From the NCBI RefSeq assembly GCF_041477585.1, contig NZ_JBGNYA010000001.1, positions 2,604,001 to 2,668,000 on the forward strand: a stretch of DNA of 64,000 bases, read 5' to 3'. This document shows, one piece after another, positions 1 through 64,000 of the stretch (positions are counted from its first letter, which is position 1; the number at the start of each line of letters is the position of its first letter). A program made the position numbers and the translations under genes. The notes beneath the pieces were generated by a model that was given only the letters and a program-made list of their open reading frames with translations, was not told the DNA's origin and ran no database searches. This DNA is from Halobellus sp. MBLA0158. GTDB lineage: Archaea > Halobacteriota > Halobacteria > Halobacteriales > Haloferacaceae.

Positions 1-728
1 TCGGGGTCGGCGTCGTAGAGGCGTTCTTCGCCCGCGCGGACGATGTCGCCGATGCTCTCGACGGTGTCGGCTGCGAAGCCGTACTCCGCGCGGAGGTCGC
101 GGACGCCCGCGACGAGTTCGCCCGTGTCGCCCGCGCCGCCGTCGAAGCCGACGACGAAGGGGAGGTTCGGCGTCTCGATGCGGCGGCAGTCGTCGCCCTC
201 GACCCTGACGGCGCCGCCCATCGCCGAGCAGAAGGTGTCCGCGCGGGAGGCCTGCCCGTCCTGGACGTCGTACTCCGCGCGGTAGGCGCGGTCGGCGATC
301 TCATCCTTGCTCAGTTCGACACCCAGCTCTCGGGTCGCGGCGTCGATGCCGGCGACGACGACCGCGGCCGACGAGCCCAGTCCGGCGCCCAGCGGGATCT
401 CGCTCTCGACGGTAATATCGAACCCCGCGTCGGGGGCGTCGGCCGCGTCGCGGGCCTGTTCGACCGCGGCGTCGATGTAGCCCATCGCGGCGTCGACGAG
501 TCCCTCGGGGACGTCGACGTCCGGCCGCTCGGCGGTGTCGCCGGCGTACTCGACGGTGAAGCCGTCGAGGCTCAGGTCGCGGGCCTGGACTCTGATGTGG
601 TCGTCCGCGCGGGCGTCGACGGTGACCGTGGCCCGGCGCTCGATGGCGCAGGGGACCGCCGGCTCGCCGTAGACGACCGCGTGTTCCCCGAAGAGGTACA
701 CCTTCCCGGGGGCGCTCGAAACGGTCAT
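1..728 (-). CDS. mvk: Mevalonate kinase (3' end outside window)
   Basis: GHMP-family kinase that phosphorylates mevalonate in the isoprenoid pathway feeding archaeal ether lipids. The ATG at 728 opens with APGKVYLFGEHAVVYG (residues about 6-21), the substrate-side motif of mevalonate kinases, and the GHMP ATP loop PLGAGLGSSAA lies near residue 112. About 242 codons are inside the window; the C-terminal part, including the third GHMP motif, lies beyond base 1. An IPP isomerase homolog of the same broad pathway is in this window at about 32.3 kb but is not linked to this gene. Identification is firm from the two motifs. Confidence 0.93.
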   Translation of the reverse strand, partial: MTVSSAPGKVYLFGEHAVVYGEPAVPCAIERRATVTVDARADDHIRVQARDLSLDGFTVEYAGDTAERPDVDVPEGLVDAAMGYIDAAVEQARDAADAPDAGFDITVESEIPLGAGLGSSAAVVVAGIDAATRELGVELSKDEIADRAYRAEYDVQDGQASRADTFCSAMGGAVRVEGDDCRRIETPNLPFVVGFDGGAGDTGELVAGVRDLRAEYGFAADTVESIGDIVRAGEERLYDADP

Positions 729-800
729 ACGGGAGGAATACGAGGGGCGCCGCTTAAGCCATCCGACCGCCAGCGAGGGGGTGCGCCCGTCCGGGCCGCC

Positions 801-1136
801 TCACGCGGCGCCGTCCGCGTCGTTCGCGTCGTCCCCGCTCCCGGTAGTGAAGTCCGTGAGTTTGGTGCGTTCGCCGTCTCCGCGAGAGCGGGCCGCGAGG
901 AGTTCGATGACGAGCGCGACGAGGGCGATGAACACGACGAGCAGGAGGCGCTTCGAGACGCAGCCGCCGCGCCCCGCCCCCGAATCGTCGCTCTCGTCGT
1001 CGCTTTCGTCGCCCTCGGACGACGAGCCGAAGAGCCCGCCGATCGCGGGCGCGGTGTTCGTCGCCTCCGCGTTCGCGGAGAAAGTAAGGCCGTCGTGCAG
1101 GTGGATCTCGAAGAGGGTGAATGACGTGTCGCTCAT
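801..1136 (-). CDS. Small single-span membrane protein, unknown function
   Basis: 111 residues from the ATG at 1136; an in-frame start 29 codons further upstream would add a sequence with no typical haloarchaeal character, so I chose the inner ATG. Residues 1-40 contain FTLFEIHLHDGLTFSANA, followed by an acidic Ser/Asp/Glu-rich linker, one hydrophobic segment (about residues 62-82, RLLLVVFIALVALVIELLAA) and a short acidic tail. The layout suggests a single-span membrane protein. It lies 72 bases downstream of the mevalonate kinase start on the same strand, but upstream of it in transcription. I do not recognise a family. Confidence 0.7.
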   Translation of the reverse strand: MSDTSFTLFEIHLHDGLTFSANAEATNTAPAIGGLFGSSSEGDESDDESDDSGAGRGGCVSKRLLLVVFIALVALVIELLAARSRGDGERTKLTDFTTGSGDDANDADGAA

Positions 1137-1271
1137 CTCTCGTCTCGGTACGCCGACAGGAGGAATAACCGTTGTGGAGCCCGGGCCGCGGGCCGAGTGA
1201 CGGGGCGGTTTCGAACCGACCAAAGGGCCGGTATCCCGTAGTTTCAGGTGAACGGGGTGCGGAGCGGAGAT

Positions 1272-2333
1272 ATGGACGAGGACAGACGCGGGTTCCTTAC
1301 GGATCTACTGACCACGGCCAGCCCCTCGGGGTTCGAATCGGCTGGCCAGCGAGTGTGGCTCGACTACGTGCGGGCGTTCGCCGACGACGTCTGGACCGAC
1401 GACTACGGCAACGCGGTCGCGGTCCACGAGGGCGGCGCGGACGCGTCGATCGCCTTCACCGGGCACGCCGACGAGATCGGCTACATCGTCCGGAACATCA
1501 CCGACGACGGCTTCCTCCGGATCGGCTCGATCGGCGGCGCCGACCGCACGGTCTCGCAGGGCCAGCACGTCACCGTCCACGGCGACGAGTCGGTGCCGGG
1601 CGTGATCGGCCAGACCGCGATCCACCTCCGGGACCGCGAGGACGAGTCCTACGAGGACATCGCAGAGCAGTTCGTCGACGTCGGCGCCGACGACGAGGAG
1701 GAAGCCCGCGAGCTCGTCGAGATCGGCGACCCCGTCACGGTCGAGACGCGCGTCCGCGACCTCCACGGTACCAAAGTCGCCGCCCGCGGGATGGACAACC
1801 GCGTCGGGACCTGGTCCGCGGCGGAGGGGCTCCGCGCGGCCGTCGAACGCGACGTCGACGCGACGGTCTACGCCGTCAGCACCGTCCAGGAGGAGGTCGG
1901 CGTCCAGGGCGCGAAGATGGTCGGCTTCGGGCTGGAACCGGACGCGGCGATCGCGGTCGACGTGACCCACGCGACGGACAACCCCGACATCCCCGGCAAG
2001 CGCACCGGCCCCGTCGAACTCGGCGCCGGCCCGGTCGTCTCCCGCGGGAGCGCGAACCACCCCTCGATCGTCGATCTCGCACGCGAGGCCGCCGGAGACG
2101 CCGACGTCGACGTCCAACTGCAGGCGACGGGCACGCGGACCGGCACCGACGCCGACGCCTTCTACACCTCGCGGAGCGGCATTCCCTCCCTGAATCTCGG
2201 GATTCCGAACCGTTACATGCACACGCCGGTCGAGGTCATCGACACCGACGACCTCGACGCCGCCGCGGAGTTGTTGGGCGCGGTCGCCGAGCGGGCGGCC
2301 GACGCCGCGCCGTTCGGCGTCGACCTGTCGTGA
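1272..2333 (+). CDS. M42-family metallopeptidase (glutamyl aminopeptidase / CelM-like)
   Basis: 353-residue cytosolic di-zinc aminopeptidase of the tetrahedral (TET) M42 family, which trims short peptides. The metal and catalytic set is visible: TGHADEIGYI near residue 62, ARGMDNRVG near 172 (bridging Asp), VQEEVGVQG near 205 (catalytic Glu pair), VDVTHATDNP near 230, and NRYMHTPVEVI near 313 (last metal His). Length is normal. The ATG at 1272 gives the start MDEDRRGFLTDLL, where the family begins; an ATG 24 bases upstream is possible but adds nothing conserved. It was often annotated as an endoglucanase in older databases, which the motifs do not support. It stands alone, 120 bases ahead of the ribosomal cluster. 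Confidence 0.9.
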   Translation: MDEDRRGFLTDLLTTASPSGFESAGQRVWLDYVRAFADDVWTDDYGNAVAVHEGGADASIAFTGHADEIGYIVRNITDDGFLRIGSIGGADRTVSQGQHVTVHGDESVPGVIGQTAIHLRDREDESYEDIAEQFVDVGADDEEEARELVEIGDPVTVETRVRDLHGTKVAARGMDNRVGTWSAAEGLRAAVERDVDATVYAVSTVQEEVGVQGAKMVGFGLEPDAAIAVDVTHATDNPDIPGKRTGPVELGAGPVVSRGSANHPSIVDLAREAAGDADVDVQLQATGTRTGTDADAFYTSRSGIPSLNLGIPNRYMHTPVEVIDTDDLDAAAELLGAVAERAADAAPFGVDLS

Positions 2334-2426
2334 TCGGGCGGCCGACCGGGGCGAATGCGGCGGGGGCCGACCCGCGCTCGATCCCCGTGCCGAACCCTGA
2401 CACGGCCGTTCGGCCGAAAGAAAACC

Positions 2427-2434
2427 GTTAAAAG
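2427..2434 (+). promoter_or_regulatory. TATA box for L11 gene (leaderless)
   Basis: GTTAAAAG is centred 26 bases before the ATG at 2457, so transcription should begin at or next to the start codon. There is no ribosome binding site in front of the ATG, as expected for a leaderless mRNA. Confidence 0.6.
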
Positions 2435-2456
2435 TCGGCGTAGGGTGTTGTGAGAT

Positions 2457-2936
2457 ATGGCTGGAACCATCGAAGTACTCGTTCCCGGCGGGGAGGCCAA
2501 CCCCGGCCCGCCGCTCGGTCCGGAACTCGGCCCCACCCCCGTGAACGTTCAGGACGTCGTCCAGCAGATCAACGACGAGACGGCGGCGTTCGACGGGATG
2601 GAAGTCCCCGTCACCGTCGAGTACGAGGACGACGGCTCCTTTACGATCTCGGTCGGCGTCCCGCCGACGGCCGAACTCGTCAAGGACGAGGCCGGCTTCG
2701 AGACGGGCTCGGGCGAGCCCCAGGAGAACTTCGTCGCCGACCTGGACGTCGAGCAAGTGAAGAAGATCGCAGAGCAGAAGTCCTCGGACCTGCTCTCCTA
2801 TGACTCGTTCAACGCCGCGAAGGAGGTCGTCGGGACCTGCACCTCGCTGGGCGTGACGATCGAGGGCAACGATCCGCGCGAGTTCAAACAGCGGATGGAA
2901 GACGGCGAGTACGACGACGTCTTCGTCGACGAGTAA
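2457..2936 (+). CDS. rpl11: Large-subunit ribosomal protein L11
   Basis: 159-residue uL11 that binds the GTPase-associated centre of 23S rRNA and the base of the stalk. The N-terminus MAGTIEVLVPGGEANPGPP and the following PLGPELGPTPVNVQ are diagnostic, and the C-terminal rRNA-binding domain contains KSSDLLSYDSFNAAKEVVGT. It has its own leaderless promoter, and 308 bases separate it from L1. This matches the arrangement described for Halobacterium, where L11 is transcribed separately from L1-L10-L12. The acidic C-terminal tail (DGEYDDVFVDE) is typical of halophiles. Confidence 0.97.
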   Translation: MAGTIEVLVPGGEANPGPPLGPELGPTPVNVQDVVQQINDETAAFDGMEVPVTVEYEDDGSFTISVGVPPTAELVKDEAGFETGSGEPQENFVADLDVEQVKKIAEQKSSDLLSYDSFNAAKEVVGTCTSLGVTIEGNDPREFKQRMEDGEYDDVFVDE

Positions 2937-3147
2937 TCCGTCCAGACGCGCAGTCGACAGCGGGCCGCGACCGCGACCGGCCGCCCTTCTCTCTGCGAGT
3001 TTCGTCCGACCCTCCACCATTGGGTCCGTCAGCCGCGTCCGAGCGCCCGCACAGCGGCGCGTCCGCGGGGTTCGGTCCGTGCAGACGATTCCCACAGATC
3101 GGGCGTTTCGAGCCCGAAATCCGGCGGTACGGGGCTTCCGCTTCGAC
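2937..3147. other. Non-coding spacer between L11 and the L1 promoter
   Basis: No open frame here has coding character. The spacer should hold the L11 transcript end, but I see no clear hairpin plus T-run, only a CT-rich patch (about 2983-2996). Confidence 0.4.
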
Positions 3148-3159
3148 GGACTTAAGTCC
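3148..3159 (+). promoter_or_regulatory. Promoter of the L1-L10-L12 operon
   Basis: GGACTTAAGTCC is a perfect 12-base palindrome whose AT core works as a TATA box. A start about 26 bases downstream would fall near 3178-3180 and give a leader of about 65-70 bases. That agrees with the roughly 74-base leader reported for the Halobacterium L1 operon. Confidence 0.6.
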
Positions 3160-3179
3160 GCCATCCTCCTTCGCTCCGA

Positions 3180-3244
3180 CGAGGCAGGCAGACGCCTGTT
3201 TCACTGACCCGTAGGAGCAATCCTGCGTACTACGGAGGTGAATA
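3180..3244 (+). promoter_or_regulatory. L1 operon leader with probable L1-binding structure and RBS
   Basis: The leader can form two hairpins: CAGGC/GCCTG with an AGAC loop (about 3185-3198), and AGGA/TCCT closed by a GCAA tetraloop (about 3213-3224). A strong Shine-Dalgarno GGAGGTGA (3234-3241) stands just before the ATG at 3245. In archaea ribosomal protein L1 represses its own operon by binding a leader structure that copies its 23S rRNA site; the position here fits that role. The folding is read by eye. Confidence 0.5.
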
Positions 3245-3883
3245 ATGGCAGATACGATAGTTGACGCAGTCTCTCGCGCACTCGACGAGTCCCCCTCGCG
3301 GAACTTCCGTGAGACGGTGGACCTCGCCGTGAATCTGCGCGACCTCGACCTAAACGACCCGTCGAAACGTGTCGACGAGTCTGTCGTTCTCCCGTCCGGC
3401 ACCGGACAGGAGACGCAGATCGTCGTCTTCGCGAGCGGTGAGACCGCGCTCCGAGCCGAGGACGTCGCCGACCAAGTACTGGACGGCAACGACCTCGAAG
3501 ACCTCGGAGACGACACCGACGCGGCAAAAGACCTCGCGGACGAGACCGACTTCTTCGTGGCAGAAGCCGATATGATGCAAGACATCGGCCGCTACCTCGG
3601 GACGGTCCTCGGTCCGCGCGGGAAGATGCCGACGCCGCTCCAGCCGGACGACGACGTCGTCGAGACAGTGAATCGGATGAAGAACACGGTGCAACTCCGC
3701 TCCCGCGACCGCCGGACGTTCCACACCCGCGTGGGTGCCGAAGACATGGACGCCGACGACATCGCGGACAACATCGACGTCATCGTCCGTCGACTCGAAG
3801 CGAGCCTGGAGAAGGGCCCGCTCAACATCGACTCGATGTACGTGAAGACGACGATGGGCCCGTCCGTGGAGGTACCCGCATGA
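3245..3883 (+). CDS. rpl1: Large-subunit ribosomal protein L1
   Basis: 212-residue uL1 of the L1 stalk (E-site tRNA release), and in archaea also the translational repressor of this operon. [20 protein letters not shown] at the start, [16 protein letters not shown] near residue 120 and the C-terminal [15 protein letters not shown] are typical. A strong ribosome binding site precedes the ATG, in contrast with the leaderless L11 gene. The stop overlaps the L10 start by four bases (ATGA at 3880), indicating translational coupling. Confidence 0.97.
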
Positions 3884-4938
3884 GCGGCAGTGCCTCCGCG
3901 CGGCGCACCGAGACGATCCCCGAGTGGAAGAAAGAGGAGGTCGCCGAACTGGTCGACTTCCTGGAGAGCTACCAGTCGGTGGGCGTCGTCGACGTCGCCG
4001 GCATCCCGAGCCGGCAGCTCCAGAGCATGCGCCGTGAACTCCACGGCAGCGCGGAACTGCGGATGAGCCGCAACACGCTCACCGTCCGCGCGCTGGAGGA
4101 GGTCGACGACGGCCTCGAAGACCTGACCGAGTACGTCTCGGGCCAGGTCGCCCTCGTCGGCACCAACGACAACCCCTTCGGGCTCTACAAGCAGCTCGAG
4201 GCCTCGAAGACCCCCGCGCCGATCAGCGCGGGCGAGGTCGCCCCCAACGACATCGTCATCCCCGAGGGTGACACGGGCGTCGATCCCGGTCCGTTCGTGG
4301 GCGAGCTCCAGCAGGTCGGAGCCGCCGCCCGGATCCAGGACGGCTCGATCCAGGTCACCGAGGACTCGAAGGTGCTCAAAGCCGGCGAGGAGGTCTCCGA
4401 GGACCTCGAAGGCGTCCTCTCCGAGCTCGGCATCGAACCCAAGGAAGTCGGGCTCGACCTCCGCGGCGTCTTCTCCGAGGGCGTCCTGTTCGAGCCGGAC
4501 GAACTCGCCATCGACGTCGACGAGTACCGCGCGGACATCGAGTCCGCCGCCGCGGCCGCTCGGAACCTCGCGGTCAACGCGGAGTACCCGACGGCGCAGT
4601 CCACCCCGACCCTCCTGGCCAAGGCGGCCGGCGAGGCGAAGGCGCTCGGGCTGTTCGCCGCCATCGAGGACCCCGACGTGCTGCCTGATCTCGTCGCGAA
4701 AGCCGACGCGCAGGTCCGCACGCTCGCGGCCCAGATCGACGACGACGAGGCGCTCCCGGAGGAACTCCGGGGGGTCGAGGCGCCCGAACCGGCCGCCGAC
4801 GAGTCGGCCGAGACGGGCGACGAGGAAGCAGAATCGGCAGACGAAGAAGACGAAGACGAAGAAACTGACGCCGACGACGGCGGGGCCGACGACGATGACG
4901 ACGACGGTGCCGAAGGACTCGGCGCGATGTTCGGATAA
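3880..4938 (+). CDS. rpl10: Acidic ribosomal protein P0 / L10
   Basis: 352-residue uL10, the stalk base protein that anchors L12 dimers and binds 23S rRNA next to L11. It is the long archaeal form: rRNA-binding N-domain with [19 protein letters not shown] near residues 35-50, an insertion domain, L12-binding helices, and a very acidic low-complexity tail ending [10 protein letters not shown]. The L12 protein ends with the related GEGLGNLFG, the shared factor-recruiting tail of archaeal stalk proteins. It overlaps L1 by four bases and is followed by L12 after 18 bases. Confidence 0.96.
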
Positions 4939-4956
4939 CACACGAGGTACACAACA

Positions 4957-5301
4957 ATGGAATACGTTTACGCTGCGCTCATCCTGAACGAATCGGGCGA
5001 AGAGATCAACGAAGACAACGTCACCGCGGTCCTGGAGGCCGCCGGCGTCGACGTCGAGGAATCCCGCGTCAAGGCGCTCGTCGCCGCGCTGGAGGACGTC
5101 GACATCGAGGAGGCCGTCGAGACGGCCGCCGCCGCGCCCGCGCCCGCTTCGGGCGGCGCCGCCGGCGGTGCCGACGAGGCCGACGCCGACGAGGACGAGG
5201 GCGACGCCGACGAGGCCGAAGAGGAGGCCGACGAAGGCGACGCCGACGAGGAAGAGGACGAAGAGGCCAGCGGCGAGGGCCTCGGCAACCTCTTCGGCTG
5301 A
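4957..5301 (+). CDS. rpl12: Stalk ribosomal protein L12 (P1)
   Basis: 114-residue archaeal P1/L12 that forms the flexible stalk recruiting translation GTPases. [20 protein letters not shown] is the dimerisation domain (to about residue 58), followed by an Ala/Gly hinge, a long Asp/Glu run and the GEGLGNLFG tail that binds elongation factors. It is the last gene of the L1-L10-L12 operon. A T-rich patch (ATTTCTTTCG, about 5359-5368) some 60 bases after the stop may end the transcript. Confidence 0.96.
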
Positions 5302-5467
5302 AGCCGACGGACGCCGACCGTCCGATCCGGACGTCGCGCCGACTCGTCTCCCGAACCGATTTCTTTCGACGCCACCCGGCGAGCCGCGCGTCCGCGACCC
5401 GCGCGCGGTCGCGAGCCGCGTCGTCGTCGGGGCGCGCGCCGCCCGCCGAACAGCCCCGAGCCGACAG

Positions 5468-5475
5468 TATATATA
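5468..5475 (+). promoter_or_regulatory. TATA box for RNase H-like gene (leaderless GTG)
   Basis: TATATATA is centred 26-27 bases before the GTG at 5498. This fixes an unusual GTG start and rules out the longer in-frame extension that runs back into the L12 coding region. Confidence 0.7.
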
Positions 5476-5497
5476 CGATCACGCCGAAACGCCGGGA

Positions 5498-6268
5498 GTG
5501 ATCGTCGTCGCGACCGACGACTTCGAGCTGTACCACGACGTCGTCGACGAACTCCGGGACCGGGGCGTGACCTTCACCACCCAGGAGCCGGGCGAGGGGC
5601 TCCCCGACCGCACGCGGGTCGTGATCCGCGCGCCGGAGGACCGCGTGGAGACGCCCGCGGACGTCGAGACCGTGGTCGCGGACGCGGACGGCGCACGCCG
5701 CGCCGTCGAGGAGGTCGTCTCGATCCTCCGGGGCGGCGGCGGGCGGACGGTCGTCGGCGTCGACCCGGGGACGCGCCCCGGCATCGCCGTGCTCAAAGGC
5801 GACACCGTCGTCGCGGCGTTCCAGGTGCCGCTCGCGGACGCCGTCGAGACCGTCAGACGGGAGGTCGAAGACGAGCCCGATCCGGTGGTCCGGATCGGCG
5901 ACGGCGCGCGGCTCCAGGGCTCGCAGTTGGTCAACGACCTCGACGATGTCGCCGTCGAGTTGGTCGACGAGACGGGGACGACGCCCTACCTCGGGACCGG
6001 CGCGCGGGGGATGGGCGACGTCCTCGCGGCGGTCAACATCGCGCGGCTCCCCGGCGAGGAGGTGAGCAGCCGCGAGATCGAGCCGACCGCGGGGGAACTC
6101 CAGCGCATCAAGAACCGCTCGCGGGAGGCATCGGCCGACGGTCGGACGATCGACGAGGGGCTCGCCCGCCGGGTCGCGGCCGGCGAACTCACCGTCAGGG
6201 AGGCGCTGGAGGCCCACCGCGAGCGGGGCGCCGGGGCCGACGAAGCGGACGAAGGCGACGAGCAGTAG
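5498..6268 (+). CDS. RuvC/YqgF-like (RNase H fold) protein, function unknown
   Basis: 256 residues. The first 75 or so have a distinct Rossmann-like start (VIVVATDDFELYHDVVDEL). The central part carries an RNase H-fold signature: VVGVDPGTRPGIAVL near residue 85, VELVDETGTTPY near 153 (the position of the second acid in YqgF/RuvC), and GDVLAAVNIAR near 172 (third acid). A charged helical tail follows. RuvC relatives cut Holliday junctions and YqgF relatives act on pre-rRNA; which substrate applies here cannot be told. The strong TATA box makes it a separate unit from the L1 operon 196 bases upstream. The start is GTG at 5498. Confidence 0.7.
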   Translation: MIVVATDDFELYHDVVDELRDRGVTFTTQEPGEGLPDRTRVVIRAPEDRVETPADVETVVADADGARRAVEEVVSILRGGGGRTVVGVDPGTRPGIAVLKGDTVVAAFQVPLADAVETVRREVEDEPDPVVRIGDGARLQGSQLVNDLDDVAVELVDETGTTPYLGTGARGMGDVLAAVNIARLPGEEVSSREIEPTAGELQRIKNRSREASADGRTIDEGLARRVAAGELTVREALEAHRERGAGADEADEGDEQ

Positions 6269-6285
6269 CAGAGCGACGAGCGGAA

Positions 6286-7587
6286 CTACTCGCTGCGCAC
6301 CGCCGCCTCGGCCCGGCGCATCACTTCGCGGACCGGGAGCCCGGTCGCCGTGGCGACCGAAAGCGCGTCGTCGTACTCCGCGCTGTAATCGTAGGGGTCG
6401 CCGTCGGCGTCGGACGCGATCTTCACGGCGACCTCGTGGGTGTCGCCGTCGACGTCGATTTCGGCCGTCTCGAAGTCGCGACCGGCGACCCAGCGGTGGC
6501 CGGCGCCGTGCTCCCGGACGCCGAGGGTCCCCGTCTCGACCGCGAGCCGGTGGGCGACGCGCTCTGCGTCCTCGGGCCGAACGATGACCTTCACCAGGTG
6601 GCCGGGGCGGGACTTCTTCATCGTCGTCGGGAGGATCGTCACGTCGCGCGCGCCGGCGGCTTTGAGCGTCTCCTGGAGCCCGCCAAGCAGTTCGGGCGAG
6701 GCGTCGTCGAGGTTCGTCTCCAGGACGGTGATCTGGTCACGGTCGAGCCGGCGGCCGCCGTCGCCGACGAGCGCACGGAGGACGTTCGGCCGCTCGGGGA
6801 AGTCGTAGCCGCCCGCGCCGTAGCCCGACGCGTCGACGTCGAGGGTCGGGAGCGCGTCGACGCCCTCCGCGACGTGCGCGAGGATCGCCGCCCCCGTGGG
6901 GGTGAGGAGTTCGGCGTCAACCGGGCCGCCGCGGAGCGACCACGACGCGTCGGCGGCGATCTCGACGACGGCGGGGGCGGGGATCGGATACTCGCCGTGC
7001 GCCATCTCCTGGGAGCCGTCGCCGGTCGAGAGCGGCGTCGTGACCACGCGCTCGACGTCGAGGTCGTCGAGGAGGAGCGCGACGCCGACGACGTCGGCGA
7101 TGGCGTCGTCGGCGCCGACCTCGTGGAAGTGGGTGTCGTCGAGGTCGGTGTCGTGGACGGCCGCCTCGGCCTCACCGAGGAGCCGGAAGATCGCCTTGGC
7201 GTCTGCTTCGACCGCGTCCGGGAGATCCATCGACTCGACGATCTCGATCACCTCAGGATAGGTACGGTGTGGGCCGTGACCCTCCGCGGGCGTTCCATTA
7301 GCGGCGTCGTGATCGTGGCCGTCCCGGTCGTGGGTGTGGTGACTGTGGTCGTGGTCACCGTGTCCGTCGTGAGCCTGCCCGTGAGTCCGCTCTCGGTCGT
7401 CGGCGAACACCACGCGGACCCGCGTCGCGGCGATGCCGTTCTCGTCGACGGTCCCGACGTCGTACCGGAGATCCAGGGCGTCTTCGACCGGCGCGAGCGC
7501 GTCGGGGTCGGCGCCGGCGTCGAGGAGGGCCGCGAGCAGCATATCGCCGCTGGCGCCCATCCGACCGTCGAAAGCGAGCGTGCGCAT
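6286..7587 (-). CDS. larC: LarC, nickel insertion enzyme for the nickel-pincer cofactor
   Basis: 433-residue member of the former DUF111 family. LarC inserts nickel into the pyridinium bis-thiocarboxylate mononucleotide to make the NPN cofactor of lactate racemase-type enzymes. MRTLAFDGRMGASGDMLLAA at the start, FHEVGADDAIADVVG near residue 165 and LETNLDDASPELLGG in the middle are family marks. A His/Asp-rich stretch (about residues 75-100, HDGHGDHDHSHHTHDRDGHD) probably handles nickel and is common in this family. The gene is one uninterrupted frame. No larA, larB or larE lies in this window. It converges on the RuvC-like gene, with 17 bases between the stops. Confidence 0.9.
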   Translation of the reverse strand: MRTLAFDGRMGASGDMLLAALLDAGADPDALAPVEDALDLRYDVGTVDENGIAATRVRVVFADDRERTHGQAHDGHGDHDHSHHTHDRDGHDHDAANGTPAEGHGPHRTYPEVIEIVESMDLPDAVEADAKAIFRLLGEAEAAVHDTDLDDTHFHEVGADDAIADVVGVALLLDDLDVERVVTTPLSTGDGSQEMAHGEYPIPAPAVVEIAADASWSLRGGPVDAELLTPTGAAILAHVAEGVDALPTLDVDASGYGAGGYDFPERPNVLRALVGDGGRRLDRDQITVLETNLDDASPELLGGLQETLKAAGARDVTILPTTMKKSRPGHLVKVIVRPEDAERVAHRLAVETGTLGVREHGAGHRWVAGRDFETAEIDVDGDTHEVAVKIASDADGDPYDYSAEYDDALSVATATGLPVREVMRRAEAAVRSE

Positions 7588-7737
7588 ACCGACAAATCGC
7601 GGCGGGACGGCAAAGGTCCAGCGAGACGGGCGCGGGCCGCGTCTCTGCCGCGGTCGGTAAGGATTTGTATCCCCGAATCGAACGATGCTACAGAGTGTCA
7701 CACCGGGGCAGGACCGCCCCGCGAGCGGACGCAGGGA

Positions 7738-7747
7738 AGGACTTAAC
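7738..7747 (+). promoter_or_regulatory. Probable TATA box for cdc48
   Basis: AGGACTTAAC lies about 50 bases before the ATG at 7792, giving a leader of roughly 25 bases. It is the only AT-rich element in the 204-base divergent spacer that sits at a plausible distance. Confidence 0.4.
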
Positions 7748-7791
7748 CCCGGTCGTGACCGACTGGCGGGACGCATCCCCGCGACCCAATC

Positions 7792-10017
7792 ATGAACGAA
7801 GTTCAACTCGAAGTGGCGAAGGCGTACCCGAACGACTCGGGGCGCGGTATCGCCCGTCTGGACCCGGACACGTTGCTGCATCTGAAGCTCTCGCCGGGAG
7901 ATATCATCGAAATCGAGGGCGCCGAGACGACGGCGGCGAAGGTGTGGCGCGCGGACCGGCAGGACTGGAACACCGACACGGTCCGCATCGACGGCTTCAC
8001 GCGACAGAACGCCGACGTCAGCATCGGCGAGCGGGTGACGATCCGGAAGGCCGAAGAGACCAAAGCCGAGAAGCTCGTGCTCGCGCCGCCCGAGGAGGCG
8101 AGCGTCCAGTTCGGCTCCGACGCGGCCGGGATGGTGAAACGCCAGATCCTCAAGCGGCCGGTCGTCGAGCGCGACATCGTGCCCGTGATGTCCTCGACGA
8201 ACCATCCGTTTATGCGCTCGCCCGGCCAGGCGATCCCGCTCATCGCCGTCGAGACCGAGCCCGACGGCGTCTGTCTGGTGACAGAAGACACCGAGGTCGA
8301 ACTCCGCGAGGAGCCCATCTCGGGCTTCGAGAAGACCGGCGGCGGGATCACCTACGAGGACATCGGCGGCCTCCAGAGCGAGATCCAGCGCGTGCGGGAG
8401 ATGGTCGAGCTCCCGATGAAGCACCCGCAGATCTTCAAGAAGCTCGGGATCGAGCCGCCGCAGGGCGTGCTGCTGCACGGCCCGCCGGGGACGGGCAAGA
8501 CCCTCCTGGCGAAGGCCGTCGCCAACGAGACCTCCGCGAGCTTCTTCTCCATCGCGGGCCCCGAGATCATCTCGAAGTACTACGGCGAGTCCGAACAGCA
8601 GTTGCGCGAGATCTTCGAGGACGCCACCGAGGAGTCGCCCTCTATCATCTTCATCGACGAGCTCGACTCGATCGCGCCCAAGCGCGAGGACGTCACCGGC
8701 GAGGTCGAGCGCCGCGTCGTCGCCCAGCTGCTGACGATGATGGACGGCCTCGAAACGCGGGGCCAGGTCATCGTCATCGCGGCGACGAACCGCGTCGACA
8801 GCGTCGACCCCGCGCTCCGTCGCCCCGGCCGCTTCGACCGCGAGATCGAGATCGGCGTGCCAGACGAGACCGGACGGAAGGAGATCCTCCAGATCCACAC
8901 CCGCGGGATGCCGCTGTCTGACGACGTCTCCCTCGACCACCTCGCGGACGAGACCCACGGCTTCGTCGGCGCCGACATCGAGTCGCTGACGAAGGAGGCC
9001 GCGATGAAGGCCCTCCGCAGATACCTCCCCGAGATCGACCTCGACGAGGAGGACATCCCGCCGAGCCTCATTGACCGGATGATCGTCAAGCGCGAGGACT
9101 TCCAGGGCGCCCTCGCGGACGTGGAGCCGTCGGCGATGCGGGAGGTGCTCGTCGAACTGCCGAAGGTGTCCTGGGACGACGTCGGCGGGCTCGAAGATCC
9201 CAAGCAGACGGTGAAAGAGAGCGTCGAGTGGCCCCTCACCTCCGAGGACAGATTCGAGCGGATGGGGATCGATCCCCCGAAGGGCGTGCTGCTGTACGGG
9301 CCGCCGGGGACGGGCAAGACCCTGATCGCGAAGGCCGTCGCCAACGAGACGAACGCGAACTTCATCTCGGTCAGAGGCCCGCAGCTCCTCTCGAAGTGGG
9401 TCGGCGAGTCCGAAAAGGCCATCCGGCAGACGTTCCGGAAGGCCCGCCAGGTCAGCCCGACGATCATCTTCTTCGACGAGCTCGACAGCCTCGCGCCCAG
9501 CCGCGGCGGCGACACCGGCAACAACGTCTCCGAGCGGGTCGTCAATCAGCTCCTGACCGAGCTCGACGGCTTGGAGGAGAACGGCAACGTGATGGTCATC
9601 GGCGCGACCAACCGCCCGGATATGATCGACCCGGCGCTGATCCGGTCCGGGCGGTTCGACCGCCTCGTGCTGATCGGCCAGCCCGACGAGGAGGGCCGCG
9701 AGCAGATCCTCAAGATCCACACCCGCGACTCGCCGCTCGCGCCCGACGTGAGCCTGCGCGAGATCGCCGAGATCACCGACGGCTACGTCGGCTCCGACCT
9801 GGAGACGATCGGCCGCGAGGCCGCCATCGAGGCGCTCAGGGAGGACGGCGACGCCGAGGAGATCGAGATGCGGCACTTCCGCAAGGCGATGGAGTCCGTC
9901 CGGCCGACGATCACCGACGACCTGATGGAGTACTACGAGGAGATGCAAGAGCAGTTCAAGGGCGGCAGCAGCGAGCGGCTCGGCGAGCGGCGCGACGGCC
10001 GCATCGGCTTCCAGTGA
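7792..10017 (+). CDS. cdc48: Cdc48/VCP-like AAA+ ATPase
   Basis: 741-residue hexameric unfoldase that feeds proteins to the archaeal proteasome. It has the Cdc48 N-domain ([19 protein letters not shown], double-psi barrel, to about residue 185) and two AAA modules. D1 has Walker [16 protein letters not shown] near residue 230 and D2 has [15 protein letters not shown] near residue 503. The Walker B motifs are IIFIDELDS and IIFFDELDS, and the second-region-of-homology motif [16 protein letters not shown] is present. It ends with a short basic tail RRDGRIGFQ. It stands alone, with a T-rich terminator directly after it. Confidence 0.96.
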
Positions 10018-10057
10018 GGCCGAGACCGTAGCGGTGCAGGGCGGCCGGGTCGCGGGA

Positions 10058-10085
10058 TCTTCGTTCTTCGTTTCTCGTTTCTTAT
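10058..10085 (+). terminator. T-rich terminator after cdc48
   Basis: Repeated TTCGTT/TTTCTCGTTTC tracts without a stable hairpin, in the 64 bases between the convergent cdc48 and universal stress genes. Archaeal RNA polymerase terminates on T-runs of this kind. Confidence 0.45.
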
Positions 10086-10522
10086 CTGACGATCGTCACC
10101 GGTACGGGCGACCGCCGCGCGACGTGTTCGGCGACGCTGCCGAGCAGGAGCCGCGAGACGCCGCGCCGGCCGTGACTGCCGACAGCGACGTGGTCTGCGT
10201 CCCGGTCGCGGGCCTGTTCGACGATCGTCGCCGCCGGGCGTCCGACCTCGGTGACGGTCTCGACGGCGGCGGCGCCGTCGGACTCGCGCTCGCCGGCCAA
10301 CAGGTCCCGTCCCTCCGCGAGGATCTCCTCGGCATCGGCCTTCGCCTCCTGGTACCAGTCCTCCGAGCCGGTCGGCAGGACGCCGGCGCGGTAGCCCGCC
10401 TGTACGGGGTCGATCACGTGGAGGAGCGTCACGCGGGCGTCCGGCCACTCGTCGGCGACGAACCGGACGGCATAGAGCGCCTGGGGCGAGCCGTCGAGCG
10501 GGACGAGTACGTGCCTCGGCAT
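10082..10522 (-). CDS. Universal stress protein, UspA family
   Basis: 146-residue single-domain USP, a cytosolic nucleotide-binding stress protein. MPRHVLVPLDGSPQALYAVRF opens the domain, and the ATP-binding signature GSHGRRGVSRLLLGSVAEHV near residues 115-134 (G-2x-G-9x-G-S) is intact, so it is probably an ATP-binding member. It ends with SPVPVTIVR. No operon partner: cdc48 converges from one side and herA lies upstream on the same strand, 71 bases away. Confidence 0.92.
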   Translation of the reverse strand: MPRHVLVPLDGSPQALYAVRFVADEWPDARVTLLHVIDPVQAGYRAGVLPTGSEDWYQEAKADAEEILAEGRDLLAGERESDGAAAVETVTEVGRPAATIVEQARDRDADHVAVGSHGRRGVSRLLLGSVAEHVARRSPVPVTIVR

Positions 10523-10593
10523 ACGCCCGCCTACACCGTCGACGTATAAAAAACAGCAACCGAGCGCACCGCGACCCGGAGCCGTCGGGCGAC

Positions 10594-12495
10594 TCAGTCG
10601 CCGTGGCGCGTGAGACAGACCGGCAGGCCCTTCAGTTCGACCGGCTCGGAGTTGTCCGGCGAGTAGACGACCGCCTGGCCCTTCTCCATGTACGGCACCT
10701 TGTCCTCCAGGGCGGGCGGGATGTTCACGCTCTTTATCGCGTCCTCGTCGCCGAGGTTGAGGACGAGCCGGGTGTTGATCTGCTTGAACACCGACTCGGC
10801 GACGTCCTGGGGGTCCTGGGTGACGAGGAAGAGCCCGAGGCGCTCCTTGCGGCCCTGCTTCGCGGCCTCGGTGAACTTCGAGATGACCTTCCGCGCCTGG
10901 ACCGTGTCGGCGTCGGCCAGGAAGTTGTGGGCCTCGTCCATCCCCAGGAGGAGCGGCGTCTCCTTTATCCGCGTCGAGTCGGGGGCGTTCGAGAGCTTGT
11001 CGTCGATGAGCATACTCGACACCGCGAGCACGAACAGCTCCTTCGCGCGGCTGGTCGAGAGGTGGTAGGTCGGGATCACCGTCAGCCCGCCGGGGCGGAC
11101 GAGCTGGTGGTCCAGCTCCGTGATCGGCCGCGCGGACTGGTCGAAGACGCCGTTCGGCACGCCGTGGACCCGGCGCTTGACCGCGTCGAACGTCGACTCG
11201 TGGACGCGCCCCGACTCGTCGAGCTGCTCTTTGAGCGCGGGGTCGTCGAGGAACGTCTTGAACTCCGCGTACGTCCCGCCGTCGCCGTACTCACCGAAGA
11301 AGCGCGACAGCAGCTGACGGAGCGCGGCGTACTGATTCTCGTTCAAGCTGCTGCCGGCGACGAGCCAGGGCCGGTCGCGCGCCATCGAAAAGGGGATCGT
11401 GAACTCCAGTTGCTCGGCCCGGTGGTTGTCGCCGCCGTAGGGCACGCTGTCTTCCTTCGGCACCAAGGCGACCGTGTCGTCGTAGCCGCCGTGGACGATC
11501 CCCTCGCGCTCGTAGCGCCGTTTCGTCTCTGCGTCCATCTCGGGGTTGTCGTCGTGCATCTGGGCGTACTCGTCCTGCGGGTCGAACTGCACGACCGCGA
11601 GGCGGGCCGAGCGGCCGTCGTCCATCTCGTAGGTCCGCTCCTCGTCGAGGAGCTGCCGGAGGACGTTCTTCGTCGCGTGGGTCTTGCCCGACCCGGTGCC
11701 GCCGGCGACGAGGGTGTGCCGGAAGACGAGCGGGTCGCCGTCGCTGTAGTCGTCGCGGAGCCGGTAGTCGATCGTCGGCGGCTCGGCCGCGGTCCGGACC
11801 TTCTCGCCGCCGACAGAGAGGTGCCCGAGGAAGATGCCCGCCGAGGGGATCTTCAGGCCGGTCTTGATCTGGTCGGGGTCGGTGGCCTCGGTGACGACGG
11901 CGCCGGGCTTGGGCACGCGGTCGACCATCCGGCGCTTCAGCGTCCGCTCGTCGTCGCGTCCCCCGTCCTCGAAGAGGACCGCCAGGGGGTCGAGCGACGC
12001 GACGAACTTGTAGTCGCGTTCCTCAAACTGGTCGCGGCGCATCGCGCGCCGGGCGTGGATCTCGGTGGCGTCGTCGGTCTGGAACTCCTGGGCGTACTCC
12101 AGGGCGGTGATCTTCGCGAACAGCAGTTCGTCGTCCGGGTAGGGGACGAGCAGGTACTTCCCGAGCCGGACGGCGTCGCGGTTGTCGGTGGTGACGTACG
12201 CGCGCAGGGAGGTCTCGTCGCCGTCCTCGGCGACGCGGAGGCCCTGAGAGACCGAGATCGCGCCGAGCCCGCGGTCCCGACCCGCCGGCGACGCGTCGTA
12301 CGGCTCGAAGGCGACCTCGTCGGGCGAGTCGTCGTCGCGTGGAGTCCCTCCGTCGCCGGCCTCGACTCGATCGCCGTCGGCGGCCGCGTCGCTCCCGCGG
12401 TTCGCCTCGTCGTCGCGGCTCGGTTCGCCGCCGGCGTCGCCCTCGTCGTCGGTCGGTCGGTCGTCCGCGCCCGGCTCGAAGTCCCCGAGATCCAT
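10594..12495 (-). CDS. herA: HerA-type DNA helicase/translocase
   Basis: 633-residue HerA/FtsK-like hexameric ATPase that works with NurA in resecting DNA ends for homologous recombination. The first 70 residues are an acidic low-complexity extension, followed by a HAS-barrel region and the ATPase core. Walker A is VAGGTGSGKTHATKN near residue 265 and Walker B LLLGMDEAHNFL lies in the C-terminal half, followed by the sensor-type GLFLVTQDPQDVAESV. The C-terminal Gly-rich KGQAVVYSPDNSEPVEL motif is typical of archaeal HerA. nurA follows on the same strand upstream (12987-14279), separated by one small gene on the opposite strand. No mre11 or rad50 is in this window. Confidence 0.87.
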   Translation of the reverse strand: MDLGDFEPGADDRPTDDEGDAGGEPSRDDEANRGSDAAADGDRVEAGDGGTPRDDDSPDEVAFEPYDASPAGRDRGLGAISVSQGLRVAEDGDETSLRAYVTTDNRDAVRLGKYLLVPYPDDELLFAKITALEYAQEFQTDDATEIHARRAMRRDQFEERDYKFVASLDPLAVLFEDGGRDDERTLKRRMVDRVPKPGAVVTEATDPDQIKTGLKIPSAGIFLGHLSVGGEKVRTAAEPPTIDYRLRDDYSDGDPLVFRHTLVAGGTGSGKTHATKNVLRQLLDEERTYEMDDGRSARLAVVQFDPQDEYAQMHDDNPEMDAETKRRYEREGIVHGGYDDTVALVPKEDSVPYGGDNHRAEQLEFTIPFSMARDRPWLVAGSSLNENQYAALRQLLSRFFGEYGDGGTYAEFKTFLDDPALKEQLDESGRVHESTFDAVKRRVHGVPNGVFDQSARPITELDHQLVRPGGLTVIPTYHLSTSRAKELFVLAVSSMLIDDKLSNAPDSTRIKETPLLLGMDEAHNFLADADTVQARKVISKFTEAAKQGRKERLGLFLVTQDPQDVAESVFKQINTRLVLNLGDEDAIKSVNIPPALEDKVPYMEKGQAVVYSPDNSEPVELKGLPVCLTRHGD

Positions 12496-12617
12496 CTCGT
12501 CTTCCCTCTGCGTCGGCAGCGACTAATAAGGACTGCTCTCCGGGCCGCCAGCGACCGGACGCGCGCGGCGAGTCGCCACGCCGGGCCGCTTTTCCCCGCC
12601 GGGGTCCTACCGGAGGT

Positions 12618-12965
12618 ATGCTTCTCGTGCGCGGCCACGGCGGCGGGACGACCCTCACGGGGACGATCTTCGAGCGCGGCGAGCGCGCGCCCTCCTACAA
12701 GGGCGCGCCCGACGAGGACGCCCCCTACGTCTGGGTCTGCGACGCCTTCTACGAGGTCGAAAGCGGCGGCTCCGAGACGGTGATCGACGGGGAGACGAAA
12801 CACGTCGCCTTCGAGTCGCCGATGCCGCGCGGATTCGAGACCCGCGAGCGCGCGCTCGATGCGGCCAAGGAACACGTCCGGACCCAGTTCGCCCGCGTGG
12901 GCGTCCCCGAGTCCGAGGTCGACGTCGAGGTCCTGAAAGAAGAGCCGGGCGCCGAACACTCCTGA
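12618..12965 (+). CDS. Conserved haloarchaeal protein of unknown function
   Basis: 115 residues from the ATG at 12618, which is preceded by GGAGG seven bases upstream, a clear ribosome binding site. The protein starts MLLVRGHGGGTTLTGTIFER and contains APYVWVCDAFYEVESGG and a C-terminal helix ERALDAAKEHVRTQFARVGV. No membrane segment or metal motif is visible, and I do not recognise a named domain. It is transcribed against both herA and nurA, lying exactly between them, which may make it a partner of the repair pair; that is inference only. Confidence 0.75.
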   Translation: MLLVRGHGGGTTLTGTIFERGERAPSYKGAPDEDAPYVWVCDAFYEVESGGSETVIDGETKHVAFESPMPRGFETRERALDAAKEHVRTQFARVGVPESEVDVEVLKEEPGAEHS

Positions 12966-12986
12966 TCTCCCGACCCGCTCGCGCGA

Positions 12987-14279
12987 TCACTCGAAGTCGC
13001 CCCACCGCAGTTCGTCGTACCGCTTGACCTCGTCGCTGTCGAGCGCGTCCTCGAACTTCCGCCGGAGCGACGACTTCTCGCCGGCGCCAATCCGCGCGAG
13101 CTCATCCGCCTTCGCGACCGCCTCGGGCGGCCCCCGCCGGGCCGCGACCTCGCCGACGAACTGCCGGGTCAGCGCCTCCCTGACCTCCGGGTCGCTCGCG
13201 AACGCGCGCGGCGTCTCGACGCGGTAGAGCACGTCGGTCTGCGGCTCGTAGATCGCGAAGAAGCACGTCTCGTACAGCTCGGGATCGAGTCGCCGCTCGA
13301 CCCCGTAGGCGTCGCCGTCGGCCGCGACCGCGGCGTCGACGCCGCCCCGGGAGACGAACCAGTTCGTGAACGTCACCTCGTCGGTGCGGCGGCCCTCGCG
13401 ACCGTGATCGGCCGCGTCCGCCGGGGCCGACGCGTCCGGCACCTCCCGCCGGCGCTCCAACAGCCGGGTGAAGAACGCGGCGTCGTCGGTCCACGGGACG
13501 TCGATCCCGTCGTCGCGGTCGCGGAGCGTGCCGACGATCCGCTTCGAGGCGGGGTTCTTCACGAAGCCGCAGAGCGGCACCTCGCGCTCGACGAACGACT
13601 CCACGAGCCGGACGTAGTTCTCGACGACCGAGCGGGGCTTGAGCTCCTCGGCGAGCTCGCGGAGTTCGGCGTCGCGGTCGCGCCAGTTCAGCAGTTCGAC
13701 CGGATACAGCGGGCCGTCGAGGATCAGCAGATCCGAGACCGACCCGGCGTGTTCGAGCGCGTGGGCGCTCTCGGCGAGGTAGAGCGCGAGCGCGTGGACG
13801 ATGCCCTCGGCGTAGCGGTTCACGCGCGGGACGTTCATCACGCGCCACCGGCAGTAGCCCTCGTCGAGCTTCCGCCAGGGTTCGTCGAGTGGCACGGTCC
13901 CGTCGTTGACGTGCGTCGCGGCCACGATGCTCCGGTGGCGGTGGAGGTCCAGGTCCGAGGGGACGGCCGCCATCGCCGCCTGGGCGACGTCGACGACTAG
14001 GCCGTTCTTGAACGTCGTGGGGTTGATCGTCCCGGAGTCGAGCCCGTGGGTCGTCTCGAACGGCGCGGGCGCGAGCGCGGCGTCCTCGGCGTCGGCCGCG
14101 CGGAGGCGTCGCTCGTCGACCGGCTCGATCACGACGCGCCCGTCGGGGCCGTACAGCGGGTCCAAGAACTCCGACCAGATCCGCGCCGCGACGTCGACGT
14201 GGTCCGAGTCGTCCACCTGGCGCGCGAGGTAGGCGGCGAGGTCCGCGATGCTGTCGACGTGGACGGGATCGAGCGTCAC
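12987..14279 (-). CDS. nurA: NurA 5'-3' nuclease
   Basis: 430-residue NurA-domain nuclease, partner of HerA in DNA end resection. The catalytic RNase H-like core shows HGLDSGTINPTTFKNGLVVD (first Asp) near residue 75 and LLILDGPLYPVELLNW near residue 185 (second Asp). SFVEREVPLCGFVKNPASKR follows, and FTNWFVSRGG occurs later. The start is the GTG at 14279, giving MTLDPVHVDSIADLAAYLAR, the usual beginning of haloarchaeal NurA; the open frame extends upstream into the HAD gene region but without conserved sequence. It is longer than hyperthermophile NurA because of acidic inserts. Confidence 0.85.
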   Translation of the reverse strand: MTLDPVHVDSIADLAAYLARQVDDSDHVDVAARIWSEFLDPLYGPDGRVVIEPVDERRLRAADAEDAALAPAPFETTHGLDSGTINPTTFKNGLVVDVAQAAMAAVPSDLDLHRHRSIVAATHVNDGTVPLDEPWRKLDEGYCRWRVMNVPRVNRYAEGIVHALALYLAESAHALEHAGSVSDLLILDGPLYPVELLNWRDRDAELRELAEELKPRSVVENYVRLVESFVEREVPLCGFVKNPASKRIVGTLRDRDDGIDVPWTDDAAFFTRLLERRREVPDASAPADAADHGREGRRTDEVTFTNWFVSRGGVDAAVAADGDAYGVERRLDPELYETCFFAIYEPQTDVLYRVETPRAFASDPEVREALTRQFVGEVAARRGPPEAVAKADELARIGAGEKSSLRRKFEDALDSDEVKRYDELRWGDFE

Positions 14280-14393
14280 GTCCCACCACTGGACGCGCGG
14301 CGAGAAAAAGCCCGCGTCGTCGGCGCGGAGCGACCCGAGCGCGGCGGGTCCCGAGTGGGAACAGTCATACGTCGCGACGACGTACGCCCGCCC

Positions 14394-15053
14394 GTGACAG
14401 TCACCGCGGTCGGGTTCGACCTCGACGAGACGCTCGCGGTCCCCACCCGGGACCGCGCGACGATCCTCGGGGACGCCGCCGAGATGGCCGACGCGCCGCC
14501 GCTCTCCCGCGAGGCCTACCTGGACGCGCACCGCCGGAACCTCACCCGCGAGACACGCACGCCCATCTTCGCCGATCTGCTCGCCGACCACGACACCGAC
14601 GTCGACCCCGAGCGCGTCGCGACGGCGTACCGCGAGGAGATCGCCGACGCCCTCGTCCCCGTCCCGGAGATCGAACCGTTCCTGACGCGGCTCCGATCGG
14701 AGTACCGCGTCGGCCTGCTCACGAACGGCCCCCGCCTCGCCCAGCGCGACAAGCTGGCGACGCTCGGCTGGGGCGATATGTTCGATACCGCGCTCGTCAC
14801 CGGCGAACTCGACGCCGGCAAGCCCGATCCCGCCGCCTTCGAGGCGCTGCTCGACGCGCTCGGAACCGATCCCGGAGAGACCGCCTACGTCGGCGACGAC
14901 GTCGACGCCGACATCGCCGGCGCCGCCGAGGCCGGACTCGTGCCGATCCAGGTCCTCTACGAGGGCGGCCCCGAGCCCTCGCCGCGCGCCGCGGTCCACC
15001 TCCCGCGCGAGGAACTGGTGACGCGACTGCCCGAGGTCCTCGACGGCCTCTGA
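14394..15053 (+). CDS. HAD-superfamily hydrolase
   Basis: 219-residue cytosolic phosphatase of the HAD IA class. Motif I is GFDLDETLAVPT (residues 7-18), with the two catalytic Asp. Motif II is LLTNGP near residue 104, the motif III Lys is in ELDAGKPDPAAF near 140, and motif IV is AYVGDDVDADI near 163. The start is GTG at 14394, since there is no ATG closer to motif I. A weak AT-rich CATAC element 25 bases upstream is consistent with a leaderless mRNA. Substrate is not predictable. It diverges from nurA with 114 bases between start codons. Confidence 0.88.
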   Translation: MTVTAVGFDLDETLAVPTRDRATILGDAAEMADAPPLSREAYLDAHRRNLTRETRTPIFADLLADHDTDVDPERVATAYREEIADALVPVPEIEPFLTRLRSEYRVGLLTNGPRLAQRDKLATLGWGDMFDTALVTGELDAGKPDPAAFEALLDALGTDPGETAYVGDDVDADIAGAAEAGLVPIQVLYEGGPEPSPRAAVHLPREELVTRLPEVLDGL

Positions 15054-15068
15054 ATCCGCCCTTCTGCG

Positions 15069-15473
15069 CTATTCGTCGCTCTCGCGCACTTCCGCCATCT
15101 CCGAGACGACGGCCCGCCACACCGGGAGCGTCCACTTCACTTGTGCGCCGTCCCCGACGAAGACGAGCGTCTTCGGCGGGCGGACGGCCTTCGGACGCAC
15201 GCGGAGCCCCGCCTCGTCCGCGGCGTCGGCGGCGGCCTCGACCGCGCGCGCGAACTCGATGCGGACCCGATCCGGTTGGACGAACACCGACGCGACGCGG
15301 TCGCCGTCGCCGCGAGCGGGCTCGATCGCGTAGGCGAAGGCTCCGTCCGGGGTCGGCTCCACGTCGGGGTCGGCGTCGGTGACCGCGAGCGTATCGAAGT
15401 CGTCGTGGCCCGTCACCTCGCTCGCGAGGAACTGCGCGATGCGGCGCCCGTCGGTCAGTCGGTCCTCGACCAT
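15069..15473 (-). CDS. Haloarchaeal protein of unknown function
   Basis: 134 residues: MVEDRLTDGRRIAQFLASEV then ADPDVEPTPDGAFAYAIEPA, SVFVQPDRVRIEFARAVEAA and a conserved-looking LRVRPKAVRPPKTLVFVGDG before KWTLPVWRAVVSEMAE. It looks like a small soluble alpha/beta protein. I do not recognise a named family. It is 65 bases downstream of the DUF2240 gene on the same strand and may be cotranscribed with it. It converges with the HAD gene, with 15 bases between stops. Confidence 0.7.
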   Translation of the reverse strand: MVEDRLTDGRRIAQFLASEVTGHDDFDTLAVTDADPDVEPTPDGAFAYAIEPARGDGDRVASVFVQPDRVRIEFARAVEAAADAADEAGLRVRPKAVRPPKTLVFVGDGAQVKWTLPVWRAVVSEMAEVRESDE

Positions 15474-15538
15474 GGGTGGCCTTGCCCGCGGGGCGAAAAG
15501 AGGGCTCCGTTCGCCGTCGCGGCCCCACAGCGTTGTTG

Positions 15539-15985
15539 TCACTCCCGGAGTTCGTCGCGCGCCGCCCGCGCCGCGTCGCCGACGTCGACGCCGCGGCGGC
15601 GGGCGTACAGCGCCGCGGCCGCCTCGACGGCGATGCCGAGCCGCCGCTGGGTCTCGTTGATCGCGGCGACCGCCTCCTGTTTGTCGTGGCCGTCGGCGAC
15701 GAGCGCATCGAGGATCCGCTCGAAGGTCGACTGCTCGCGGAGGATCGACTCGTCGGGCTCGAACTCCTCGGGCACCGAGACCGACGCGGGGTCGAACTGC
15801 GCGACCACGTCGCCGTCCTCGCGGGCGAGCAGGCCGCGGCCCGCGCCGACGTCGATGAGTCGCTTCGCCTGATCCGGCGAGAACCAACTCCGGTCCAGCG
15901 CGAGCGCGACGACGAACTCGCCCTCCCCGAGCCGCGTCGTCCCCTGCTGCTTGAACGGGACCGCGACCGCGACTTCGAGGCTCAT
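15539..15985 (-). CDS. DUF2240-family protein
   Basis: 148 residues matching the archaeal DUF2240 pattern: MSLEVAVAVPFKQQGTTRLG, then DRSWFSPDQAKRLIDVGAGR (helix-turn-helix-like), REQSTFERILDALVADGHDK, and the C-terminal AAALYARRRGVDVGDAARAA. No function is established for the family. The gene begins an apparent two-gene unit with the protein ending at 15069. Confidence 0.75.
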   Translation of the reverse strand: MSLEVAVAVPFKQQGTTRLGEGEFVVALALDRSWFSPDQAKRLIDVGAGRGLLAREDGDVVAQFDPASVSVPEEFEPDESILREQSTFERILDALVADGHDKQEAVAAINETQRRLGIAVEAAAALYARRRGVDVGDAARAARDELRE

Positions 15986-16071
15986 ACGCGCACGAGGAAC
16001 GCCCGGAACAAGAGTTTCCGGATTCGGTCCGAAAGTCGGATCGGCCCGGCGGAACCGACCCCGGCGACAGA

Positions 16072-16251
16072 TCAGAACTGGCCGACCGTCCCGACGAGCA
16101 GCATCGCCGCCGCGACGACCGACGCGACGCTGCTGGCGACGGCGAGCGGGACCGCCGACGCGAGGCCGACCGCGCCGCCGCAGACCAGACTCAGTCCCAT
16201 TCCGCCCAACACGTAGTCGTACCGCGTCGGCGCTCCCCGTGGCGCGTCCAT
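16072..16251 (-). CDS. Tiny two-span membrane protein, 59 residues
   Basis: Read directly from the minus strand: ATG at 16251, stop TGA at 16074-16072. The sequence opens MDAPRGAPTRYDYVLGGMG, followed by two hydrophobic segments (about residues 16-36 and 38-57) and ends VGTVGQF. Its codons follow local base preference. An AT-rich promoter-like element (AAGATATTTAG on the minus strand, about 16282-16292) lies some 35 bases upstream. I do not recognise a family; small membrane proteins of this layout are common in haloarchaea. Confidence 0.6.
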   Translation of the reverse strand: MDAPRGAPTRYDYVLGGMGLSLVCGGAVGLASAVPLAVASSVASVVAAAMLLVGTVGQF

Positions 16252-16464
16252 TGGTAATTACATCTAATTAGAACGGGTACTAAATATCTTATGACAATTA
16301 ACGCGAGTGAACCGGGCGCCGACGGCGGTATCCGAGAGCGCGCGGGAGATCGGGGCAGAGCGCGGATTTCGGGGAGAAACCGACCGTTAAGCCGCACAAA
16401 CGGCGTTAATCCGAACTGAGCGCTTCCGGCCACTAAGTGTCACCCGCCCCGAGGGTCGGATGCG

Positions 16465-17415
16465 ATGTCCGAACGCACCATCTCGCGACGGCGGTTCCTG
16501 AAGGCGAGTAGCGCGACGATCGCGGCGGCCGCGGTCCCCGCGACGGCAGCGGCCGCGGAGTCGGGGTGGACCGTCGCCGAGACGCCGGTCGACGGCACCC
16601 TCCACGACGTCGAGTACACGGCCGCGGGCGCGTACGCCGTCGGTGGCGGCGGCGTCGTCATCGAGCGGGCCGGCGGCGCCTGGCGGAAGGTCCTCGACGG
16701 CGGCCCGACCGGCAACGGGAACAACCTCTACGGCGCCGACGTGACCGACGACGGCTCCCGGCTGTGGTTCGTCGGCGCGAGTGGGGCGATCGGCGAGTAC
16801 GACGTCGAGTCCGGGACGCTCGCGGACCACTCGGCGCCGCTCGACAACACGAACAACTACAACGACGTCGCCGTGACCGGGCGCGCCGGCGAGGCGAACG
16901 TCTACGTCGCCGGCGACTCGGGCAAGATCTACTACAGCTTCGAGAACGGCGAGAGCGGCACCTGGGAGTACGTCACGCCCGGGAGCGGCTCGAACGTCAA
17001 CGCCGTGGACTTCTACGGCGAGCGGGCCGGACACCTCGTCGACGGTAACAAGTCGGTCTTCCGCACCGCCGACGGCGGCGTCTGGAACAAGGCCGGCATC
17101 GCCGACGCCAACGTGAACTTCTACGGCGTCGACGCCGACGCCCCCGACGACGTGTGGGTCTCCGGCGGGGGCGGCCGGATCTTCCACTGGAACGGCTCGG
17201 AGTGGATCCCGGTCGACACGGGTGACGCGGGCCTCCGGGACGTCGAAGTCGAGGGGGGCCGCGGCCTCACCGTCGGCGGGGGCGGGAAGGCCTACGAACT
17301 ATCCGACGGCCGCTGGGAACGGACGCCGACGCCGACCGGCGCGAACCTCAAGGCGGTGGTCCGCGGGGACAGGGACCTCGCGGTCGGTGCCGGCGGAATC
17401 GTCATCGAGCGGTAG
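16465..17415 (+). CDS. Tat-exported beta-propeller-like protein (YCF48-type repeats)
   Basis: 316 residues with a Tat signal, SERTISRRRFLKASSATIAA, followed by an Ala-rich hydrophobic stretch and a likely cut after AAAA near residue 31. The mature part is made of repeated short blades, each ending in a Gly-rich turn such as AYAVGGGGVVIER, LWFVGASGAIGEY, VYVAGDSGKIYYS, VWVSGGGGRIFHW and LTVGGGGKAYELS. This repeat pattern resembles YCF48/BNR-type propellers. It probably folds in the cytoplasm, is exported by Tat and acts at the cell surface; ligand unknown. No lipobox Cys is present. Confidence 0.72.
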   Translation: MSERTISRRRFLKASSATIAAAAVPATAAAAESGWTVAETPVDGTLHDVEYTAAGAYAVGGGGVVIERAGGAWRKVLDGGPTGNGNNLYGADVTDDGSRLWFVGASGAIGEYDVESGTLADHSAPLDNTNNYNDVAVTGRAGEANVYVAGDSGKIYYSFENGESGTWEYVTPGSGSNVNAVDFYGERAGHLVDGNKSVFRTADGGVWNKAGIADANVNFYGVDADAPDDVWVSGGGGRIFHWNGSEWIPVDTGDAGLRDVEVEGGRGLTVGGGGKAYELSDGRWERTPTPTGANLKAVVRGDRDLAVGAGGIVIER

Positions 17416-17471
17416 CCGGTCGTCCGCGAGCACCGGCCGCCGATGCCGAGACAGTGCCCGCGGGGCGGCCG

Positions 17472-17666
17472 CTACGATCCGTCCGATCGGCCCCGCGTGA
17501 GCGCCCACAGCACGAGGAGGACCCCTTCGATCCGCGCGGCGGTGTAGATCCACGAGCGGGGTTCGCCGTCGTCGTCGGTCGCCAGCGCCATCCAGAAGTC
17601 GACCACCCGACGCGGGGCAAGCAGTTCTGCGAGTCCGAACGCGAGCGCGGTCACTCTGAGGAACAT
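17472..17666 (-). CDS. Small conserved membrane protein, unknown function
   Basis: 64 residues, MFLRVTALAFGLAELLAPRR, then VVDFWMALATDDDGE, and a second hydrophobic stretch AARIEGVLLVLWAL before a basic tail. Two short membrane-associated helices flank a charged loop. The PRRVVDFWM and YTAARIEG patches look conserved, but I cannot name the family. It lies 25 bases downstream of the truncated adenylate-domain gene on the same strand. Confidence 0.65.
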   Translation of the reverse strand: MFLRVTALAFGLAELLAPRRVVDFWMALATDDDGEPRSWIYTAARIEGVLLVLWALTRGRSDGS

Positions 17667-17691
17667 AGCTACGTGTTGGACGTCCGAGGAG

Positions 17692-18486
17692 TTAAGCCCG
17701 GTCGTGGTTCCCGTTCGACGAGAAGACGAGGTGCTCGCGGAGCTCGCCGGTCGTCACCGCGCTCGCATCCGCGTCCGCGGAGTCGTCTCCCTCGTCGGGA
17801 AGGACGACGGTCGCGCCCGCGAGAATCGGGGCCACGAGTCCCGAGGCGACGACGAGCGGGTCCGCGAACGGGCCGTCGACGACGACGTCGGTGCCGGGAC
17901 GGAGGTCGGCCTCGGCGACGACGGTCTCGGCCGCCGCGAGCAGGTCCCGATGCGAGTACGTCCGCCCGTCGGCGACGAGCACGGGGTCCTGCGAGTCGAC
18001 GCTCGCGGGGTGGACCGCGGGGTTCTCGCTCCAGACCTCCGACTCCCAGTGGGTCGTCGCGGGCGCATCGGGCGGGCCGCCGTGAACGGCGAGGCGGTGG
18101 CCCGGCGGGAGGTCGAAGTCGGCCTCGCGGTCGACCGGCGCGAGGATGGCCCGCGGCGGATCGTCGGTGCCGTCGGTCGCGTCCGCAAAGCGTGTCACAG
18201 CGCCCAACTGCGCCGCCCCGTAGAACGCGAGCACGGGCTCCGGGAGGGCGTCGGGAACGACGAGGACCTCGTCGTCCGCGCGGACCCCCAAGTAGCGGAG
18301 GACGTTACCGGACTTGTACGAGGTGGTGACGAAGTCGCGGTAGCTGTACGTCCGTCCGGGCCCCTCGGCGCGGAGCGCGGTCCCCGAGGTCCGCCGGTCG
18401 CGAGCGACCAGGTCGCCGATCGTCGCCGGGTCCGAGGGCGGCGCCGGGAAGTCGTCGGTCCCGTTCCCGTCCGGATGGGCGGTCAT
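17692..18486 (-). CDS. Truncated AMP-binding (acyl-CoA synthetase-like) protein
   Basis: 264 residues resembling only the N-terminal part of ANL-family adenylate-forming enzymes: TYSYRDFVTTSYKSGNVLRY, then DDEVLVVPDALPEPVLAFYGAAQLGAV and, later, ADGRTYSHRDLLAAAETVVA and LVVASGLVAPILAGATVVLP. The Ser/Thr/Gly-rich P-loop, the YGxTE motif, the C-terminal hinge and the catalytic Lys domain are all missing, so it should not activate acyl groups alone. The frame is intact with normal local codon use, so it looks like a maintained short protein rather than a fresh pseudogene. Confidence 0.7.
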   Translation of the reverse strand: MTAHPDGNGTDDFPAPPSDPATIGDLVARDRRTSGTALRAEGPGRTYSYRDFVTTSYKSGNVLRYLGVRADDEVLVVPDALPEPVLAFYGAAQLGAVTRFADATDGTDDPPRAILAPVDREADFDLPPGHRLAVHGGPPDAPATTHWESEVWSENPAVHPASVDSQDPVLVADGRTYSHRDLLAAAETVVAEADLRPGTDVVVDGPFADPLVVASGLVAPILAGATVVLPDEGDDSADADASAVTTGELREHLVFSSNGNHDRA

Positions 18487-18562
18487 ACCGGACGGTCGGC
18501 GCGGCGACGCAAAAACGCCGTCGGCTGTCGCGGCCCCGGGCCGTCCGCGGGCGCCTGCGGGC

Positions 18563-18880
18563 TCAGGGCGCGCCCGCGACGACGAGGGTGCTGTCCTCGT
18601 CGGCCGTCAGCGTCCGGACCGCCTCGGGCGCGACGCGGACGGCGTCGCCCGGATCCAGGTCGACCGTGTCGCCGTCGATCTCCAGGCTCGCGGTGCCGTC
18701 GACCAGGTAGTACACCTCCTCGTGATCGCGGTCCTCGTGGTCGTGCTTCATTCCCTCCCAGCCGGCGTCGACCTCGACGACGGTGAAACCGAGGTTCTCG
18801 CAGTCCAGTTCCTCCCGGAGGAAGAACATCCCGGGGGCCTTCTCGTCGCCGTCGGTGTAGTGGGATTTCGTGTGCGACAT
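18563..18880 (-). CDS. Cupin-domain protein
   Basis: 105-residue single-domain cupin. The metal motif region contains HDHEDRDHEEVYYLVDGTAS, with the His cluster and Glu, and the second motif LDPGDAVRVAPEAVRTLTA follows. These proteins are small beta-barrels with isomerase, dioxygenase or sugar-binding roles; none can be assigned. It diverges from another small cupin at 18979, 98 bases between the ATGs. The C-terminal halves are similar (EEVYYLVDG...VRVAPEAVR against EEVFVAMTDG...VRVHPDTVR), suggesting an old duplication. Confidence 0.85.
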   Translation of the reverse strand: MSHTKSHYTDGDEKAPGMFFLREELDCENLGFTVVEVDAGWEGMKHDHEDRDHEEVYYLVDGTASLEIDGDTVDLDPGDAVRVAPEAVRTLTADEDSTLVVAGAP

Positions 18881-18944
18881 CGCCCGTGACTACGGTCGAG
18901 CGGCACCTGAAAGTGGGGGTCCCGGCGAGCGGTCGGCGCGTACC

Positions 18945-18955
18945 CAGATATTTGG
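18945..18955 (+). promoter_or_regulatory. TATA box for second cupin gene
   Basis: CAGATATTTGG is centred about 28 bases before the ATG at 18979. This supports that ATG and a nearly leaderless transcript over the longer upstream frame. Confidence 0.55.
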
Positions 18956-18978
18956 TCCCGAGCGGTCTGGGAGCCACT

Positions 18979-19365
18979 ATGAGCGAGGGCTTCAGCACCG
19001 TCGATCCCGAGGGCGTTCCGGAAGAGCAGTTCGACACCTGCGAGACGTCGGTCCGGAAGCTCACAGAGCGGCTCGGCGCCGCGGAGCTCCGGGTGAATCA
19101 GGTGATCGTAGAGCCCGGAGAGGTGACCACCCCGCACACCCACGAGGGCCAAGAGGAGGTGTTCGTCGCGATGACCGACGGGCAGATCGGTATCGAGGGC
19201 GAGGTTCACGACGTCGCCGAAGGGGAGGTCGTGCGCGTCCACCCCGACACGGTCCGGAATCTACTGAACCACACCGACGAGACGCACGTCTGGCTGGCGT
19301 TCGGCGCGCCGCCGGTCGGCTCGGTCGAGGACTTCGGCTCGTACGTCGTCGAGGACGGCGACTGA
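18979..19365 (+). CDS. Cupin-domain protein
   Basis: 128-residue cupin from the ATG at 18979, positioned by its TATA box. RVNQVIVEPGEVTTPHTHEG carries the metal His pair (HTHEGQEEVF), and EGEVVRVHPDTVRNLLN is the second cupin motif. It ends with WLAFGAPPVGSVEDFGSYVV. It is divergent from, and related to, the cupin at 18563-18880. Substrate unknown. Confidence 0.86.
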   Translation: MSEGFSTVDPEGVPEEQFDTCETSVRKLTERLGAAELRVNQVIVEPGEVTTPHTHEGQEEVFVAMTDGQIGIEGEVHDVAEGEVVRVHPDTVRNLLNHTDETHVWLAFGAPPVGSVEDFGSYVVEDGD

Positions 19366-19379
19366 GCCCCGCGGGTCAG

Positions 19380-20264
19380 TCACTCGTTCGGGGCCAGATT
19401 GCCGCGCGCGACCGGGACCACCGCGCCGCCCTCCTCGATCTGAATCCGGTCGGCCGTCGCGCGGGCCTGCAAGTGCAGCATCGAGGGCCGGCCCATCTCG
19501 TAGCCCTGCTCGACGCGGACGTCGATCTCGCCGGTGCCGAGCACCTCGTGCCGGACCAGATACGCCGCGAGACAGCCGTTCGAGGAGCCGGTGGCGGGAT
19601 CCTCGGGCACCCCGTAGAACGGCGCGAACACCCGGACCGCGAGATCGTTGTCGTCGTCGCGGGGGTCCCGACAGAACGCCAGGACGTTCTTGGCGTCGCG
19701 GTCGCCGGTCACGGCGTCGTAGGCGTCGCGGTCGACGTCGATGTCTGTCAGCGCCGCCCGGGATCCCAGCGGCACGACGATCGTCGGCAGGCCCGTCGAG
19801 ACGACCTGCACCGGCCAGTCGGTGTCGAGATCCGCGAGGTCCAAGGAGAGCACGTCCGCCAGGGCCTCGTGAGACAGTTCGGCGCCGAACTCCGGCGGCC
19901 GCTGGGACATCCACAGCGTCTCGCGCCCGTCGCGCTCGCGAGCCTCGACGGGAATTTCGCCGACGTCGAGATCGAGCGTCACGGAATCGGGTCGCCCCGC
20001 GGCGATCTGTTCGCGGACGACGTGGGCCGTCCCGAGCGTGGGGTGGCCGGCGAAGGGGATCTCCGCCTCGGGCGTGAAGATCCTGACCCTCCAGGCGCCG
20101 TCGGACCGCTCGCCGACGAACGTCGTCTCCGAGAAGCCGATCTCCGCCGCGAACGCCTGCATCTCCGCGTCGGAGAGCGAGCCCGCGTCTTCGACGACCG
20201 CCAATTGGTTTCCAGCGTACCGTTCCCGCGCGAACACGTCGACGAGGTGGAGGGCGTTTCGCAT
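19380..20264 (-). CDS. PhzF-family isomerase
   Basis: 294-residue PhzF/diaminopimelate-epimerase-fold protein. Starting at the ATG at 20264, MRNALHLVDVFARERYAGNQ is the typical opening. SETTFV near residue 45 contains the catalytic Glu of PhzF enzymes, and GHPTLGTAHV and DPATGSSNGCLAAYLV are the two halves of the active-site cleft. Most members have unknown substrates; phenazine synthesis is not implied because no phz genes are present. The convergent cupin stop is 14 bases away. Confidence 0.88.
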   Translation of the reverse strand: MRNALHLVDVFARERYAGNQLAVVEDAGSLSDAEMQAFAAEIGFSETTFVGERSDGAWRVRIFTPEAEIPFAGHPTLGTAHVVREQIAAGRPDSVTLDLDVGEIPVEARERDGRETLWMSQRPPEFGAELSHEALADVLSLDLADLDTDWPVQVVSTGLPTIVVPLGSRAALTDIDVDRDAYDAVTGDRDAKNVLAFCRDPRDDDNDLAVRVFAPFYGVPEDPATGSSNGCLAAYLVRHEVLGTGEIDVRVEQGYEMGRPSMLHLQARATADRIQIEEGGAVVPVARGNLAPNE

Positions 20265-20353
20265 AACCCTCGGTTGCGAGAGCGGTCGGTAAATCGTTTG
20301 TCCCGGGGCGATCGCGGTTCGTTGCGGCGGTGCGGAAAGCCGTCCGTGTCGCA

Positions 20354-20391
20354 CCGCGAGACTCGCGTCGCGAGTCTCGCGGCTCTTTTTT
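20354..20391 (+). terminator. Perfect 14-bp hairpin plus T-run
   Basis: CCGCGAGACTCGCG and its exact reverse complement are separated by a single T (20354-20382), followed by CTC and a run of six T. Read on the plus strand it has the form of an intrinsic terminator, although the genes on both sides run on the minus strand, so it would stop antisense transcripts or act as a boundary. Confidence 0.5.
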
Positions 20392-20405
20392 GGTCCAGAT
20401 TTTTT

Positions 20406-20454
20406 GCGGGGGTTCGAGGCCGCCCTCCGCGCGGCCGAGGACCCCCGTAAAAAA
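20406..20454 (-). terminator. Probable dnaJ terminator
   Basis: On the minus strand the dnaJ stop is followed after six bases by T6 and then an imperfect GC-rich stem (ACGGGGGTCC...GAACCCCCG) that ends in A6. The T-run is the likely termination point; the paired T6/A6 ends extend the inverted repeat. Confidence 0.5.
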
Positions 20455-20460
20455 GGTGGA

Positions 20461-21636
20461 TTAGAAGGAGTTCTTGATCTTCTCGAAGAAGCCCTCGCTC
20501 ACGTCGATGTCCTCGCCGCCGGCCTCGGCGAACGCCTCGAGGGCCTCTTTCTGCTCCTGATTGAGGTCCTCGGGCGTGACGACCTGGACCTGGACGTAGA
20601 GGTCGCCGTGGCCGCGGCCGCGGAGGTGAGGCATCCCCTCGCCGCGCACGCGGAACTCCTCGCCGCTCTGGGTTCCGGCGGGGATCTCCAGTTCGGCGGC
20701 GCCGTCGACGGTCGGGACCTCGACGGTGGCGCCGAAGACCGCCTTCGGGAAGGAGATGGGAAGGCGGTGATAGAGGTCGTCGCCGTCGCGCTCGAAGGTG
20801 TCGTGGTCCCGGACCGAGACGTCGATTAGGAGGTCGCCGTTGGGGCCGCCGTTCTCGCCGGGCGCGCCCTCGCCTTCCATCCGGAGCGTCTGGCCGTCGC
20901 GGATGCCCGGCGGGATGTCGACCGAGAGCGTCGCCTCCTCGCGGGTGATGCCGTCGCCGCCGCAGGTCGAACAGGTCTCGCTGTAGCTCTCGCCCGAGCC
21001 GTCACACCGCGGGCACGTCTGGGTCTGCTGGACGCGACCGAGCGGGGTGTCGCGGACGGTGGTGGTCTGGCCGCGGCCGTTGCACTCCGGACAGGTGTTG
21101 ACGTCGGCGTCCGCGGGGTGCCCGCGGCCGTTGCACTCCGAACAGCGCTCGGGGCGGGTGACGGTGAACTGCTTTTCGACGCCCTCGTAGACCTCTTCGA
21201 GGTCGAGGGCGACCTGCGTGCGGAGGTTCTGACCCTGTCGCGGACGGTTGCCGCGCTGGCCGCCGCCCTGCCCGCCGCCGAAGAACTGATTGAAGATGTC
21301 CTCGAAGGGGCTGCCCTGTCCGCCGCCGCCGCCCATTCCGCCGAAGGGATTACCGCGGCCCTGCCCGCCGCCGCGGCCGCCGGCGCCGCCCTCGAAGCCG
21401 CCGCGCTTTTCGGCCTGCTCGAAGCGCTCGTGGCCGAGCTGGTCGTACATCCGGCGCTTCTCGTCGTCGGTGAGGACCTCCTTGGCCTTCTTGATCTTCT
21501 TGAACTTCTCCTCGGCGTCGGGGTCGTCGGAGACGTCCGGGTGATACTCCGCGGCCTTCTTGCGGTAGGCCTGCTTGATCTCGTCCTCGGACGCGTCCCT
21601 GGAGACGCCGAGCACGTCGTAGAAGTCCTCGCTCAT
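20461..21636 (-). CDS. dnaJ: Chaperone DnaJ (Hsp40, type I)
   Basis: 391-residue co-chaperone that stimulates DnaK ATPase. The J domain opens MSEDFYDVLGVSRDASEDEI and has the HPD tripeptide at about residue 32. A Gly/Phe-rich linker (about 75-135) follows. The zinc domain has four CxxCxGxG repeats: CSECNGRG, CPECNGRG, CPRCDGSG and CSTCGGDG. The C-terminal substrate domain contains GDLLIDVSVRDHDTFERDGD. All parts of a type I DnaJ are complete. dnaK and grpE are not adjacent in this window. Confidence 0.97.
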   Translation of the reverse strand: MSEDFYDVLGVSRDASEDEIKQAYRKKAAEYHPDVSDDPDAEEKFKKIKKAKEVLTDDEKRRMYDQLGHERFEQAEKRGGFEGGAGGRGGGQGRGNPFGGMGGGGGQGSPFEDIFNQFFGGGQGGGQRGNRPRQGQNLRTQVALDLEEVYEGVEKQFTVTRPERCSECNGRGHPADADVNTCPECNGRGQTTTVRDTPLGRVQQTQTCPRCDGSGESYSETCSTCGGDGITREEATLSVDIPPGIRDGQTLRMEGEGAPGENGGPNGDLLIDVSVRDHDTFERDGDDLYHRLPISFPKAVFGATVEVPTVDGAAELEIPAGTQSGEEFRVRGEGMPHLRGRGHGDLYVQVQVVTPEDLNQEQKEALEAFAEAGGEDIDVSEGFFEKIKNSF

Positions 21637-21714
21637 TCGTTGTCGCAGTCGTTATCGGTTGAGGTACTTCAACGGAACGGGTTTCGGAACCTCGGTCAGG
21701 CCCCTCGGGAACCA

Positions 21715-21723
21715 CTTTTATAC
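21715..21723 (+). promoter_or_regulatory. TATA box for reductase gene (leaderless)
   Basis: CTTTTATAC is centred 25 bases before the ATG at 21744, so the transcript should begin at the start codon. Confidence 0.65.
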
Positions 21724-21743
21724 GCGCCGGGCGAGGGGCCGGT

Positions 21744-22796
21744 ATGAAGGCCGTCACCATCACCGAACACGGCGACCGCGACGTCATCGAGTACGCCGAA
21801 GTACCCGATCCCGAGGTCGGCCGCGACGACGTCCTGGTCGACGTGAAGGCCGCCGCGCTGAATCACCTCGACGTCTGGACCCGGAAGGGACTGGGCTTCG
21901 ATCTGGACTTTCCACACATCCCCGGCAGCGATATGGCCGGCGTCGTCGAGGAAGTCGGAGAAGACGTGACGCGCTTCGAGCCCGGCGACCGCGTCGCGCT
22001 CACCGCGGGCGTCACGGGCGGCGACGGCCCGACGGCCGGCTCGATCGCCTCACGACGCGACGACCCGACGCTCGCGCCGGACTTCAGCATCATCGGCGAG
22101 CACTCCCCCGGCGTCCACGCCGAGTACGCGGCCGTCCCCGCGGCGAACCTGATTCCCGTCCCCGAGGGCGTCGCCTGGGAGGTCGCGGGGTCGGCCTCGC
22201 TCGTCTTCGGGACCGCCTGGCGAATGCTGGTCCACCGCGCCGAGGTGAGGGCGGGCGAGCACGTCCTCGTCCACGGCGCCTCCGGCGGCGTCGGCCACGC
22301 GGCCGTTCAGATCGCCGACCACGCCGGCTGTGAGGTGTACGCGACCGCCTCCTCCGAGGAGAAACTGGCGTACGCCGCCGAGTGCGGCGCGGACCACCTG
22401 ATCGATTACGAGGAGGAAGACTTCGCCGAGGAAGTCCACGAGATCACCGGGGGGCGCGGCGTCGACGTCGTCGTCGACCACGTCGGCGAAGCCACCTACG
22501 AGGGCTCGCTGCAGAGCCTCCGCAAGGGCGGCCGGTTCGTCACCTGCGGGGCGACGACGGGGCCGGACCCGGACGCGGCGCTGAACCGGATCTTCTGGAA
22601 TCAGTTGGAGATCATCGGATCGACGATGGCGACGCCCGAGCAGGTCGAGGAGGTGCTCGGCCTCGTCTGGGACGGCACGTTCGAGCCGCGGATCCGCGCG
22701 ACGCTGCCGATGAGCGAGTCCGCGCGGGCGCACGAGCTGATCGAGAACCGTGAGGGCTTTGGCAAGGTGGTCGTAATCCCGGACAGTGAGCTCTGA
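21744..22796 (+). CDS. Medium-chain reductase (quinone oxidoreductase-like)
   Basis: 350-residue NAD(P)H-dependent MDR enzyme. MKAVTITEHGDRDVIEYAEV opens the catalytic domain, AAALNHLDVWTRKG and PHIPGSDMAGVVEEVGEDV are family motifs, and the nucleotide loop is HGASGGVGHAAVQIADHAG near residue 174. The four-Cys structural zinc cluster of true alcohol dehydrogenases is absent, which points to the quinone oxidoreductase/enoyl reductase side. The substrate cannot be read. The last 11 bases overlap the following membrane-protein gene, suggesting cotranscription. Confidence 0.88.
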   Translation: MKAVTITEHGDRDVIEYAEVPDPEVGRDDVLVDVKAAALNHLDVWTRKGLGFDLDFPHIPGSDMAGVVEEVGEDVTRFEPGDRVALTAGVTGGDGPTAGSIASRRDDPTLAPDFSIIGEHSPGVHAEYAAVPAANLIPVPEGVAWEVAGSASLVFGTAWRMLVHRAEVRAGEHVLVHGASGGVGHAAVQIADHAGCEVYATASSEEKLAYAAECGADHLIDYEEEDFAEEVHEITGGRGVDVVVDHVGEATYEGSLQSLRKGGRFVTCGATTGPDPDAALNRIFWNQLEIIGSTMATPEQVEEVLGLVWDGTFEPRIRATLPMSESARAHELIENREGFGKVVVIPDSEL

Positions 22797-23097
22797 CGAC
22801 GAGGGATACGTCCATCGCCCGGGAGCCGTCGACGGCGACAGCGACGCGCCGGGCGGGGAGGCGGCCGCGGACAGCGCCGGGAAGGACGACTTCGGCACCC
22901 GCGGCTGGGCCCTCGTCGCGACTCTCGTCGTCTGTCTGCTCGTCGTGCCCGGGATCATCTACGTCCGGCCGGGCGTCCTCTCGGCGATCGGCGTCCCGTA
23001 CATCGCCTCGCTGCTCGTCCTCCCGCTACTCCCGGCGGCCGCCCTCGGGCTGGTCGCCGTCTGGGCGATGACCGCCGGCGGCGACGGCGAGCGATAG
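22786..23097 (+). CDS. Small two-span membrane protein, unknown function
   Basis: 103 residues beginning at a GTG that overlaps the end of the reductase gene by 11 bases. Residues 1-38 are acidic and polar, followed by two hydrophobic segments (about 41-60, WALVATLVVCLLVVPGIIYV, and about 70-95, PYIASLLVLPLLPAAALGLV). The tight overlap points to coupling with the reductase. I do not recognise a family. Confidence 0.7.
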   Translation: MSSDDEGYVHRPGAVDGDSDAPGGEAAADSAGKDDFGTRGWALVATLVVCLLVVPGIIYVRPGVLSAIGVPYIASLLVLPLLPAAALGLVAVWAMTAGGDGER

Positions 23098-23194
23098 CCC
23101 GCGAAATCGCCGGACGGTCCGCGCTGTTTGCGCTTCGACTTGTAGGTTTGCGAAAAGACTTATGACCCAGTGTGTGTGACAACATCTCTCACAG

Positions 23195-23545
23195 ATGTTC
23201 GGATCGTTCTCCACGAGCTACTACCTCGGACGGCTGTACGTCGAGCCGTCCGACAGGGACGTGCCCGCGATCCAGCGGGCGGACCACGAAGCGATGAACG
23301 AGCGTCTCTACGGCGGCCGCGGCCTGTTCCGCGTCGACGCGCCGCTCGTGATGAAGCTTGATACGGGACACATCCCCGTCCTCGGCGACGAGGACATCCC
23401 CTCCGGAACCCTCGCCGTCCCCGAATCGGTCACCGACGAGAACCTCCCGGCCGAGCGCGACGTGTTGCTCGCGAAGGGCGAGCGCGCCGCCGAACTGCTC
23501 AAGTACTCCGGCTATCGCTTCGGCGACGACGCGGCGGTGGCTTGA
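23195..23545 (+). CDS. DUF5802-like haloarchaeal protein
   Basis: 116 residues: MFGSFSTSYYLGRLYVEPSD, then RADHEAMNERLYGGRGLFRV, LVMKLDTGHIPVLGDEDIPS and the C-terminal AAELLKYSGYRFGDDAAVA. I match it from memory to the haloarchaeal DUF5802 family, whose function is unknown. GACTTATGAC about 40 bases upstream of the ATG may be its promoter. The stop codon lies at the left edge of the 82-bp inverted repeat element. Confidence 0.72.
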   Translation: MFGSFSTSYYLGRLYVEPSDRDVPAIQRADHEAMNERLYGGRGLFRVDAPLVMKLDTGHIPVLGDEDIPSGTLAVPESVTDENLPAERDVLLAKGERAAELLKYSGYRFGDDAAVA

Positions 23546-23626
23546 TAGTGATTACTCTCACTGTTTACCGCCGAACGCCGTTACCGGGGGTGGCGTTCGG
23601 CGGTAAGAGACGAGAGTAATCACTAT
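23545..23626. repeat. 82-bp bipartite inverted repeat, MITE- or terminator-like
   Basis: Outer arms ATAGTGATTACTCTC (23545-23559) and GAGAGTAATCACTAT (23612-23626) are exact reverse complements. Inner arms TTACCGCCGAACGCC (23565-23579) and GGCGTTCGGCGGTAA (23592-23606) are also exact. Five-base spacers lie on each side between outer and inner arms, and the loop is GTTACCGGGGGT. The last 20 bases recur exactly at 56445-56464. It starts on the stop codon of the DUF5802-like gene. Confidence 0.85.
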
Positions 23627-23653
23627 GAGGGGGCCACTCGCGCCGCGTCCGAC

Positions 23654-23663
23654 AGTATAAGTA
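23654..23663 (+). promoter_or_regulatory. TATA box for Vms1-like gene (leaderless)
   Basis: AGTATAAGTA is centred about 27 bases before the ATG at 23686. Confidence 0.65.
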
Positions 23664-23685
23664 GCCCGCGGCCGCGCCTCGGAGT

Positions 23686-24621
23686 ATGCTCGACGAGTTG
23701 CTCGGCAGGGCGGAGCTCAAAGCCCGGATCGAGGAACTGGAGGAGGAAAAGCGCCACCTCGAACGCCGCGCCGAGGCCGAAGAGGAGCGCCGCTCGGAGG
23801 CCGTCCGCAAGCGCCAGGAGGCCGAGACCGAGATCAACCGCCTCGAAGACCGGATCGAGGGCCTCGAAGAGCGCGTCGAACGGCTCTCCGGCGAGGACTC
23901 GGACGTGTCGTTCCGCGGGACCGCCGACCTCCGGGGCGCGCGACGGGACGAGATCATCTCGCGGCTGGACTCGTTCGCGACCGACGCCGAGGGCGCGCTC
24001 ACGGCGATGGTCCGCGAGTCGGTCCCCGACCCCGTCTCGGAGGCGCTCGGCGAGCGCGCGGCGCTCGTCCGCCGGGCCGCGCCCTGTCTGGTCTGCGTCG
24101 ACGACGCGGGCCTCGTCGCCGCCGCGCTCGATCCGCCGACGGCGCCCGCGGCCTTCGCCGAGTGGGGCGAGGGGTTCCGCCTCGACCGCGCGTGGTTCGT
24201 CCCTGAGAATCCGGTGTGGGTCGCGCTCGTCCGCTCGGACCTGTTCGCGCTCGGCGTCTACGACGGCGCGGACGTCACCCTCGTCGACGACGTCGAGTCC
24301 GACGTGATGGGGACGCACTCGAAGGGCGGCTTCTCGCAGGCGCGGTTCGAGCGGCGCCGCGACCAGCAGGTCGACGACCACCTCGACCGGGCCCGCGAGG
24401 TGCTCGAAGCGCATCTCGGCGGCGCGGACGGGGCGGCGGAGGACGCGAGCGCGCTGCCGTCCGCGGACGCCGACGTGGTCGTCCTCGGCGAGGAGACCGT
24501 TCTCGGGCGGTTCACCGACCTCACGGACCGGACCGCCGCCGTCGACGCGACGGGCGAGCCGGGACCGGCGCTCGGAGACGCGGTCCGGGAGTTCTGGACG
24601 ACGCGGCTGTGGCTCCTCTGA
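23686..24621 (+). CDS. Vms1/ANKZF1-like peptidyl-tRNA hydrolase
   Basis: 311 residues. The first 70 form a charged coiled coil (MLDELLGRAELKARIEELEE onwards). The middle contains an eRF1-middle-domain-like fold with GTHSKGGFSQARFERRRDQQ at residues 209-228, where Q218 sits in a GGFSQ loop resembling the catalytic loop of Vms1/ANKZF1 (VLRF1 group of the aeRF1 superfamily). In eukaryotes these enzymes release stalled nascent chains from peptidyl-tRNA on 60S subunits. The eukaryotic C-terminal domains (ankyrin, VIM) are absent. A rescue role on stalled ribosomes is inferred. It is leaderless and stands alone. Confidence 0.75.
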   Translation: MLDELLGRAELKARIEELEEEKRHLERRAEAEEERRSEAVRKRQEAETEINRLEDRIEGLEERVERLSGEDSDVSFRGTADLRGARRDEIISRLDSFATDAEGALTAMVRESVPDPVSEALGERAALVRRAAPCLVCVDDAGLVAAALDPPTAPAAFAEWGEGFRLDRAWFVPENPVWVALVRSDLFALGVYDGADVTLVDDVESDVMGTHSKGGFSQARFERRRDQQVDDHLDRAREVLEAHLGGADGAAEDASALPSADADVVVLGEETVLGRFTDLTDRTAAVDATGEPGPALGDAVREFWTTRLWLL

Positions 24622-24699
24622 TACTGGCCGTCGTAGCTGCGACCGACGCCCGACGCGCGGACCACGACCGTTAAATCAGCCCTCGGCCTGTTCTCGACT

Positions 24700-25743
24700 A
24701 TGACAGGAAACGCCGACGACGCCGAGCGGGTGGTCGTCCTCGCCCACGAGAAGTTCCCCGAGCGCGCGAAGACGGCCACGGGCGTCCTGAAGTACGCCGA
24801 CTACGACGTGGTCGCCGTCCTCGACCGCGACCGCGCCGGGACGACGGCGGCGGACCACCGCGCGGACCTGCCCGAGGTCCCGATCGTCGAGTCGATGGCC
24901 GACGCGCCCGACGCCGACACGCTGCTCGTCGGCATCGCGCCGATCGGCGGCGGCTTCGACGACTCCTGGCGCCCGGACGTCCGCACGGCGATCGAGCGGG
25001 GCTGCGACGTCGTCGCCGGCCTCCACTACTTCCTCGCCGACGACGAGGAGTTCGCGGCGCTGGCCGACGAGCACGGCGTCGACCTCCGCGACGTCCGGAA
25101 GCCGCCCGAGGACCTGACGGTCGCCTCCGGGAAGAGCGCCGACGTCGACGCCGAGGTCGTCCTGACGGTCGGCACCGACTGCTCGGTCGGGAAGATGACG
25201 GTCGCGCTGGAACTGATGGAGGCCGCCCGCGAGCGCGGCGTCGACGCCGGCTTCATCCCGACGGGGCAGACGGGAATTATGATCGCGGGCTGGGGGAACC
25301 CGATCGACCGCGTGATCTCGGATTTCACCGCGGGCGCCGTCGAGGAGATGCTCCTCGAGGTCGGCGACGACTACGACGTCCTCTTCGTCGAGGGCCAGGG
25401 CAGCATCGTCCACCCGGCGTACTCGGCGGTCACCTGCGGCATCCTCCACGGCGCGATGCCCGACTCGATGGTGCTCTGTCACGCCGCGGGCCGGGAGGCG
25501 ATCCACGGCTACGAGGACTTCGCGCTCCCGCCGATCGGGGAGTACGTCGACCTCTACGAGGGGCTCGCCGCCCCGGTCCACGAGGGCGACGTCGTCGCGG
25601 GCGCGCTGAACACCTCGGGGGTCGACGGCGACGAGGCGGCCCGCGCCGCCGTCGACGACTTCACCGACGAACTGGGCGCGCCCGCGACCGACCCCGTCCG
25701 CTTCGATGCGGACGCGGTGCTGGACGCCATCCTCGACGAATGA
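24700..25743 (+). CDS. dgcN: DUF1611 / DgcN-type protein (D-glutamate N-acetyltransferase family)
   Basis: 347 residues. The N-terminal Rossmann-like part (DDAERVVVLAHEKFPERAKT) is followed by a P-loop domain with VGTDCSVGKMTVALEL near residue 158, GFIPTGQTGIMIAGWG near 183 and LFVEGQGSIVHPAYSAVTCG near 228. This is the DUF1611 family; a marine bacterial member, DgcN, N-acetylates D-glutamate ahead of the racemase-like DgcA. Its stop overlaps the start of an enolase-superfamily epimerase by four bases (ATGA at 25740), the same pairing as dgcN-dgcA. The substrate here is inferred from that pairing. Confidence 0.75.
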   Translation: MTGNADDAERVVVLAHEKFPERAKTATGVLKYADYDVVAVLDRDRAGTTAADHRADLPEVPIVESMADAPDADTLLVGIAPIGGGFDDSWRPDVRTAIERGCDVVAGLHYFLADDEEFAALADEHGVDLRDVRKPPEDLTVASGKSADVDAEVVLTVGTDCSVGKMTVALELMEAARERGVDAGFIPTGQTGIMIAGWGNPIDRVISDFTAGAVEEMLLEVGDDYDVLFVEGQGSIVHPAYSAVTCGILHGAMPDSMVLCHAAGREAIHGYEDFALPPIGEYVDLYEGLAAPVHEGDVVAGALNTSGVDGDEAARAAVDDFTDELGAPATDPVRFDADAVLDAILDE

Positions 25744-26792
25744 CGACGCTCACGACCGAGTTCGAGCGGCTCTCGCTCCCGCTCGCCGACGCCTTCACGA
25801 TCTCGCGCGGCACGCAGACAGACGCCGAGAACGTCGTCGTGCGGATCCGCGACGGGGAGGGACACGAGGGCGTCGGCGCGGCCGCGCCGTCGGAGCACTA
25901 CGGCGAGACGCCGGCGACGGTCGAGGCAGTCCTGCCAGACTTTCTCGACGTCGTCGAGGACGTCGGCGACCCGCACGCGATCGACCGAATCGAACGCGAG
26001 CAGCGGGCCGTCGTCGCGGACAACCCCGCCGCGCACGCCGCGGTCGATGTCGCGCTCCACGACCTCGCCGCCAAGCGCCTCGGCGTGCCGCTGTACCGTC
26101 AGTGGGGGATCGACCCGGAGCGGACGCCGAAGACGTCGTTCACGATCGGCCTCGACTCGACAGAGCGGATGCGCGAGAAGACGCGCGCGGCCGTCGAAGA
26201 CGGCTACGACGTCCTGAAGGTGAAGCTCGGGACCGACAGAGATCGGGAAATCGTCGCCGCCGTCCGGGAGGAGGCGCCCGAGGCGCGCATCCGAGTCGAC
26301 GCCAACGAGGCCTGGACGCCGCGGGAGGCGCTACGGACGATCGAGGACCTGGAACCTCACGGCGTCGAGTTCGTCGAACAGCCGGTGTCGGCGGACGACC
26401 CCGAGGGCCTGCGGTTCGTCTACGAGCGCTCGCCGCTGCCGATCGCCGCCGACGAGTCCTGCGTGCGGCTCCCGGACGTCCCCGCGGTCGCCGACCGCAC
26501 CGACATCGTGAACCTCAAGCTGATGAAGTGCGGCAGTCTCGCGGAAGCCCGCCGGATGGTCGACGCCGCGCGGGCGCACGGACTGGAAGTGATGCTCGGC
26601 TGTATGATCGAGACGAACGCGGCCATCGCCGCGGCCTGCAACCTCGCGCCGCTCGTCGACTACGCCGACCTCGATGGCGCGCTCCTGCTCGCTGACGACG
26701 AGTACGCCGGCGTGCCGACCGAGGGGAGCGAGATCCGGCTGAGCGCTCTCGCCGACCGCGGGCTCGCGGGGACGGGCGCGCGGCCGCAGTAG
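25740..26792 (+). CDS. dgcA: Enolase-superfamily epimerase (dipeptide epimerase / DgcA type)
   Basis: 350 residues of the muconate-lactonising subgroup. Acid-base Lys pair: VLKVKLG near residue 160 and NLKLMKCGS near 260. Metal ligands lie in RVDANEAW, EFVEQPV and AADESC. This set fits 1,1-proton transfer as in L-Ala-D/L-Glu epimerases and the N-acetyl-D-glutamate racemase DgcA. It is coupled by a four-base overlap to the DUF1611 gene. Whether it works on dipeptides or N-acyl amino acids cannot be settled by sequence alone. Confidence 0.85.
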   Translation: MTTLTTEFERLSLPLADAFTISRGTQTDAENVVVRIRDGEGHEGVGAAAPSEHYGETPATVEAVLPDFLDVVEDVGDPHAIDRIEREQRAVVADNPAAHAAVDVALHDLAAKRLGVPLYRQWGIDPERTPKTSFTIGLDSTERMREKTRAAVEDGYDVLKVKLGTDRDREIVAAVREEAPEARIRVDANEAWTPREALRTIEDLEPHGVEFVEQPVSADDPEGLRFVYERSPLPIAADESCVRLPDVPAVADRTDIVNLKLMKCGSLAEARRMVDAARAHGLEVMLGCMIETNAAIAAACNLAPLVDYADLDGALLLADDEYAGVPTEGSEIRLSALADRGLAGTGARPQ

Positions 26793-26841
26793 GGGGCGGT
26801 CGACGCCGCGTAGGTTCTTATACCGATTCGAAGCCAGGAGG

Positions 26842-26859
26842 CGTGTGTACTGACACACG
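26842..26859 (+). promoter_or_regulatory. Promoter-like box and hairpin downstream of the dgcNA pair
   Basis: CGTGTGT-ACTG-ACACACG is a perfect 7-bp stem with a 4-base loop. It lies about 25 bases after a TTCTTATACC promoter-like box (26815-26824), so a transcript could start on the hairpin. It could instead be the end structure of the dgcNA transcript; no T-run follows. Confidence 0.35.
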
Positions 26860-27004
26860 TCCCGCGTCGGGCCGCGGTCGCTCGGCACGTCGACGCGGGG
26901 GCGGTTCGGAACGGCGTGCCGACTGTTCGCCACAGCGCAGCAGGTGCGCGAGCGCGGACGCACACGCTTAACCGCGCGCGCCGAGTAGTCACGGCCAGAT
27001 CCAG

Positions 27005-27454
27005 ATGTCCCAGGTCACGCTCATCGGCGATCGCCTCGCGTCTCCGGGGACGGAGTTCGTCTACGAGGGCGAGTCGGCGGCCTGCGAGGGCTGTCCGTAC
27101 CGGAAGCAGTGTCTCAACCTCACCGAGGGCGTCCGCTACGAGGTGACGGACATTCGAGAGAGCGGGCAGCTACTGGACTGTGCGGTCCACGACACCGGCG
27201 TCCGCGCCGTCGAGGTCGAGCCCGCCTCGATCATCGCCAACGTGGCCTCGAAGGGCGCCTACGCCGGCAGCAAGGTGTCCCTGCCCGGTCCCTGTCCGCA
27301 CACCGAGTGCCCGAGCCACGAGTACTGCGTTCCGGAGGGCGCGGACTTCGAGTCGGAGTACCGGATCGACGAGGTGCGCGGCGAGCCGCCGCACGAGTTC
27401 TGCTACCTGGATCGCGACCTAGAGCTCGTCGAACTGGCGCCGCCGGAGTCGTAG
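27005..27454 (+). CDS. UPF0179-family cysteine-rich protein
   Basis: 149 residues matching UPF0179, an archaeal family with no proven function. Cys clusters CEGCPYRKQC (residues 24-33) and CPHTECPSHEYC (98-109), plus single Cys at about 58 and 138, suggest zinc or an iron-sulfur cluster. MSQVTLIGDRLASPGTEFVY is the usual start. A CGCTTAACCG element about 37 bases upstream may be its TATA box. It lies between the dgcNA pair and the convergent deacylase. Confidence 0.88.
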   Translation: MSQVTLIGDRLASPGTEFVYEGESAACEGCPYRKQCLNLTEGVRYEVTDIRESGQLLDCAVHDTGVRAVEVEPASIIANVASKGAYAGSKVSLPGPCPHTECPSHEYCVPEGADFESEYRIDEVRGEPPHEFCYLDRDLELVELAPPES

Positions 27455-27487
27455 TCGCGGTTTCGCCCGACTCCGACAGCCCGAGAC

Positions 27488-28306
27488 CTACGCGAGCGTC
27501 CCGATCCGGTCGGCCGCGTAGCCGAAGACGTCCTCGTAGCCGTGGGCCGAGAGCAACACGGGATAGAACTCGTTTTCGGCGTTGTACGCCTCGCCGTCCG
27601 CCGCGGCGACGGGATCGCCGGGCGCGACGCGCTGGAAGTTGTCGACGAAGACGCGGTAGTCCTCGGCGGGATCTTTGGGGATCTGATCGAGGAGTCGGAA
27701 GACCGTGACCTCGGTCTCGTCGCGGCGGTGCAGCGACAGCGGCGGCTCGACGTCGCCCTCGATCGGCGCCGGAAGGACCCCCGTCGCAGCGAGGAACGCG
27801 CGGACGATCCAGTAGGCGTTCGTCGCGGCCTCGTCGCTCCGCTGGAGGCCGCACTCGACTTCGATGGTGTGGGCGTGGTCGATGAGCCGTCCGACCGCGA
27901 ACTGGCCCGTCTCGACGACGTACTCCATCGGGAGGTGCGGGCAGATCGCGCGCGTGACGGCGTCGATCCCGTCGACGAGCGCGAAGGGCTCGGCGTAGGA
28001 CTGGGTGGAGTGCAACGAGAGCACGGTCTTGCCGCGGAGCTCGCGGACCAAGTCGTGTGCCAGTCGCCCCTCGTGCGTGTCGGCGTTCGGGTCGCCGGGG
28101 AACGCGCGGTTGAGGTCCTCGTCGAGGTAGCGGACGCCGGCGTCGAGCGCCTCCTCGTTGGCGACGACGAGCTTGACCGGCCGCTCGACGTCGGGGTCGT
28201 CGGCGAGGAACCGCTCGATCGCGCGCGGGCCGCAGGGCTCGTCCCCGTGGACCGCGCCGACGACGGCGACCTCGGGCGTCCCCTCCCCGAGTTCGTATAT
28301 TCGCAT
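27488..28306 (-). CDS. Succinylglutamate desuccinylase/aspartoacylase-family deacylase
   Basis: 272-residue M14-type zinc amidohydrolase. [20 protein letters not shown] near residues 14-33 carries the HxxE zinc pair and [13 protein letters not shown] near residue 95 the third ligand; [20 protein letters not shown] and [17 protein letters not shown] are further family signatures. Relatives remove acyl groups from N-acyl aspartate or glutamate. It lies about 1.5 kb from the DgcA-like epimerase, on the opposite strand, which makes an N-acetyl-L-glutamate deacylase role possible but unproven. Confidence 0.85.
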
Positions 28307-28367
28307 TCACGTGTCCGGAGGCGACGGAGAGTCAAATCTCTTTGTTTGTGGAGCGCCAAGCGGGACC

Positions 28368-28862
28368 GTGAGCGACCACACCCGCGACGACGCCGTCGGC
28401 CCGCCGACCTACGGTGCGCCCACCGGCTGGGACCCCGAGCGGATCGAATCGAACGGGTGGGAACACGGGACCCTCCGCCGGGCGACCGTCCACGGCGTCC
28501 GGCTGTACAATGCAAAAGCGTTCCACGAGGCGCACGACTGCTTCGAGATCGAGTGGTACAACTACGGCTCCGGGACGACAGAGAGCGCGTTCCTCCACGG
28601 GATGGTCCAGGTCGCCGCCGGCGCGTACAAGCACTACGACTTCGAGGACGACGACGGGATGCGGTCGCTGTTCCGCACCGCGCTCCAGTACCTCAGCGGC
28701 GTGCCCGGGGACTACTACGGCGTCGACGTCGACGACGTCAGGGCGACGCTCGACGCCGCGCTCTCGGACGCGACCGCCCTCGACGGCTGGCGGATCGAAC
28801 TCGACGGCGAGCGGCCCGAGGCCGACCGGCTGGACCGCGAGTACGCCGAGCAGTTGGAGTGA
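28368..28862 (+). CDS. DUF309-family protein
   Basis: 164 residues from a GTG at 28368, supported by a T-rich promoter (CTCTTTGTTTG) centred about 26 bases upstream. The diagnostic DUF309 motif is [16 protein letters not shown] near residue 50, with [20 protein letters not shown] following. The family is a small helical bundle of unknown function. The C-terminus ([20 protein letters not shown]) is a charged helix. It diverges from the deacylase gene with 61 bases between starts. Confidence 0.82.
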
Positions 28863-28874
28863 GGTCGGTCGGCG

Positions 28875-29912
28875 CTACCTCTCGCTCGCCCGCGCGAGTT
28901 CTTCGTAGGCCTGCCACGACGGGTCGACCTCGGGGTGGGAGATCTCCTCGCCGTCGACGACGACGCCCGGATCTGGCTCGCCCTTCTCGCCGGCCGCCTC
29001 GACGGTCCCGGCTACGCCGACAGGCGTGCCTTCGGCTTCGAGCGCGTCGACGACGGCCGAGGTCCGGTCGGGATCGACCGCCAGCACGAGCGTCCCGCCG
29101 GTCGTCGCCCGCCAGGGATCGATCCCCAGCGCGTCGCAGGTCTCGCGGACGCCCGGCCGGAACGGGATCCGGTCCGTCGCGACGTCCAGCCGGACGCCCG
29201 CGCCGGTCGCCATCTCCACGAACGCGCCGAACAGCCCGCACTCGGTCGCGTCGTGCATCGCGTGGACGCCGCCGGCCGCGGCCGCGGTCATCGCGTCCCG
29301 GACGCAGGCGGCCTCGTCGAGTCGGGCCTGCGCGGCCGCGAGCGTCGCCGCATTGAGGTCGAACTGCTCGGGGAAGAGCGTGGTGAGCAGCCCGGTCGTC
29401 TCGACGGCCGGGCCCTTCGTCACGAGGACGTCGTCGCCGGCGCGGGCGCCGTCCGGACGGATCACGTCCGCGGGATCGCCGACGGCGAGCGCGGTCGCGC
29501 CGCCGACCCAGGGGAACGAACAGCCCGCGTAGCGGGCGGTGTGGCCGGTGACGATCGAGACGCCGAGATCCTCGGCTTCGGCGTGCATCGCGTCCCACAT
29601 CGCCGCGAACGACTCGTCTTCGAACTCCGGCGGGAGCGTGAAGGAGATCGCGAGGTGAGACGGGGCGAGCCCCGAGACGGCGACGTCCGCGAGGACGAAG
29701 TCGAGGGCGAAGCGGCCGGCGCGCTCGAAGCCGAGCTCCGGGAGGATCGAAACGGGATCGGTCGCGATCGCGACCGCGGTGCCGTCGACGTCCAACAGCC
29801 CGAAGTCGACGCCGTGCGTCGGGCCGAGCGCGACGTCCGTGCGGTCGGCACCGAGCCGCGGAAAGACGTACTCGTCGAAGAACGTGCGGTCGACCTTGCC
29901 GAGATCCGCCAT
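28875..29912 (-). CDS. AIR synthase-related protein (HypE/ThiL/PurM fold)
   Basis: 345 residues with the two-domain PurM fold. The N-terminal domain has VALGPTHGVDFGLLDV and a DPVSILPELGFERAGRFALD stretch with DFVLADVAVSGLAPSHLAIS, and the C-terminal domain has HAMHDATECGLFGAFVEMAT and GGTLVLAVDP. It most resembles the HypE-like 'AIR synthase family' proteins of archaea rather than true PurM or ThiL. ATP-dependent activation of a carboxyl or amide is the usual chemistry; the substrate is unknown. It converges on DUF309 with 12 bases between stops. Confidence 0.82.
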   Translation of the reverse strand: MADLGKVDRTFFDEYVFPRLGADRTDVALGPTHGVDFGLLDVDGTAVAIATDPVSILPELGFERAGRFALDFVLADVAVSGLAPSHLAISFTLPPEFEDESFAAMWDAMHAEAEDLGVSIVTGHTARYAGCSFPWVGGATALAVGDPADVIRPDGARAGDDVLVTKGPAVETTGLLTTLFPEQFDLNAATLAAAQARLDEAACVRDAMTAAAAGGVHAMHDATECGLFGAFVEMATGAGVRLDVATDRIPFRPGVRETCDALGIDPWRATTGGTLVLAVDPDRTSAVVDALEAEGTPVGVAGTVEAAGEKGEPDPGVVVDGEEISHPEVDPSWQAYEELARASER

Positions 29913-30498
29913 AGCGGACCGTCGCCGGCGCGGGCTTTGAACGTGGCGCTGTCGTCGCTGGCAGGCACCGTCGCGAGGAAAAGAACGGTCGGTCGCGGGA
30001 CGGGGGGACCCGGACCGACCGGCTCACGAAGCGACGCGAGCGCGTATGGCGCGGAGCTCATCCCGCCGGTGACGACCCGGCTCGCGTCACCCGTTGCTTT
30101 CGGAGAGTGACATAAGAAGCTCGCTAAGACCTCTCCTGACGGCTATATAGTACGCGTCACCGCGCGAAAAGCAGTGATATCGGGTTGCTAGCCCGGTACT
30201 ATGCCGATCGCTCACGCTGTGAGATCGGCGATGTCCCTTGCAGGACGCTCGGGGAATCTCGTTGAATGAATATATGCTTTGTTTTTCCGACTATCGGTAT
30301 GCATTCGGGATCGAATTCCCGGTATATTATGATGATTTTAGCACGCTACGAGCTCGGTGTTCGATAGTAGCGTAGCCCAACGAGCCAAGTAACGTCCCTA
30401 CTGTCATCCGCCGAGGATGAAAACCGAAGCGGAACCAAAGAGTCCAGACTAACGTTTGGATAATTTTGCCAGTAACAGGCGTGTCTGGCCTTCAGAAG
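29913..30498. other. 586-base gap with low-G+C structured DNA, no gene seen
   Basis: Up to about 30110 the composition is ordinary and no frame looks coding. From about 30140 the G+C drops well below the window average. GGCTATATAGTA (30141-30152) has the form of a promoter. Downstream are hairpins CGGGTT/AGCCCG (30181-30195), GCCGAT..CTCAC/GTGAG..ATCGGC (30203-30229), CGGGA/TCCCG (30306-30321), CGCTAC/GTAGCG (about 30344-30372) and TCATCC/GGATGA (30404-30420). It could be a non-coding RNA or degraded mobile DNA next to tRNA-Leu. Confidence 0.4.
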
Positions 30499-30582
30499 TG
30501 CGAGGGGAGGGATTTGAACCCACGGACTCCTACGAGAGCGGATCTTGAGTCCGCCGCCTTTTCCAGACTCGGCCACCCTCGC
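30499..30582 (-). tRNA. tRNA-Leu (anticodon CAA)
   Basis: Minus-strand cloverleaf: acceptor GCGAGGG pairs with CCCTCGC followed by discriminator A. The D arm contains GCC/GGC, the anticodon arm is GCGGA-CTCAAGA-TCCGC with CAA at the anticodon, and there is a long variable arm typical of class II tRNAs. The T loop is TTCAAAT. The T stem GTGGG/CCCTC has one T-T mismatch. CCA is not encoded and I see no intron. A promoter box lies upstream at 30612-30619. Confidence 0.93.
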
Positions 30583-30611
30583 GCCGCACTCGGGCGAACG
30601 CCCCCAGAGCC

Positions 30612-30619
30612 GTTTAAGC
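30612..30619 (-). promoter_or_regulatory. TATA box for tRNA-Leu
   Basis: GCTTAAAC on the minus strand is centred about 34 bases before the tRNA 5' end, giving a leader of about 8 bases for RNase P to remove. Confidence 0.6.
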
Positions 30620-30842
30620 CTCCGGTTTCTGCTCAGGATCTCGAGACGGCTCGACCCTCGCCGAAGATCCGCACGGTCGGTATCTCGTGAGATTGGTATC
30701 GGTATATTGAATTGAGAGAGTAATTTGGTATGTGGTAGTAAGCGCGAAAGACCGTCATCGACGCGGGAACCGAGCGCCACTCCGAGGCCCTCGAAAGCGG
30801 GGAGTCGACGTGGGCGGTCGGATCAGCGCGAGGATCGATCTG

Positions 30843-31133
30843 ATGTCTTGGGGACCGACGACACTGTACTGGATCAGTATCGCGCTCGCTTTCGTGTGGC
30901 TGTGGCTCGGAGACACGCGGGATCCCGACTCCGTGGTCTTCGTAGTGCTGTTCCTGAAGCTCGGTGGCGGGCTCGCGACGCTCTTGTTCCTGGCCCAACT
31001 CGACTCGGCGAGCGGCGCCCAGATCGCGGCCAACGGGCTGTCGCTGCTGGCGTTCCTGTTCGTGCTCGTGATCTTCGGAGGCAATATCGGATTCAAAAAT
31101 CTGTTCAGAGGGCTCTTCGCGTGGCTGAGATAG
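30843..31133 (+). CDS. Small three-span membrane protein, unknown function
   Basis: 96 residues from the ATG at 30843: MSWGPTTLYWISIALAFVWL, then VVFVVLFLKLGGGLATLLFL and AANGLSLLAFLFVLVIFGGN, three hydrophobic segments, ending FKNLFRGLFAWLR. An in-frame GTG at 30732 would add 37 residues rich in Arg without conserved character. A TATA-like GTATATTG about 26 bases before that GTG makes the longer form possible, so the start is uncertain. I do not recognise a family. Confidence 0.62.
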   Translation: MSWGPTTLYWISIALAFVWLWLGDTRDPDSVVFVVLFLKLGGGLATLLFLAQLDSASGAQIAANGLSLLAFLFVLVIFGGNIGFKNLFRGLFAWLR

Positions 31134-31170
31134 CGGTCGCGTCGACGTCGCGTTCGACCGACGTGGGCTA

Positions 31171-31413
31171 CTATTCGAGCGCTTCGCGCAGCCGGTCGGG
31201 GAGTTCGAGCGCGATCGCGGCCGCGACGGCCGGAGCGACGACCGCGAGGGCGACGAGCGCGACTCCGCCCCCGACGATCGCTAGCGGGACGGCCGCGAGC
31301 AGGAGCGCGACCGCGGCCGCGACGACGATCCCGCGGGCGAACACGTCGGCGACGCCCGCGGCGTAGTCACCGACGGCGCCCGGAATCTCTCCGAACCCCG
31401 GCTCTTCGGACAT
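31171..31413 (-). CDS. Small membrane protein, unknown function
   Basis: 80 residues: a polar start SEEPGFGEIPGAVGDYAAGV, then an almost continuous Ala/Val/Leu-rich region (about residues 26-68) that should form two spans, and a charged end ELPDRLREALE. No family recognised. It converges with the three-span membrane protein gene, 37 bases between stops. Confidence 0.65.
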   Translation of the reverse strand: MSEEPGFGEIPGAVGDYAAGVADVFARGIVVAAAVALLLAAVPLAIVGGGVALVALAVVAPAVAAAIALELPDRLREALE

Positions 31414-31458
31414 ATCTGCTCCGACGAATGGGGGAGTGATAAGCGCTGTGTCGTCGCG

Positions 31459-32190
31459 TCACCACTCGATCGCGTCCTTGTCGCGCCAGAACCGCCCCGC
31501 GGGCGACCCCGGCCGGAAGCGGCAGAGCCACGTCGGGGTCTCCGCGCCTTTCGCGACCGATCGGTCGGCCTCTTCGCCGCCCATCTCGGTCCGGACCCAG
31601 CCGGGGCACACGGAGTTCGCGAGCAGGCCCTCGTCGCCGTACTCGCCGTGGAGGTACGCGGTGAGGCCGTTCAGTCCGGTCTTCGAGACGCGGTAGGCCG
31701 GGGAGCCGCCCGACTGCGACTCGGAGAGCGCGCCCATCCCGGAGGAGACGTTGACGACGCGACCGCCCTCGTTCTGGAGCAGCAGGGGCACGGTGTGCTT
31801 GCAGACGAGCATCGGGCCCCGGAGGTTGGTCGCGAGCGTCCGGTCGATCGTCTCCACCGACTCGGAGACGATGTCGGAGTCGAACTCCCCGACGCCGGCG
31901 TTGTTGACGACGACGTCCAGCCGCCCGGCGGCCTGGAAGATCTCGTCGGCCATATCGGAAATCTCGCCCTCCTGGGTGACGTCGACGAGGAGGTGCTCCC
32001 ACGCCTCGGGGACGTCGTGACGCATCGAGCGGGTCGCGGCGAAGACCGTCGCGCCCAGGTCGTCGAGGTTCGCCGCGATCTGTCGGCCGATGCCGCGGTT
32101 CGCCCCCGTGACGAGCGCGACCTGTCCGTCCAGCGAGTCGTACAGCTCGGGGTCGGGCGTCGCCGCGGCGTCCGATCGGTCGTCGGTCAT
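31459..32190 (-). CDS. Short-chain dehydrogenase/reductase (SDR)
   Basis: 243-residue classical SDR. The cofactor loop is TGANRGIG near residue 28, NNAGVGEFDSD is intact, the catalytic Ser lies in NVSSGMGA, and YRVSK is the Tyr/Lys pair. I chose the ATG at 32190 because a TATA box is centred 26 bases upstream of it; the ATG at 32202 is in frame but too close to that box. After residue 190 it has GWVRTEMGG, usual in SDRs. The substrate is unknown. Confidence 0.9.
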   Translation of the reverse strand: MTDDRSDAAATPDPELYDSLDGQVALVTGANRGIGRQIAANLDDLGATVFAATRSMRHDVPEAWEHLLVDVTQEGEISDMADEIFQAAGRLDVVVNNAGVGEFDSDIVSESVETIDRTLATNLRGPMLVCKHTVPLLLQNEGGRVVNVSSGMGALSESQSGGSPAYRVSKTGLNGLTAYLHGEYGDEGLLANSVCPGWVRTEMGGEEADRSVAKGAETPTWLCRFRPGSPAGRFWRDKDAIEW

Positions 32191-32212
32191 CGGTTCGGAC
32201 AACGCGGTGTGC

Positions 32213-32219
32213 GTAAAAG
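32213..32219 (-). promoter_or_regulatory. TATA box for the SDR gene
   Basis: CTTTTAC on the minus strand, centred 26 bases before the ATG at 32190, selects the inner of two in-frame starts. Confidence 0.6.
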
Positions 32220-32247
32220 GGGGTTCCGTCTCGTACTGACTCTTGTC

Positions 32248-32261
32248 ACAATGTCTATTGT
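32248..32261. promoter_or_regulatory. Palindrome upstream of SDR (candidate operator)
   Basis: ACAAT-GTCT-ATTGT is a perfect 5-bp inverted repeat with a 4-base spacer, about 60 bases before the SDR start and touching the stop codon of the IPP isomerase gene. The AT-rich arms contrast with their surroundings and resemble a dimeric regulator site. Confidence 0.35.
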
Positions 32262-32878
32262 CAGTCCTCGAAGTCCCGGCGCATCGCGATCTCGAACCAC
32301 GGACACAGCCGAAGCTGACGGTACCACTCGGGGTGTTCGTGGAGGTGCTCGTAGTCGGCCCACAGGAGGCCCGCGATCTCGTCTTCGTCGGGATCGAGCG
32401 TCGTGTCGTCGAGCGTCACCTTCAGGACGGCACAGACCTCCCACTCCAGGCCGGCGTTCTCGTAGTAGCGCTTGTACTCGAATTTGTCCGTCACGCGGAG
32501 GTCGGAGTACTGGTCCGGCGTGACGCCCAGTTCCTCTTCGAGGCGCTGTTTCGTCGCGTCGATCTGGGACTGTCCCTCGACCGGGTGGGAGGCGACGGTG
32601 CCGTCCCAGTGGGTGTCCCACAGGCGCTTGCCGGGCGCGCGCTGGCCGAGCAGGATCCGCCCCTCGCCGTCGAAGACGAGGCAGGTGAACGCCCGGTGGC
32701 GGATGCCGTCGCCCGTGTGGGCGTCGAGTCGGTTGACGAGTCCCGTTCGGTTGTCGTCCTCGTCGACGGCGATGACGTCCTGGAGGGCGTTTTCGTGTTG
32801 CTCGCCCGCGGCCGCGTCCCCGCCGGCGTCGGCGTCGGCCTCGCCCGACGCGGCGTCGTCGCGCTCGTCTACACTCAT
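32261..32878 (-). CDS. idi: Type 1 isopentenyl-diphosphate isomerase homolog (Nudix fold)
   Basis: 205 residues from the ATG at 32878, with an acidic N-terminal tail of about 30 residues. HRAFTCLVFDGEGRILLGQR (61-80), LWDTHWDGTVASHP (86-99) and the Nudix-like helix ATKQRLEEELGVTPDQY follow type 1 IDI closely, and the catalytic Glu aligns in WEVCAVL (E147). At the position of E. coli Cys67 (in VCGHP) this protein has Ala96 (VASHP), so the usual catalytic Cys is missing. It may use another mechanism or act as a Nudix hydrolase. A GTG- or ATG-type start further upstream would add nine residues. Confidence 0.8.
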   Translation of the reverse strand: MSVDERDDAASGEADADAGGDAAAGEQHENALQDVIAVDEDDNRTGLVNRLDAHTGDGIRHRAFTCLVFDGEGRILLGQRAPGKRLWDTHWDGTVASHPVEGQSQIDATKQRLEEELGVTPDQYSDLRVTDKFEYKRYYENAGLEWEVCAVLKVTLDDTTLDPDEDEIAGLLWADYEHLHEHPEWYRQLRLCPWFEIAMRRDFED

Positions 32879-32953
32879 ACTCGCCCACTCGGAGAGGGAG
32901 ACCAAGGAGTCTTCGATGCGTGTCGGTCACCGTTTCGGCACGCCCGTCCGCTC

Positions 32954-33649
32954 TCACGCGTCGAACCGCGGCGCGTCGACCTCGTCGGGCAGGCGTTCGC
33001 GCCAATCGGTCGCGTCGTCGAGGATCGCGAACGCCTCGCGCTCGGGGGCGCCGCCGCAACGATCGACCGTCTCGGCGAAGTACCGGAGCCGCGAGAGGAG
33101 TTCGTCGGTGTCGTACGCGGGCACGTCGAGTCGGGACGCGGCGACCGTCGCCTCGATCGCGGCCGCGGCGCCGCGGTTCAGTCGCGGAACGACCCGCTCT
33201 CGGACCGCGGACTCGACGGGGTACAGCGCCCACCGTTCCCGACGCGTGCCGTTGGATTCGCCGGACTCGATCCGCTCGACTTCGACCTCGGCCCAGGCGT
33301 GGGCCGACGGCAACACGGGGTCGGCTTCCTCCCGGATCGTCACCGCGGCCTCGACGAACGTCCGCGGGTCCGAGACGAACTGGATCACGCCGCGCCCGCG
33401 GCGGTCGAAGTTCTTTCGCGTCCGCGTGTTGCCCCAGGTCGTCGCGGTCGCGACGCCCCCGTTGGGGACGTCGTCTCCGTCGTCGCGAGCGTCGCCGTCT
33501 CGACCCGTCTCTTCCGGCGCGTGGACGCCGAGCGCGGCGACGTTCCAGCGGTCGTTCGGCCCGCGGCTCGTCACGACCGTCTCCGTGACGCCCCGGAGGG
33601 AGAGCGGCCACTCAGCCTTCGCGGTGAGGTCCGACCCCGACTCGGTCAC
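32954..33649 (-). CDS. DUF447-family flavin-binding-like protein
   Basis: 231 residues starting at a GTG (33649) that overlaps the CitG-like stop (GTGA). DUF447 members have an FMN-binding split-barrel fold. Here EWPLSLRGVTETVVTSRGPN, DRWNVAALGVHAP, TWGNTRTRKNFDRRGRGVIQ and FVSDPRTFVEAAV are the recognisable blocks. In methanogens and methylotrophs relatives occur with cofactor biosynthesis genes. It is the last gene of the cofD operon. Function unproven. Confidence 0.78.
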   Translation of the reverse strand: MTESGSDLTAKAEWPLSLRGVTETVVTSRGPNDRWNVAALGVHAPEETGRDGDARDDGDDVPNGGVATATTWGNTRTRKNFDRRGRGVIQFVSDPRTFVEAAVTIREEADPVLPSAHAWAEVEVERIESGESNGTRRERWALYPVESAVRERVVPRLNRGAAAAIEATVAASRLDVPAYDTDELLSRLRYFAETVDRCGGAPEREAFAILDDATDWRERLPDEVDAPRFDA

Positions 33650-34518
33650 ACCTCGACCCCCCGTTCGAGCGCCACGAACGTCGCCGCGGTCACCAGATCG
33701 GCGGTCGTCCCGGGGTTGATGCCGGCGTCGACGAGGTCGGCGTCGAGTTCGGCGACTGCGTCGGGGTCGCCGCGCGCCTCCGCCGCGCGCTCCCGGACCG
33801 CGGCCGCGACGTCGGGGCCGTGGACCGTCTGCACCAGCGTGTCCTCGGTGCGCGCCAGGCGGTCGACGAAGGCGCGCGAGATCCGGCCCGGAAGCGGTCC
33901 GTCGCCGTCCGCGATCGCTCGGGCGGTCTCGAACGTCCGCTCGAAGCCGGTCGCCCACTCGCGGGCGTTGCCGTCGCCCTCGCTCCGGGCCAGGATCTCC
34001 GCGAGCGTCAGTTCGCGTTCTCGGACGACCGGGATCGCGTCTGCGCCGCGGCGGACGTCGAGGGCGTCCATCCCCGGCGGCGGGTCGTCGACCGCGACCT
34101 CGACGTGCTCGAACGCGCGGTAGAAGTCCGCCGCGTCGGCAACGGTCGTGGCGGCGACGACGTCCGCGGCGCCGTCGGGAGAGAGCGAGTGGTCTTCGGC
34201 GCCACCGTCGGCCGCCGCGCGGACGAGCGGCACGAGCAGGAGCAGCGATCCGAACTGCGTGTTGGTGCCGGCTCGGCGGGCCATTCCGGCGACCGCGCGC
34301 TCGAATGCCAGCCCGACGGGCGCCCCCGCGGCGGCCCGCCGGAGGCCGGGAGCGGCGCCGACCGCGCCCGCCAGGAAGTGCTCGACCCGGAGGTCGGCGT
34401 GGTCGTGGTCGCGGTCGACGTTGCCCGGCTTGGGGGCCGCCGCGACGTCCAGCAGCAGCGCGAGCTGAGCGTTTTCGGCCGGAGAACGCTCTCCGGCGCC
34501 GGAGTTCGGCGGATTCAT
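33646..34518 (-). CDS. Triphosphoribosyl-dephospho-CoA synthase (CitG)-like protein
   Basis: 290 residues. AAAPKPGNVDRDHDHADL near residue 30 is the CitG/MdcB signature, with GTNTQFGSLLLLVPL and a C-terminal DAGINPGTTADLVTAATFVA motif. Bacterial CitG makes the 2'-phosphoribosyl dephospho-CoA prosthetic group of citrate lyase, but haloarchaea have no citrate lyase, so the archaeal branch probably transfers a ribosyl group for another cofactor. The start ATG at 34518 overlaps the DUS-like stop by four bases. Confidence 0.8.
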   Translation of the reverse strand: MNPPNSGAGERSPAENAQLALLLDVAAAPKPGNVDRDHDHADLRVEHFLAGAVGAAPGLRRAAAGAPVGLAFERAVAGMARRAGTNTQFGSLLLLVPLVRAAADGGAEDHSLSPDGAADVVAATTVADAADFYRAFEHVEVAVDDPPPGMDALDVRRGADAIPVVRERELTLAEILARSEGDGNAREWATGFERTFETARAIADGDGPLPGRISRAFVDRLARTEDTLVQTVHGPDVAAAVRERAAEARGDPDAVAELDADLVDAGINPGTTADLVTAATFVALERGVEV

Positions 34519-35273
34519 CCGCCGACCGCCTCCGCGAACCACTCGTCGACGGCGCGGCGGACGCGCCGCCGGACCCGCGCGTCGGTGCTCGGGCGGCCGA
34601 CGCTCACGGCGTCGGCGCCGTAGTCGAGGTACTCGCGGACGCTCCGCCGATCTCTGACCTCGTTGTTGGCGATCAGGAACAGCGCCGGCGCGGCCGCCGC
34701 GACGTCGGCGACGACGGCCTCGCTGTCCATCGCGTCGACGTGGATCGCGTCCGCGCCGGCGTCCGCCACCGCCCGAGCGACCGCCGGGAGAGCCACGCCG
34801 TCGACTTCCGCGCGGACCTTCACGCTCACTGGCGCGTCCGCGTCGGCCGCGGCGGCGACCTGCTCGCAGAGACGGTCGGCGTCGCGGAGGAGCGACTCGC
34901 CGCAGCCGGCTTCGCACATCTCGGCCTGTCGGCAGTGGGCGTTGATCTCGACGATCGCGCCGCGGTCGGCACAGGCCCGAGCGACCTCCCTGATCGGCCC
35001 GAGCGTCGCGCTCCGGACGTTCACGCCCGGCCTGATCGGGGCGTCCGCGAGCGCGTCGAGCTGGGCCTCGACGAACGCGATCGGATCCGCGGGCAGGAAC
35101 TCCTCGCGGTCCCTGTCGACCATCTCCCGGGCGGCCGCTCGCGTGGCCCCGTCGAGGGCGACGCCGCCGAGGAAGGCCGCGCCGGCGTGGTCGCTGCCCG
35201 CGCGGGCCCACTCGGCGTCGGCCTCGCCGCTGAGGCTTGCGAGCGCGACGCGGGGCTCGAAGAGCGGCGTCAT
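34515..35273 (-). CDS. tRNA-dihydrouridine synthase-like TIM barrel
   Basis: 252 residues with a flavin TIM-barrel pattern. [19 protein letters not shown] near residue 110 sits where DUS enzymes carry the catalytic Cys loop, [13 protein letters not shown] follows, and the C-terminal phosphate-binding part is DAVSVGRP. It is shorter than true tRNA-dihydrouridine synthases and lacks the long C-terminal tRNA-binding helical domain. The operon position between cofD and CitG-like genes argues for a small-molecule flavoenzyme instead. Both ends overlap neighbours by four bases. Confidence 0.72.
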
Positions 35274-36274
35274 CGGACCTCCGCGCCGATCTTACGGAAC
35301 GCCGATTCGACCGCTCTCGCGACGCGCGCCGCGTCGTCGGACCCGTCGATCCGCGTGTCGGTCCGAACGGTCGGACGATCCAGGTCCGTCCCGTCGGCGT
35401 CGTCGAGGACGAACGCGTCGGCGAAGGGGTACGCGGCGGCGACGCCCGCGGTCGAGGGGTCGCGGCCGACGCCGGCCATCAGCTCCGCCGCGGGGCCCGA
35501 GAACACCTCGCGACCGACGAACGGCGAGACGGCGACCACGGGCGTCGATTCGAGCGCCGCCGCGACGCCGTCCATCGCGAGCATCGGGCCGATGCTCGTC
35601 ACGGGGTTCGAGGGGCCGATCACGACCGGATCCGACAGCGCCTCGCGGACCGCGGGCGTCGGCGTCGCCGCTGCGGCCCCGCGGAACTCGACGTCCCGGA
35701 CCTCGGGGTCGGCCCGTCTGTGGACCCAGTACTCCTGGAAGTGCATCTCGCCCTCCGGCGTGTGGACGATCGTCGCGACCGGGTTGTCGCTCATCGGGAG
35801 CAGATCGACCGTCAGATCGAAGGCGTCCGCGAGGGTGCGGGTGACCTCGGTCAGCGAGCGGCCCTCGTCGAGCAGCGAGGTCCGCGTGACGTGGACCGCG
35901 CGGTCGCGGTCGCCGATCTCCATGAACTCCGCGACGCCGGAGAAGCGCCGCCAGCGGGCGATGTCCCGCCCCGCGGTCTGGGCGTCGTCCGGGAGGTACC
36001 GCGGGCCGCCGTCGAGGCCCGCGGCGTCCGCGAGCCGGTGGAGTTCCTCGTGGGTCGCGGTCGTGTCGCCTGCGATCCCCCACCACGTCTCGGTGTCGAG
36101 GACGCCGCCGCCGTAGAAGAGGACGGTATCGACGTCCGGGCAGACGAGGAGGCCGCCGAGTTCGACGTCGTCGCCGGTGTTCGCGATCACGGTCGCCTCG
36201 GCGAGGTCGAACGCCGCGTCCGCGCCGTCGAGGAGCTTCGGCGTGCCGGTCCCGCCGGCGAGGAACGTGACCAT
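35270..36274 (-). CDS. cofD: 2-phospho-L-lactate transferase CofD
   Basis: 334-residue CofD, which joins the phospholactyl-type unit to 7,8-didemethyl-8-hydroxy-5-deazariboflavin to give F420-0. The N-terminus [15 protein letters not shown] (residues 3-17) is the nucleotide loop. [20 protein letters not shown] is diagnostic, and [15 protein letters not shown] near residue 210 is also family-specific. It is first in an overlapping four-gene operon. cofC, cofE and cofG/H are not in the window. Confidence 0.94.
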
Positions 36275-36356
36275 ACCCGCGATTGCGTCGGTGACGGTTT
36301 GAACGTTCTCACACCGGAAGAGACCGCCGAGCGGTGACCGGGCGCCTCGAACCGGG

Positions 36357-36364
36357 GCTATTTG
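36357..36364 (+). promoter_or_regulatory. TATA box for HD-domain gene
   Basis: GGCTATTT is centred about 27 bases before the ATG at 36388, selecting this start over an in-frame ATG at 36334. Confidence 0.55.
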
Positions 36365-36387
36365 CGGCCGGCTCTCCCAGTCGGGGT

Positions 36388-37575
36388 ATGCACGCGATCA
36401 AGGACAGCGTCCACGACTACATCTCTCTCGGCCCCGTCGCGCGGGACCTCCTCGACACGTCGCTCCTCCAGCGCCTCCGCCACATCAAGCAGCTCTCGAC
36501 CGTCCGGCTGGTCTACCCCTCGGCGAACCACACGCGCTTCGAGCACTCGCTGGGCGTCTATCACCTGGCCTCGCGCGCGCTCGACCACCTCGGCATCGGC
36601 GGCGACCGCGCCCGCCACGTCCGGGCCGCCGCGCTCTGCCACGACGTCGGCCACGGCCCCTACGGCCACCAGACCGAGGAGGTCATCCGCCGCCGGACGG
36701 GCGCCCACCACGACGAGATCGGGCCCATCCTTCGGGGCACCGAGGCGGCCGCCGTCCTCCGCGGCCACGACCTCGACCCCGAGCGCGTGGCGTCGCTCGT
36801 CCGCGGCGAGGGCGAACTCGGCCAGCTCGTCTCGGGCGAACTGGACGTCGACCGGATGGACTACCTCGTCCGCGACGCCCACCACACGGGCGTCCCCTAC
36901 GGCACGATCGACGTCGGACGGCTCGTGCGCGAACTCCGCTACCGCGACGGTCGGCTGGTCCTCGCGGAGGGCAACGTCCAGACCGCCGAGTCGCTCCTGC
37001 TGGCGCGCGCGCTGATGAACGGGACGGTCTACCGCCACCACGTCTCCCGCATCGCCGGCGCGATGCTCGAACGCGCCTCCGAGCGGCTGCTCGACGCCGA
37101 GGGGTTGGGGCCGCCCGCGGAGGGCGGGCCGGGCGTCGACGTCGCGACGTTCCGCCGGATGGCCGACCACGACCTCCTCGTCGCGCTCCGCGAGACGACC
37201 CCGGACCTCGCCCGCCGGATCGAGCACCGCGACCTCTACAAGCGCGCGCGGTGGGACTCGCTCGGGAGCGTCCCCGCCGACGTCGTCGAGCTGGACCGTG
37301 CCGAGATCCGCGCGGACGCGGCCGAGATCGCCGAACGCGCCGGCGTCGACCGCGACGAGGTGCTGCTCGACGTCCCCGCGCGACCGCGGTTCAAGGAGTC
37401 GCGCACCCGCGTCGTCGTCGACGGCGTGGTCCAGCAGCTCACCGACGCGTCCGAGCTCGTGGGCGCGCTCCGGGCGGCCGAACGCGCGCAGTGGCGGCTC
37501 GGCGTCTACGCGCCCGCGGAGTCGGTCGACGCGGTCGGCGCGGCGGCCGCGTCGGTGCTCGGGCTCGCCGAGTGA
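36388..37575 (+). CDS. HD-domain phosphohydrolase (SAMHD1/dGTPase-like)
   Basis: 395-residue HD-superfamily enzyme. [20 protein letters not shown] at the start, [38 protein letters not shown] (metal His) and [17 protein letters not shown] (HD pair) are typical of the SAMHD1/YdhJ group. [19 protein letters not shown] contains the last metal Asp. Relatives cleave dNTPs to nucleosides and triphosphate. The C-terminal 120 residues differ from SAMHD1, with an acidic helical part. The ATG at 36388 is chosen because of the TATA box. Confidence 0.9.
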
Positions 37576-37643
37576 GCTCCTCGGGGACCGAAACCCATCC
37601 GCCGACACAAACGCCTTACCGCTCCGCCGACGACCGGGGGCTG

Positions 37644-38570
37644 ATGCGCCGCAGACGACTGCTCGCCGCCCTGGCCCTCCTCCCCGCCTCGCTCGCCGGC
37701 TGCAACGGCCGGACCGCGCCGACGACCCCGCGCCCGACGGACGCGGACCCGGCGATCCCCGGCCCGACGGCGACGCCGCTGACCGAGACGCGCCCGCTCC
37801 CCGAGCCGCCGGACGCCCCCTCCGCACAGGAAGCGCTCGCGTTCGTCCGCGAGTACGAGCGGATCGCCGCCCGCAATCGGATCGTCGAACACGGCGGCGA
37901 ACGGGGCGCGCGGAACCCCGAGGTCGGCGAGCCCGCCGCGGCGCTCGCCGCGACGACCGACGCCGGGTTCTACCTCTTCGGCGCGTGCCGCGCCTCGGGC
38001 GAGTACGGCGAGCGCGGCGGCTACGGCATCAACCGCCACGAGGTCCCGCACTTCGTCGGGCGGGAGGGGCGCCACGAGGTCGCCCCCTGGAGCGCCGTCG
38101 TCTGCGAGTCCGCCGACAGGGCGTTCGCGGCCGACGATCCGGCCGAAAACGCCGTCGCTCCCGAGGAGTACTACGGCGCGGAGATCCACCTGTTCCGCTT
38201 CGACGGGGCGGCCCGCGACGTGCGCGTCCTCGTCGACTACCTCGACGACGGCGCGCCGCAGGCGGTCTACTCGACGACCGTCGAGGCGAGCGACGACGCC
38301 CCCGACCCGGCCTACGAGTACGTGCTCGGAAACCTCGCCGTCCGGCGGGGGACCTACCGCGTCAGCGTCGACGTCGCGGACGCGGCTGTCGACGACCCGG
38401 ACGCGACGGCGACCTGGACCCTCTCCGATCCTGACGCGCCCGCCTGGACCGGCCTCTCGGTGTTCGTCGGCGAGGACGGCCGGCCGGCGATCGGCCTCCC
38501 CGACGCCGCGGACGACTCGCTCGTGCCGGGGCCGTCGCTGTGTGCGACGCAGTTAGAGGACGAACGGTAG
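37644..38570 (+). CDS. Exported lipoprotein, unknown function
   Basis: 308 residues. MRRRRLLAALALLPASLAGC is a lipoprotein signal with lipobox SLAGC (Cys20); the RRRR-L start may use the Tat route. A Thr/Pro-rich linker (residues 25-60) precedes a beta-rich domain with GEYGERGGYGINRHEVPHF and VRVLVDYLDDGAPQAVYSTT. It probably sits on the outer face of the membrane. No catalytic motif recognised. It follows the HD gene after 68 bases. Confidence 0.72.
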   Translation: MRRRRLLAALALLPASLAGCNGRTAPTTPRPTDADPAIPGPTATPLTETRPLPEPPDAPSAQEALAFVREYERIAARNRIVEHGGERGARNPEVGEPAAALAATTDAGFYLFGACRASGEYGERGGYGINRHEVPHFVGREGRHEVAPWSAVVCESADRAFAADDPAENAVAPEEYYGAEIHLFRFDGAARDVRVLVDYLDDGAPQAVYSTTVEASDDAPDPAYEYVLGNLAVRRGTYRVSVDVADAAVDDPDATATWTLSDPDAPAWTGLSVFVGEDGRPAIGLPDAADDSLVPGPSLCATQLEDER

Positions 38571-38582
38571 GGCGAGGGGCCG

Positions 38583-38927
38583 TCAGTCGGCGTCGACGCG
38601 GCCGTCGACGAGCTCGTCGGCGACGACGTCGGGGGTCAAGAGCGCGGGGTCGATCGCCAGGTCCGTCTGACCGCGGGCGAACTCCGGCAGGGAGTCGCGG
38701 GCGTAGGTGACGACGCGGATCCCGGCGTTCGCCTCCTTCGCGACGGGGATCGCGGAGGCGTCGTCCATCTCGGTCAGGACGAGCGTGTGGGCCTCCGCGA
38801 GGCCGGCGTCCGAGAGCGACTCGCGGGTCGCCATCCCCTCGATGCGGACGACGTCGGCGCCGAGCGCCTCCAGCTCCGAGCCGAGGCCGTCGACGTCGGC
38901 GCCGGCGAGCAGGACTTTCATCGCCAT
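38583..38927 (-). CDS. Small protein downstream of guaA, unknown function
   Basis: 114 residues: MKVLLAGADVDGLGSELEAL, then LVLTEMDDASAIPVAKEANA and RVVTYARDSLPEFARGQTDL. It resembles a truncated Rossmann-type NAD-binding (TrkA-like) module and is conserved in haloarchaea next to pyrG-guaA. Three in-frame starts exist: a GTG at 38933 overlapping the guaA stop (GTGA) and ATGs at 38927 and 38921; I list the first ATG. The tight spacing suggests it belongs to the nucleotide operon. Confidence 0.68.
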   Translation of the reverse strand: MAMKVLLAGADVDGLGSELEALGADVVRIEGMATRESLSDAGLAEAHTLVLTEMDDASAIPVAKEANAGIRVVTYARDSLPEFARGQTDLAIDPALLTPDVVADELVDGRVDAD

Positions 38928-38929
38928 CG

Positions 38930-39847
38930 TCACTCGTACTCGATGGTCGCCGGCGGCTTGTGCGTGACGTCGTAGACGACGCGGGCGACGTTCTCGTTCT
39001 CGCCGGTGATTCGCGACTGGATGCGCTGGAGCGTCTCCCACGGCAGCTCCTGGGCCCGGGCGGTCATCCCGTCGCGGGACTCCACCGAGCGGACCGAGAC
39101 GATCCAGCCGTGGACGCGGTTGTCGCCCTTCACGCCCGTGCCCTTGCCGACGACCGCGGCGAAGGCCTGCCAGGGGTCGTGGTCTTCGACCTCCTCTTCG
39201 ACGATGTGACACGCCTCGCGGGCGATCTCGACCTTCTCTCTCGTGACCTCGCCGACGACGCGGATCGCCAGCCCCGGGCCGGGGAACGGCATCCGCTCGG
39301 AGATGATCTCTTCGAGGTCGAGCTCGCGGGCGACCTCCCGCACCTCGTCTTTGTACAGTTCGCGGACCGGCTCGACGATCCCCTCGAAGTCGACGACCTC
39401 GGGGAGCCCGCCGACGTTGTGGTGGGACTTGATGTTCCCCTCGGACTCGATCCGGTCGGGGTAGATCGTCCCCTGGACGAGGTAGTCGGCCTCCGCCGAC
39501 GTCGCTTCGCGCTCGAACTCCCGGATGAACTGCTCGCCGATCGCGTGGCGCTTCTCCTCGGGGTCTGTGATCCCCGACAGCGCCTCCAGGAAGCGGTCCT
39601 GGGCCTCGACGATCCGGAGCGACTCCATGTAGGAAAACGTCTCTCTGATCTGGTCGGTCTCGCCCTTCCGCATCAGGCCGGTGTCGACGTAGACCGGGGT
39701 GAGCCGGTCGCCGATCGCGCGGTAGGCGAGCGCCGCCGCGACAGAGGAGTCGACCCCGCCCGACAGCGCGATCACCGCGTTGGCGTCGCCGATCTGTTCT
39801 TGGATCTCTTCGACCGCGTCTTCGATGAACTCCGTCGTGTTGACCAT
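38930..39847 (-). CDS. guaA: GMP synthase, ATP pyrophosphatase subunit
   Basis: 305-residue PP-loop subunit that amidates XMP to GMP. The PP-loop is [19 protein letters not shown] near residue 25. [35 protein letters not shown] and the C-terminal dimerisation part ending KPPATIEYE are standard. As in other archaea it lacks the glutaminase domain, which is encoded separately and is not in this window. Its ATG overlaps the pyrG stop by one base. Confidence 0.95.
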
Positions 39848-41505
39848 CAGGCTTGCACCTCCGTATCGGACAGTTCGCGCGCGTCCAGTTCGCCGGCGAC
39901 CGCATCGAGCAGCCCCACGAACGGGGGGCTCGCGCGGTCGGGACGGGACCGGAACTCGGGGTGGAACTGCGTGCCGAAGAAGAACGGGTGGTCCGTCCGT
40001 TCGAGGATCTCCATCCGGTTTCCGGCCCGCCCGGAGAAGTCGAGCGCGCCCTTTTCGAGCTCCTCGATGTACTCGGGGTTGACCTCGTAGCGGTGGCGGT
40101 GCCGCTCGGTACAGACCGTGTCGCCGTAGACCCGCTCGGCGAGCGAGCCGCCCTCGATCTGGGTGTCGTGGGCGCCGAGCCGCATCGTCCCGCCCATGTC
40201 TTCGACCTCGTACTGCTCGGGCAGGATGTCGATGACGGGGTGGGAGGTGTCGGCGTCGAGTTCGGCGGAGTGGGCGTCTTCGAGCCCGAGGACGTTCCGC
40301 GCGTGCTCGACGACCGCCATCTGGAAGCCCAGACACAGGCCCAGGAACGGCACGTCGTTCTCGCGACAGTACTCGACGGCCTTCAGTTTGCCCTCGATGC
40401 CGCGGGAGCCGAAGCCGCCGGGGACGACGACGCCGTCGGCCTCTTTCAGTCTGTTCTCGTGGCGGTCGAGCATCTCGTCGGAGTCGACCCAGCGGACGTT
40501 CACCTCGGTCCGCCGCTCGATGCCCGCGTGCTTCAGCGCCTCGTGGACGGACATATACGCGTCTTCGAGGTCGTACTTCCCCACGAGAGCGATGTCGACT
40601 TCGCTCGTCCGGTCGCGAGTGACGAGCTCCCGCCAGCGGTTCTCCCGCTCGCCGGGCGCGAGCGCCTCGCCGTCGAGGTTCAGCCGCTCCATCACGTACC
40701 GGTCGAGGCCCTCCTCTTCGACCATCAGCGGGACGTGGTAGACGTCCTCGACGTCGGGGTTCGAGAAGACGGCCTCCGTCGGGACGTCGCAAAACAGCGC
40801 GATCTTCTCCTTCGTCTCGGGGTCGAGCTTGTCCTCACAGCGCCCGACGAGGATGTCGGGCTGGAGCCCGATCGACCGCAATTCCTTCACGGAGTGCTGG
40901 GTCGGCTTCGTCTTCTGCTCGCCGTTCTTCGAGTACGGGACGAGCGTGACGTGCGTAAAGAGAATATCGCCGTCGTCCTCCTCGTGGGCGAACTGGCGGA
41001 GCGCCTCCAGGTACGGCATCCCCTCGATGTCGCCGACGGTGCCGCCGACCTCGACGATGCAGACGTCGGTCCCCTCGGCGGCCTCCCGGATGCGGCGCTT
41101 GATGTCGTCCGTGATGTGGGGAATGATCTGGACCGTCTTGCCCAGGTAGTCGCCCGCGCGCTCCTTCTCGATGACGTGCTGATAGGTCTTGCCCGTCGTG
41201 ACGTTGTGGTCGGAGGTCATGTCGACCCCGAGGAAGCGCTCGTAGTTCCCGAGGTCCAAGTCGACCTCGCCGCCGTCCTTCAGGACGTAGACCTCCCCGT
41301 GCTGGTAGGGGTTCATCGTCCCCGCGTCGACGTTGAGGTACGGGTCGATCTTCACCGCCGTCACGTCGAAGCCCGCGTTCGACAGGAGTCGGCCGGTGCT
41401 GGCGGCCGTGATCCCCTTGCCCAGCCCGGACATCACCCCGCCGGTCACGAAAATGAACTTCCGACCCAGCGTGGGGTCGTACCCGGTGTCGGGTTCCTTC
41501 GGCAT
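39847..41505 (-). CDS. pyrG: CTP synthase
   Basis: 552 residues. The N-terminal synthetase domain has [20 protein letters not shown] (residues 19-38), [20 protein letters not shown] and a [16 protein letters not shown] patch. The C-terminal class I glutaminase has [13 protein letters not shown] and the nucleophile Cys in [16 protein letters not shown] near residue 395, with HRHRYEVNP and FGTQFHPEF completing the triad. It starts the pyrG-guaA unit. A palindromic site lies about 115 bases upstream. Confidence 0.97.
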
Positions 41506-41619
41506 ACCGAGTGTGCGCGAGACGGCGTCAAAACCGTTTCGGAGCGACCGACGCTCTGTGAGGCTCCCGCACGGTTCTCACCTCACCGATCGGCGCATAC
41601 GCCAAACGGATATCAAGAA

Positions 41620-41633
41620 GAAATACGTATTTC
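41620..41633. promoter_or_regulatory. 14-base palindrome upstream of pyrG (candidate operator)
   Basis: GAAATACGTATTTC is a perfect palindrome in the AT-rich spacer between pyrG and the saccharopine-dehydrogenase-like gene. It is about 115 bases before the pyrG start, near TTGATATCC on the minus strand, which may be a TATA box. Confidence 0.4.
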
Positions 41634-41678
41634 AAATCACACGTCCACTTTGCTGCCGTCCCGACCTCGACCCGCCGG

Positions 41679-42806
41679 CTACTCCGGGGTCGCGGTCGCG
41701 GACGCGTCCGAGACGCGCTCGACGACGGTCCCGTCCTCGACGTCGATCCGCTCGACGCCCGGGAGTTCGAGCACGAAGTCCGGCCCGAACGCCGACGCCG
41801 GGGTCTGATAGCCCGCGGACGCGTCGCCGTCGAGGACCCGCTCCAGCGCCAGGAGCGCCGACTCCGCGGTGAACCGGTAGGTCTCGGGCGTCCGGAGCCG
41901 GGAGACGACGCGGTCGTCGTCGGTCCGGGCCTCGCCCCAGACGCGCGCCTCGCCGCCCGCCCGCGTCTCGGCGTCGGGCCCGTCGACGTAGCGGTCGATC
42001 AGCCACGAGAGGCCGCGCTGGACCGGCGCCGCATCGAGCGCGTCGTCGAGGTACGGCGAGAGCTTCATCGCCGCCCGCGCGCCCGACGGGAGCGAGAGGT
42101 ACACGTCGACGTTCGGAATCCCCGTGGTGTGATACGCCGTCGAGACGTCGCCCCACGGGATCGAGACCGCCCGCCGGAGCCCGTCCCCGAAATCGACCAC
42201 GCGCGTCCGCGACGCGACCGGTTCGTGTCTGAGGTCGCCGTCGCGCCGCACGGCGCCGCCGTCGCCGACGTCCCCGAGGACGGTCTTCAGCGTCCCCGGC
42301 GAGACGCCGCCGTCGGCCTCCAGCGCCAGCGAGAGGTGGGTCGCCTCGGGGAGCCGCCGGTGGAGGTGCGCCGCCAAGCAGTCCGTGGGGACGACGTCGA
42401 AGCCGACGCCCGGGAGGAGCGTCACGCCCGCGTCCGCCGCGTCGGGATCGCGGCGGCGGAGCCGCTCGAAGACGGCGAGTTCGCCCGTGATGTCGAGGTA
42501 GTCGGTCCCGGTCTCGATGCAGGCGCTGACCATCGCGTCGGCCGTCGCCTCGAAGGGTCCGGCGCAGTTGAGGACGGCGTCAACGCCGCCGAGGTGAGAG
42601 GCCGCCTCCTCGACCGCGAAGGACCGCGCGGGGAGGTCGTGAGCGGTCGCGAGCCCCCGCGTCTTCGAGGGGTCGCGGCCGGCGACGACCGGATCGAGCC
42701 CGCGCTCGATCGCGGCCTCGACGATCAGGCGGCCCGTGTAGCCGTACGCGCCGTAGACGAGCGCGCGGGGAGAGTCAGAATCGGATCCGGAATCGGTGTC
42801 GGTCAT
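41679..42806 (-). CDS. Saccharopine dehydrogenase-family reductase (trans-acting enoyl reductase-like)
   Basis: 375 residues. ALVYGAYGYTGRLIVEAAIE near residue 15 is the NAD(P) loop, VDAVLNCAGPFEATADAMVS follows, and GTDYLDITGELAVFE and LPGVGFDVVPTDCLAAHL are characteristic of the saccharopine-dehydrogenase-like enoyl reductase family. Mycobacterial members reduce polyketide or lipid double bonds; a lipid role here is inference. I chose the ATG at 42806. The spacer to pyrG is 173 bases. Confidence 0.83.
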   Translation of the reverse strand: MTDTDSGSDSDSPRALVYGAYGYTGRLIVEAAIERGLDPVVAGRDPSKTRGLATAHDLPARSFAVEEAASHLGGVDAVLNCAGPFEATADAMVSACIETGTDYLDITGELAVFERLRRRDPDAADAGVTLLPGVGFDVVPTDCLAAHLHRRLPEATHLSLALEADGGVSPGTLKTVLGDVGDGGAVRRDGDLRHEPVASRTRVVDFGDGLRRAVSIPWGDVSTAYHTTGIPNVDVYLSLPSGARAAMKLSPYLDDALDAAPVQRGLSWLIDRYVDGPDAETRAGGEARVWGEARTDDDRVVSRLRTPETYRFTAESALLALERVLDGDASAGYQTPASAFGPDFVLELPGVERIDVEDGTVVERVSDASATATPE

Positions 42807-42925
42807 ACCGCGACCTTGGGACGGCGGCGACAAAGGGACACCGACGTTTGTCGGCCGCGACCGCGCCGCCTGGGGTTCTCAGCGACCGCCGGGCGACGAC
42901 CGCAGGGACCGCGGCGGCGACGGTT

Positions 42926-45619
42926 TCAGCCGGTGTTCTTCATCCCGGCGGCGATCCCCTTCACCGTCAGGCGGAGCGTCTGTTCCTCGTCGTCGGTGCG
43001 GTGGGTCTTCCGCAGCAGCCGCGTCTGCAGGACGTTCAGCGGGTCGACGTAGGGGTTCCGGCGGCGCAGGCTCTCGTCGAGCCACTCGCGCTTGAGCAGG
43101 GAGTCGCGGTCCGTCACTTCCAGGACGACGTCGCGGGCGCGCTCGTACTCCTCGCGGAGGTGCGGGAAGAACTCTTCGCGGAGGTCCTCGTCGGCGAGGT
43201 CGGCGTAGTACTCCGCGATCTCGAAGTCCGTCCGCGCCAGCGCGAGCGAGGCGTTGTCGAGGGTCGTCCGGAAGAACGGCCACTCCTCGTACATCTCCTG
43301 GAGGGTCTCGACGTCGCCGCCCGAATCGAGGTACGCCTGGATGCCGCTGCCGAGCGCGTACCAGCCCGTGATGATGCACCGCGACTGCGTCCAGGAGAAC
43401 ACCCACGGGATCGCCCGGAGGTCCTCGACGGTCCGCTCGCCCGACCGGGAGGCCGGCCGGGAGCCGAGATTGAGGTCTTCGATCACGCCGATCGGCGTCG
43501 CCTGGCCGAAGTAGGTGACGAAGCCGTCGGACTCCAGGAGATCGCGGTACTGCTCGCGGGCGGCGGGCGCCATCTCGTCCATCGCCTCGACCCACTCCTC
43601 TCTGACGTCCTCTTGGGGCTCGCGGATGGCTTGGTGTCGCGCGCGGACCTGCGCGTTCAGCATCTGTTCGAGGTTGCGCTCGGCGATCTGGGGGTTAGCG
43701 TACTTCTCGGCGATGGCCTCGCCCTGCTCTGTGAACTTGATCTGGCCGGTGACGGTCTCGTTCGGCAGCGCCAGCATCGCCTCGTTCATCGGCCCGCCGC
43801 CGCGGGAGATCGACCCGCCGCGGCCGTGGAACAGCCGCATCCGCACGTCGAAGTCGTCACAGATCTGCGCGAGGCGGCGCTGATTCTTGTAGAGGTCCCA
43901 GTTCGCGGCCAGGAAGCCGTTCTCCTTGTTCGAGTCGGAGTACCCCAGCATAATCTCCTGGGTGTCGTTGCGGGCTTCGAGCGCCTGCGCGTACGCCTCG
44001 TTCTCGAAGAGCGTGCCCATAATCCGGCGCGCGCCGTTGAGGGCCGACTCGGTCTCCAGGAGCGGGACGACGTCGAGGCCGCAGTGGTCCGGGAGGGCGA
44101 CGACGCCCGCCTGGTCCGCGAGGAAGAGGACTTCGAGGACGTGGCTCGGCTCTTCGGTCATCGAGATGCAGTAGGTGTCGATGGCGCTGACGCCGAACTC
44201 CCGCTGCCACTCGCCGAGCATCGCGAAGCGCCGGAGGACGCGTTCTGCCGTCTCGGAGACCTCGCCGGGGTCGTCGAGGTCCAGCACCGGCTCGGACTGG
44301 AGGATCGCCTCGGTGAGGACCTCGATCCGCTCTTCCTCGTCGCGGTCCCGGTAGTCGATGCCCTCGTTCGCGAGCGCCTCGTGGACCGCCTCGGTGTGGT
44401 TCTCCTGGTGGTCGCGGAGGTCGAGGCTCGCCAGCGTGAAGCCGAAGGTGTCGACCTGGCGCATCAGCGGCTCGACGTACTCGTCGGCGACGACGTCGGC
44501 GCCGGTGGCCCGGAGGCTCCGGTCGATCGCTTCGAGGTCTTCGAGGAACTCGCTCTTCTCGGCGTAGCCGTCCGGGCGGACGTCCTCGATCCGGCGGAGC
44601 CGCTCGCGCATCAGCTTCAGCTTCTGGCGGTAGGGCTCGCCGGGGTAGCGCTCTTCGGCCTCCCTGGCGACGCCGGGGAGCCGCTCGCGGTCGGCCTTCA
44701 GCGACCGTTCGAGCTCCGCGCCGACGTCGATGCGCCGGCCGTCCTGGCTCAGGACGCCCGAGAGCCGCTTGAGCGCCTGGCTGTACTTCTCCAGGACGAC
44801 GCCGCGCTGGCGCTCTAAGGTGTCGGTCGTGACCTCGGGCGTGACGAAGGGGTTGCCGTCGCGGTCCGAGCCGGCCCACGACCGGAACTCGAACAGCTTC
44901 GGGACGTCGACCTCGGGGTACTCCTCGGCCAGCAGGTCTTCGAGCTCGGCGTAGACCTCGCCGACGACGTCGAAGAGGATGTTCTCGATGTACCACTGGA
45001 CGTTCCGGGCCTCGTCCTGCGGTTCGGGTCGGCGCTCGCGGACCTGCGACGTCTGCCAGAGGCTCGTGACCTCGGCGTCGACCTTCCGCCAGAGCTGCTC
45101 GTGCTCGCGGTCGGTGACGCGCCGCTCGTCGAGTTCCTCCAGGCGGTGCGCGATGGAGCGGAGCTTCGCCTTCACCGTCTTCCGCCGCGCCTCGGTCGGG
45201 TGTGCGGTGAACGTCGGCTCGATGAGGACGTCGTCGAGCACCTGCTGGACCGTCTCTGCGTCCGCGTCGGACTCGACGAGGGTCTCGACGGTCGCGACGA
45301 GGCCGTCTTCGAGATCGCCCGACTGAGAGCCCTGGCGGACGACGCGGACGCGCTCGCGCTCCTCGGCGAGGTTGATCAGCTCGAAGTAGGTGGTGAACGC
45401 CCGCGCGACGATGCTCTCTCCCTGCGGCGAGAGCGCCTCCAGGATCTGATCGAGTTCCTCGCGGGAGTCCAGTTCGCCTTCGCGGTAGGAGATCGCCGAA
45501 TTTCGGATGTCTTCGACCGTCTCGAACGCACCCTCGGACGTCTGCTCGGCGAGGACGTCGCCGAGGAGCGCCCCGAGTTCCCGGACGTCTTGCTTGACGT
45601 CTCTGCTGTGCAAACTCAT
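42926..45619 (-). CDS. ppc: Phosphoenolpyruvate carboxylase
   Basis: 897-residue bacterial-type PEPC, which forms oxaloacetate from PEP and bicarbonate. Catalytic His in FTAHPTEARRKT near residue 140, GYSDSNKENGFLAANW and LFHGRGGSISRGGGP with the active-site loop, and the C-terminal MKNTG tail are all present. This is not the short archaeal-type PpcA. Full length, single frame, no operon partner. Confidence 0.96.
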   Translation of the reverse strand: MSLHSRDVKQDVRELGALLGDVLAEQTSEGAFETVEDIRNSAISYREGELDSREELDQILEALSPQGESIVARAFTTYFELINLAEERERVRVVRQGSQSGDLEDGLVATVETLVESDADAETVQQVLDDVLIEPTFTAHPTEARRKTVKAKLRSIAHRLEELDERRVTDREHEQLWRKVDAEVTSLWQTSQVRERRPEPQDEARNVQWYIENILFDVVGEVYAELEDLLAEEYPEVDVPKLFEFRSWAGSDRDGNPFVTPEVTTDTLERQRGVVLEKYSQALKRLSGVLSQDGRRIDVGAELERSLKADRERLPGVAREAEERYPGEPYRQKLKLMRERLRRIEDVRPDGYAEKSEFLEDLEAIDRSLRATGADVVADEYVEPLMRQVDTFGFTLASLDLRDHQENHTEAVHEALANEGIDYRDRDEEERIEVLTEAILQSEPVLDLDDPGEVSETAERVLRRFAMLGEWQREFGVSAIDTYCISMTEEPSHVLEVLFLADQAGVVALPDHCGLDVVPLLETESALNGARRIMGTLFENEAYAQALEARNDTQEIMLGYSDSNKENGFLAANWDLYKNQRRLAQICDDFDVRMRLFHGRGGSISRGGGPMNEAMLALPNETVTGQIKFTEQGEAIAEKYANPQIAERNLEQMLNAQVRARHQAIREPQEDVREEWVEAMDEMAPAAREQYRDLLESDGFVTYFGQATPIGVIEDLNLGSRPASRSGERTVEDLRAIPWVFSWTQSRCIITGWYALGSGIQAYLDSGGDVETLQEMYEEWPFFRTTLDNASLALARTDFEIAEYYADLADEDLREEFFPHLREEYERARDVVLEVTDRDSLLKREWLDESLRRRNPYVDPLNVLQTRLLRKTHRTDDEEQTLRLTVKGIAAGMKNTG

Positions 45620-45830
45620 ACCGCACGGTATACTGTCACCCGAGTAAAAACCTCCGAGTCGTCGGGAATATTGCAGCCACCGAATCCGAATCTCTCGCTC
45701 GGTTTACACGGTGAGTGCTATCCGTCCGAGATATGGGAACCCGGAATACGAGGAGCGACCCGAGGCGCGTCGGCGCGATCCGAGCCGGACCGGACTGACC
45801 CGCCCCCTCCTCACCGGGGGTTTCGTCATC

Positions 45831-45840
45831 CTTTTTACCG
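45831..45840 (+). promoter_or_regulatory. TATA box for Rieske gene (leaderless)
   Basis: CTTTTTACCG is centred 25 bases before the ATG at 45860. Confidence 0.6.
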
Positions 45841-45859
45841 GCGGGACGAACTCTCGCGT

Positions 45860-46705
45860 ATGAGCGAGCGCGACAAGTACCCGGCAGACTCCGGCCGCCG
45901 TCGGTTCGTCAAAGGTGTCGTGGGCGGCGCGGCACTCGCAGGCGTCGGCGCGACCGGTGCGGCCGCGATCAACTCCGCGACGCAGGCGTCCGGTGCGGGC
46001 GGCGGGGCCACGCAGGCCTACGCCATCGAGAACACCGACGGTCCGGCGCCGCGGGGGATGCCCCAGATCCCCGTCGAGATCGACGACGAGGGGTACCTCA
46101 AGGGCGTCTGGCCCGAGGTCAAGACCGAAGAACAGGGCGGGGTCTCGGTCCAGATCGCCGAGACGGAGGACTTCAAAGGCTCGGGCGTGACCTACTCCAC
46201 CGCGTGGTTCCAGTACTGCGGCGTCGAGTCCTACGCGGGGATCGAACCCGACTACGACTCGGACAACTACTTCCGCGTCGGCTCGAACCCCGGGTACGAC
46301 TGGGAGAGCGAGGCCTACTCAGAGGGCGACCGGCTCCACGTCGACGACTTCTCCGACTACCAGGAGTGGGGCAACGGTGTCGGCCAGGCCGGGCTCGGCA
46401 AGCCCGCGACCGGGCGCTGGCGCTCCGAGGACGCCGAGGACGTCATCCCGATCCAGGTCATCAAGTCCGAGCAGGTGATGGAGATGGCCGAGGAGGACCC
46501 GTGGCTCGAAGCCTCCACCGAGGAGGGCTTCATCGCCTGGCTCAACAAGTGTACGCACTTCTGCTGCGTTCCGAAGTACAAGATGGAGGGCTCGGCGAAG
46601 TTCAACGCCGAGAACGACGTCTACTGCCAGTGCCACCAGTCGGTGTACGACCCCTACAGCATCGTCGAGACGCTGTTCGTCGCCCGCCCGCGGCCGAGCG
46701 ACTGA
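45860..46705 (+). CDS. Rieske [2Fe-2S] protein (bc1-type iron-sulfur subunit)
   Basis: 281 residues. A Tat-like signal DSGRRRFVKGVVGGAALAGV (about residues 10-29) anchors or exports the protein. The cluster ligands are CTHFCC near residue 233 and CQCHQSVYDPYSIVE near 256, a variation of the usual CTHxGC/CPCH motifs also seen in haloarchaeal Rieske proteins. Part of an electron-transfer chain on the outer membrane face. No cytochrome b gene follows it here: a 167-base gap and a DUF7344-like gene come next. A leaderless mRNA is likely. Confidence 0.87.
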   Translation: MSERDKYPADSGRRRFVKGVVGGAALAGVGATGAAAINSATQASGAGGGATQAYAIENTDGPAPRGMPQIPVEIDDEGYLKGVWPEVKTEEQGGVSVQIAETEDFKGSGVTYSTAWFQYCGVESYAGIEPDYDSDNYFRVGSNPGYDWESEAYSEGDRLHVDDFSDYQEWGNGVGQAGLGKPATGRWRSEDAEDVIPIQVIKSEQVMEMAEEDPWLEASTEEGFIAWLNKCTHFCCVPKYKMEGSAKFNAENDVYCQCHQSVYDPYSIVETLFVARPRPSD

Positions 46706-46872
46706 ATCGACGGCGGGACGTTTCGGGAATCGCAGTCTCGCGGCTCTCGGTCCGTTCTCACAGCCGATCGCGTCCACGATCGATCTCAGGTGCCCGACGG
46801 CGTCGCCGACAGTTGTAATCGTTGCGACAATCGGACACATTCATGTAGGACCCCACCTGATAGTGCAGTACG

Positions 46873-47424
46873 ATGAGTGCCGGGGAGGCCAAGGCCGGAG
46901 CAACGAGCGATGGGCTAGCGGCCTCTGAAATCCACGACGTCCTCCGCAACGACCGCCGTCGGCTCGTCCTCGAACGGCTCCGGACGGGCGAGGGCGAAGA
47001 GACGGTCTCGGACCTCTCGGAGCACATCGGCGAGATCGAATCCGGCGAGTCGCCGCCGCCGCGCAACGTCAGACAGAGCGTCTACGTGTCGCTGCACCAG
47101 ACGCACCTCCCGAAGCTCGACGACCTCGGGATCGTCGACTACGACCCCGACGCCAAGACGGTCGTGCTCGCGGACAACGCCGCCGACGTCGGGGTCTATA
47201 TGGAGGTCGTCCCGCAGTACGGCATCTCCTGGGCCGAGTACTACCTCGGCCTCGGGCTCCTCGGCCTCCTGGCGCTCGCCGCGTCGGCGGTCGGCGTCCC
47301 GCTGTTCCATCAGTTGCCGCCGAGCGTGATCGCGCTGCTGCTCTCGGGGTGCCTCGTCGCCTCCGCGGTCTATCAGCTCCTCAAACAGGAGAGCTCGCTG
47401 CTGCACCGCCTCCGGGGCGAGTGA
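46873..47424 (+). CDS. DUF7344-like winged-helix protein with two membrane spans
   Basis: 183 residues. The N-terminal winged-helix part holds IHDVLRNDRRRLVLERLRTG, VSDLSEHIGEIE and VYVSLHQTHLPKLDDLGIVD, matching the haloarchaeal DUF7344 pattern. Two hydrophobic segments at about residues 120-142 and 148-168 follow. It could be a membrane-tied transcription regulator. Targets unknown. It starts 167 bases after the Rieske gene on the same strand. Confidence 0.78.
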   Translation: MSAGEAKAGATSDGLAASEIHDVLRNDRRRLVLERLRTGEGEETVSDLSEHIGEIESGESPPPRNVRQSVYVSLHQTHLPKLDDLGIVDYDPDAKTVVLADNAADVGVYMEVVPQYGISWAEYYLGLGLLGLLALAASAVGVPLFHQLPPSVIALLLSGCLVASAVYQLLKQESSLLHRLRGE

Positions 47425-47617
47425 GCGGCGTCGCCGTGACGTGGGCGAACAGCCGGCGCGGCCGCACCGCGTCCCCGAGCCATCGCGCCGGAACTACCGC
47501 TTTCCAGCCCGGGGCGAGCGTCAGATCACGGCGTGGATGGTCCCGGCCCCGTACATAAACGCTCGTGTGATCCCGACGGCCGACAGTATCAGGTGTCTCG
47601 CCGCCGCCTTTCCGTCG

Positions 47618-49108
47618 ATGACCGAGTCCGAGCCGACGACGGCGATCGTCTGGTTCCGCCGCGACCTCCGGCTCCACGACAACCGGGCGCTCGCCGCCGC
47701 AGCGGAGGCTGACCGCCTCGTCCCGGTGTACTGCGTCGATCCGCGGCGGTGCGGCAGCCGCTCCTACGGCGGTTCCGAGCCGTTCGCGTTCCAGCGGCTC
47801 GGCGCCCGCCGGGCGCGGTTCCGCAGGGAGTCACTCGCCGCGCTCCGCGAGCGGATGCGCGAGGCCGGCACGGACCTGCTGATCCGCCGCGGCCGTCCCG
47901 AGCGCGTCCTCCCGGACCTCGCCGCGGACGTCGGCGCCGGAACCGTGACGTTCCACGACCTGCCCGCGCCGGAGGAGCGGTCGGTGCGGGCGGCGACGAC
48001 GGCGGCGCTCCGCGACCGCGGCGTGACCCCGCGGCGCTTCTGGGGGCGGACGCTCCACCACCCCGCCGACCTGCCGACCCCGTACACGGCGATCAGCGAC
48101 ACCTACACCGACTTTCGGGAGGCCGTCGAAGCGGAGTCGCGGGTCCGCGCGCCGCGACCGCGCCCCTCGCTGCCGCCGCTGCCGACCGACGACGACCCGA
48201 CCATCTCGGATCCGCTATCGCCGGGAGAGCTGCCGTCGGTCGCGGAGTTCGTCGAGGGCGAAATTGAAGCCTCGGAGCGGGACGACCGCGCCGCGCTCGA
48301 TTTCCGCGGCGGAGAGGACGCCGCGCTCGATCGGCTGTCGGCGTACCTCTGGGACGGTGACCGCCTCCGAGAGTATCGGGAGACGCGGAACGGTCTGGTG
48401 GGCGCCGATTACTCCTCGAAGCTCTCGCCGTGGCTCAACGAGGGCTGTCTCTCGCCGCGGCGCGTCCACGCCGCGGTGGAGGCATACGAGCGCGAGCGCG
48501 TCGCGAACGACTCGACGTACTGGCTGCTGTTCGAGCTCCGTTGGCGGGACTTCTTCCAGTTTCAGGTCCTGAAACACGGCGGGCAGTTCTTCGCGCCCGG
48601 CGGGCTCAGGCGCCGGGACGTCGAGTGGCGGTGGGACGAAGACGACTTCGAGCGCTGGGCCGCCGGCGAGACCGGCGTCCCGTTCGTCGACGCGAGTATG
48701 CGGGAGCTGAACGCGACGGGGTACCTCTCCAATCGGGGGCGACAGAACGCCGCGTCGTTCCTCGCGAACGACCTGCGGCTCGACTGGCGGCGCGGGGCCG
48801 CGTACTTCGAGACCCGCCTCGTCGACTACGACCCCGCGTCGAACTACGGCAACTGGGCGTACGTCGCGGGCGTCGGCAACGACTCCCGAGAGCGCGCGTT
48901 CGACGTCGTCTCGCAGGCCAAGCGGTACGATCCCGACGCCGAGTTCGTCACCCGGTGGCTGCCGGAACTGGCGTCGCTGCCGCCGGAGCGCGCCCACGAG
49001 CCGTGGACGCTCTCCCCGGCCGAGCAGGCCGACTTCGGCGTGGAACTCGGCGTCGACTACCCGCCGCCGATGATCGATCCCGAATCGTCCGGCGACGATC
49101 CGGTGTGA
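47618..49108 (+). CDS. Cryptochrome DASH / photolyase-family protein
   Basis: 496 residues from the ATG at 47618. The antenna-domain start TAIVWFRRDLRLHDNRALAA and the FAD pocket YSSKLSPWLNEGCLSPRRVH near residue 265 are intact. ATGYLSNRGRQNAASF near residue 365 is the DASH hallmark. WRDFFQFQVLKHGG and SNYGNWAYVAGVGND are also typical. DASH proteins repair pyrimidine dimers mainly in single-stranded DNA and sense blue light. GTACATAAAC 60-65 bases upstream may be the promoter. Longer in-frame starts lack conserved sequence. Confidence 0.92.
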   Translation: MTESEPTTAIVWFRRDLRLHDNRALAAAAEADRLVPVYCVDPRRCGSRSYGGSEPFAFQRLGARRARFRRESLAALRERMREAGTDLLIRRGRPERVLPDLAADVGAGTVTFHDLPAPEERSVRAATTAALRDRGVTPRRFWGRTLHHPADLPTPYTAISDTYTDFREAVEAESRVRAPRPRPSLPPLPTDDDPTISDPLSPGELPSVAEFVEGEIEASERDDRAALDFRGGEDAALDRLSAYLWDGDRLREYRETRNGLVGADYSSKLSPWLNEGCLSPRRVHAAVEAYERERVANDSTYWLLFELRWRDFFQFQVLKHGGQFFAPGGLRRRDVEWRWDEDDFERWAAGETGVPFVDASMRELNATGYLSNRGRQNAASFLANDLRLDWRRGAAYFETRLVDYDPASNYGNWAYVAGVGNDSRERAFDVVSQAKRYDPDAEFVTRWLPELASLPPERAHEPWTLSPAEQADFGVELGVDYPPPMIDPESSGDDPV

Positions 49109-49144
49109 GGCCGATGAACGGACGATGACCGCGAGACCGGTCAC

Positions 49145-49573
49145 CTACCACCCGTCGGCGGGCTCTCGGGCCAGCCACGCGAGCGCCGCGAGCGCCGTCA
49201 CGAGGACGAACGCGACGAGCGAGAGCCGGGGGATCGTCAGCAGGCCGTCGAGCATCGGGTAGAGGATCGACGAGCAGCCGCCGCCGACCGAGCAGGTCCC
49301 GCCGATGCTCGGCCGGACCTGGAGGACGACGTGATACGCCGCGATCGCGGTCCCCGGGAGCGACAGCGGGAGCACCGTGCGTGCGACCGCGGCGCGGTCT
49401 TCGATCGCGGCGACGCCGAGCACGACGACGAGCGGGTACATCAGGATCCGCTGGTACCAGCAGAGTTCGCAGGGGACCAGCCCGAGGCCGAGGCTGAAGT
49501 AGAGGCTCCCGGCGGTCGCGACGCTCGCGACGAGGGTAGCGAGGCCGAGCAGGAGCCGGGGTCTCGATGGCAC
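49145..49573 (-). CDS. dsbB: DsbB-like disulfide bond formation protein
   Basis: 142-residue four-span membrane protein that reoxidises a thiol oxidase with quinone. The first Cys pair CELC (residues 35-38, in LVPCELCWYQRILMYPLVVV) and the second loop GGTCSVGGGC near residue 92 are the two redox pairs. Membrane helices fit around these loops. It converges with the cryptochrome, 36 bases between stops. Its oxidase partner is not in the window. Confidence 0.92.
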   Translation of the reverse strand: MPSRPRLLLGLATLVASVATAGSLYFSLGLGLVPCELCWYQRILMYPLVVVLGVAAIEDRAAVARTVLPLSLPGTAIAAYHVVLQVRPSIGGTCSVGGGCSSILYPMLDGLLTIPRLSLVAFVLVTALAALAWLAREPADGW

Positions 49574-49753
49574 GTCCGCGTGCAGACGGCGGGGGCGCTT
49601 GAACGGATCGGTCTGGGATCGGGACCGGCATCGTCGCGGCGACTGCGACCCCCGCAGACGGCCCGAAACTGTCAGGATCGACGCCGATGATATCGACGGG
49701 AAGAAAGACTTATCATCGCTTCCGAACGCGAAATATCGTGAGGATAGTTATCA

Positions 49754-50860
49754 ATGGGGATCGCCGAGACATACACACGCGGACGACAGTTCGCGGTCAC
49801 ACGGCCCGGTTCAGTTCTCTTGGCGCTCGTCGGGACCGTGCTGCTGTTCGATCTGCTCTACGGTCTCGCGACCGGGAGCCAATCGTTCAGCGGCGTCGGC
49901 TCGCTGGTCTGGGACGGACTGATGCGCGGGCTAGTGATCGGTCTCGCGGGCATCGGGCTCTCTATGACGTACAGTATTCTGAACTTCGCGAACTTCGCGC
50001 ACGGTGATTACATCACCGCGGGCGCGTTCTCCGGCTGGGCCACGACGTATCTCGTCGCCGGCCTCGGCCGCGCCGACGTCGGCGCGCTGCTGCTCGTCGG
50101 CGCCGGCGGCTCGGTCTTCGGCGGCACGCTCGGCATCAACGTCGTCGGGACGCCGCTGGCCATCGTCGCGGGCATCGTCGTCGCCGGCGTGACGACCGTC
50201 GCGCTCGCGCTCTTCGTCGACCGGACCGTCTTCAAGCCGATCCGCGACGAGACGGGGATCACGCTTCTGATCACGAGCGTCGGCGTGGCGTTCGCGCTCC
50301 GCTACCTGATGCAGTTCGTCTTCGGGTCGAGCGTCCGCGGGACGACGGCACAGCCGCCGTCACTGTCGCTGTACTTCGTCGACGGCGCCGTCCGGATCAA
50401 CGCCCACGACGTCGCCCTCGTCGTCGTCGCGGGCGGCCTGATGCTCGGGATCCACCTGCTCTTGCAGCTGACGAAGCTCGGGAAGGCGATGCGGGCGATG
50501 GCGGACAACGAGGACCTCGCCCAGATCACCGGGATCCCGACGGAGCGGGTCGTCCGCGCGGTGTGGGTCATCGGCGGCGGCCTGACCGGGATCGCGGGCT
50601 ATATGTTCATCCTCTGGAAGGGGACGCTCGGCTTCAACGACGGCTGGCTGCTCCTGCTCTTGATCTTCGCGGCGGTGATCCTCGGCGGCATCGGCTCGAT
50701 CTACGGCGCGATCGTCGGCGGCCTGGCCATCGGGCTCACGGCCTCGGTGTCGATCATCTGGATCCCCTCGGCGTTCGCGCGCGCGGCGGCGTTCTTCGTG
50801 ATGATCGTCCTGCTGTTGGTCAAGCCCGAGGGGATCTTCTCCGGGAGGTCGACAGCATGA
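49754..50860 (+). CDS. livH: Branched-chain amino acid-type ABC transporter permease LivH
   Basis: 368-residue integral membrane protein with about eight hydrophobic spans. LSMTYSILNFANFAHGDYIT near residue 75 is the LivH signature, and KAMRAMADNEDLAQITGIPT is the coupling loop that contacts the ATPase. A promoter box AGACTTATCA (about 49706-49715) gives a leader of about 14 bases. First gene of livHMGF; it overlaps livM by four bases. Confidence 0.94.
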   Translation: MGIAETYTRGRQFAVTRPGSVLLALVGTVLLFDLLYGLATGSQSFSGVGSLVWDGLMRGLVIGLAGIGLSMTYSILNFANFAHGDYITAGAFSGWATTYLVAGLGRADVGALLLVGAGGSVFGGTLGINVVGTPLAIVAGIVVAGVTTVALALFVDRTVFKPIRDETGITLLITSVGVAFALRYLMQFVFGSSVRGTTAQPPSLSLYFVDGAVRINAHDVALVVVAGGLMLGIHLLLQLTKLGKAMRAMADNEDLAQITGIPTERVVRAVWVIGGGLTGIAGYMFILWKGTLGFNDGWLLLLLIFAAVILGGIGSIYGAIVGGLAIGLTASVSIIWIPSAFARAAAFFVMIVLLLVKPEGIFSGRSTA

Positions 50861-52209
50861 GCGTCCGCGACGACGTCGCCCAGCGGCTCCCCGGCGGCGA
50901 CGCGGGCCTCATCCTGGCGGTTCTCGCCGCCACGTACGTCGCGTACGTGCTGATCGGCGTCGGACTGGGGTACTCGCTGCGCGGGCAGCTCAACACGATC
51001 GCGGTCCTGACGTTCTACATCGGCGTCTTCGCGATGCTGGCGCTCGCGCTCAACCTCCACTGGGGCTACACCGGGCTCTTCAACATCGGCATCGTCGGGT
51101 TCATGGCCGTCGGCATCTACGTGATGGCGGTCGTCTCGAAGCCGCTGTACCAGCCCGGCGGCGCGGCGCAGGTCGGCGGCCTCGGGCTCCCGATCGTCGT
51201 CGGGATGGTCGCCGGGATGGTCGCCGCCGCGCTCCTGGGGCTGGTGATCGCCCTCCCGGCGCTGCGGTTGCGGGCGGACTACCTCGCCATCGTCACGATC
51301 GCGATGTCGGAGATCGTCCGCTTTTCGTTCCTGTCGGGCGAACTCCAGCAGTTCCAGCTGTTCGGCACGCGGGTCGGCTTCGGCGGCGGGTCGGGGCTCA
51401 TCCTCGATTACACGGGGCCGCTGGAGGCGTTCTTCGGGTTCTTCGGCCTGTGGGACGGCTATCTGGGCTTCGTGGAGGCCTTCGAGATACTCGTGCCGAA
51501 CAACCCGAAGCCCGTCGTCGACGGGCTCGTCTACGGGGTCGTCCTCCTTCTCTTCGTCGCCGTCTACTTCTGGCTCCTGAAGCGCACGGGCGAGTCGCCG
51601 TTCGGCCGCGTGCTCAAGGCGATCCGCGAGGACGAAGACGTCGCGAACTCCCTGGGCAAGGACACGAACCGCTTCAAGATCAAGGCGTTCATGCTCGGCT
51701 GCGCGCTGATGGGCCTGGCGGGCATCCTCTGGTTTATGCGCAGCGGCGCCGTCACGCCGAACACCTTCCGGCCGCGGATCACCTTCTTCATCTGGATCGC
51801 GCTGATCATCGGCGGCGCGGGCTCGAACACCGGCAGCGTCCTCGGCGGCGCGGTCTTCGCCGCGCTGCTGTATCAGGGGCCGCGGTACCTGAAGAACCTC
51901 GTAGATACGGTGCTGCCGAACGCCAGCGCGCCGCCGGGCTTCGGGCCGGCCATCGCACCGCTGATCTCGAATCTCAATCCGGCGCCGCTGTTCTTCTACA
52001 CGATCGACAGCATCCGGCAGCTCCAGCTCGTGTTCATGGGCCTGGTGCTGATCTGGCTGATGCACAACCGCCCGGAGGGGATGCTCGGTCACCGCAAGGA
52101 AACCGCCGCGGGCATCCCGCTGACGTCGTCGAACGCCCGCGACACCGCCGCGGGCGCCAGAACCGACGGCGGCGCGGCGTCGGCACCCGGAGGTGACGCC
52201 GATGAGTGA
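50857..52209 (+). CDS. livM: Branched-chain amino acid-type ABC transporter permease LivM
   Basis: 450 residues from the ATG at 50857 that overlaps the livH stop. LALNLHWGYTGLFNIGIVGF near residue 62 is the LivM signature, and FGRVLKAIREDEDVANSLGK is the EAA-type coupling loop. Two long inserts (near residues 170-235 and 345-390) and an Ala/Gly-rich polar tail make it longer than bacterial LivM. It overlaps livG by eight bases. Confidence 0.94.
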   Translation: MSVRDDVAQRLPGGDAGLILAVLAATYVAYVLIGVGLGYSLRGQLNTIAVLTFYIGVFAMLALALNLHWGYTGLFNIGIVGFMAVGIYVMAVVSKPLYQPGGAAQVGGLGLPIVVGMVAGMVAAALLGLVIALPALRLRADYLAIVTIAMSEIVRFSFLSGELQQFQLFGTRVGFGGGSGLILDYTGPLEAFFGFFGLWDGYLGFVEAFEILVPNNPKPVVDGLVYGVVLLLFVAVYFWLLKRTGESPFGRVLKAIREDEDVANSLGKDTNRFKIKAFMLGCALMGLAGILWFMRSGAVTPNTFRPRITFFIWIALIIGGAGSNTGSVLGGAVFAALLYQGPRYLKNLVDTVLPNASAPPGFGPAIAPLISNLNPAPLFFYTIDSIRQLQLVFMGLVLIWLMHNRPEGMLGHRKETAAGIPLTSSNARDTAAGARTDGGAASAPGGDADE

Positions 52210-53092
52210 CGCCGCCTCCGACGAACAGAGCCCCGAGGCCGCCGCGGCCGGCGCGCCCGACGACGTCGACGCCGAGCCGGGGAGGCTGAACCTCGGCGGG
52301 TCGGGCGGCCCGGCCGTCTCCGAGGAGTACCCGCTCGTCGTCGAGAACCTCCGGAAGTCCTTCGGGGGGATCACCGCCGTCGACGACGCGTCCTTCCGGG
52401 TCGAGCGCGGGAGCCTCACCGGGCTGATCGGCCCGAACGGCGCCGGCAAGTCGACGACGTTCAACCTCATCACCGGGATGTTGGAGCCCGACGCGGGGAG
52501 CGTGACCTTCGACGGCGAGGAGATCACCGGCCAAAAGCCCCACACCATCGCGAACAAGGGGCTCGTCCGGACGTTCCAGATCGCCCGCGAGCTCCAGGAG
52601 ATGACGGTGCTCGAGAATATGATGCTCGCGCCGAAGCACCAGCGCGGCGAGGCGCTGTGGCGCTCCGTGACGCCGGGCTTCCGCGGCGACGTGATCGAAC
52701 AGGAGTCGGCGCTGCTCGAACGCGTCTGGGAGGTGCTGGAGTTTTTCGAGATCGACCACATCGCCGAGGAATACGCGGGCAACCTCTCGGGCGGCCAGCG
52801 GAAGCTGCTGGAGCTGGCGCGGGCGCTCCTGACCGACCCGGACATACTGCTCTTGGACGAGCCGTTCGCCGGCGTGAATCCGTCGCTGGAGCGTCGCCTG
52901 CTCGACCACATCCACGAACTGCGCGAGCAGGGCTATACGTTCCTGCTCGTCGAACACGATATGGACCTGATAATGGAGAACTGCGAGCGAGTGATCGTCC
53001 TCCACCAGGGCAGAGTCCTCACCGAGGGCACGCCCGCGGAGATCCAAGCGAACGAGGAAGTCATCGAGGCCTACCTCGGAGGGAACGTATGA
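52202..53092 (+). CDS. livG: Branched-chain amino acid-type ABC transporter ATPase LivG
   Basis: 296 residues. After an acidic N-terminal tail of about 45 residues comes Walker A GPNGAGKST near residue 79, the ABC signature LSGGQRKLLELARALL near 195 and Walker B ILLLDEPFAGVNPSLE. NKGLVRTFQIARELQEMTVL is the LivG-type Q-loop region. It works with LivF on the LivHM pore. Overlaps livF by four bases. Confidence 0.95.
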   Translation: MSDAASDEQSPEAAAAGAPDDVDAEPGRLNLGGSGGPAVSEEYPLVVENLRKSFGGITAVDDASFRVERGSLTGLIGPNGAGKSTTFNLITGMLEPDAGSVTFDGEEITGQKPHTIANKGLVRTFQIARELQEMTVLENMMLAPKHQRGEALWRSVTPGFRGDVIEQESALLERVWEVLEFFEIDHIAEEYAGNLSGGQRKLLELARALLTDPDILLLDEPFAGVNPSLERRLLDHIHELREQGYTFLLVEHDMDLIMENCERVIVLHQGRVLTEGTPAEIQANEEVIEAYLGGNV

Positions 53093-53919
53093 GCGCCGAC
53101 GCGACGGCCGACGACCGCGACGTCGACGCGGCCGAAGATGCAGACAGCCCGGGCATCGCGGACGATCCGGAGACGGCCGACGTCTCGCGGGACACGGTCC
53201 CGGAGTGGGAAGACGAATCGCTGCTGGAAGTCCGCGGCCTCGACGCGGGCTACGGCGACCTCCAGATCCTCACCGACGTCGACCTGGACGTCGCCGACGG
53301 GGAGTACGTCACCATCGTCGGCCCCAACGGCGCCGGCAAGTCGACGGTGATGAAGTCCGTCTTCGGGCTGACGAACCTGATGGGCGGCACCGTCACCTTC
53401 GAGGGCGAGGACATCACCGGGCTGCGGCCCGAGGAGATCATCCACGAGGGGATCGGCTACGTCCCGCAGAACGACAACATCTTCGCGTCGCTGACCGTCC
53501 GGGAGAACCTCGAAATGGGCGCGTACATCCTCGACGAGGTGCCCCAGGACGCCCTCGATGCCGTCTTCGATCGCTTCCCGATCCTGGAGGAACGGCAGTC
53601 CCAGAAGGCCGGGACGATGTCCGGCGGCCAACAGCAGATGCTCGCGATGGGGCGGGCGCTGATGCTCGACCCCTCGCTGCTCCTCCTGGACGAGCCCTCG
53701 GCCGGCCTCGCGCCCGACCTGGTCGACGACATGTTCGACCGGATCGACGCGATCAACGACGACGGGACCGCGGTCCTGATGGTCGAACAGAACGCCAAGG
53801 AGGCGCTGCGGCGGTGCGACCGCGGCTATGTCCTCGCGAACGGGAAGAACCGCTATATGGACGACGGCGACGCGCTCCTGAACGACGAGCAGGTCCGCCA
53901 GGACTTCCTCGGCGGCTGA
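53089..53919 (+). CDS. livF: Branched-chain amino acid-type ABC transporter ATPase LivF
   Basis: 276 residues. Acidic N-terminal tail of about 45 residues, Walker A GPNGAGKSTVMKSVFGL near residue 79, signature MSGGQQQMLAMGRALM near 180 and Walker B LLLLDEPSAGLAPDLV. The GYVPQNDNIFASLTVRENLE Q-loop is LivF-like. It ends the livHMGF operon, facing the binding-protein gene across 118 bases. Confidence 0.95.
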   Translation: MSADATADDRDVDAAEDADSPGIADDPETADVSRDTVPEWEDESLLEVRGLDAGYGDLQILTDVDLDVADGEYVTIVGPNGAGKSTVMKSVFGLTNLMGGTVTFEGEDITGLRPEEIIHEGIGYVPQNDNIFASLTVRENLEMGAYILDEVPQDALDAVFDRFPILEERQSQKAGTMSGGQQQMLAMGRALMLDPSLLLLDEPSAGLAPDLVDDMFDRIDAINDDGTAVLMVEQNAKEALRRCDRGYVLANGKNRYMDDGDALLNDEQVRQDFLGG

Positions 53920-53948
53920 GTCGCGGGCGCTGGCGCCGGTCGCGACCG

Positions 53949-53954
53949 TTTTTT
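53949..53954 (+). terminator. T-run after livF
   Basis: T6, 30 bases after the livF stop, without a strong hairpin; the expected archaeal end signal for livHMGF. Confidence 0.5.
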
Positions 53955-54007
53955 AGATCCCGTAGTCCCTGCCGTCACCGGCGGCGCCGCTGTCCGGTCG
54001 GACGCCG

Positions 54008-54013
54008 AAAAAA
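54008..54013 (-). terminator. T-run after the binding-protein gene
   Basis: A6 on the plus strand, so T6 on the minus strand, 25 bases after the stop of the convergent binding-protein gene. Confidence 0.5.
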
Positions 54014-54037
54014 GTCGGAGCGAGCCGCAGCGGTCGA

Positions 54038-55435
54038 TCAGTTGTCCGGCGGCGACAGGGCCGACTCGATGACCGACGAGTAGGAGGACTCGCCGATGTT
54101 GAAGGCGACCTGCCGGTAGACCTCGCCGTCGAAGGTCTCCTCGAACACGTTGCTGAAGCGGTTCGAGAGCTGCTGGCCGTAGTCGTTGTTGACGTAGAGC
54201 GTCGAGACGCTGTCGACGTCGAGCCGCTCGGACATCACCTGCGCCATCACGCGGCCCTGGAGCCGGTCGGAGGGCGCGGTCCGGAAGATGTAGTCGTTGT
54301 CGTCGAGGTTCGTGACCGACAGCGCGGTCGAGGACGGCGAGCAGCCGACGACCTCGTTCGGGATGAACACCTGCTGAGAGACCGGGACGTTCACGCCCGA
54401 AGACGCCGAGCCGCAGACGCTCGGCACGCCGGCGCTGACGAGCGACTCGGCGGCCGCCGTCCCCGCGCTCGGCGAGGTCTGGGTGTCTTCGACCTGGGCG
54501 TTGACCGAGAGCCCGGCGGGGTTGGCCTCGTTGACCTGCATCGCCGGGAGCTGGGCGGCCTGGATCATCGGCGCGCCGACGGAGGCGAGGTCGCCGGTCT
54601 CCGGGAGGAGGATCCCGACCGACATCTCGCGGTCGCTCCCGCCGGGGCCGCTGTCTGCCGAGGGGCCGGCGCCCTCGGGGTTCGCCCCCTCGAAGCTCTG
54701 GACTTCGAGGGTCTCGGCGGCGCCCTCTCCCGCGTTGAACTCCCAGATGGCGTACGCCGCGGAGGCGGGGTCGCCGTTCTGGTCGAAGTTCGTCGCCGAC
54801 GAGGCGCCCTGGTAGTTCACGTCCTCGCCGTTAGCGGCGGCCTCGACGCCCTCGACGAGGTTGTTCGGCGTGACGGTCATCCCGTCCGGATTGGCGATGC
54901 GACGCATCTGGTCGCGGATCGCCGTCCCGTCGTTCTCGCCGGCCGCGGCGTTCGCCAGCAGCTGGAGGGCGACCGAGTCGTACGACTGAGAGGTGAACAC
55001 GCCGGGCGAGGAGCCGTACTCGTCCTGGAACAGCGTGTTGAACGCCTCCTGGTTCGGGCCGCCCGCGGCGGGAGCCGTCCCCGTCACGTTCTCCATGTCG
55101 TTGCCGACCTGGCCCGGGAGGGCCCCGTCGCGGAGGCCGTCCGGCACGAGGATCTCCTCGCTCCCGTCGGAGGCGCTGTAGTAGTCGCGGAACAGCTGGA
55201 TCCCGCTCTCGGGGTAGCCGATGACGACGAGGCCGCCGGGGCCGTCGCCGCCGCCACCACCGCTCGTGGTTGTGCCGCCGCCGGAGTCGCCGCCGCCGTC
55301 GCCACCGTCTCCGCCGTCGCCCCCGCCGTCACCGCTGTCGGGGCTCCCGATACAGCCGGCAATTCCCGTCGCTCCGATCGCACCCGCTGCGCCGACGCGC
55401 TTGATAAAGTCACGCCGTACGATATCACGTGCCAT
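54038..55435 (-). CDS. livJ: Liv-type substrate-binding lipoprotein, circularly permuted
   Basis: 465 residues. Tat/lipoprotein signal DIVRRDFIKRVGAAGAIGATG with lipobox GIAGC (Cys28) and a Gly/Asp/Ser linker to about residue 67. Then comes LVVIGYPESGIQLFRDYY (69-86) through YDSVALQLLANAAAGENDG to about 250, which is normally the second half of a type I binding protein. A Gly/Pro-rich bridge (251-268) leads to REMSVGILLPETGDLASVG (269-287), YIFRTAPSDRLQG and STLYVNNDYGQQLSNRF, normally the first half, ending SSVIESALSPPDN. All parts are present but in swapped order. It presumably captures amino acids for LivHMGF. Confidence 0.88.
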   Translation of the reverse strand: MARDIVRRDFIKRVGAAGAIGATGIAGCIGSPDSGDGGGDGGDGGDGGGDSGGGTTTSGGGGGDGPGGLVVIGYPESGIQLFRDYYSASDGSEEILVPDGLRDGALPGQVGNDMENVTGTAPAAGGPNQEAFNTLFQDEYGSSPGVFTSQSYDSVALQLLANAAAGENDGTAIRDQMRRIANPDGMTVTPNNLVEGVEAAANGEDVNYQGASSATNFDQNGDPASAAYAIWEFNAGEGAAETLEVQSFEGANPEGAGPSADSGPGGSDREMSVGILLPETGDLASVGAPMIQAAQLPAMQVNEANPAGLSVNAQVEDTQTSPSAGTAAAESLVSAGVPSVCGSASSGVNVPVSQQVFIPNEVVGCSPSSTALSVTNLDDNDYIFRTAPSDRLQGRVMAQVMSERLDVDSVSTLYVNNDYGQQLSNRFSNVFEETFDGEVYRQVAFNIGESSYSSVIESALSPPDN

Positions 55436-55748
55436 ATTCCTCGGAATGTGTCTCCTCCCTATAAATGTGTCCGTTATGGTACTGTACGTTCGTGTATATA
55501 TCGGAGACGATCACGATGGATACGCAGGACGAACCGGCCGGTCGGTACTGTCAGGCCAGCGGTTCGTCCGCTCGTAGTTCCGAACCCGAAGGTCGGCTTC
55601 ATCCCGAATATATCAAAATTAGTACTTTTTGTGGCCGCGGGATTCCGCTCGGAAACGGCCGTCGCTCGGTCGCTGGCCGCGTGGGGTCGCCGGGGCGGGC
55701 ACCGCGCTTCCGACACGCTCAAGCGCCCGGGCGCTCGCCACTCAAGGG
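55436..55748. other. 313-base divergent spacer between the binding protein and udk
   Basis: No credible gene. It holds the binding-protein promoter at its left end. GAATATATCAAAATTAGTACT (about 55604-55624) is an AT-rich stretch that could hold a promoter for udk, which would give a leader of about 100 bases. Confidence 0.4.
55458..55467 (-). promoter_or_regulatory. TATA box for the binding-protein gene (leaderless)
   Basis: CATTTATAGG on the minus strand is centred 27-28 bases before the ATG at 55435. Confidence 0.65.
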
Positions 55749-56441
55749 ATGACTATCCCGTCGTTCGTGATCGGGATCGCCGGCGGCACCGGCGCCGGAA
55801 AGACGACGGTGGCCCGCCTGATCGCCGAGGGCGTCGGCGACTCCGTCACCCGGATCCCGCTCGACAACTACTACGAGGACCTGAGTCACCTCGAGTTCGA
55901 AGAGCGCGAGCAGGTCAACTACGATCACCCCTCGGCGTTCGAGTGGGAGCTCCTGCGCGAGCAGGTCTCGACGCTGCTCGAAGGCCAGCCGATCGAGATG
56001 CCCGTCTACGACTTCGAGCGGCACAACCGGACCGACGAGCCCGAGCGCGTCGAGCCCACGGACGTCATCGTCCTGGAGGGCATCTTCGCGCTCTACGACG
56101 AGGACCTCAACGACATGCTCGACCTCCGCCTGTACGTCGACACCGACGCCGACGTCCGGATACTCCGGCGGATCAAGCGCGACGTCATCGAGCGGGGCCG
56201 CGACCTCGAAGGCGTCATCGAGCAGTACCTCGCGACGGTCAAACCGATGCACGAGCAGTTCGTCGAACCGACGAAGAAGCACGCCGACCTCATCATCCCC
56301 GAGGGCGCAAACAGCGTCGCGGTGAGCCTCCTCGAAGAGAAGATCAGGGCCGAGATCGACGGCGACGCTCGCCGCGACTGGGAGCGGGAACCGCTCGAAA
56401 GCCCGCTCGTCGAGGAGCTCGCGGCCGACCCCGACGAGTGA
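55749..56441 (+). CDS. udk: Uridine kinase
   Basis: 230 residues from the ATG at 55749. Walker A is VIGIAGGTGAGKTTVARL (residues 7-24). LDNYYEDLSHLEFEEREQVN and YDHPSAFEWELLREQVSTLL are uridine-kinase motifs, with VIVLEGIFALYDEDLNDML as Walker B and RILRRIKRDVIERGRDLEGV as the lid. It phosphorylates uridine and cytidine in pyrimidine salvage. The stop is followed at once by the repeat shared with 23.6 kb. Confidence 0.94.
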   Translation: MTIPSFVIGIAGGTGAGKTTVARLIAEGVGDSVTRIPLDNYYEDLSHLEFEEREQVNYDHPSAFEWELLREQVSTLLEGQPIEMPVYDFERHNRTDEPERVEPTDVIVLEGIFALYDEDLNDMLDLRLYVDTDADVRILRRIKRDVIERGRDLEGVIEQYLATVKPMHEQFVEPTKKHADLIIPEGANSVAVSLLEEKIRAEIDGDARRDWEREPLESPLVEELAADPDE

Positions 56442-56444
56442 ACG

Positions 56445-56464
56445 GAGACGAGAGTAATCACTAT
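56445..56464. repeat. Second copy of the 20-base repeat end
   Basis: GAGACGAGAGTAATCACTAT, identical to 23607-23626. It fills the 22-base gap between the convergent udk and MATE genes. Only one arm of the 82-bp element is here, so no long hairpin forms. Confidence 0.8.
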
Positions 56465-57867
56465 CAGCCGCGCCGGTCCGTCCGGTCGTCGCGGTCGCCG
56501 TCCGCGGCGGCCCGCTCGTCGATCATCCGCGCGGCCAGATCCGTCCAGTCGCGGCCGCCCATCCGCGCGCCGACGATGGCGGCGCGGGCGACGTACGAGA
56601 GGACGATCCCGACGTAGACGCCGACGATTCCGTAGCCGAGCGTGACCGCGAGCAGGTACGACGCCCCCAACAGGAAGACGTACGAGCCGACGACGCCCGC
56701 CCAGAACGGCGTCCGGGTGTCGCCGGCGCCCTTCAGCGATCCCGAGAACGGGAAGTAGACGCCGATGAAGACCATCGCGACGGCGAACGCGCGGTTGAAG
56801 TCCGCGGCGTAGCCGATCGTCGCCAGGTCGTCGGTGAAGACCGTCGCGAGCGGTCCGGCGAACGCGAAGAGCAGCCCGCCGGCGACGCCGAGGGTCGCGA
56901 GGCTGAGCCCGCAGATCGCGTAGGCGGCGTAGCGGGCGTCGTCGGGACGCCCCGCGCCCAGTTCCTGGCCGACGAGGATGCTCGACACCGTTCGGAACGC
57001 GCGGAACAGCGGTGCGGTGAACTGCTGATACACACGGTTGGCGATGTGGTAGGCCGCGTTGGCCTCCGTCCCGAACAGGAGCACGAGCGAATTGAATGGG
57101 AAGCGCGCGAGTTCGGTGCTCAGCCCCCCGACGATGTCGGGGACGCTGACCGCCAGCAGTTGCCGCGTTAGGAGGAGCCCCCGCGGTCGGGCGAGCGACA
57201 GCGACACCCGCGGGCTCAGGATCACGCCGACGAGCGCGACCGCTTCGACCGTCCGTCCGACGGCGGTGGCGATCCCGACGCCGACGATCCCAAGCCGCGG
57301 CGCGCCGGCGACGCCGAGGCCGAGCGCGACCGACAGCACGATGTTGAGGAGCGTCGCCGTCCCGTTGACGGCCATCGGCGTGCGCGTGTCGCCCGTGCCC
57401 TGGAGCGCGCGGGCGCCGACGAAGCCGACGATCCGCAGCGGCGCGACCGCGAGGACGATCGCCAGGTACGTCCCGCCTGTACGAGCGACCGTCGCTGTCG
57501 CGCCGAGGACCGAGATGAGCGGCTCGCTGAACAGGAGGCCGACGGCGGCGAGCGGGAGCCCCGCCAGAAGCCCCAAGAGGAGCGCCTGCGTGACGGCGCG
57601 GTCCCGGGTGACGCCGGCGCCGCGGCCCGTCTCCTGGCTCGACAGCGCGATCGCACCGCTGCCCAGGCCCATCCCGACGCGGAGCGGCAGCCGCGAGTAG
57701 AGGTCCGCGAGCCCGATCGCGGCCACGGCGGCCGGCGAGAAGAAGCCGGTCACGAGGATGTCGACCGTCCGCATCAGCGTGTTGAGCGTCTGCTGGACGG
57801 CGACCGGCCACCCCAGGGAGACGGCCTGCGTCCAGATCGAACGGAGCCGGTCGCTGGGGGAGAACAC
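56464..57867 (-). CDS. MATE-family multidrug/cation antiporter
   Basis: 467 residues with about twelve hydrophobic segments. GWPVAVQQTLNTLMRTVDIL is the typical first helix. GARALQGTGDTRTPMAVNGT and its partner SGSLKGAGDTRTPFWAGVVG are the paired half-repeat motifs of MATE exporters. I chose the GTG at 57867: a promoter box CCTATTTCTC on the minus strand (57893-57902) is centred about 30 bases upstream, and no in-frame ATG is nearby. It exports cationic compounds using Na+ or H+; substrate unknown. Confidence 0.9.
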   Translation of the reverse strand: MFSPSDRLRSIWTQAVSLGWPVAVQQTLNTLMRTVDILVTGFFSPAAVAAIGLADLYSRLPLRVGMGLGSGAIALSSQETGRGAGVTRDRAVTQALLLGLLAGLPLAAVGLLFSEPLISVLGATATVARTGGTYLAIVLAVAPLRIVGFVGARALQGTGDTRTPMAVNGTATLLNIVLSVALGLGVAGAPRLGIVGVGIATAVGRTVEAVALVGVILSPRVSLSLARPRGLLLTRQLLAVSVPDIVGGLSTELARFPFNSLVLLFGTEANAAYHIANRVYQQFTAPLFRAFRTVSSILVGQELGAGRPDDARYAAYAICGLSLATLGVAGGLLFAFAGPLATVFTDDLATIGYAADFNRAFAVAMVFIGVYFPFSGSLKGAGDTRTPFWAGVVGSYVFLLGASYLLAVTLGYGIVGVYVGIVLSYVARAAIVGARMGGRDWTDLAARMIDERAAADGDRDDRTDRRG

Positions 57868-57932
57868 GCGTGCCGGTACTCGGTCGACCGCCGAGAAATA
57901 GGTTGGTGCCGCGCGGGGTCGTCGGGGCGAGT

Positions 57933-58949
57933 CTACCCGTCCGGCGCGTCGGCCAGCGCGAGCCGGAGGACGAAGACCGTCCCCTCGGGGTCGTTGTCCT
58001 CGATACGTATCTCCCCGCCGTACCGCGTGACGAGCCTGTCGACGAGGTACAGCCCCATTCCCCTCCCCGAGGCGTCGAGCGTCGGGCGTTCCGCGCCGAG
58101 CAGCTCCGGCCGCCGCGCCTCGGGGATGCCGGGGCCGTTGTCCGCGATCCGGACGACGGCGTGGCCTCCGTCCCGCTCGCAGGAGATGTCGACGATCGGG
58201 GATTCCTTGTCGTTGTGCTGGACGGCGTTGTTCAGCAGATTCCTGAAGACCGACGAGAGCAGTTCGTTCGCCATCACCTCGAAGTCCCGGCAGGACTCGT
58301 CGACGCGGAACTCGGCGTGAGGAAACGACTCCTCCCGGAGCGCGACCTCGACGCCCAGCGTCGACTGCAACGAGATCGGACTGCGGCGCATCTCCTCGCC
58401 GCTGACCAGCATCTCGACGACGTCGCGCGCGGTGCTCGTGAGCGCGAGGATGTGTTCGCCGCTCTTGAGAATCCGCCGGAGGTGCGATCTGCCCTCGTCG
58501 TCGAGATGGGAATCGAGCAGTTCGGCCCACCCGAGGAGGATGCTCATATCGTTCCGGATGTCGTGCCGCAGGATTCGGTTGAGGATTTCGAGCTCCTCCG
58601 TCGTGTGCCGCTCGTCCGTCACGTTCTGCGTGACGAGCACGCCGTGGGGCTCGCCATCGACCGCCATCGGCCGGGTCTCGATGTGGTGGACGAGCCCCTC
58701 GAACGCGACGTCGAACGAGCGGGGCTCGCCCGCGAGCGTCGCGCGGAGTTCGGGTTCGAGCTGATCGGCCGCCTCCTCGCCGAACAGCTCGTAAATCGTC
58801 TTCCCGACCATCTCTTCGGCCTTTCGCCCGGAGAACGGCAACACGTCCGGCCCGACGAGCCGGTAGGTGAGCGTCTCGTCGAAGACGACGAGCACCCCGT
58901 TCGGGAAGTGCCGAACCGCACGCTCCGAAAGTGCCCCGGGAGAATCCAT
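57933..58949 (-). CDS. PAS-domain histidine kinase, cytosolic
   Basis: 338 residues with no membrane segment. A PAS domain (about residues 12-115) contains GVLVVFDETLTYRLVGPDVL. The phospho-accepting His is in ILRHDIRNDMSILLGW near residue 130, the N box is NLLNNAVQHND near 245, and the G boxes are IADNGPGIPEARRPE and GRGMGLYLVDRL. No response regulator is adjacent, which is common in haloarchaea. The signal sensed is unknown. Confidence 0.9.
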   Translation of the reverse strand: MDSPGALSERAVRHFPNGVLVVFDETLTYRLVGPDVLPFSGRKAEEMVGKTIYELFGEEAADQLEPELRATLAGEPRSFDVAFEGLVHHIETRPMAVDGEPHGVLVTQNVTDERHTTEELEILNRILRHDIRNDMSILLGWAELLDSHLDDEGRSHLRRILKSGEHILALTSTARDVVEMLVSGEEMRRSPISLQSTLGVEVALREESFPHAEFRVDESCRDFEVMANELLSSVFRNLLNNAVQHNDKESPIVDISCERDGGHAVVRIADNGPGIPEARRPELLGAERPTLDASGRGMGLYLVDRLVTRYGGEIRIEDNDPEGTVFVLRLALADAPDG

Positions 58950-59020
58950 ACGCTCCCTCCGATGGGTGAGAATATAGCGTTTTGCCGTCCGAAAGCGGGC
59001 GCTCGATGCCGACCGCGGGC

Positions 59021-60535
59021 CTACTCCAGGAGCGACTCGCCGGTCATCGCCGCGGGCTTCGGGACTCCCATCAGATCGAGCATCGTCGGCGCGACGTCGC
59101 AGAGCGACCCGCCGGACCGCACGCGCCGGCCGCCGCCGTCGCCGTCGGGCGTGAGGTAGACGAAGGGAACGGGGTTCGTCGTGTGCGCGGTGTGGGGCTC
59201 CTCGGGCGTGCCCATATCGTCGGCGTTGCCGTGATCGGCCGTGATCAGGACGTGCGCGCCCGCGGCTTCGAGCGCGTCGACGAGTCGGCCCAACTGCTCG
59301 TCGACCGCCTCGACGGCGGCGACGGCGGCGTCGAAGTCGCCGGTGTGACCGACCATATCGGGGTTGGCGTAGTTGAGGACCATCGCGTCGGGGTCCGCGG
59401 ACTCGATCAGGTCGATCGCGGTGTCGGTCACCGCCTCGGCGCTCATCTCGGGCCGCTCGTCGTAGGTGGGGACGTCGGGGCTCTCGATGATCCGCCGGAT
59501 CTCGCCCTCGAACTCCACCTCGCGGCCGCCGTTGAGGAAGTAGGTGACGTGGGCGTACTTCTCGGACTCGGCGAGTCGGAGCTGCGTCTTCCCGGCCTCG
59601 GCGAGGGCCGCGCCGAGCGTCGTCTCGGGCTCCTCGGGCGGGAACGCGACCGGGAGGTCGAACGTCTCGTCGTACTCGGTCATCGTGACCAGCCGGACTT
59701 CGGGCGGGTCGGTCTCGAAGGGCCACGCCGGCTCGATGTCCGCGAGCATCCGGACGAGCTGGCGCGCGCGGTCCGGGCGGAAATTGAAGAAGACGACCGC
59801 GTCGCCGTCCTCCAGCGCGGGGCCGCCCGTCACGAGCGTCGGCTCGACGAACTCGTCCGTGTCGCCGCGGTCGTAGGACTCCCGCACGGCGTCGACGGCC
59901 GTCTCGGCCTCGTGGTCGGCCTCGCGGCCGACGATGGCGTCGTAGGCGCGCTTGGTCCGCTCCCAGTTCTGATCGCGGTCCATCGCGTAGTATCTCCCGG
60001 AGACGGTCGCGACGTCGCCCGTGCCGTGGTCCGCGGCGACCGCTTCGAGTTCCGCGAGGTAATCCTCGCCGCCGTGGGGGTCGGTGTCGCGGCCGTCGGT
60101 GAAGGCGTGGGTGACGGCCTCGACGCCGCGATCGGCGGCGATCTCGATCAGCGCGTGGAGGTGGCCCTGCTCGGAGTGGACGCCGCCGTCGCTGACGAGC
60201 CCCATACAGTGGACGCGGCCGCCGGTCTCCTCGGCGTAGTCGAAGGCCGAGGCGATGGCGTCGTTGGTCGCGAACGTCCCGTCGTCGATCGAGTCCTCGA
60301 TCCGGGTGTAGGCCTGCTTGACGACGCGGCCGGCGCCGATGTTGAGGTGGCCGACCTCGCTGTTGCCCATCTGCCCGTCGGGGAGGCCGACGTTCCGGCC
60401 GGACACGTCGAGGGTCCCGTACGCGCCGGCGTCGGCGAGCCGATCGAAGTTCGGCGTCGACGCCGCCTTCACCGCGTCGCGTCGGTCGTGGTCGCCGAGC
60501 CCCCAGCCGTCGAGGACGACCAGCGCTGTCTGCAT
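59021..60535 (-). CDS. gpmI: 2,3-bisphosphoglycerate-independent phosphoglycerate mutase
   Basis: 504 residues. VVLDGWGLGDHDRRDAV at the start (metal Asp) and QMGNSEVGHLNIGAGRVV near residue 60 (catalytic Ser) are diagnostic. HAFTDGRDTDPHGG and TADHGNADDM supply the remaining metal ligands. It is the bacterial GpmI type, not the archaeal ApgM type. Start ATG at 60535; the frame open upstream of it is not coding-like. Confidence 0.96.
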   Translation of the reverse strand: MQTALVVLDGWGLGDHDRRDAVKAASTPNFDRLADAGAYGTLDVSGRNVGLPDGQMGNSEVGHLNIGAGRVVKQAYTRIEDSIDDGTFATNDAIASAFDYAEETGGRVHCMGLVSDGGVHSEQGHLHALIEIAADRGVEAVTHAFTDGRDTDPHGGEDYLAELEAVAADHGTGDVATVSGRYYAMDRDQNWERTKRAYDAIVGREADHEAETAVDAVRESYDRGDTDEFVEPTLVTGGPALEDGDAVVFFNFRPDRARQLVRMLADIEPAWPFETDPPEVRLVTMTEYDETFDLPVAFPPEEPETTLGAALAEAGKTQLRLAESEKYAHVTYFLNGGREVEFEGEIRRIIESPDVPTYDERPEMSAEAVTDTAIDLIESADPDAMVLNYANPDMVGHTGDFDAAVAAVEAVDEQLGRLVDALEAAGAHVLITADHGNADDMGTPEEPHTAHTTNPVPFVYLTPDGDGGGRRVRSGGSLCDVAPTMLDLMGVPKPAAMTGESLLE

Positions 60536-60673
60536 ACCGGACGCGAGGCGAGGCAGGGTGGAATAGGCTTCGCTTCGCCGGTGATCGCGGCCCGCGGCCG
60601 GCGCGCACAGCCCCGCGTCGAGGCGGCCCCGAACGCGACACCTTCTTTCCCCTCGTCGCCGTCGGTCGACCCG

Positions 60674-61342
60674 ATGAGCGACGGCGACCCCGCGGCCCGG
60701 CTCCGACGCCCCTACCCCGAGCGCTGGGTGGAGTACTACCTCGGGAGTCCGGCGAGCCTCGGCTGGCTGCTCGTCGTCGACGGCGCCGCCTTCCTCCTGG
60801 GCGTCAGTTTCTACGTCCACTCGGAGCCGTCGCTGTCGGACCTCAGCTCCCTCGCGTATCCCCTCTTCGGCGACTCGCCGACGGCGCTCGCGCTCGCGAC
60901 GCTCTCGGTCGCGACGCTCCTGCCGCGCTTGGGGGATCCGGTGACCGAGGCCTCCTCGAACCGCCTCCTCGAACTCCTGCACACGCTCGCGTTCGTCTGG
61001 CTCGTGAAGTACGGGCTCTGGACGGCCGTCGCGCTCAATCTCCGGCCGGACCTCTACGTCGGCTTCGCGCCCGCGCTACTGTGGGAGTACTGGGGCATCC
61101 TCGTCACGCACCTGTTCTTCCTGCTCCAGGCGGCGGCGATCCCCTACTACGGGAAGACCTCCCGCGAGGCGCTCGCCGTCGCGCTCGCGCTGCTTCTCGT
61201 CAACGACATCTTCGACTACGGCCTCGGGCTCTATCCGCCGCTGCGCTACGAGGCCGGACCCCTGCTGGCGGGGATCACGGTCGCGCTCTCGTTCTTCGCG
61301 GTCGGCTACGCGGCCTGGGCGTTCGATCGGGCGGAGCGATGA
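60674..61342 (+). CDS. DUF1405-family membrane protein
   Basis: 222 residues with six predicted spans. RWVEYYLGSPASLGWLLVVD, LHTLAFVWLVKYGLWTAVAL, LLWEYWGILVTHLFFLLQAA and LVNDIFDYGLGLYPPL are typical of DUF1405. The function of the family is not established. It diverges from gpmI by 138 bases. Confidence 0.86.
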   Translation: MSDGDPAARLRRPYPERWVEYYLGSPASLGWLLVVDGAAFLLGVSFYVHSEPSLSDLSSLAYPLFGDSPTALALATLSVATLLPRLGDPVTEASSNRLLELLHTLAFVWLVKYGLWTAVALNLRPDLYVGFAPALLWEYWGILVTHLFFLLQAAAIPYYGKTSREALAVALALLLVNDIFDYGLGLYPPLRYEAGPLLAGITVALSFFAVGYAAWAFDRAER

Positions 61343-61405
61343 CGGGGGACGGTCCCGCTCCGGAAATGCGTCAACCTATTACGTGCTCGCGATTTACCTC
61401 TCGTT

Positions 61406-62212
61406 ATGGATTCCGCGGTACTCCTGGATCTCCTCGGGAACGAGAACCGCCGGCGCATCCTCCGGCTTCTCTCCCACAAACCGTGTTACGTCACCGAGAT
61501 CAGCGAGTACCTGGGGGTCAGTCCGAAGGCCGTGATCGACCACCTGCGGCGGCTGGAGGAGGCCGGCCTCGTCGAGAGCCGAACCGACGACAAGCGCCGG
61601 AAGTACTTCCACATCGCCCGGAACCTCCGGCTGGAGGTGAGCGTCTCGCCGTACCGCTTCGGCGCCAAGAGCGCCTACCCGGCCAGCCGCAGCCTCGACA
61701 TGCGCGGGCGGTGCCAGCACCTCAAGATCGAACTGCCGGAGCTGGACGACGACCGACGCGAGGAGCCGGACGGCGACGACGGGGCCGATCCGGCGCGTCG
61801 CGACCAAGACACCGAGCGCCACCCGACCCCGATCGAATCCGAGCGCGAGCGTCGCGAGCCAGAGGACCTCCGGACGGAGGCCGATCCCCTGGAGGATCCG
61901 GACTCCGAGGTCGCCGAGCTCGCCCGCGAGTACGCCTACCTCGACGACATCGAGAGCGAGCTCTCCCTGGCTCAGCGGTGGGTTCACGGGCGCGTGACCG
62001 ACGTCCTCGACGCCCTCAGCGACCGGCTCGGCTCGGAGGCCGACAGCCGCTTCTACGCGGAGATGCTCGCGGCCATCTCGCGAGAGGCGCGGTCGGTAGG
62101 AGAGATCGCCCGGGAGGTCAACGCCGACCCCGACCGCGTGGCGCGCGCGCTCGAACGCCTCGAAGAACAGGGCCTGGTCGCTCGCGACGGCGCGGAGTGG
62201 CGGATCGCGTGA
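61406..62212 (+). CDS. ArsR-type transcription regulator with two winged helices
   Basis: 268 residues. The N-terminal ArsR-like winged helix is VLLDLLGNENRRRILRLLSH with EISEYLGVSPKAVIDHLRRL as recognition helix. A mid-section with FGAKSAYPASRSLDMRGRCQ and a long acidic linker follow. A second winged helix at the C-terminus is AAISREARSVGEIAREVNAD with RVARALERLEEQGLV. No metal cluster is obvious. It lies 63 bases after the DUF1405 gene. Targets unknown. Confidence 0.85.
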   Translation: MDSAVLLDLLGNENRRRILRLLSHKPCYVTEISEYLGVSPKAVIDHLRRLEEAGLVESRTDDKRRKYFHIARNLRLEVSVSPYRFGAKSAYPASRSLDMRGRCQHLKIELPELDDDRREEPDGDDGADPARRDQDTERHPTPIESERERREPEDLRTEADPLEDPDSEVAELAREYAYLDDIESELSLAQRWVHGRVTDVLDALSDRLGSEADSRFYAEMLAAISREARSVGEIAREVNADPDRVARALERLEEQGLVARDGAEWRIA

Positions 62213-62236
62213 CCCCGACGGCTTCCCCGCGCCCGC

Positions 62237-62902
62237 TCAGGACACGTCGAGGTCCGGGAACCGCTCGGGGAAGGACTCGATCAGGGAACTGATCCCGCGT
62301 CGGATCCGACCGCTGGCGGCCGACGTCGAGATGTCGAGCGCGTCGGCGACCGCCGCAAGATCGGTCTCCTGTGGGTGCTCGAAGTAGCCCATCTCGTACG
62401 CCGTCGCCAGCGCCGCCTGCTGCTTGTCGGTGAGCCTCGTCGACGCCGACCGCTCGTCGAAGGAGACGCGGTACAGCTCCAGGATGTCGAACTCGAAGGA
62501 GCGGTCGTCCGCGACCTCCCACACGGACTGCAGCGACCCCCGGTCGGGGAGCTGCCATCGTTCGACCCAGCCCCCCTCGTGCTGGAACGCTTCGAGCGCG
62601 AACCCGCCGTGCTCGACGACGGCCGGACCCAAGAGCAGCGTGTCGGCGGTGAACTCGACGCTGTAGACCGGCTGATTCTCGTAGTCCGCGACCTGTCGGT
62701 GGGCCGTGACGGTGTGGTCGGCCGCCAGGTAGGCCTCGAAGGCCGCCGGGTCGTCGGCGTCCGTAGTGAAGAAGTGCTGTCCGTGGACCGGGTCGGTGCT
62801 CACGTCCTGCAACACCCGGATGTCCGCGTCCGGGAGCGCCCGGATCACGTCGGCCAGCGCCATATCCGGGTGCGAGAAGTGGACCTTCGCGATGACGGTC
62901 AT
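62237..62902 (-). CDS. Bat-type (HTH_10) transcription regulator
   Basis: 221 residues. An N-terminal sensing domain (about 1-150, with LPDADIRVLQDVSTDPVHGQ) is followed by the HTH_10 domain common in haloarchaea: LTDKQQAALATAYEMGYF and DLAAVADALDISTSAASGRI. The relatives include the bacterio-opsin activator; the target here is unknown. I took the inner ATG at 62902 (MTVIAKV). It converges with the ArsR gene. Confidence 0.88.
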   Translation of the reverse strand: MTVIAKVHFSHPDMALADVIRALPDADIRVLQDVSTDPVHGQHFFTTDADDPAAFEAYLAADHTVTAHRQVADYENQPVYSVEFTADTLLLGPAVVEHGGFALEAFQHEGGWVERWQLPDRGSLQSVWEVADDRSFEFDILELYRVSFDERSASTRLTDKQQAALATAYEMGYFEHPQETDLAAVADALDISTSAASGRIRRGISSLIESFPERFPDLDVS

Positions 62903-62997
62903 ACCGGCCAAACGCGGTCGAGCGGGAAAATCCCCACTCTCGTCGGCGGTCCCGCCGGTCGCGGGCCCCCCTCTATCTCGGTCGGCGACCGGCGCGA

Positions 62998-63525
62998 TCA
63001 GATCTCCCGGGTCAGACCGTCCCGCAGGTCCCGGCCGAAGTAGTGGCCCAGGAGCGACGCGAGCAGGCCGCTGGCGACGCCGACGCCCGCGATGGCGAGC
63101 CCGTAGTCCGCCAGAACGCTCACCGCGACCGGCGCGAAGACGCTCGTGAGCGTCCCGAGGACGAACGCAGCCCCCGACGCGAGCGCGCCCGCGATCCCGA
63201 CTTCGAGGTAGCGGCTCCGCGAGCCGCCGAGGCCGACCGCGAACGCCGCGGCGAAGAGACCGAGGAACCGCCCGAGCGCGCCCACAATCGGGATCGCGCC
63301 GCCGACGAAGGTCCCGGCGAGCAGGAGCGCGAGAACGACCAGGAACGAGCGGGCCGAGACCGTGGGACCGCCCGGAAGCAGGCGTCGGAGCCGCCCGCCG
63401 GACGCCGACGCGGCGTCTGATTCGGAGCGGGCGGATCCGGTCGCTCCGCTCTCGGTGTCCTCGTCGTCGAGGAGCGAGGCGGGATCGACCCGCTCCCGTT
63501 CCACTCCGTCCTTCGAGCGTTGCAT
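62998..63525 (-). CDS. Membrane protein of unknown function
   Basis: 175 residues: a polar acidic N-terminal region of about 60 residues starting MQRSKDGVERERVDPASLLD, then four hydrophobic segments (SFLVVLALLLAGTFVGGAIP, FLGLFAAAFAVGLGG, VGIAGALASGAAFVLGTLTS, DYGLAIAGVGVASGLLASLL). I cannot name the family with confidence. The ATG at 63525 is listed; the upstream open frame is not coding-like. Confidence 0.68.
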   Translation of the reverse strand: MQRSKDGVERERVDPASLLDDEDTESGATGSARSESDAASASGGRLRRLLPGGPTVSARSFLVVLALLLAGTFVGGAIPIVGALGRFLGLFAAAFAVGLGGSRSRYLEVGIAGALASGAAFVLGTLTSVFAPVAVSVLADYGLAIAGVGVASGLLASLLGHYFGRDLRDGLTREI

Positions 63526-63732
63526 ACCGTACGGTAACGGGCGCCGAACCCTGACTCTTGCGCCGAGGGTCGACGTCAGAGACGGCGGATCCAATCTTCG
63601 GAAGCGGTGGCTCCCGAGGCGACGGATGGCGAACAGCCGGCGCGACGCGAACGCGCCCCCGTCGATGCGCCGGACATCCGCGTTCCGACGGGGGGTAGCC
63701 GTCAAACCACGCCGGCGCTGGTCCCGGCTTCG

Positions 63733-63741
63733 TATATAAGA
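63733..63741 (+). promoter_or_regulatory. TATA box in the gatD upstream region
   Basis: GTATATAAG lies about 87 bases before the gatD ATG, giving a leader of about 60 bases. It is the only strong box in the spacer, and no coding frame lies between. Confidence 0.5.
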
Positions 63742-63822
63742 TCTCCCCCGGAACCGGAGGCGACGAAGTCGCTGCGGCCGCGAACGAATGGATTCAAGTC
63801 CGCGCCCCGGATACGGGAGCGT

Positions 63823-64000
63823 ATGAACCCCGGAGACCGCGTCCGCGTCGAGCGCGCGGGCGTCACGAACGAGGGCGTCCTGATGCCCTCTTCGACCCCC
63901 GATCACCTCGTCGTGAAGCTCGACGGCGGGTACAACGTCGGGATCGAGCGCGCGGACGCCGACGTGGAGGTGCTGGAATCGGACGCCTACGACATCGAGT
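63823..64000 (+). CDS. gatD: Glu-tRNA(Gln) amidotransferase subunit D (5' part)
   Basis: The first 59 codons are present: MNPGDRVRVERAGVTNEGVL and PDHLVVKLDGGYNVGIERAD, the N-terminal beta-barrel of archaeal GatD, an asparaginase-like subunit that makes ammonia for converting Glu-tRNA(Gln) to Gln-tRNA(Gln). The catalytic domain lies beyond the window. GatE is not visible. Confidence 0.85.
   Translation, partial: MNPGDRVRVERAGVTNEGVLMPSSTPDHLVVKLDGGYNVGIERADADVEVLESDAYDIE

Follow-up and report, generated by a model that had tools for sequence, protein, structure and literature searches.

A close known counterpart of the locus analysed here is bacterial. In the DgcR-DgcN-DgcA system of Pseudoalteromonas sp. 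CF6-2, located on plasmid NZ_CP091443.1, a DUF1611 gene (dgcN) is followed by an overlapping MR/MLE racemase gene (dgcA), and the same arrangement is found in the archaeal locus. For halophilic archaea, a D-glutamate route via DgcN and DgcA is claimed in print by the title of Yu et al. 2023, as cited in PMC12363236. Our literature search retrieved no title or abstract start on haloarchaeal D-glutamate, or on NlpC together with an epimerase in haloarchaea.

The window, i.e. the whole stretch of 64,000 nt that was analysed, comes from the genome of a Halobellus species and contains the following features:

23686-24621, + strand: acVLRF1/aRF1-like protein, immediately upstream of the DUF1611 gene, outside the system (Pfam)
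24700-25743, + strand: DUF1611 protein of 347 aa, putative D-glutamate N-acetyltransferase of a haloarchaeal DgcN-like lineage (ORF, Pfam, NCBIfam, structure model)
25171-25200, + strand: P-loop GTDCSVGKMT, residues 158-167 of the DUF1611 protein (sequence, alignment)
25740-25743, + strand: ATGA stop/start overlap of the DUF1611 and epimerase genes (ORFs)
25740-26792, + strand: MR/MLE epimerase of the enolase superfamily, 350 aa, putative N-acetyl-D-Glu racemase of a haloarchaeal DgcA-like lineage (ORF, Pfam, NCBIfam)
27005-27454, + strand: UPF0179 gene, outside the system (Pfam)
27488-28306, - strand: AspA/AstE-family zinc deacylase of 272 aa, judged outside the system (Pfam, fold)

The initial annotation had described a DUF1611 gene with a GTDCSVGKMT loop overlapping by four bases with an epimerase that carries both acid-base lysines, and an aspartoacylase/desuccinylase-type gene on the opposite strand, all of which was borne out by the ORFs, the domain matches and the alignments. 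Both genes of the pair are intact, and the epimerase ORF starts at the ATG inside the overlap, by which the two are likely to be translationally coupled. The UPF0179 gene, omitted from the initial annotation, separates the epimerase gene from the deacylase gene, which points towards it from the opposite strand. The acVLRF1/aRF1-like family is a frequent neighbour of the pair (33 of 63 loci). The window pair has domains and catalytic residues identical in kind to those of CF6-2 DgcN and DgcA, whereas identity to the bacterial relatives amounts to only about 34-43% for the DUF1611 protein and 33-36% for the epimerase. Furthermore, the CF6-2 system includes DgcR, whereas the Pfam scan of the window neighbours revealed no LysR regulator, nor any NlpC/P60, peptide transporter or other wall-peptide gene.

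On balance we favour the reading that the pair is a D-glutamate salvage operon of the DgcN-DgcA type, the last step of which would be carried out by an unlinked general deacylase. The chemistry follows the established DgcN/DgcA pathway and what is known of the enolase superfamily. That is, the DUF1611 enzyme would N-acetylate D-Glu using acetyl-CoA, a Mg-dependent two-lysine epimerase would interconvert N-acetyl-D-Glu and N-acetyl-L-Glu through an enediolate, and L-Glu would be released by a general deacylase of N-acyl amino acids, one of several that are not linked to the pair. The pair would thus probably convert the D-glutamate that dead bacteria leave behind into the ordinary form. If true, almost every haloarchaeon could use D-glutamate from bacterial walls, which bears on carbon and nitrogen turnover in brines.

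The DUF1611 protein has the domain composition of DgcN, i.e. DUF1611_N (105 bits) and DUF1611 (255 bits) with a P-loop, residues G158, D160, G164 and K165 of which are present in 241 of 241 aligned DUF1611 rows. DgcN (NF041892) is its best-scoring NCBIfam model; however, the score of 263.9 bits lies well below the cut-off of 480, as do those of four further haloarchaeal core proteins (241-272 bits), whereas the bacterial proteins L214 (501 bits) and L190 (535 bits) pass. The closest solved relative is 2obn, the DUF1611 protein Ava_3511 of Anabaena variabilis (231 bits), which is also matched by the structure model (pLDDT 92.8) with a Z of 44.8 over 337 residues, compared to 38.2 for 2g0t and 36.7 for the solved DgcN 7xrj (326 residues, rmsd 3.2), whose title reads 'N-acetyltransferase DgcN-25328'. 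The C-terminal half of the model matches P-loop proteins of the SIMIBI type, among them BioD and MinD (Z about 13); no GNAT fold occurs among the listed structural matches, an absence that excludes nothing. In a tree of 81 rows, built by a quick method and containing long branches, bacterial DgcN proteins, including those of CF6-2 and 7xrj, make up one clade (SH-aLRT 100, stem 1.76), and the haloarchaeal core, with the window protein, makes up another (98). Most of the residues that the haloarchaeal protein has in common with bacterial DgcN are general features of DUF1611 proteins.

The epimerase (MR_MLE_C 141 bits, MR_MLE_N 45 bits) carries the catalytic lysine pair and the three acidic metal ligands that mark the MLE subgroup, the KxK lysines K160 and K162, the second base K260 and the ligands D187, E213 and D238 being kept in 130 of 130 haloarchaeal core rows. 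Here too DgcA (NF042940) is the best-scoring NCBIfam model, at 264.8 bits against a cut-off of 400; variants in genomes G005 and G131 score 217 and 255 bits, and a Vibrio protein passes with 421. The equation of the pair with DgcN and DgcA made in the initial annotation therefore stands in part: families, residues and operon point to a haloarchaeal counterpart, but both proteins are under the curated cut-offs and outside the bacterial clades. Because of this, we can only infer that they act on D-Glu, and the names DgcN and DgcA outrun the evidence for the archaeal proteins.

It is conceivable, though clearly less probable than D-glutamate salvage, that the two haloarchaeal genes form a sister system working on a different substrate, in which the epimerase takes dipeptides or N-acyl amino acids and the DUF1611 protein acetylates, or activates in some other way, a compound that is not free D-Glu. 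In a tree of 75 rows a branch of support 100 and length 1.46 separates the haloarchaeal epimerase from bacterial DgcA and places it on the side of the dipeptide epimerases 3iji (Bacteroides) and 3jva (Enterococcus). The best solved relative is likewise 3iji, with 233 bits vs 152 for 4gfi, and the KLMK motif and E291 differ from the KLDK and Gly of most bacterial DgcA. On the other hand, the DgcA model outscores both L-Ala-D/L-Glu epimerase models, NF011708 and NF041118, which give 197.3 and 166.3 bits against cut-offs of 343 and 500; unlike such epimerases, the window protein thus falls below both cut-offs and lacks NlpC/P60 or peptide transporter genes among the neighbours scanned. R23 also speaks for DgcA, as it occurs in 127 of 127 non-gap core rows and 72 of 73 bacterial DgcA rows, while all 19 accessory dipeptide epimerases (see below) have Leu at this position. 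Fold family, lysines, metal ligands and the DxD motif are common to the window epimerase and to 3iji, 3jva and E. coli YcjG (1jpd), and YcjG sits among bacterial DgcAs, so that kinship does not fix the substrate. The DxD motif (D310, D312), described as binding the dipeptide amino group in L-Ala-D/L-Glu epimerases, is not diagnostic of the substrate, since all 130 core rows carry it and so do all 73 bacterial DgcA rows.

Comparison of the three genes across 252 Halobacteria genomes revealed that the pair co-occurs and that the deacylase does not track it. The DUF1611 gene was found in 232 genomes and the epimerase in 230, while both were jointly absent from 20, including Halapricum desulfuricans. 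In all of 60 sampled loci the two genes are adjacent and on one strand, and therefore the pair is not due to chance; neighbourhood gene calls were made by a heuristic favouring acidic ORFs, and epimerases that it had labelled as antisense ORFs were corrected by tblastn. Across the phylum, clear DUF1611 matches were obtained in 20 of 24 Halobacteria, and the matches in 17 of the 124 genomes outside the class were weak and partial, a single one lying at the cut-off. The near-universality of the pair in Halobacteria is not what one usually sees for a dispensable catabolic trait and argues for the sister-system reading. A more specific and somewhat more doubtful version is that a parallel DUF1611-epimerase system was recruited near the root of Halobacteria for another N-acylated D-amino acid or a dipeptide containing D-Glu, with a housekeeping role, in salvage or repair, in cells without peptidoglycan. 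NlpC/P60 genes occur in just 18 of the 252 genomes, all of them pair-bearing (p 0.37), and are absent from the Halobellus genome, which argues against the sister-system reading. A wall-peptide operon can be set aside for the core pair, as no wall-peptide gene was found among those window neighbours and those families recurring beside the core loci, eight in number, that were scanned by Pfam.

In the salvage reading, which we prefer, the deacylase would be unlinked, whereas the initial annotation had proposed that the AspA/AstE-type enzyme at 27488-28306 completes the route to L-glutamate by hydrolysing N-acetyl-L-Glu. The protein does belong to this family (PF24827; AstE_AspA_cat 52 bits, cut-off 25), with an HxxE...H zinc site, a DLNR motif and the zinc-deacylase fold (3cdx, Z 22.8; DoeB 6twm, Z 21.8; aspartoacylase 4mri, Z 21.2; family structures, Z 19-23). 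H20, E23, H99, N66, R67 and R140 are invariant in 25 aligned sequences, and an activity on N-acyl acidic amino acids is therefore possible. Scores against the NCBIfam aspartoacylase (48.2 of 180 bits) and succinylglutamate desuccinylase (30.1 of 170 bits) models stay below the cut-offs. Its ortholog is present in 245 of the 252 genomes, including 18 of the 20 pair-less ones, and five genomes that have the DUF1611 gene lack it (p 0.10, Fisher test). It adjoins the pair in only 8 of the 17 Halobellus genomes; of the 60 sampled loci, 5 have it inside the 12 kb that were retrieved, one of these being a 42% relative. Neither linkage nor phylogenetic profile thus ties it to the pair, and no such deacylase is annotated in the CF6-2 dgcNA locus. 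In its own genome it is the weakest of five AstE/AspA-family matches, beside seven M20-family matches, i.e. about a dozen candidate deacylases. The gene is a near-universal, unlinked haloarchaeal household gene that just happens to lie near the pair here, and a dedicated three-gene route is improbable because the gene occurs irrespective of the pair and adjoins it in only some members of a single genus. No dedicated deacylation gene emerged from the loci examined; in 85 bacterial dgcNA loci, many high-GC ones of which carry no labelled dgcN because antisense ORFs won, a Pfam scan of nine neighbour proteins gave nothing general. In five of these dgcNA loci, from sphingomonads and their relatives, an Amidohydro_3 gene was present; another lies upstream of dgcR in CF6-2.

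Some haloarchaea also possess an accessory set of both gene types, often plasmid-borne and located among wall-peptide genes. These clusters (loci L056, L057, L279 and L280) have the same two-gene architecture as the core pair, but identity to it is about 45% for DUF1611 and 35% for the epimerase. The accessory DUF1611 proteins have GKR instead of the core GKM and lack the C-H motif, the accessory epimerases have Leu in place of the core R23, and the clusters adjoin NlpC/P60, D-aminoacylase, DacB or dipeptide-type ABC genes.

The gene pair in the window (positions 2604001-2668000 of contig 1 of genome G000, a Halobellus species) is a standard haloarchaeal pair, most likely for D-glutamate salvage. 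Pairs of this kind have reportedly been described before in halophilic archaea. The initial annotation had described two ORFs with a 4-base overlap, a P-loop and catalytic lysines, and all of this was borne out by ORF, Pfam and alignment analysis. The genes concerned, including the proposed third gene of the route, are:

24700-25743, + strand, DUF1611 protein
25740-26792, + strand, enolase-superfamily epimerase
27488-28306, - strand, AspA/AstE-type deacylase, separated from the pair by a UPF0179 gene

In an evenly drawn sample of 252 Halobacteria genomes, each at least 90% complete (class sample), 232 had the DUF1611 protein and 230 had the epimerase. Both were absent from 20, Halapricum desulfuricans being one of the genomes without the pair, and only G159 and G249 encoded the DUF1611 protein without the epimerase; two of the 22 epimerase-less genomes were taken to be G266 and G285, both without the DUF1611 protein and missing from the epimerase matches. 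The corresponding counts in the 148 genomes of the family sample were 135 and 138, the latter including weak matches in G059 and G072 (near E 1e-21). In 60 loci of the lineage of the window pair (core loci), chosen at one to a few per genus from 60 of the 135 DUF1611-bearing family genomes, the two genes were adjacent and on the same strand in every case, the epimerase match of locus L072 being only partial. No clear DUF1611 protein was found in genomes of the phylum outside Halobacteria. Two Halobellus genomes, G005 and G131, carry a divergent pair (about 55% and 45-49% identity; L047:3642-5698 and L048:3138-5258), as if the pair had been replaced, and G116 has two core DUF1611 copies (L046:1781-3854), the epimerase next to one of them being in pieces.

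The identification of the pair as DgcN-DgcA, the bacterial D-glutamate pair, held only in part. The DUF1611 model (pLDDT 92.8) matched the Anabaena protein 2obn (Z 44.8), the Thermotoga protein 2g0t (Z 38.2) and the solved DgcN 7xrj (Z 36.7). The best NCBIfam models for the window proteins were DgcN (264 bits, cut-off 480) and DgcA (265 bits, cut-off 400), cut-offs that the bacterial proteins tested exceeded. In trees from quick searches with chosen rows and some long branches, the core proteins formed lineages of their own: support was 98 for the core and 100 for the bacterial DgcN clade in the DUF1611 tree, and in the epimerase tree a branch with support 100 divided the core, 3iji, 3jva and a second, accessory haloarchaeal group from the bacterial DgcA clade, within which E. 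coli YcjG and 4gfi were placed. A single core epimerase clade was not supported, since the variants from G128 and G131 branch off separately. Given these scores and separate lineages, the DgcN-DgcA label fits the architecture and likely chemistry of the pair, but not its family membership. At the residue level, the evidence on substrate cuts both ways: all 127 non-gap core epimerase rows and 72 of 73 bacterial DgcA rows have R23, a position held by Leu in all 19 accessory epimerases, whereas the core has KLMK and E291 where bacterial DgcA has KLDK and mostly Gly.

The deacylase, proposed as the third gene of the route, is an accidental neighbour. Orthologs occur in all 148 family-sample genomes (E 1e-5) and in 245 of the 252 class-sample genomes (E 1e-30), including 18 of the 20 that lack the pair, and are absent from five genomes with a DUF1611 gene (Fisher p 0.10). 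Coordinates read by eye place it next to the pair in eight of 17 Halobellus genomes (G000, G068, G079, G094, G099, G114, G118 and G122); in the remaining nine it is not adjacent, three of these having no DUF1611 gene. It fell within the fetched 12 kb in five of 60 core loci (four from Halobellus, plus a 42% relative in G026). With the fold and residues of a zinc N-acyl amino acid deacylase, it could still hydrolyse N-acetyl-L-Glu, but so could other deacylases of the genome, which has five AstE/AspA-family and seven M20-family matches (the M20 match at 1248-2333 of the window resembles, by eye, an M42 aminopeptidase).

Of the 148 family genomes, at least 13 have a further, lower-scoring DUF1611 gene, and most of the fetched loci also hold an epimerase next to it (about 45% and 35% identity, respectively, to the window proteins). 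In four loci (L056:4914-12390, L279:5202-10156, L280:6306-10114 and L057:59-8081) this accessory set of DUF1611 and dipeptide-epimerase genes lies on plasmids, with YkfC-like NlpC/P60, D-aminoacylase, DacB and peptide ABC transporter genes. It is distinct from the window pair and looks like an archaeal wall-peptide scavenging set. On named plasmids, its neighbours in Halorussus halophilus are genes for an oligopeptide transporter, DacB and an NlpC/P60 protein that carries a dipeptidyl-peptidase SH3 domain; in Haladaptatus caseinilyticus and Natrinema caseinilyticum it has a D-aminoacylase gene next to it, and in Haloprofundus salinisoli an ABC transporter set. In Natrononativus amylolyticus the DUF1611 gene has no annotated epimerase next to it. 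NlpC/P60 occurs in 18 of 252 Halobacteria genomes.

Near the core pair, 12 of 63 loci encode a 521-aa protein family (e.g. L077:7674-9236, - strand) with no Pfam or NCBIfam match, which we take, by eye, to resemble glutamate-cysteine ligase. Among bacterial loci, the DUF1611 gene of Phaeobacter porticola plasmid pP97_c overlaps a gene of the PLP-dependent alanine/ornithine racemase family (L276:5956-8207), a racemase partner of another kind, and Ruegeria sp. TM1040 has consecutive dgcN, dgcA and D-amino-acid transaminase genes (L278:5809-8752). DUF1611 matches were also found in 20 Klebsiella plasmid records; on one K. pneumoniae plasmid a glutathione-type ABC transporter accompanies dgcN-dgcA, with a silver/copper efflux gene nearby (L052:3833-8831).

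Follow-up and report, generated by a model that had tools for sequence, protein, structure and literature searches.

A naturally permuted Liv-type substrate-binding lipoprotein gene in Halobellus and its relatives among haloarchaea

The locus and its genes

The DNA analysed here, called the window below, is a stretch of 64,000 nucleotides from the haloarchaeon Halobellus sp. MBLA0158. It carries the gene of a Liv-type substrate-binding lipoprotein that is convergent with a complete livHMGF set, and the features of this locus are as follows.

49754..50860 (+): LivH-type permease; best matches are UrtB/LivH models, below cut-offs
50857..52209 (+): LivM-type permease; NCBIfam model match
52193..53092 (+): LivG-type ATPase; NF008449, 4e-69
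53089..53919 (+): LivF-type ATPase, convergent neighbour of the binding protein; NF008626, 4e-70
54008..54013 (-): T6 run, candidate terminator, 25 nt past the stop codon; motif read from the DNA
54038..55435 (-): permuted Liv-type substrate-binding lipoprotein gene, 465 aa; alignment, PF13458 profile, genome-wide comparison
54053..54631 (-): former first half of the fold, residues 269-461, now last; mostly 45-63% identity to ordinary first halves, 3ipc superposition
54632..54685 (-): Gly/Pro/Ser bridge between the old C- and N-termini, residues 251-268; junction table, modelled with pLDDT ~83-93
54686..55231 (-): former second half of the fold, residues 69-250, now first; mostly 50-61% identity to ordinary second halves
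55232..55351 (-): Gly/Asp-rich linker, residues 29-68, directly before the former second half; sequence and junction table
55352..55435 (-): predicted twin-arginine lipoprotein signal (RRDFIK) and lipobox, residues 1-28; sequence, Pfam TAT_signal in 5/42 aligned relatives
55460..55465 (-): TTTATA at 25-30 nt upstream of the ATG, a candidate archaeal TATA box that suggests a leaderless start; motif read from the DNA
55749..56441 (+): uridine kinase, a locus marker common to permuted and ordinary relatives; synteny, profile match

The binding-protein gene starts with the ATG at 55435 and stops at 54038-54040. Its product begins with a signal that reads MARDIVRRDFIKRVG...GIAGC28, where the lipobox ends at Cys28 and the Gly/Asp linker comes next. 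The former second half then opens with LVVIGYPESGIQLFRDYY... and extends to approximately residue 250, and the former first half opens with MSVGILLPETGDLASVG... and finishes at SSYSSVIESALSPPDN. The first-pass annotation had placed this gene at 54038-55435, associated it with livHMGF and given it a leaderless promoter and a T-run of its own. The coordinates held, the strand being minus, as did the association with livHMGF by synteny. A matching TTTATA and T6 are present, and T6 runs stand behind both convergent genes, the binding protein and LivF; their role as promoter and terminators is inferred from the sequence alone. A scan for sigma-70 promoters and terminators found neither, as is expectable in an archaeon.

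For the neighbouring permeases and ATPases, the best NCBIfam matches come from Liv models or the closely related Urt ones and fall below the equivalog cut-offs, so annotation does not fix the substrate. Directly upstream of livH lies a photolyase/cryptochrome-like gene (47441-49108, +), and distant relatives of it (30-33%) are found 1-6 kb from the permuted gene in the Haloarcula-type loci L056:7518-8849, L076:7627-8958 and L083:7633-8958, a type defined below.

Exchange of the two halves

The window protein is a Liv-type (Peripla_BP_6, type I) binding lipoprotein in which the order of the two halves is exchanged. On the native chain PF13458 matches in two pieces at 95.1 bits, the main piece placing residues 272-459 on profile positions 3-186, and when the halves are restored to their ordinary order the profile matches in one stretch, 3-315 of 343, at 111 bits. 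The match exceeds the curated cut-off of 31.7, both halves are aligned, and homology to Peripla_BP_6 is not in doubt. Identity to ordinary haloarchaeal relatives, in which the first half precedes the second, is mostly 45-63% for the window protein's first half (269-462) and mostly 50-61% for its second (64-250); the window protein itself has the second half and then the first. In the ordinary relative L027 the first half (A) matches residues 115-304 and the second (B) residues 305-488; the two matches abut, and thus the break is one reciprocal site at which nothing was lost. The ordinary-order relative encoded by the same genome reads ...SSYSSRLQTALADDPDLFVVITYPQSGVQLFRDYY..., which bridges the two ends of the window protein. 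This genome encodes ten Peripla_BP_6 proteins. In nine of them the match begins at profile position 1-2 and extends to 311-339, and only the window protein matches just profile 3-186, at its C-terminal end. The NCBIfam LivJ model covers only residues 269-457 of it.

LivJ/LivK-type proteins (PF13458; T. maritima LivK 3td9, Atu2422 3ipc, and E. coli LivJ) are homologous to the window protein over both halves and share with it the nature of a lipoprotein beside livHMGF; compared with them, its order is swapped at approximately residue 193 (3ipc numbering), its anchor linker leads into the second lobe, and its old termini are bridged. An AF2 model of the window protein (pLDDT 89.2, pTM 0.85) has its best structural matches among type I LivJ/K and mGluR ligand domains, without a direct comparison to type II proteins. 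The last 195 residues of the model (210-404) fit onto residues 1-193 of LivJ/LivK-type structures, for 3ipc with Z 14.1 and an rmsd of 2.6. Sequential structure aligners matched only one half, as is expected for a permutant, and the case for the other half comes from sequence identity with the ordinary relatives, whose haloarchaeal profile gives a full-length alignment with 3td9 (2.7e-46). The window protein qualifies as a natural permutant: its segments are exchanged about a single site, the halves abut in ordinary chains, and the modelled fold is retained.

The permutation had been proposed in the first-pass annotation, with residues 69-250 as the second half, residues 269-465 as the first, a single break site without loss, and a bridge of the old termini at 251-268. 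The claim held by alignment, family profiles and predicted structure, both halves matching when each was aligned separately to ordinary relatives. The assignment of the halves also held, the first being placed here at ~269-461, as did the single site, given that the halves abut in ordinary relatives, and the bridge, by alignment, junction table and model.

Distribution among haloarchaea

A close relative (E <= 1e-80) is found in 171 of the 391 genomes of the class Halobacteria, representing 34 of 86 genera. The listed matches in those genomes are collinear with the window protein, with the exception of one genus and the truncated L119, and the permuted order occurs in 19 independently named records, including Haloferax, Haloglomus, Haladaptatus, Haloarcula and Halorubrum. 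Haloferax sp. Q22 is among the carriers of the permuted gene. Outside Halobacteria all listed relatives, from other archaea of the phylum, cyanobacteria and actinobacteria, have the ordinary order, which is ancestral by outgroup (bacteria and other archaea). Relatives on plasmids make up 10 records: seven are haloarchaeal and match in two pieces, consistent with the ordinary order, and three are bacterial and match the first half only. L119:1492-2595 (+) in genome G103 is a Halorubrum-type permuted gene in which similarity ends after query residue 361 with an early stop, and is likely a broken copy.

Across the fetched loci of 12-21 kb, the permuted and most of the ordinary genes are convergent with livFGMH. 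A uridine kinase stands beside permuted genes (window, L058, L067, L072, L073) and beside ordinary ones (L063, L064, L170, L172, L173, L179). This common setting indicates that ordinary and permuted versions fill the same position next to one set of transporter genes. The ordinary relatives L063, L064 and L170 of sister genera and L047 of the same genome belong to the same family, are convergent with livFGMH and often lie beside a uridine kinase; they differ in having the first half first. The relative in the same genome (G000:C1:1276731-1278074, +; L047:8732-10075) has its own complete livFGMH adjoining and falls on a different branch of the tree. At L070:7896-8971 (-), in a metagenome-assembled genome, LivH is in two pieces, by frameshift, decay or assembly fault.

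Permuted genes on separate branches

On a tree of 100 proteins, with the halves placed in canonical order, the permuted rows fall in four places. Clade A holds 44 of them, the window protein included (support 100/99); a Halorubrum-type clade of 8 rows (100/100) is nested with the ordinary L028 and L145; a Haloarcula-type clade has 6 rows (100/100); and the permuted L111 stands alone. A single permuted clade imposed as a constraint was rejected, with a log-likelihood lower by 97 (AU p 0.00043). A tree of LivHMGF from 51 operons places the Halorubrum-type with the ordinary L064/L169, the Haloarcula-type with the ordinary L062 and with L168, and clade A apart. An artefact from halves of different history is ruled out, because trees of the separate halves agree with each other and LivHMGF gives the same grouping. 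The permuted genes are not one clade and lie on at least three separate branches. The break is in nearly the same loop in all permuted clades, and the bridges differ between clades. Given the separate branches and the agreeing LivHMGF tree, either the same break arose several times, or it arose once and was undone several times.

A second, different permutation occurs in genomes G394 and G402, which belong to one genus (g94).

L118:883-2217 (+): re-permuted binding-protein gene, G394
L167:8726-10060 (+): re-permuted binding-protein gene, G394
L187:9170-10501 (+): re-permuted binding-protein gene, G402

The re-permuted chain opens at first-half residue 40, continues through the remainder of that half straight into the second half, and then passes over the clade A bridge to finish at first-half residue 39. 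These proteins resemble the window protein in clade A sequence, bridge and operon, the gene adjoining livFGMH, and differ from it in that the cut lies between first-half residues 39/40 and the first break is healed (ALSDDPDTLVVIGYP, ordinary length). Their rows are nested inside clade A in both the protein and the LivHMGF trees, and dN/dS between G394 and G402 is 0.16. A model of the re-permuted protein (pLDDT 90, pTM 0.88) aligns with LivK 3td9 over 309 residues, from residue 55, with Z 28.9. This second permutation, the spread of permuted genes over several branches and the ordinary relatives in the same operon setting of sister genera were all beyond what the first-pass annotation could see.

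Function and proposed origin

Purifying selection acts on all forms (dN/dS 0.08-0.25 across the permuted groups), which indicates maintained function in each, and conserved positions occur on both halves of the permuted proteins. The swap, its conservation, the operon setting, the selection and the in-silico fold are shown. It is very likely that the window protein is a working, naturally permuted Liv-type lipoprotein that feeds the neighbouring LivHMGF importer, in the absence of expression, binding or transport data; an earlier suggestion that it is probably the working binding protein is supported by selection and operon conservation, with ligand binding and transport inferred. Tat export, lipid anchoring, amino-acid binding and docking on LivHM are likewise inferred, without ligand or transport data.

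The assignment of lobes follows the general picture of the type I fold. On that basis the chain would start in a loop that precedes a second-lobe beta strand, run to the old C-terminus, cross the Gly/Pro bridge to the old N-terminus, and end at the helix that formerly preceded the start loop. The two-lobed clamp and its pocket would be retained; physically, what would chiefly change is the entry point of the lipid-anchored linker, from the first lobe to the second.

Permutation by duplication is a mechanism reviewed in PMC3320104, and we infer it to be the likeliest route to the permutation in the window. A tandem duplication and an in-frame fusion would have been followed by loss of the outer two halves, and the bridge may be the remains of the old C-tail and a trimmed lipoprotein linker. 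No fused A-B-A-B intermediates or remnants of duplicated halves were found near the genes examined, and hence this route remains an inference. In Haladaptatus, adjacent tandem pairs of permuted genes lie beside livFGMH (L072:8470-11281 and L073:8322-11269), indicating that the permuted gene does duplicate in tandem; the same pattern is seen in G156 and G343.

Alternative explanations

The bolder reading of the trees is that haloarchaeal Liv-type binding proteins are a permutation hotspot, in which the same loop was opened independently in 3-4 lineages with the operon unmoved, and one lineage later underwent another permutation at a second site, its first break being healed. The evidence leaves us a little short of evenly balanced on it. 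If it is true, the position of the termini would be an evolvable trait, perhaps selected for the point at which the lipid anchor enters the clamp.

The strongest rival, which we are mildly inclined to doubt, is that a haloarchaeal ancestor underwent one ancient permutation and the ordinary order was later restored several times; the protein would work the same, and its history alone would differ. In its favour are the near-identical break loop in every permuted clade, the likeness of the L111 bridge (FEGG..SDSIPGSSSDR) to that of clade A (FEG..PSADSIPGGTDR), and the re-permuted genus, where an old junction has been healed to ordinary length. However, the tree requires only ~4 gains but a larger number of restorations, each restoration would have to recreate exactly both the xxPD junction and the linker at the N-terminus, and the Halorubrum-type and Haloarcula-type bridges differ from that of clade A in both sequence and length. 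The bridge likeness between clade A and L111 keeps this reading open. As proof of a single origin the likeness is not decisive, the segments being short and of low complexity and the shuffle z-values inflated by related rows.

It is very unlikely that the window protein is a paralogue which has decayed, or has been neofunctionalised away from the transporter to become, say, a sensor or an orphan surface protein. This view finds some support in the nine other Peripla_BP_6 proteins of the genome, including the relative of ordinary order that has a liv set of its own, but is opposed by the purifying selection on the permuted genes, the placement kept beside LivHMGF with congruent trees, and the conserved positions on both halves. 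A swap of the two halves by assembly or scaffolding error, which the first-pass annotation had named as a possible refutation, is excluded: no evidence favouring it was found, and a search of the haloarchaea recovered this arrangement from 171 genomes, which span 34 genera and several families, many of the assemblies having few contigs, as well as in the 19 independently named records.

Known permutants and significance

Natural permutation of binding proteins is already known. Type II binding proteins are permuted between the glycine betaine binders on one side and the molybdate binders and CysB on the other (PMC2395249), and they resemble the window protein as naturally permuted ABC-importer binding proteins that keep the pocket. 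The known permutants have the type II fold and less than 24% identity, and were found by structure (PMC2395249), whereas the haloarchaeal case concerns the type I Liv fold at 45-63% identity, in the same kind of locus, in several lineages and with a second permutation. The earlier statement that no permuted Liv-type receptor is described held in the open-access literature searched, where no report of permuted Liv-type or haloarchaeal binding proteins was found, subscription papers being outside its scope; the type II precedent exists. What is unusual here is how cleanly orthologues can be compared, that the permutation recurs on the tree, and that a second one exists.

The case also carries a warning, that profile searches see only half of such receptors. 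Comparisons of natural circular permutants mostly span large sequence distances. In this family the ordinary, permuted and re-permuted versions stand at comparable operon loci in related and partly cultivable archaea, at 45-70% identity, and direct tests of origin, of recurrence at the same site, of reversion, and of the effect of an anchor shift on an ABC importer thereby become possible.
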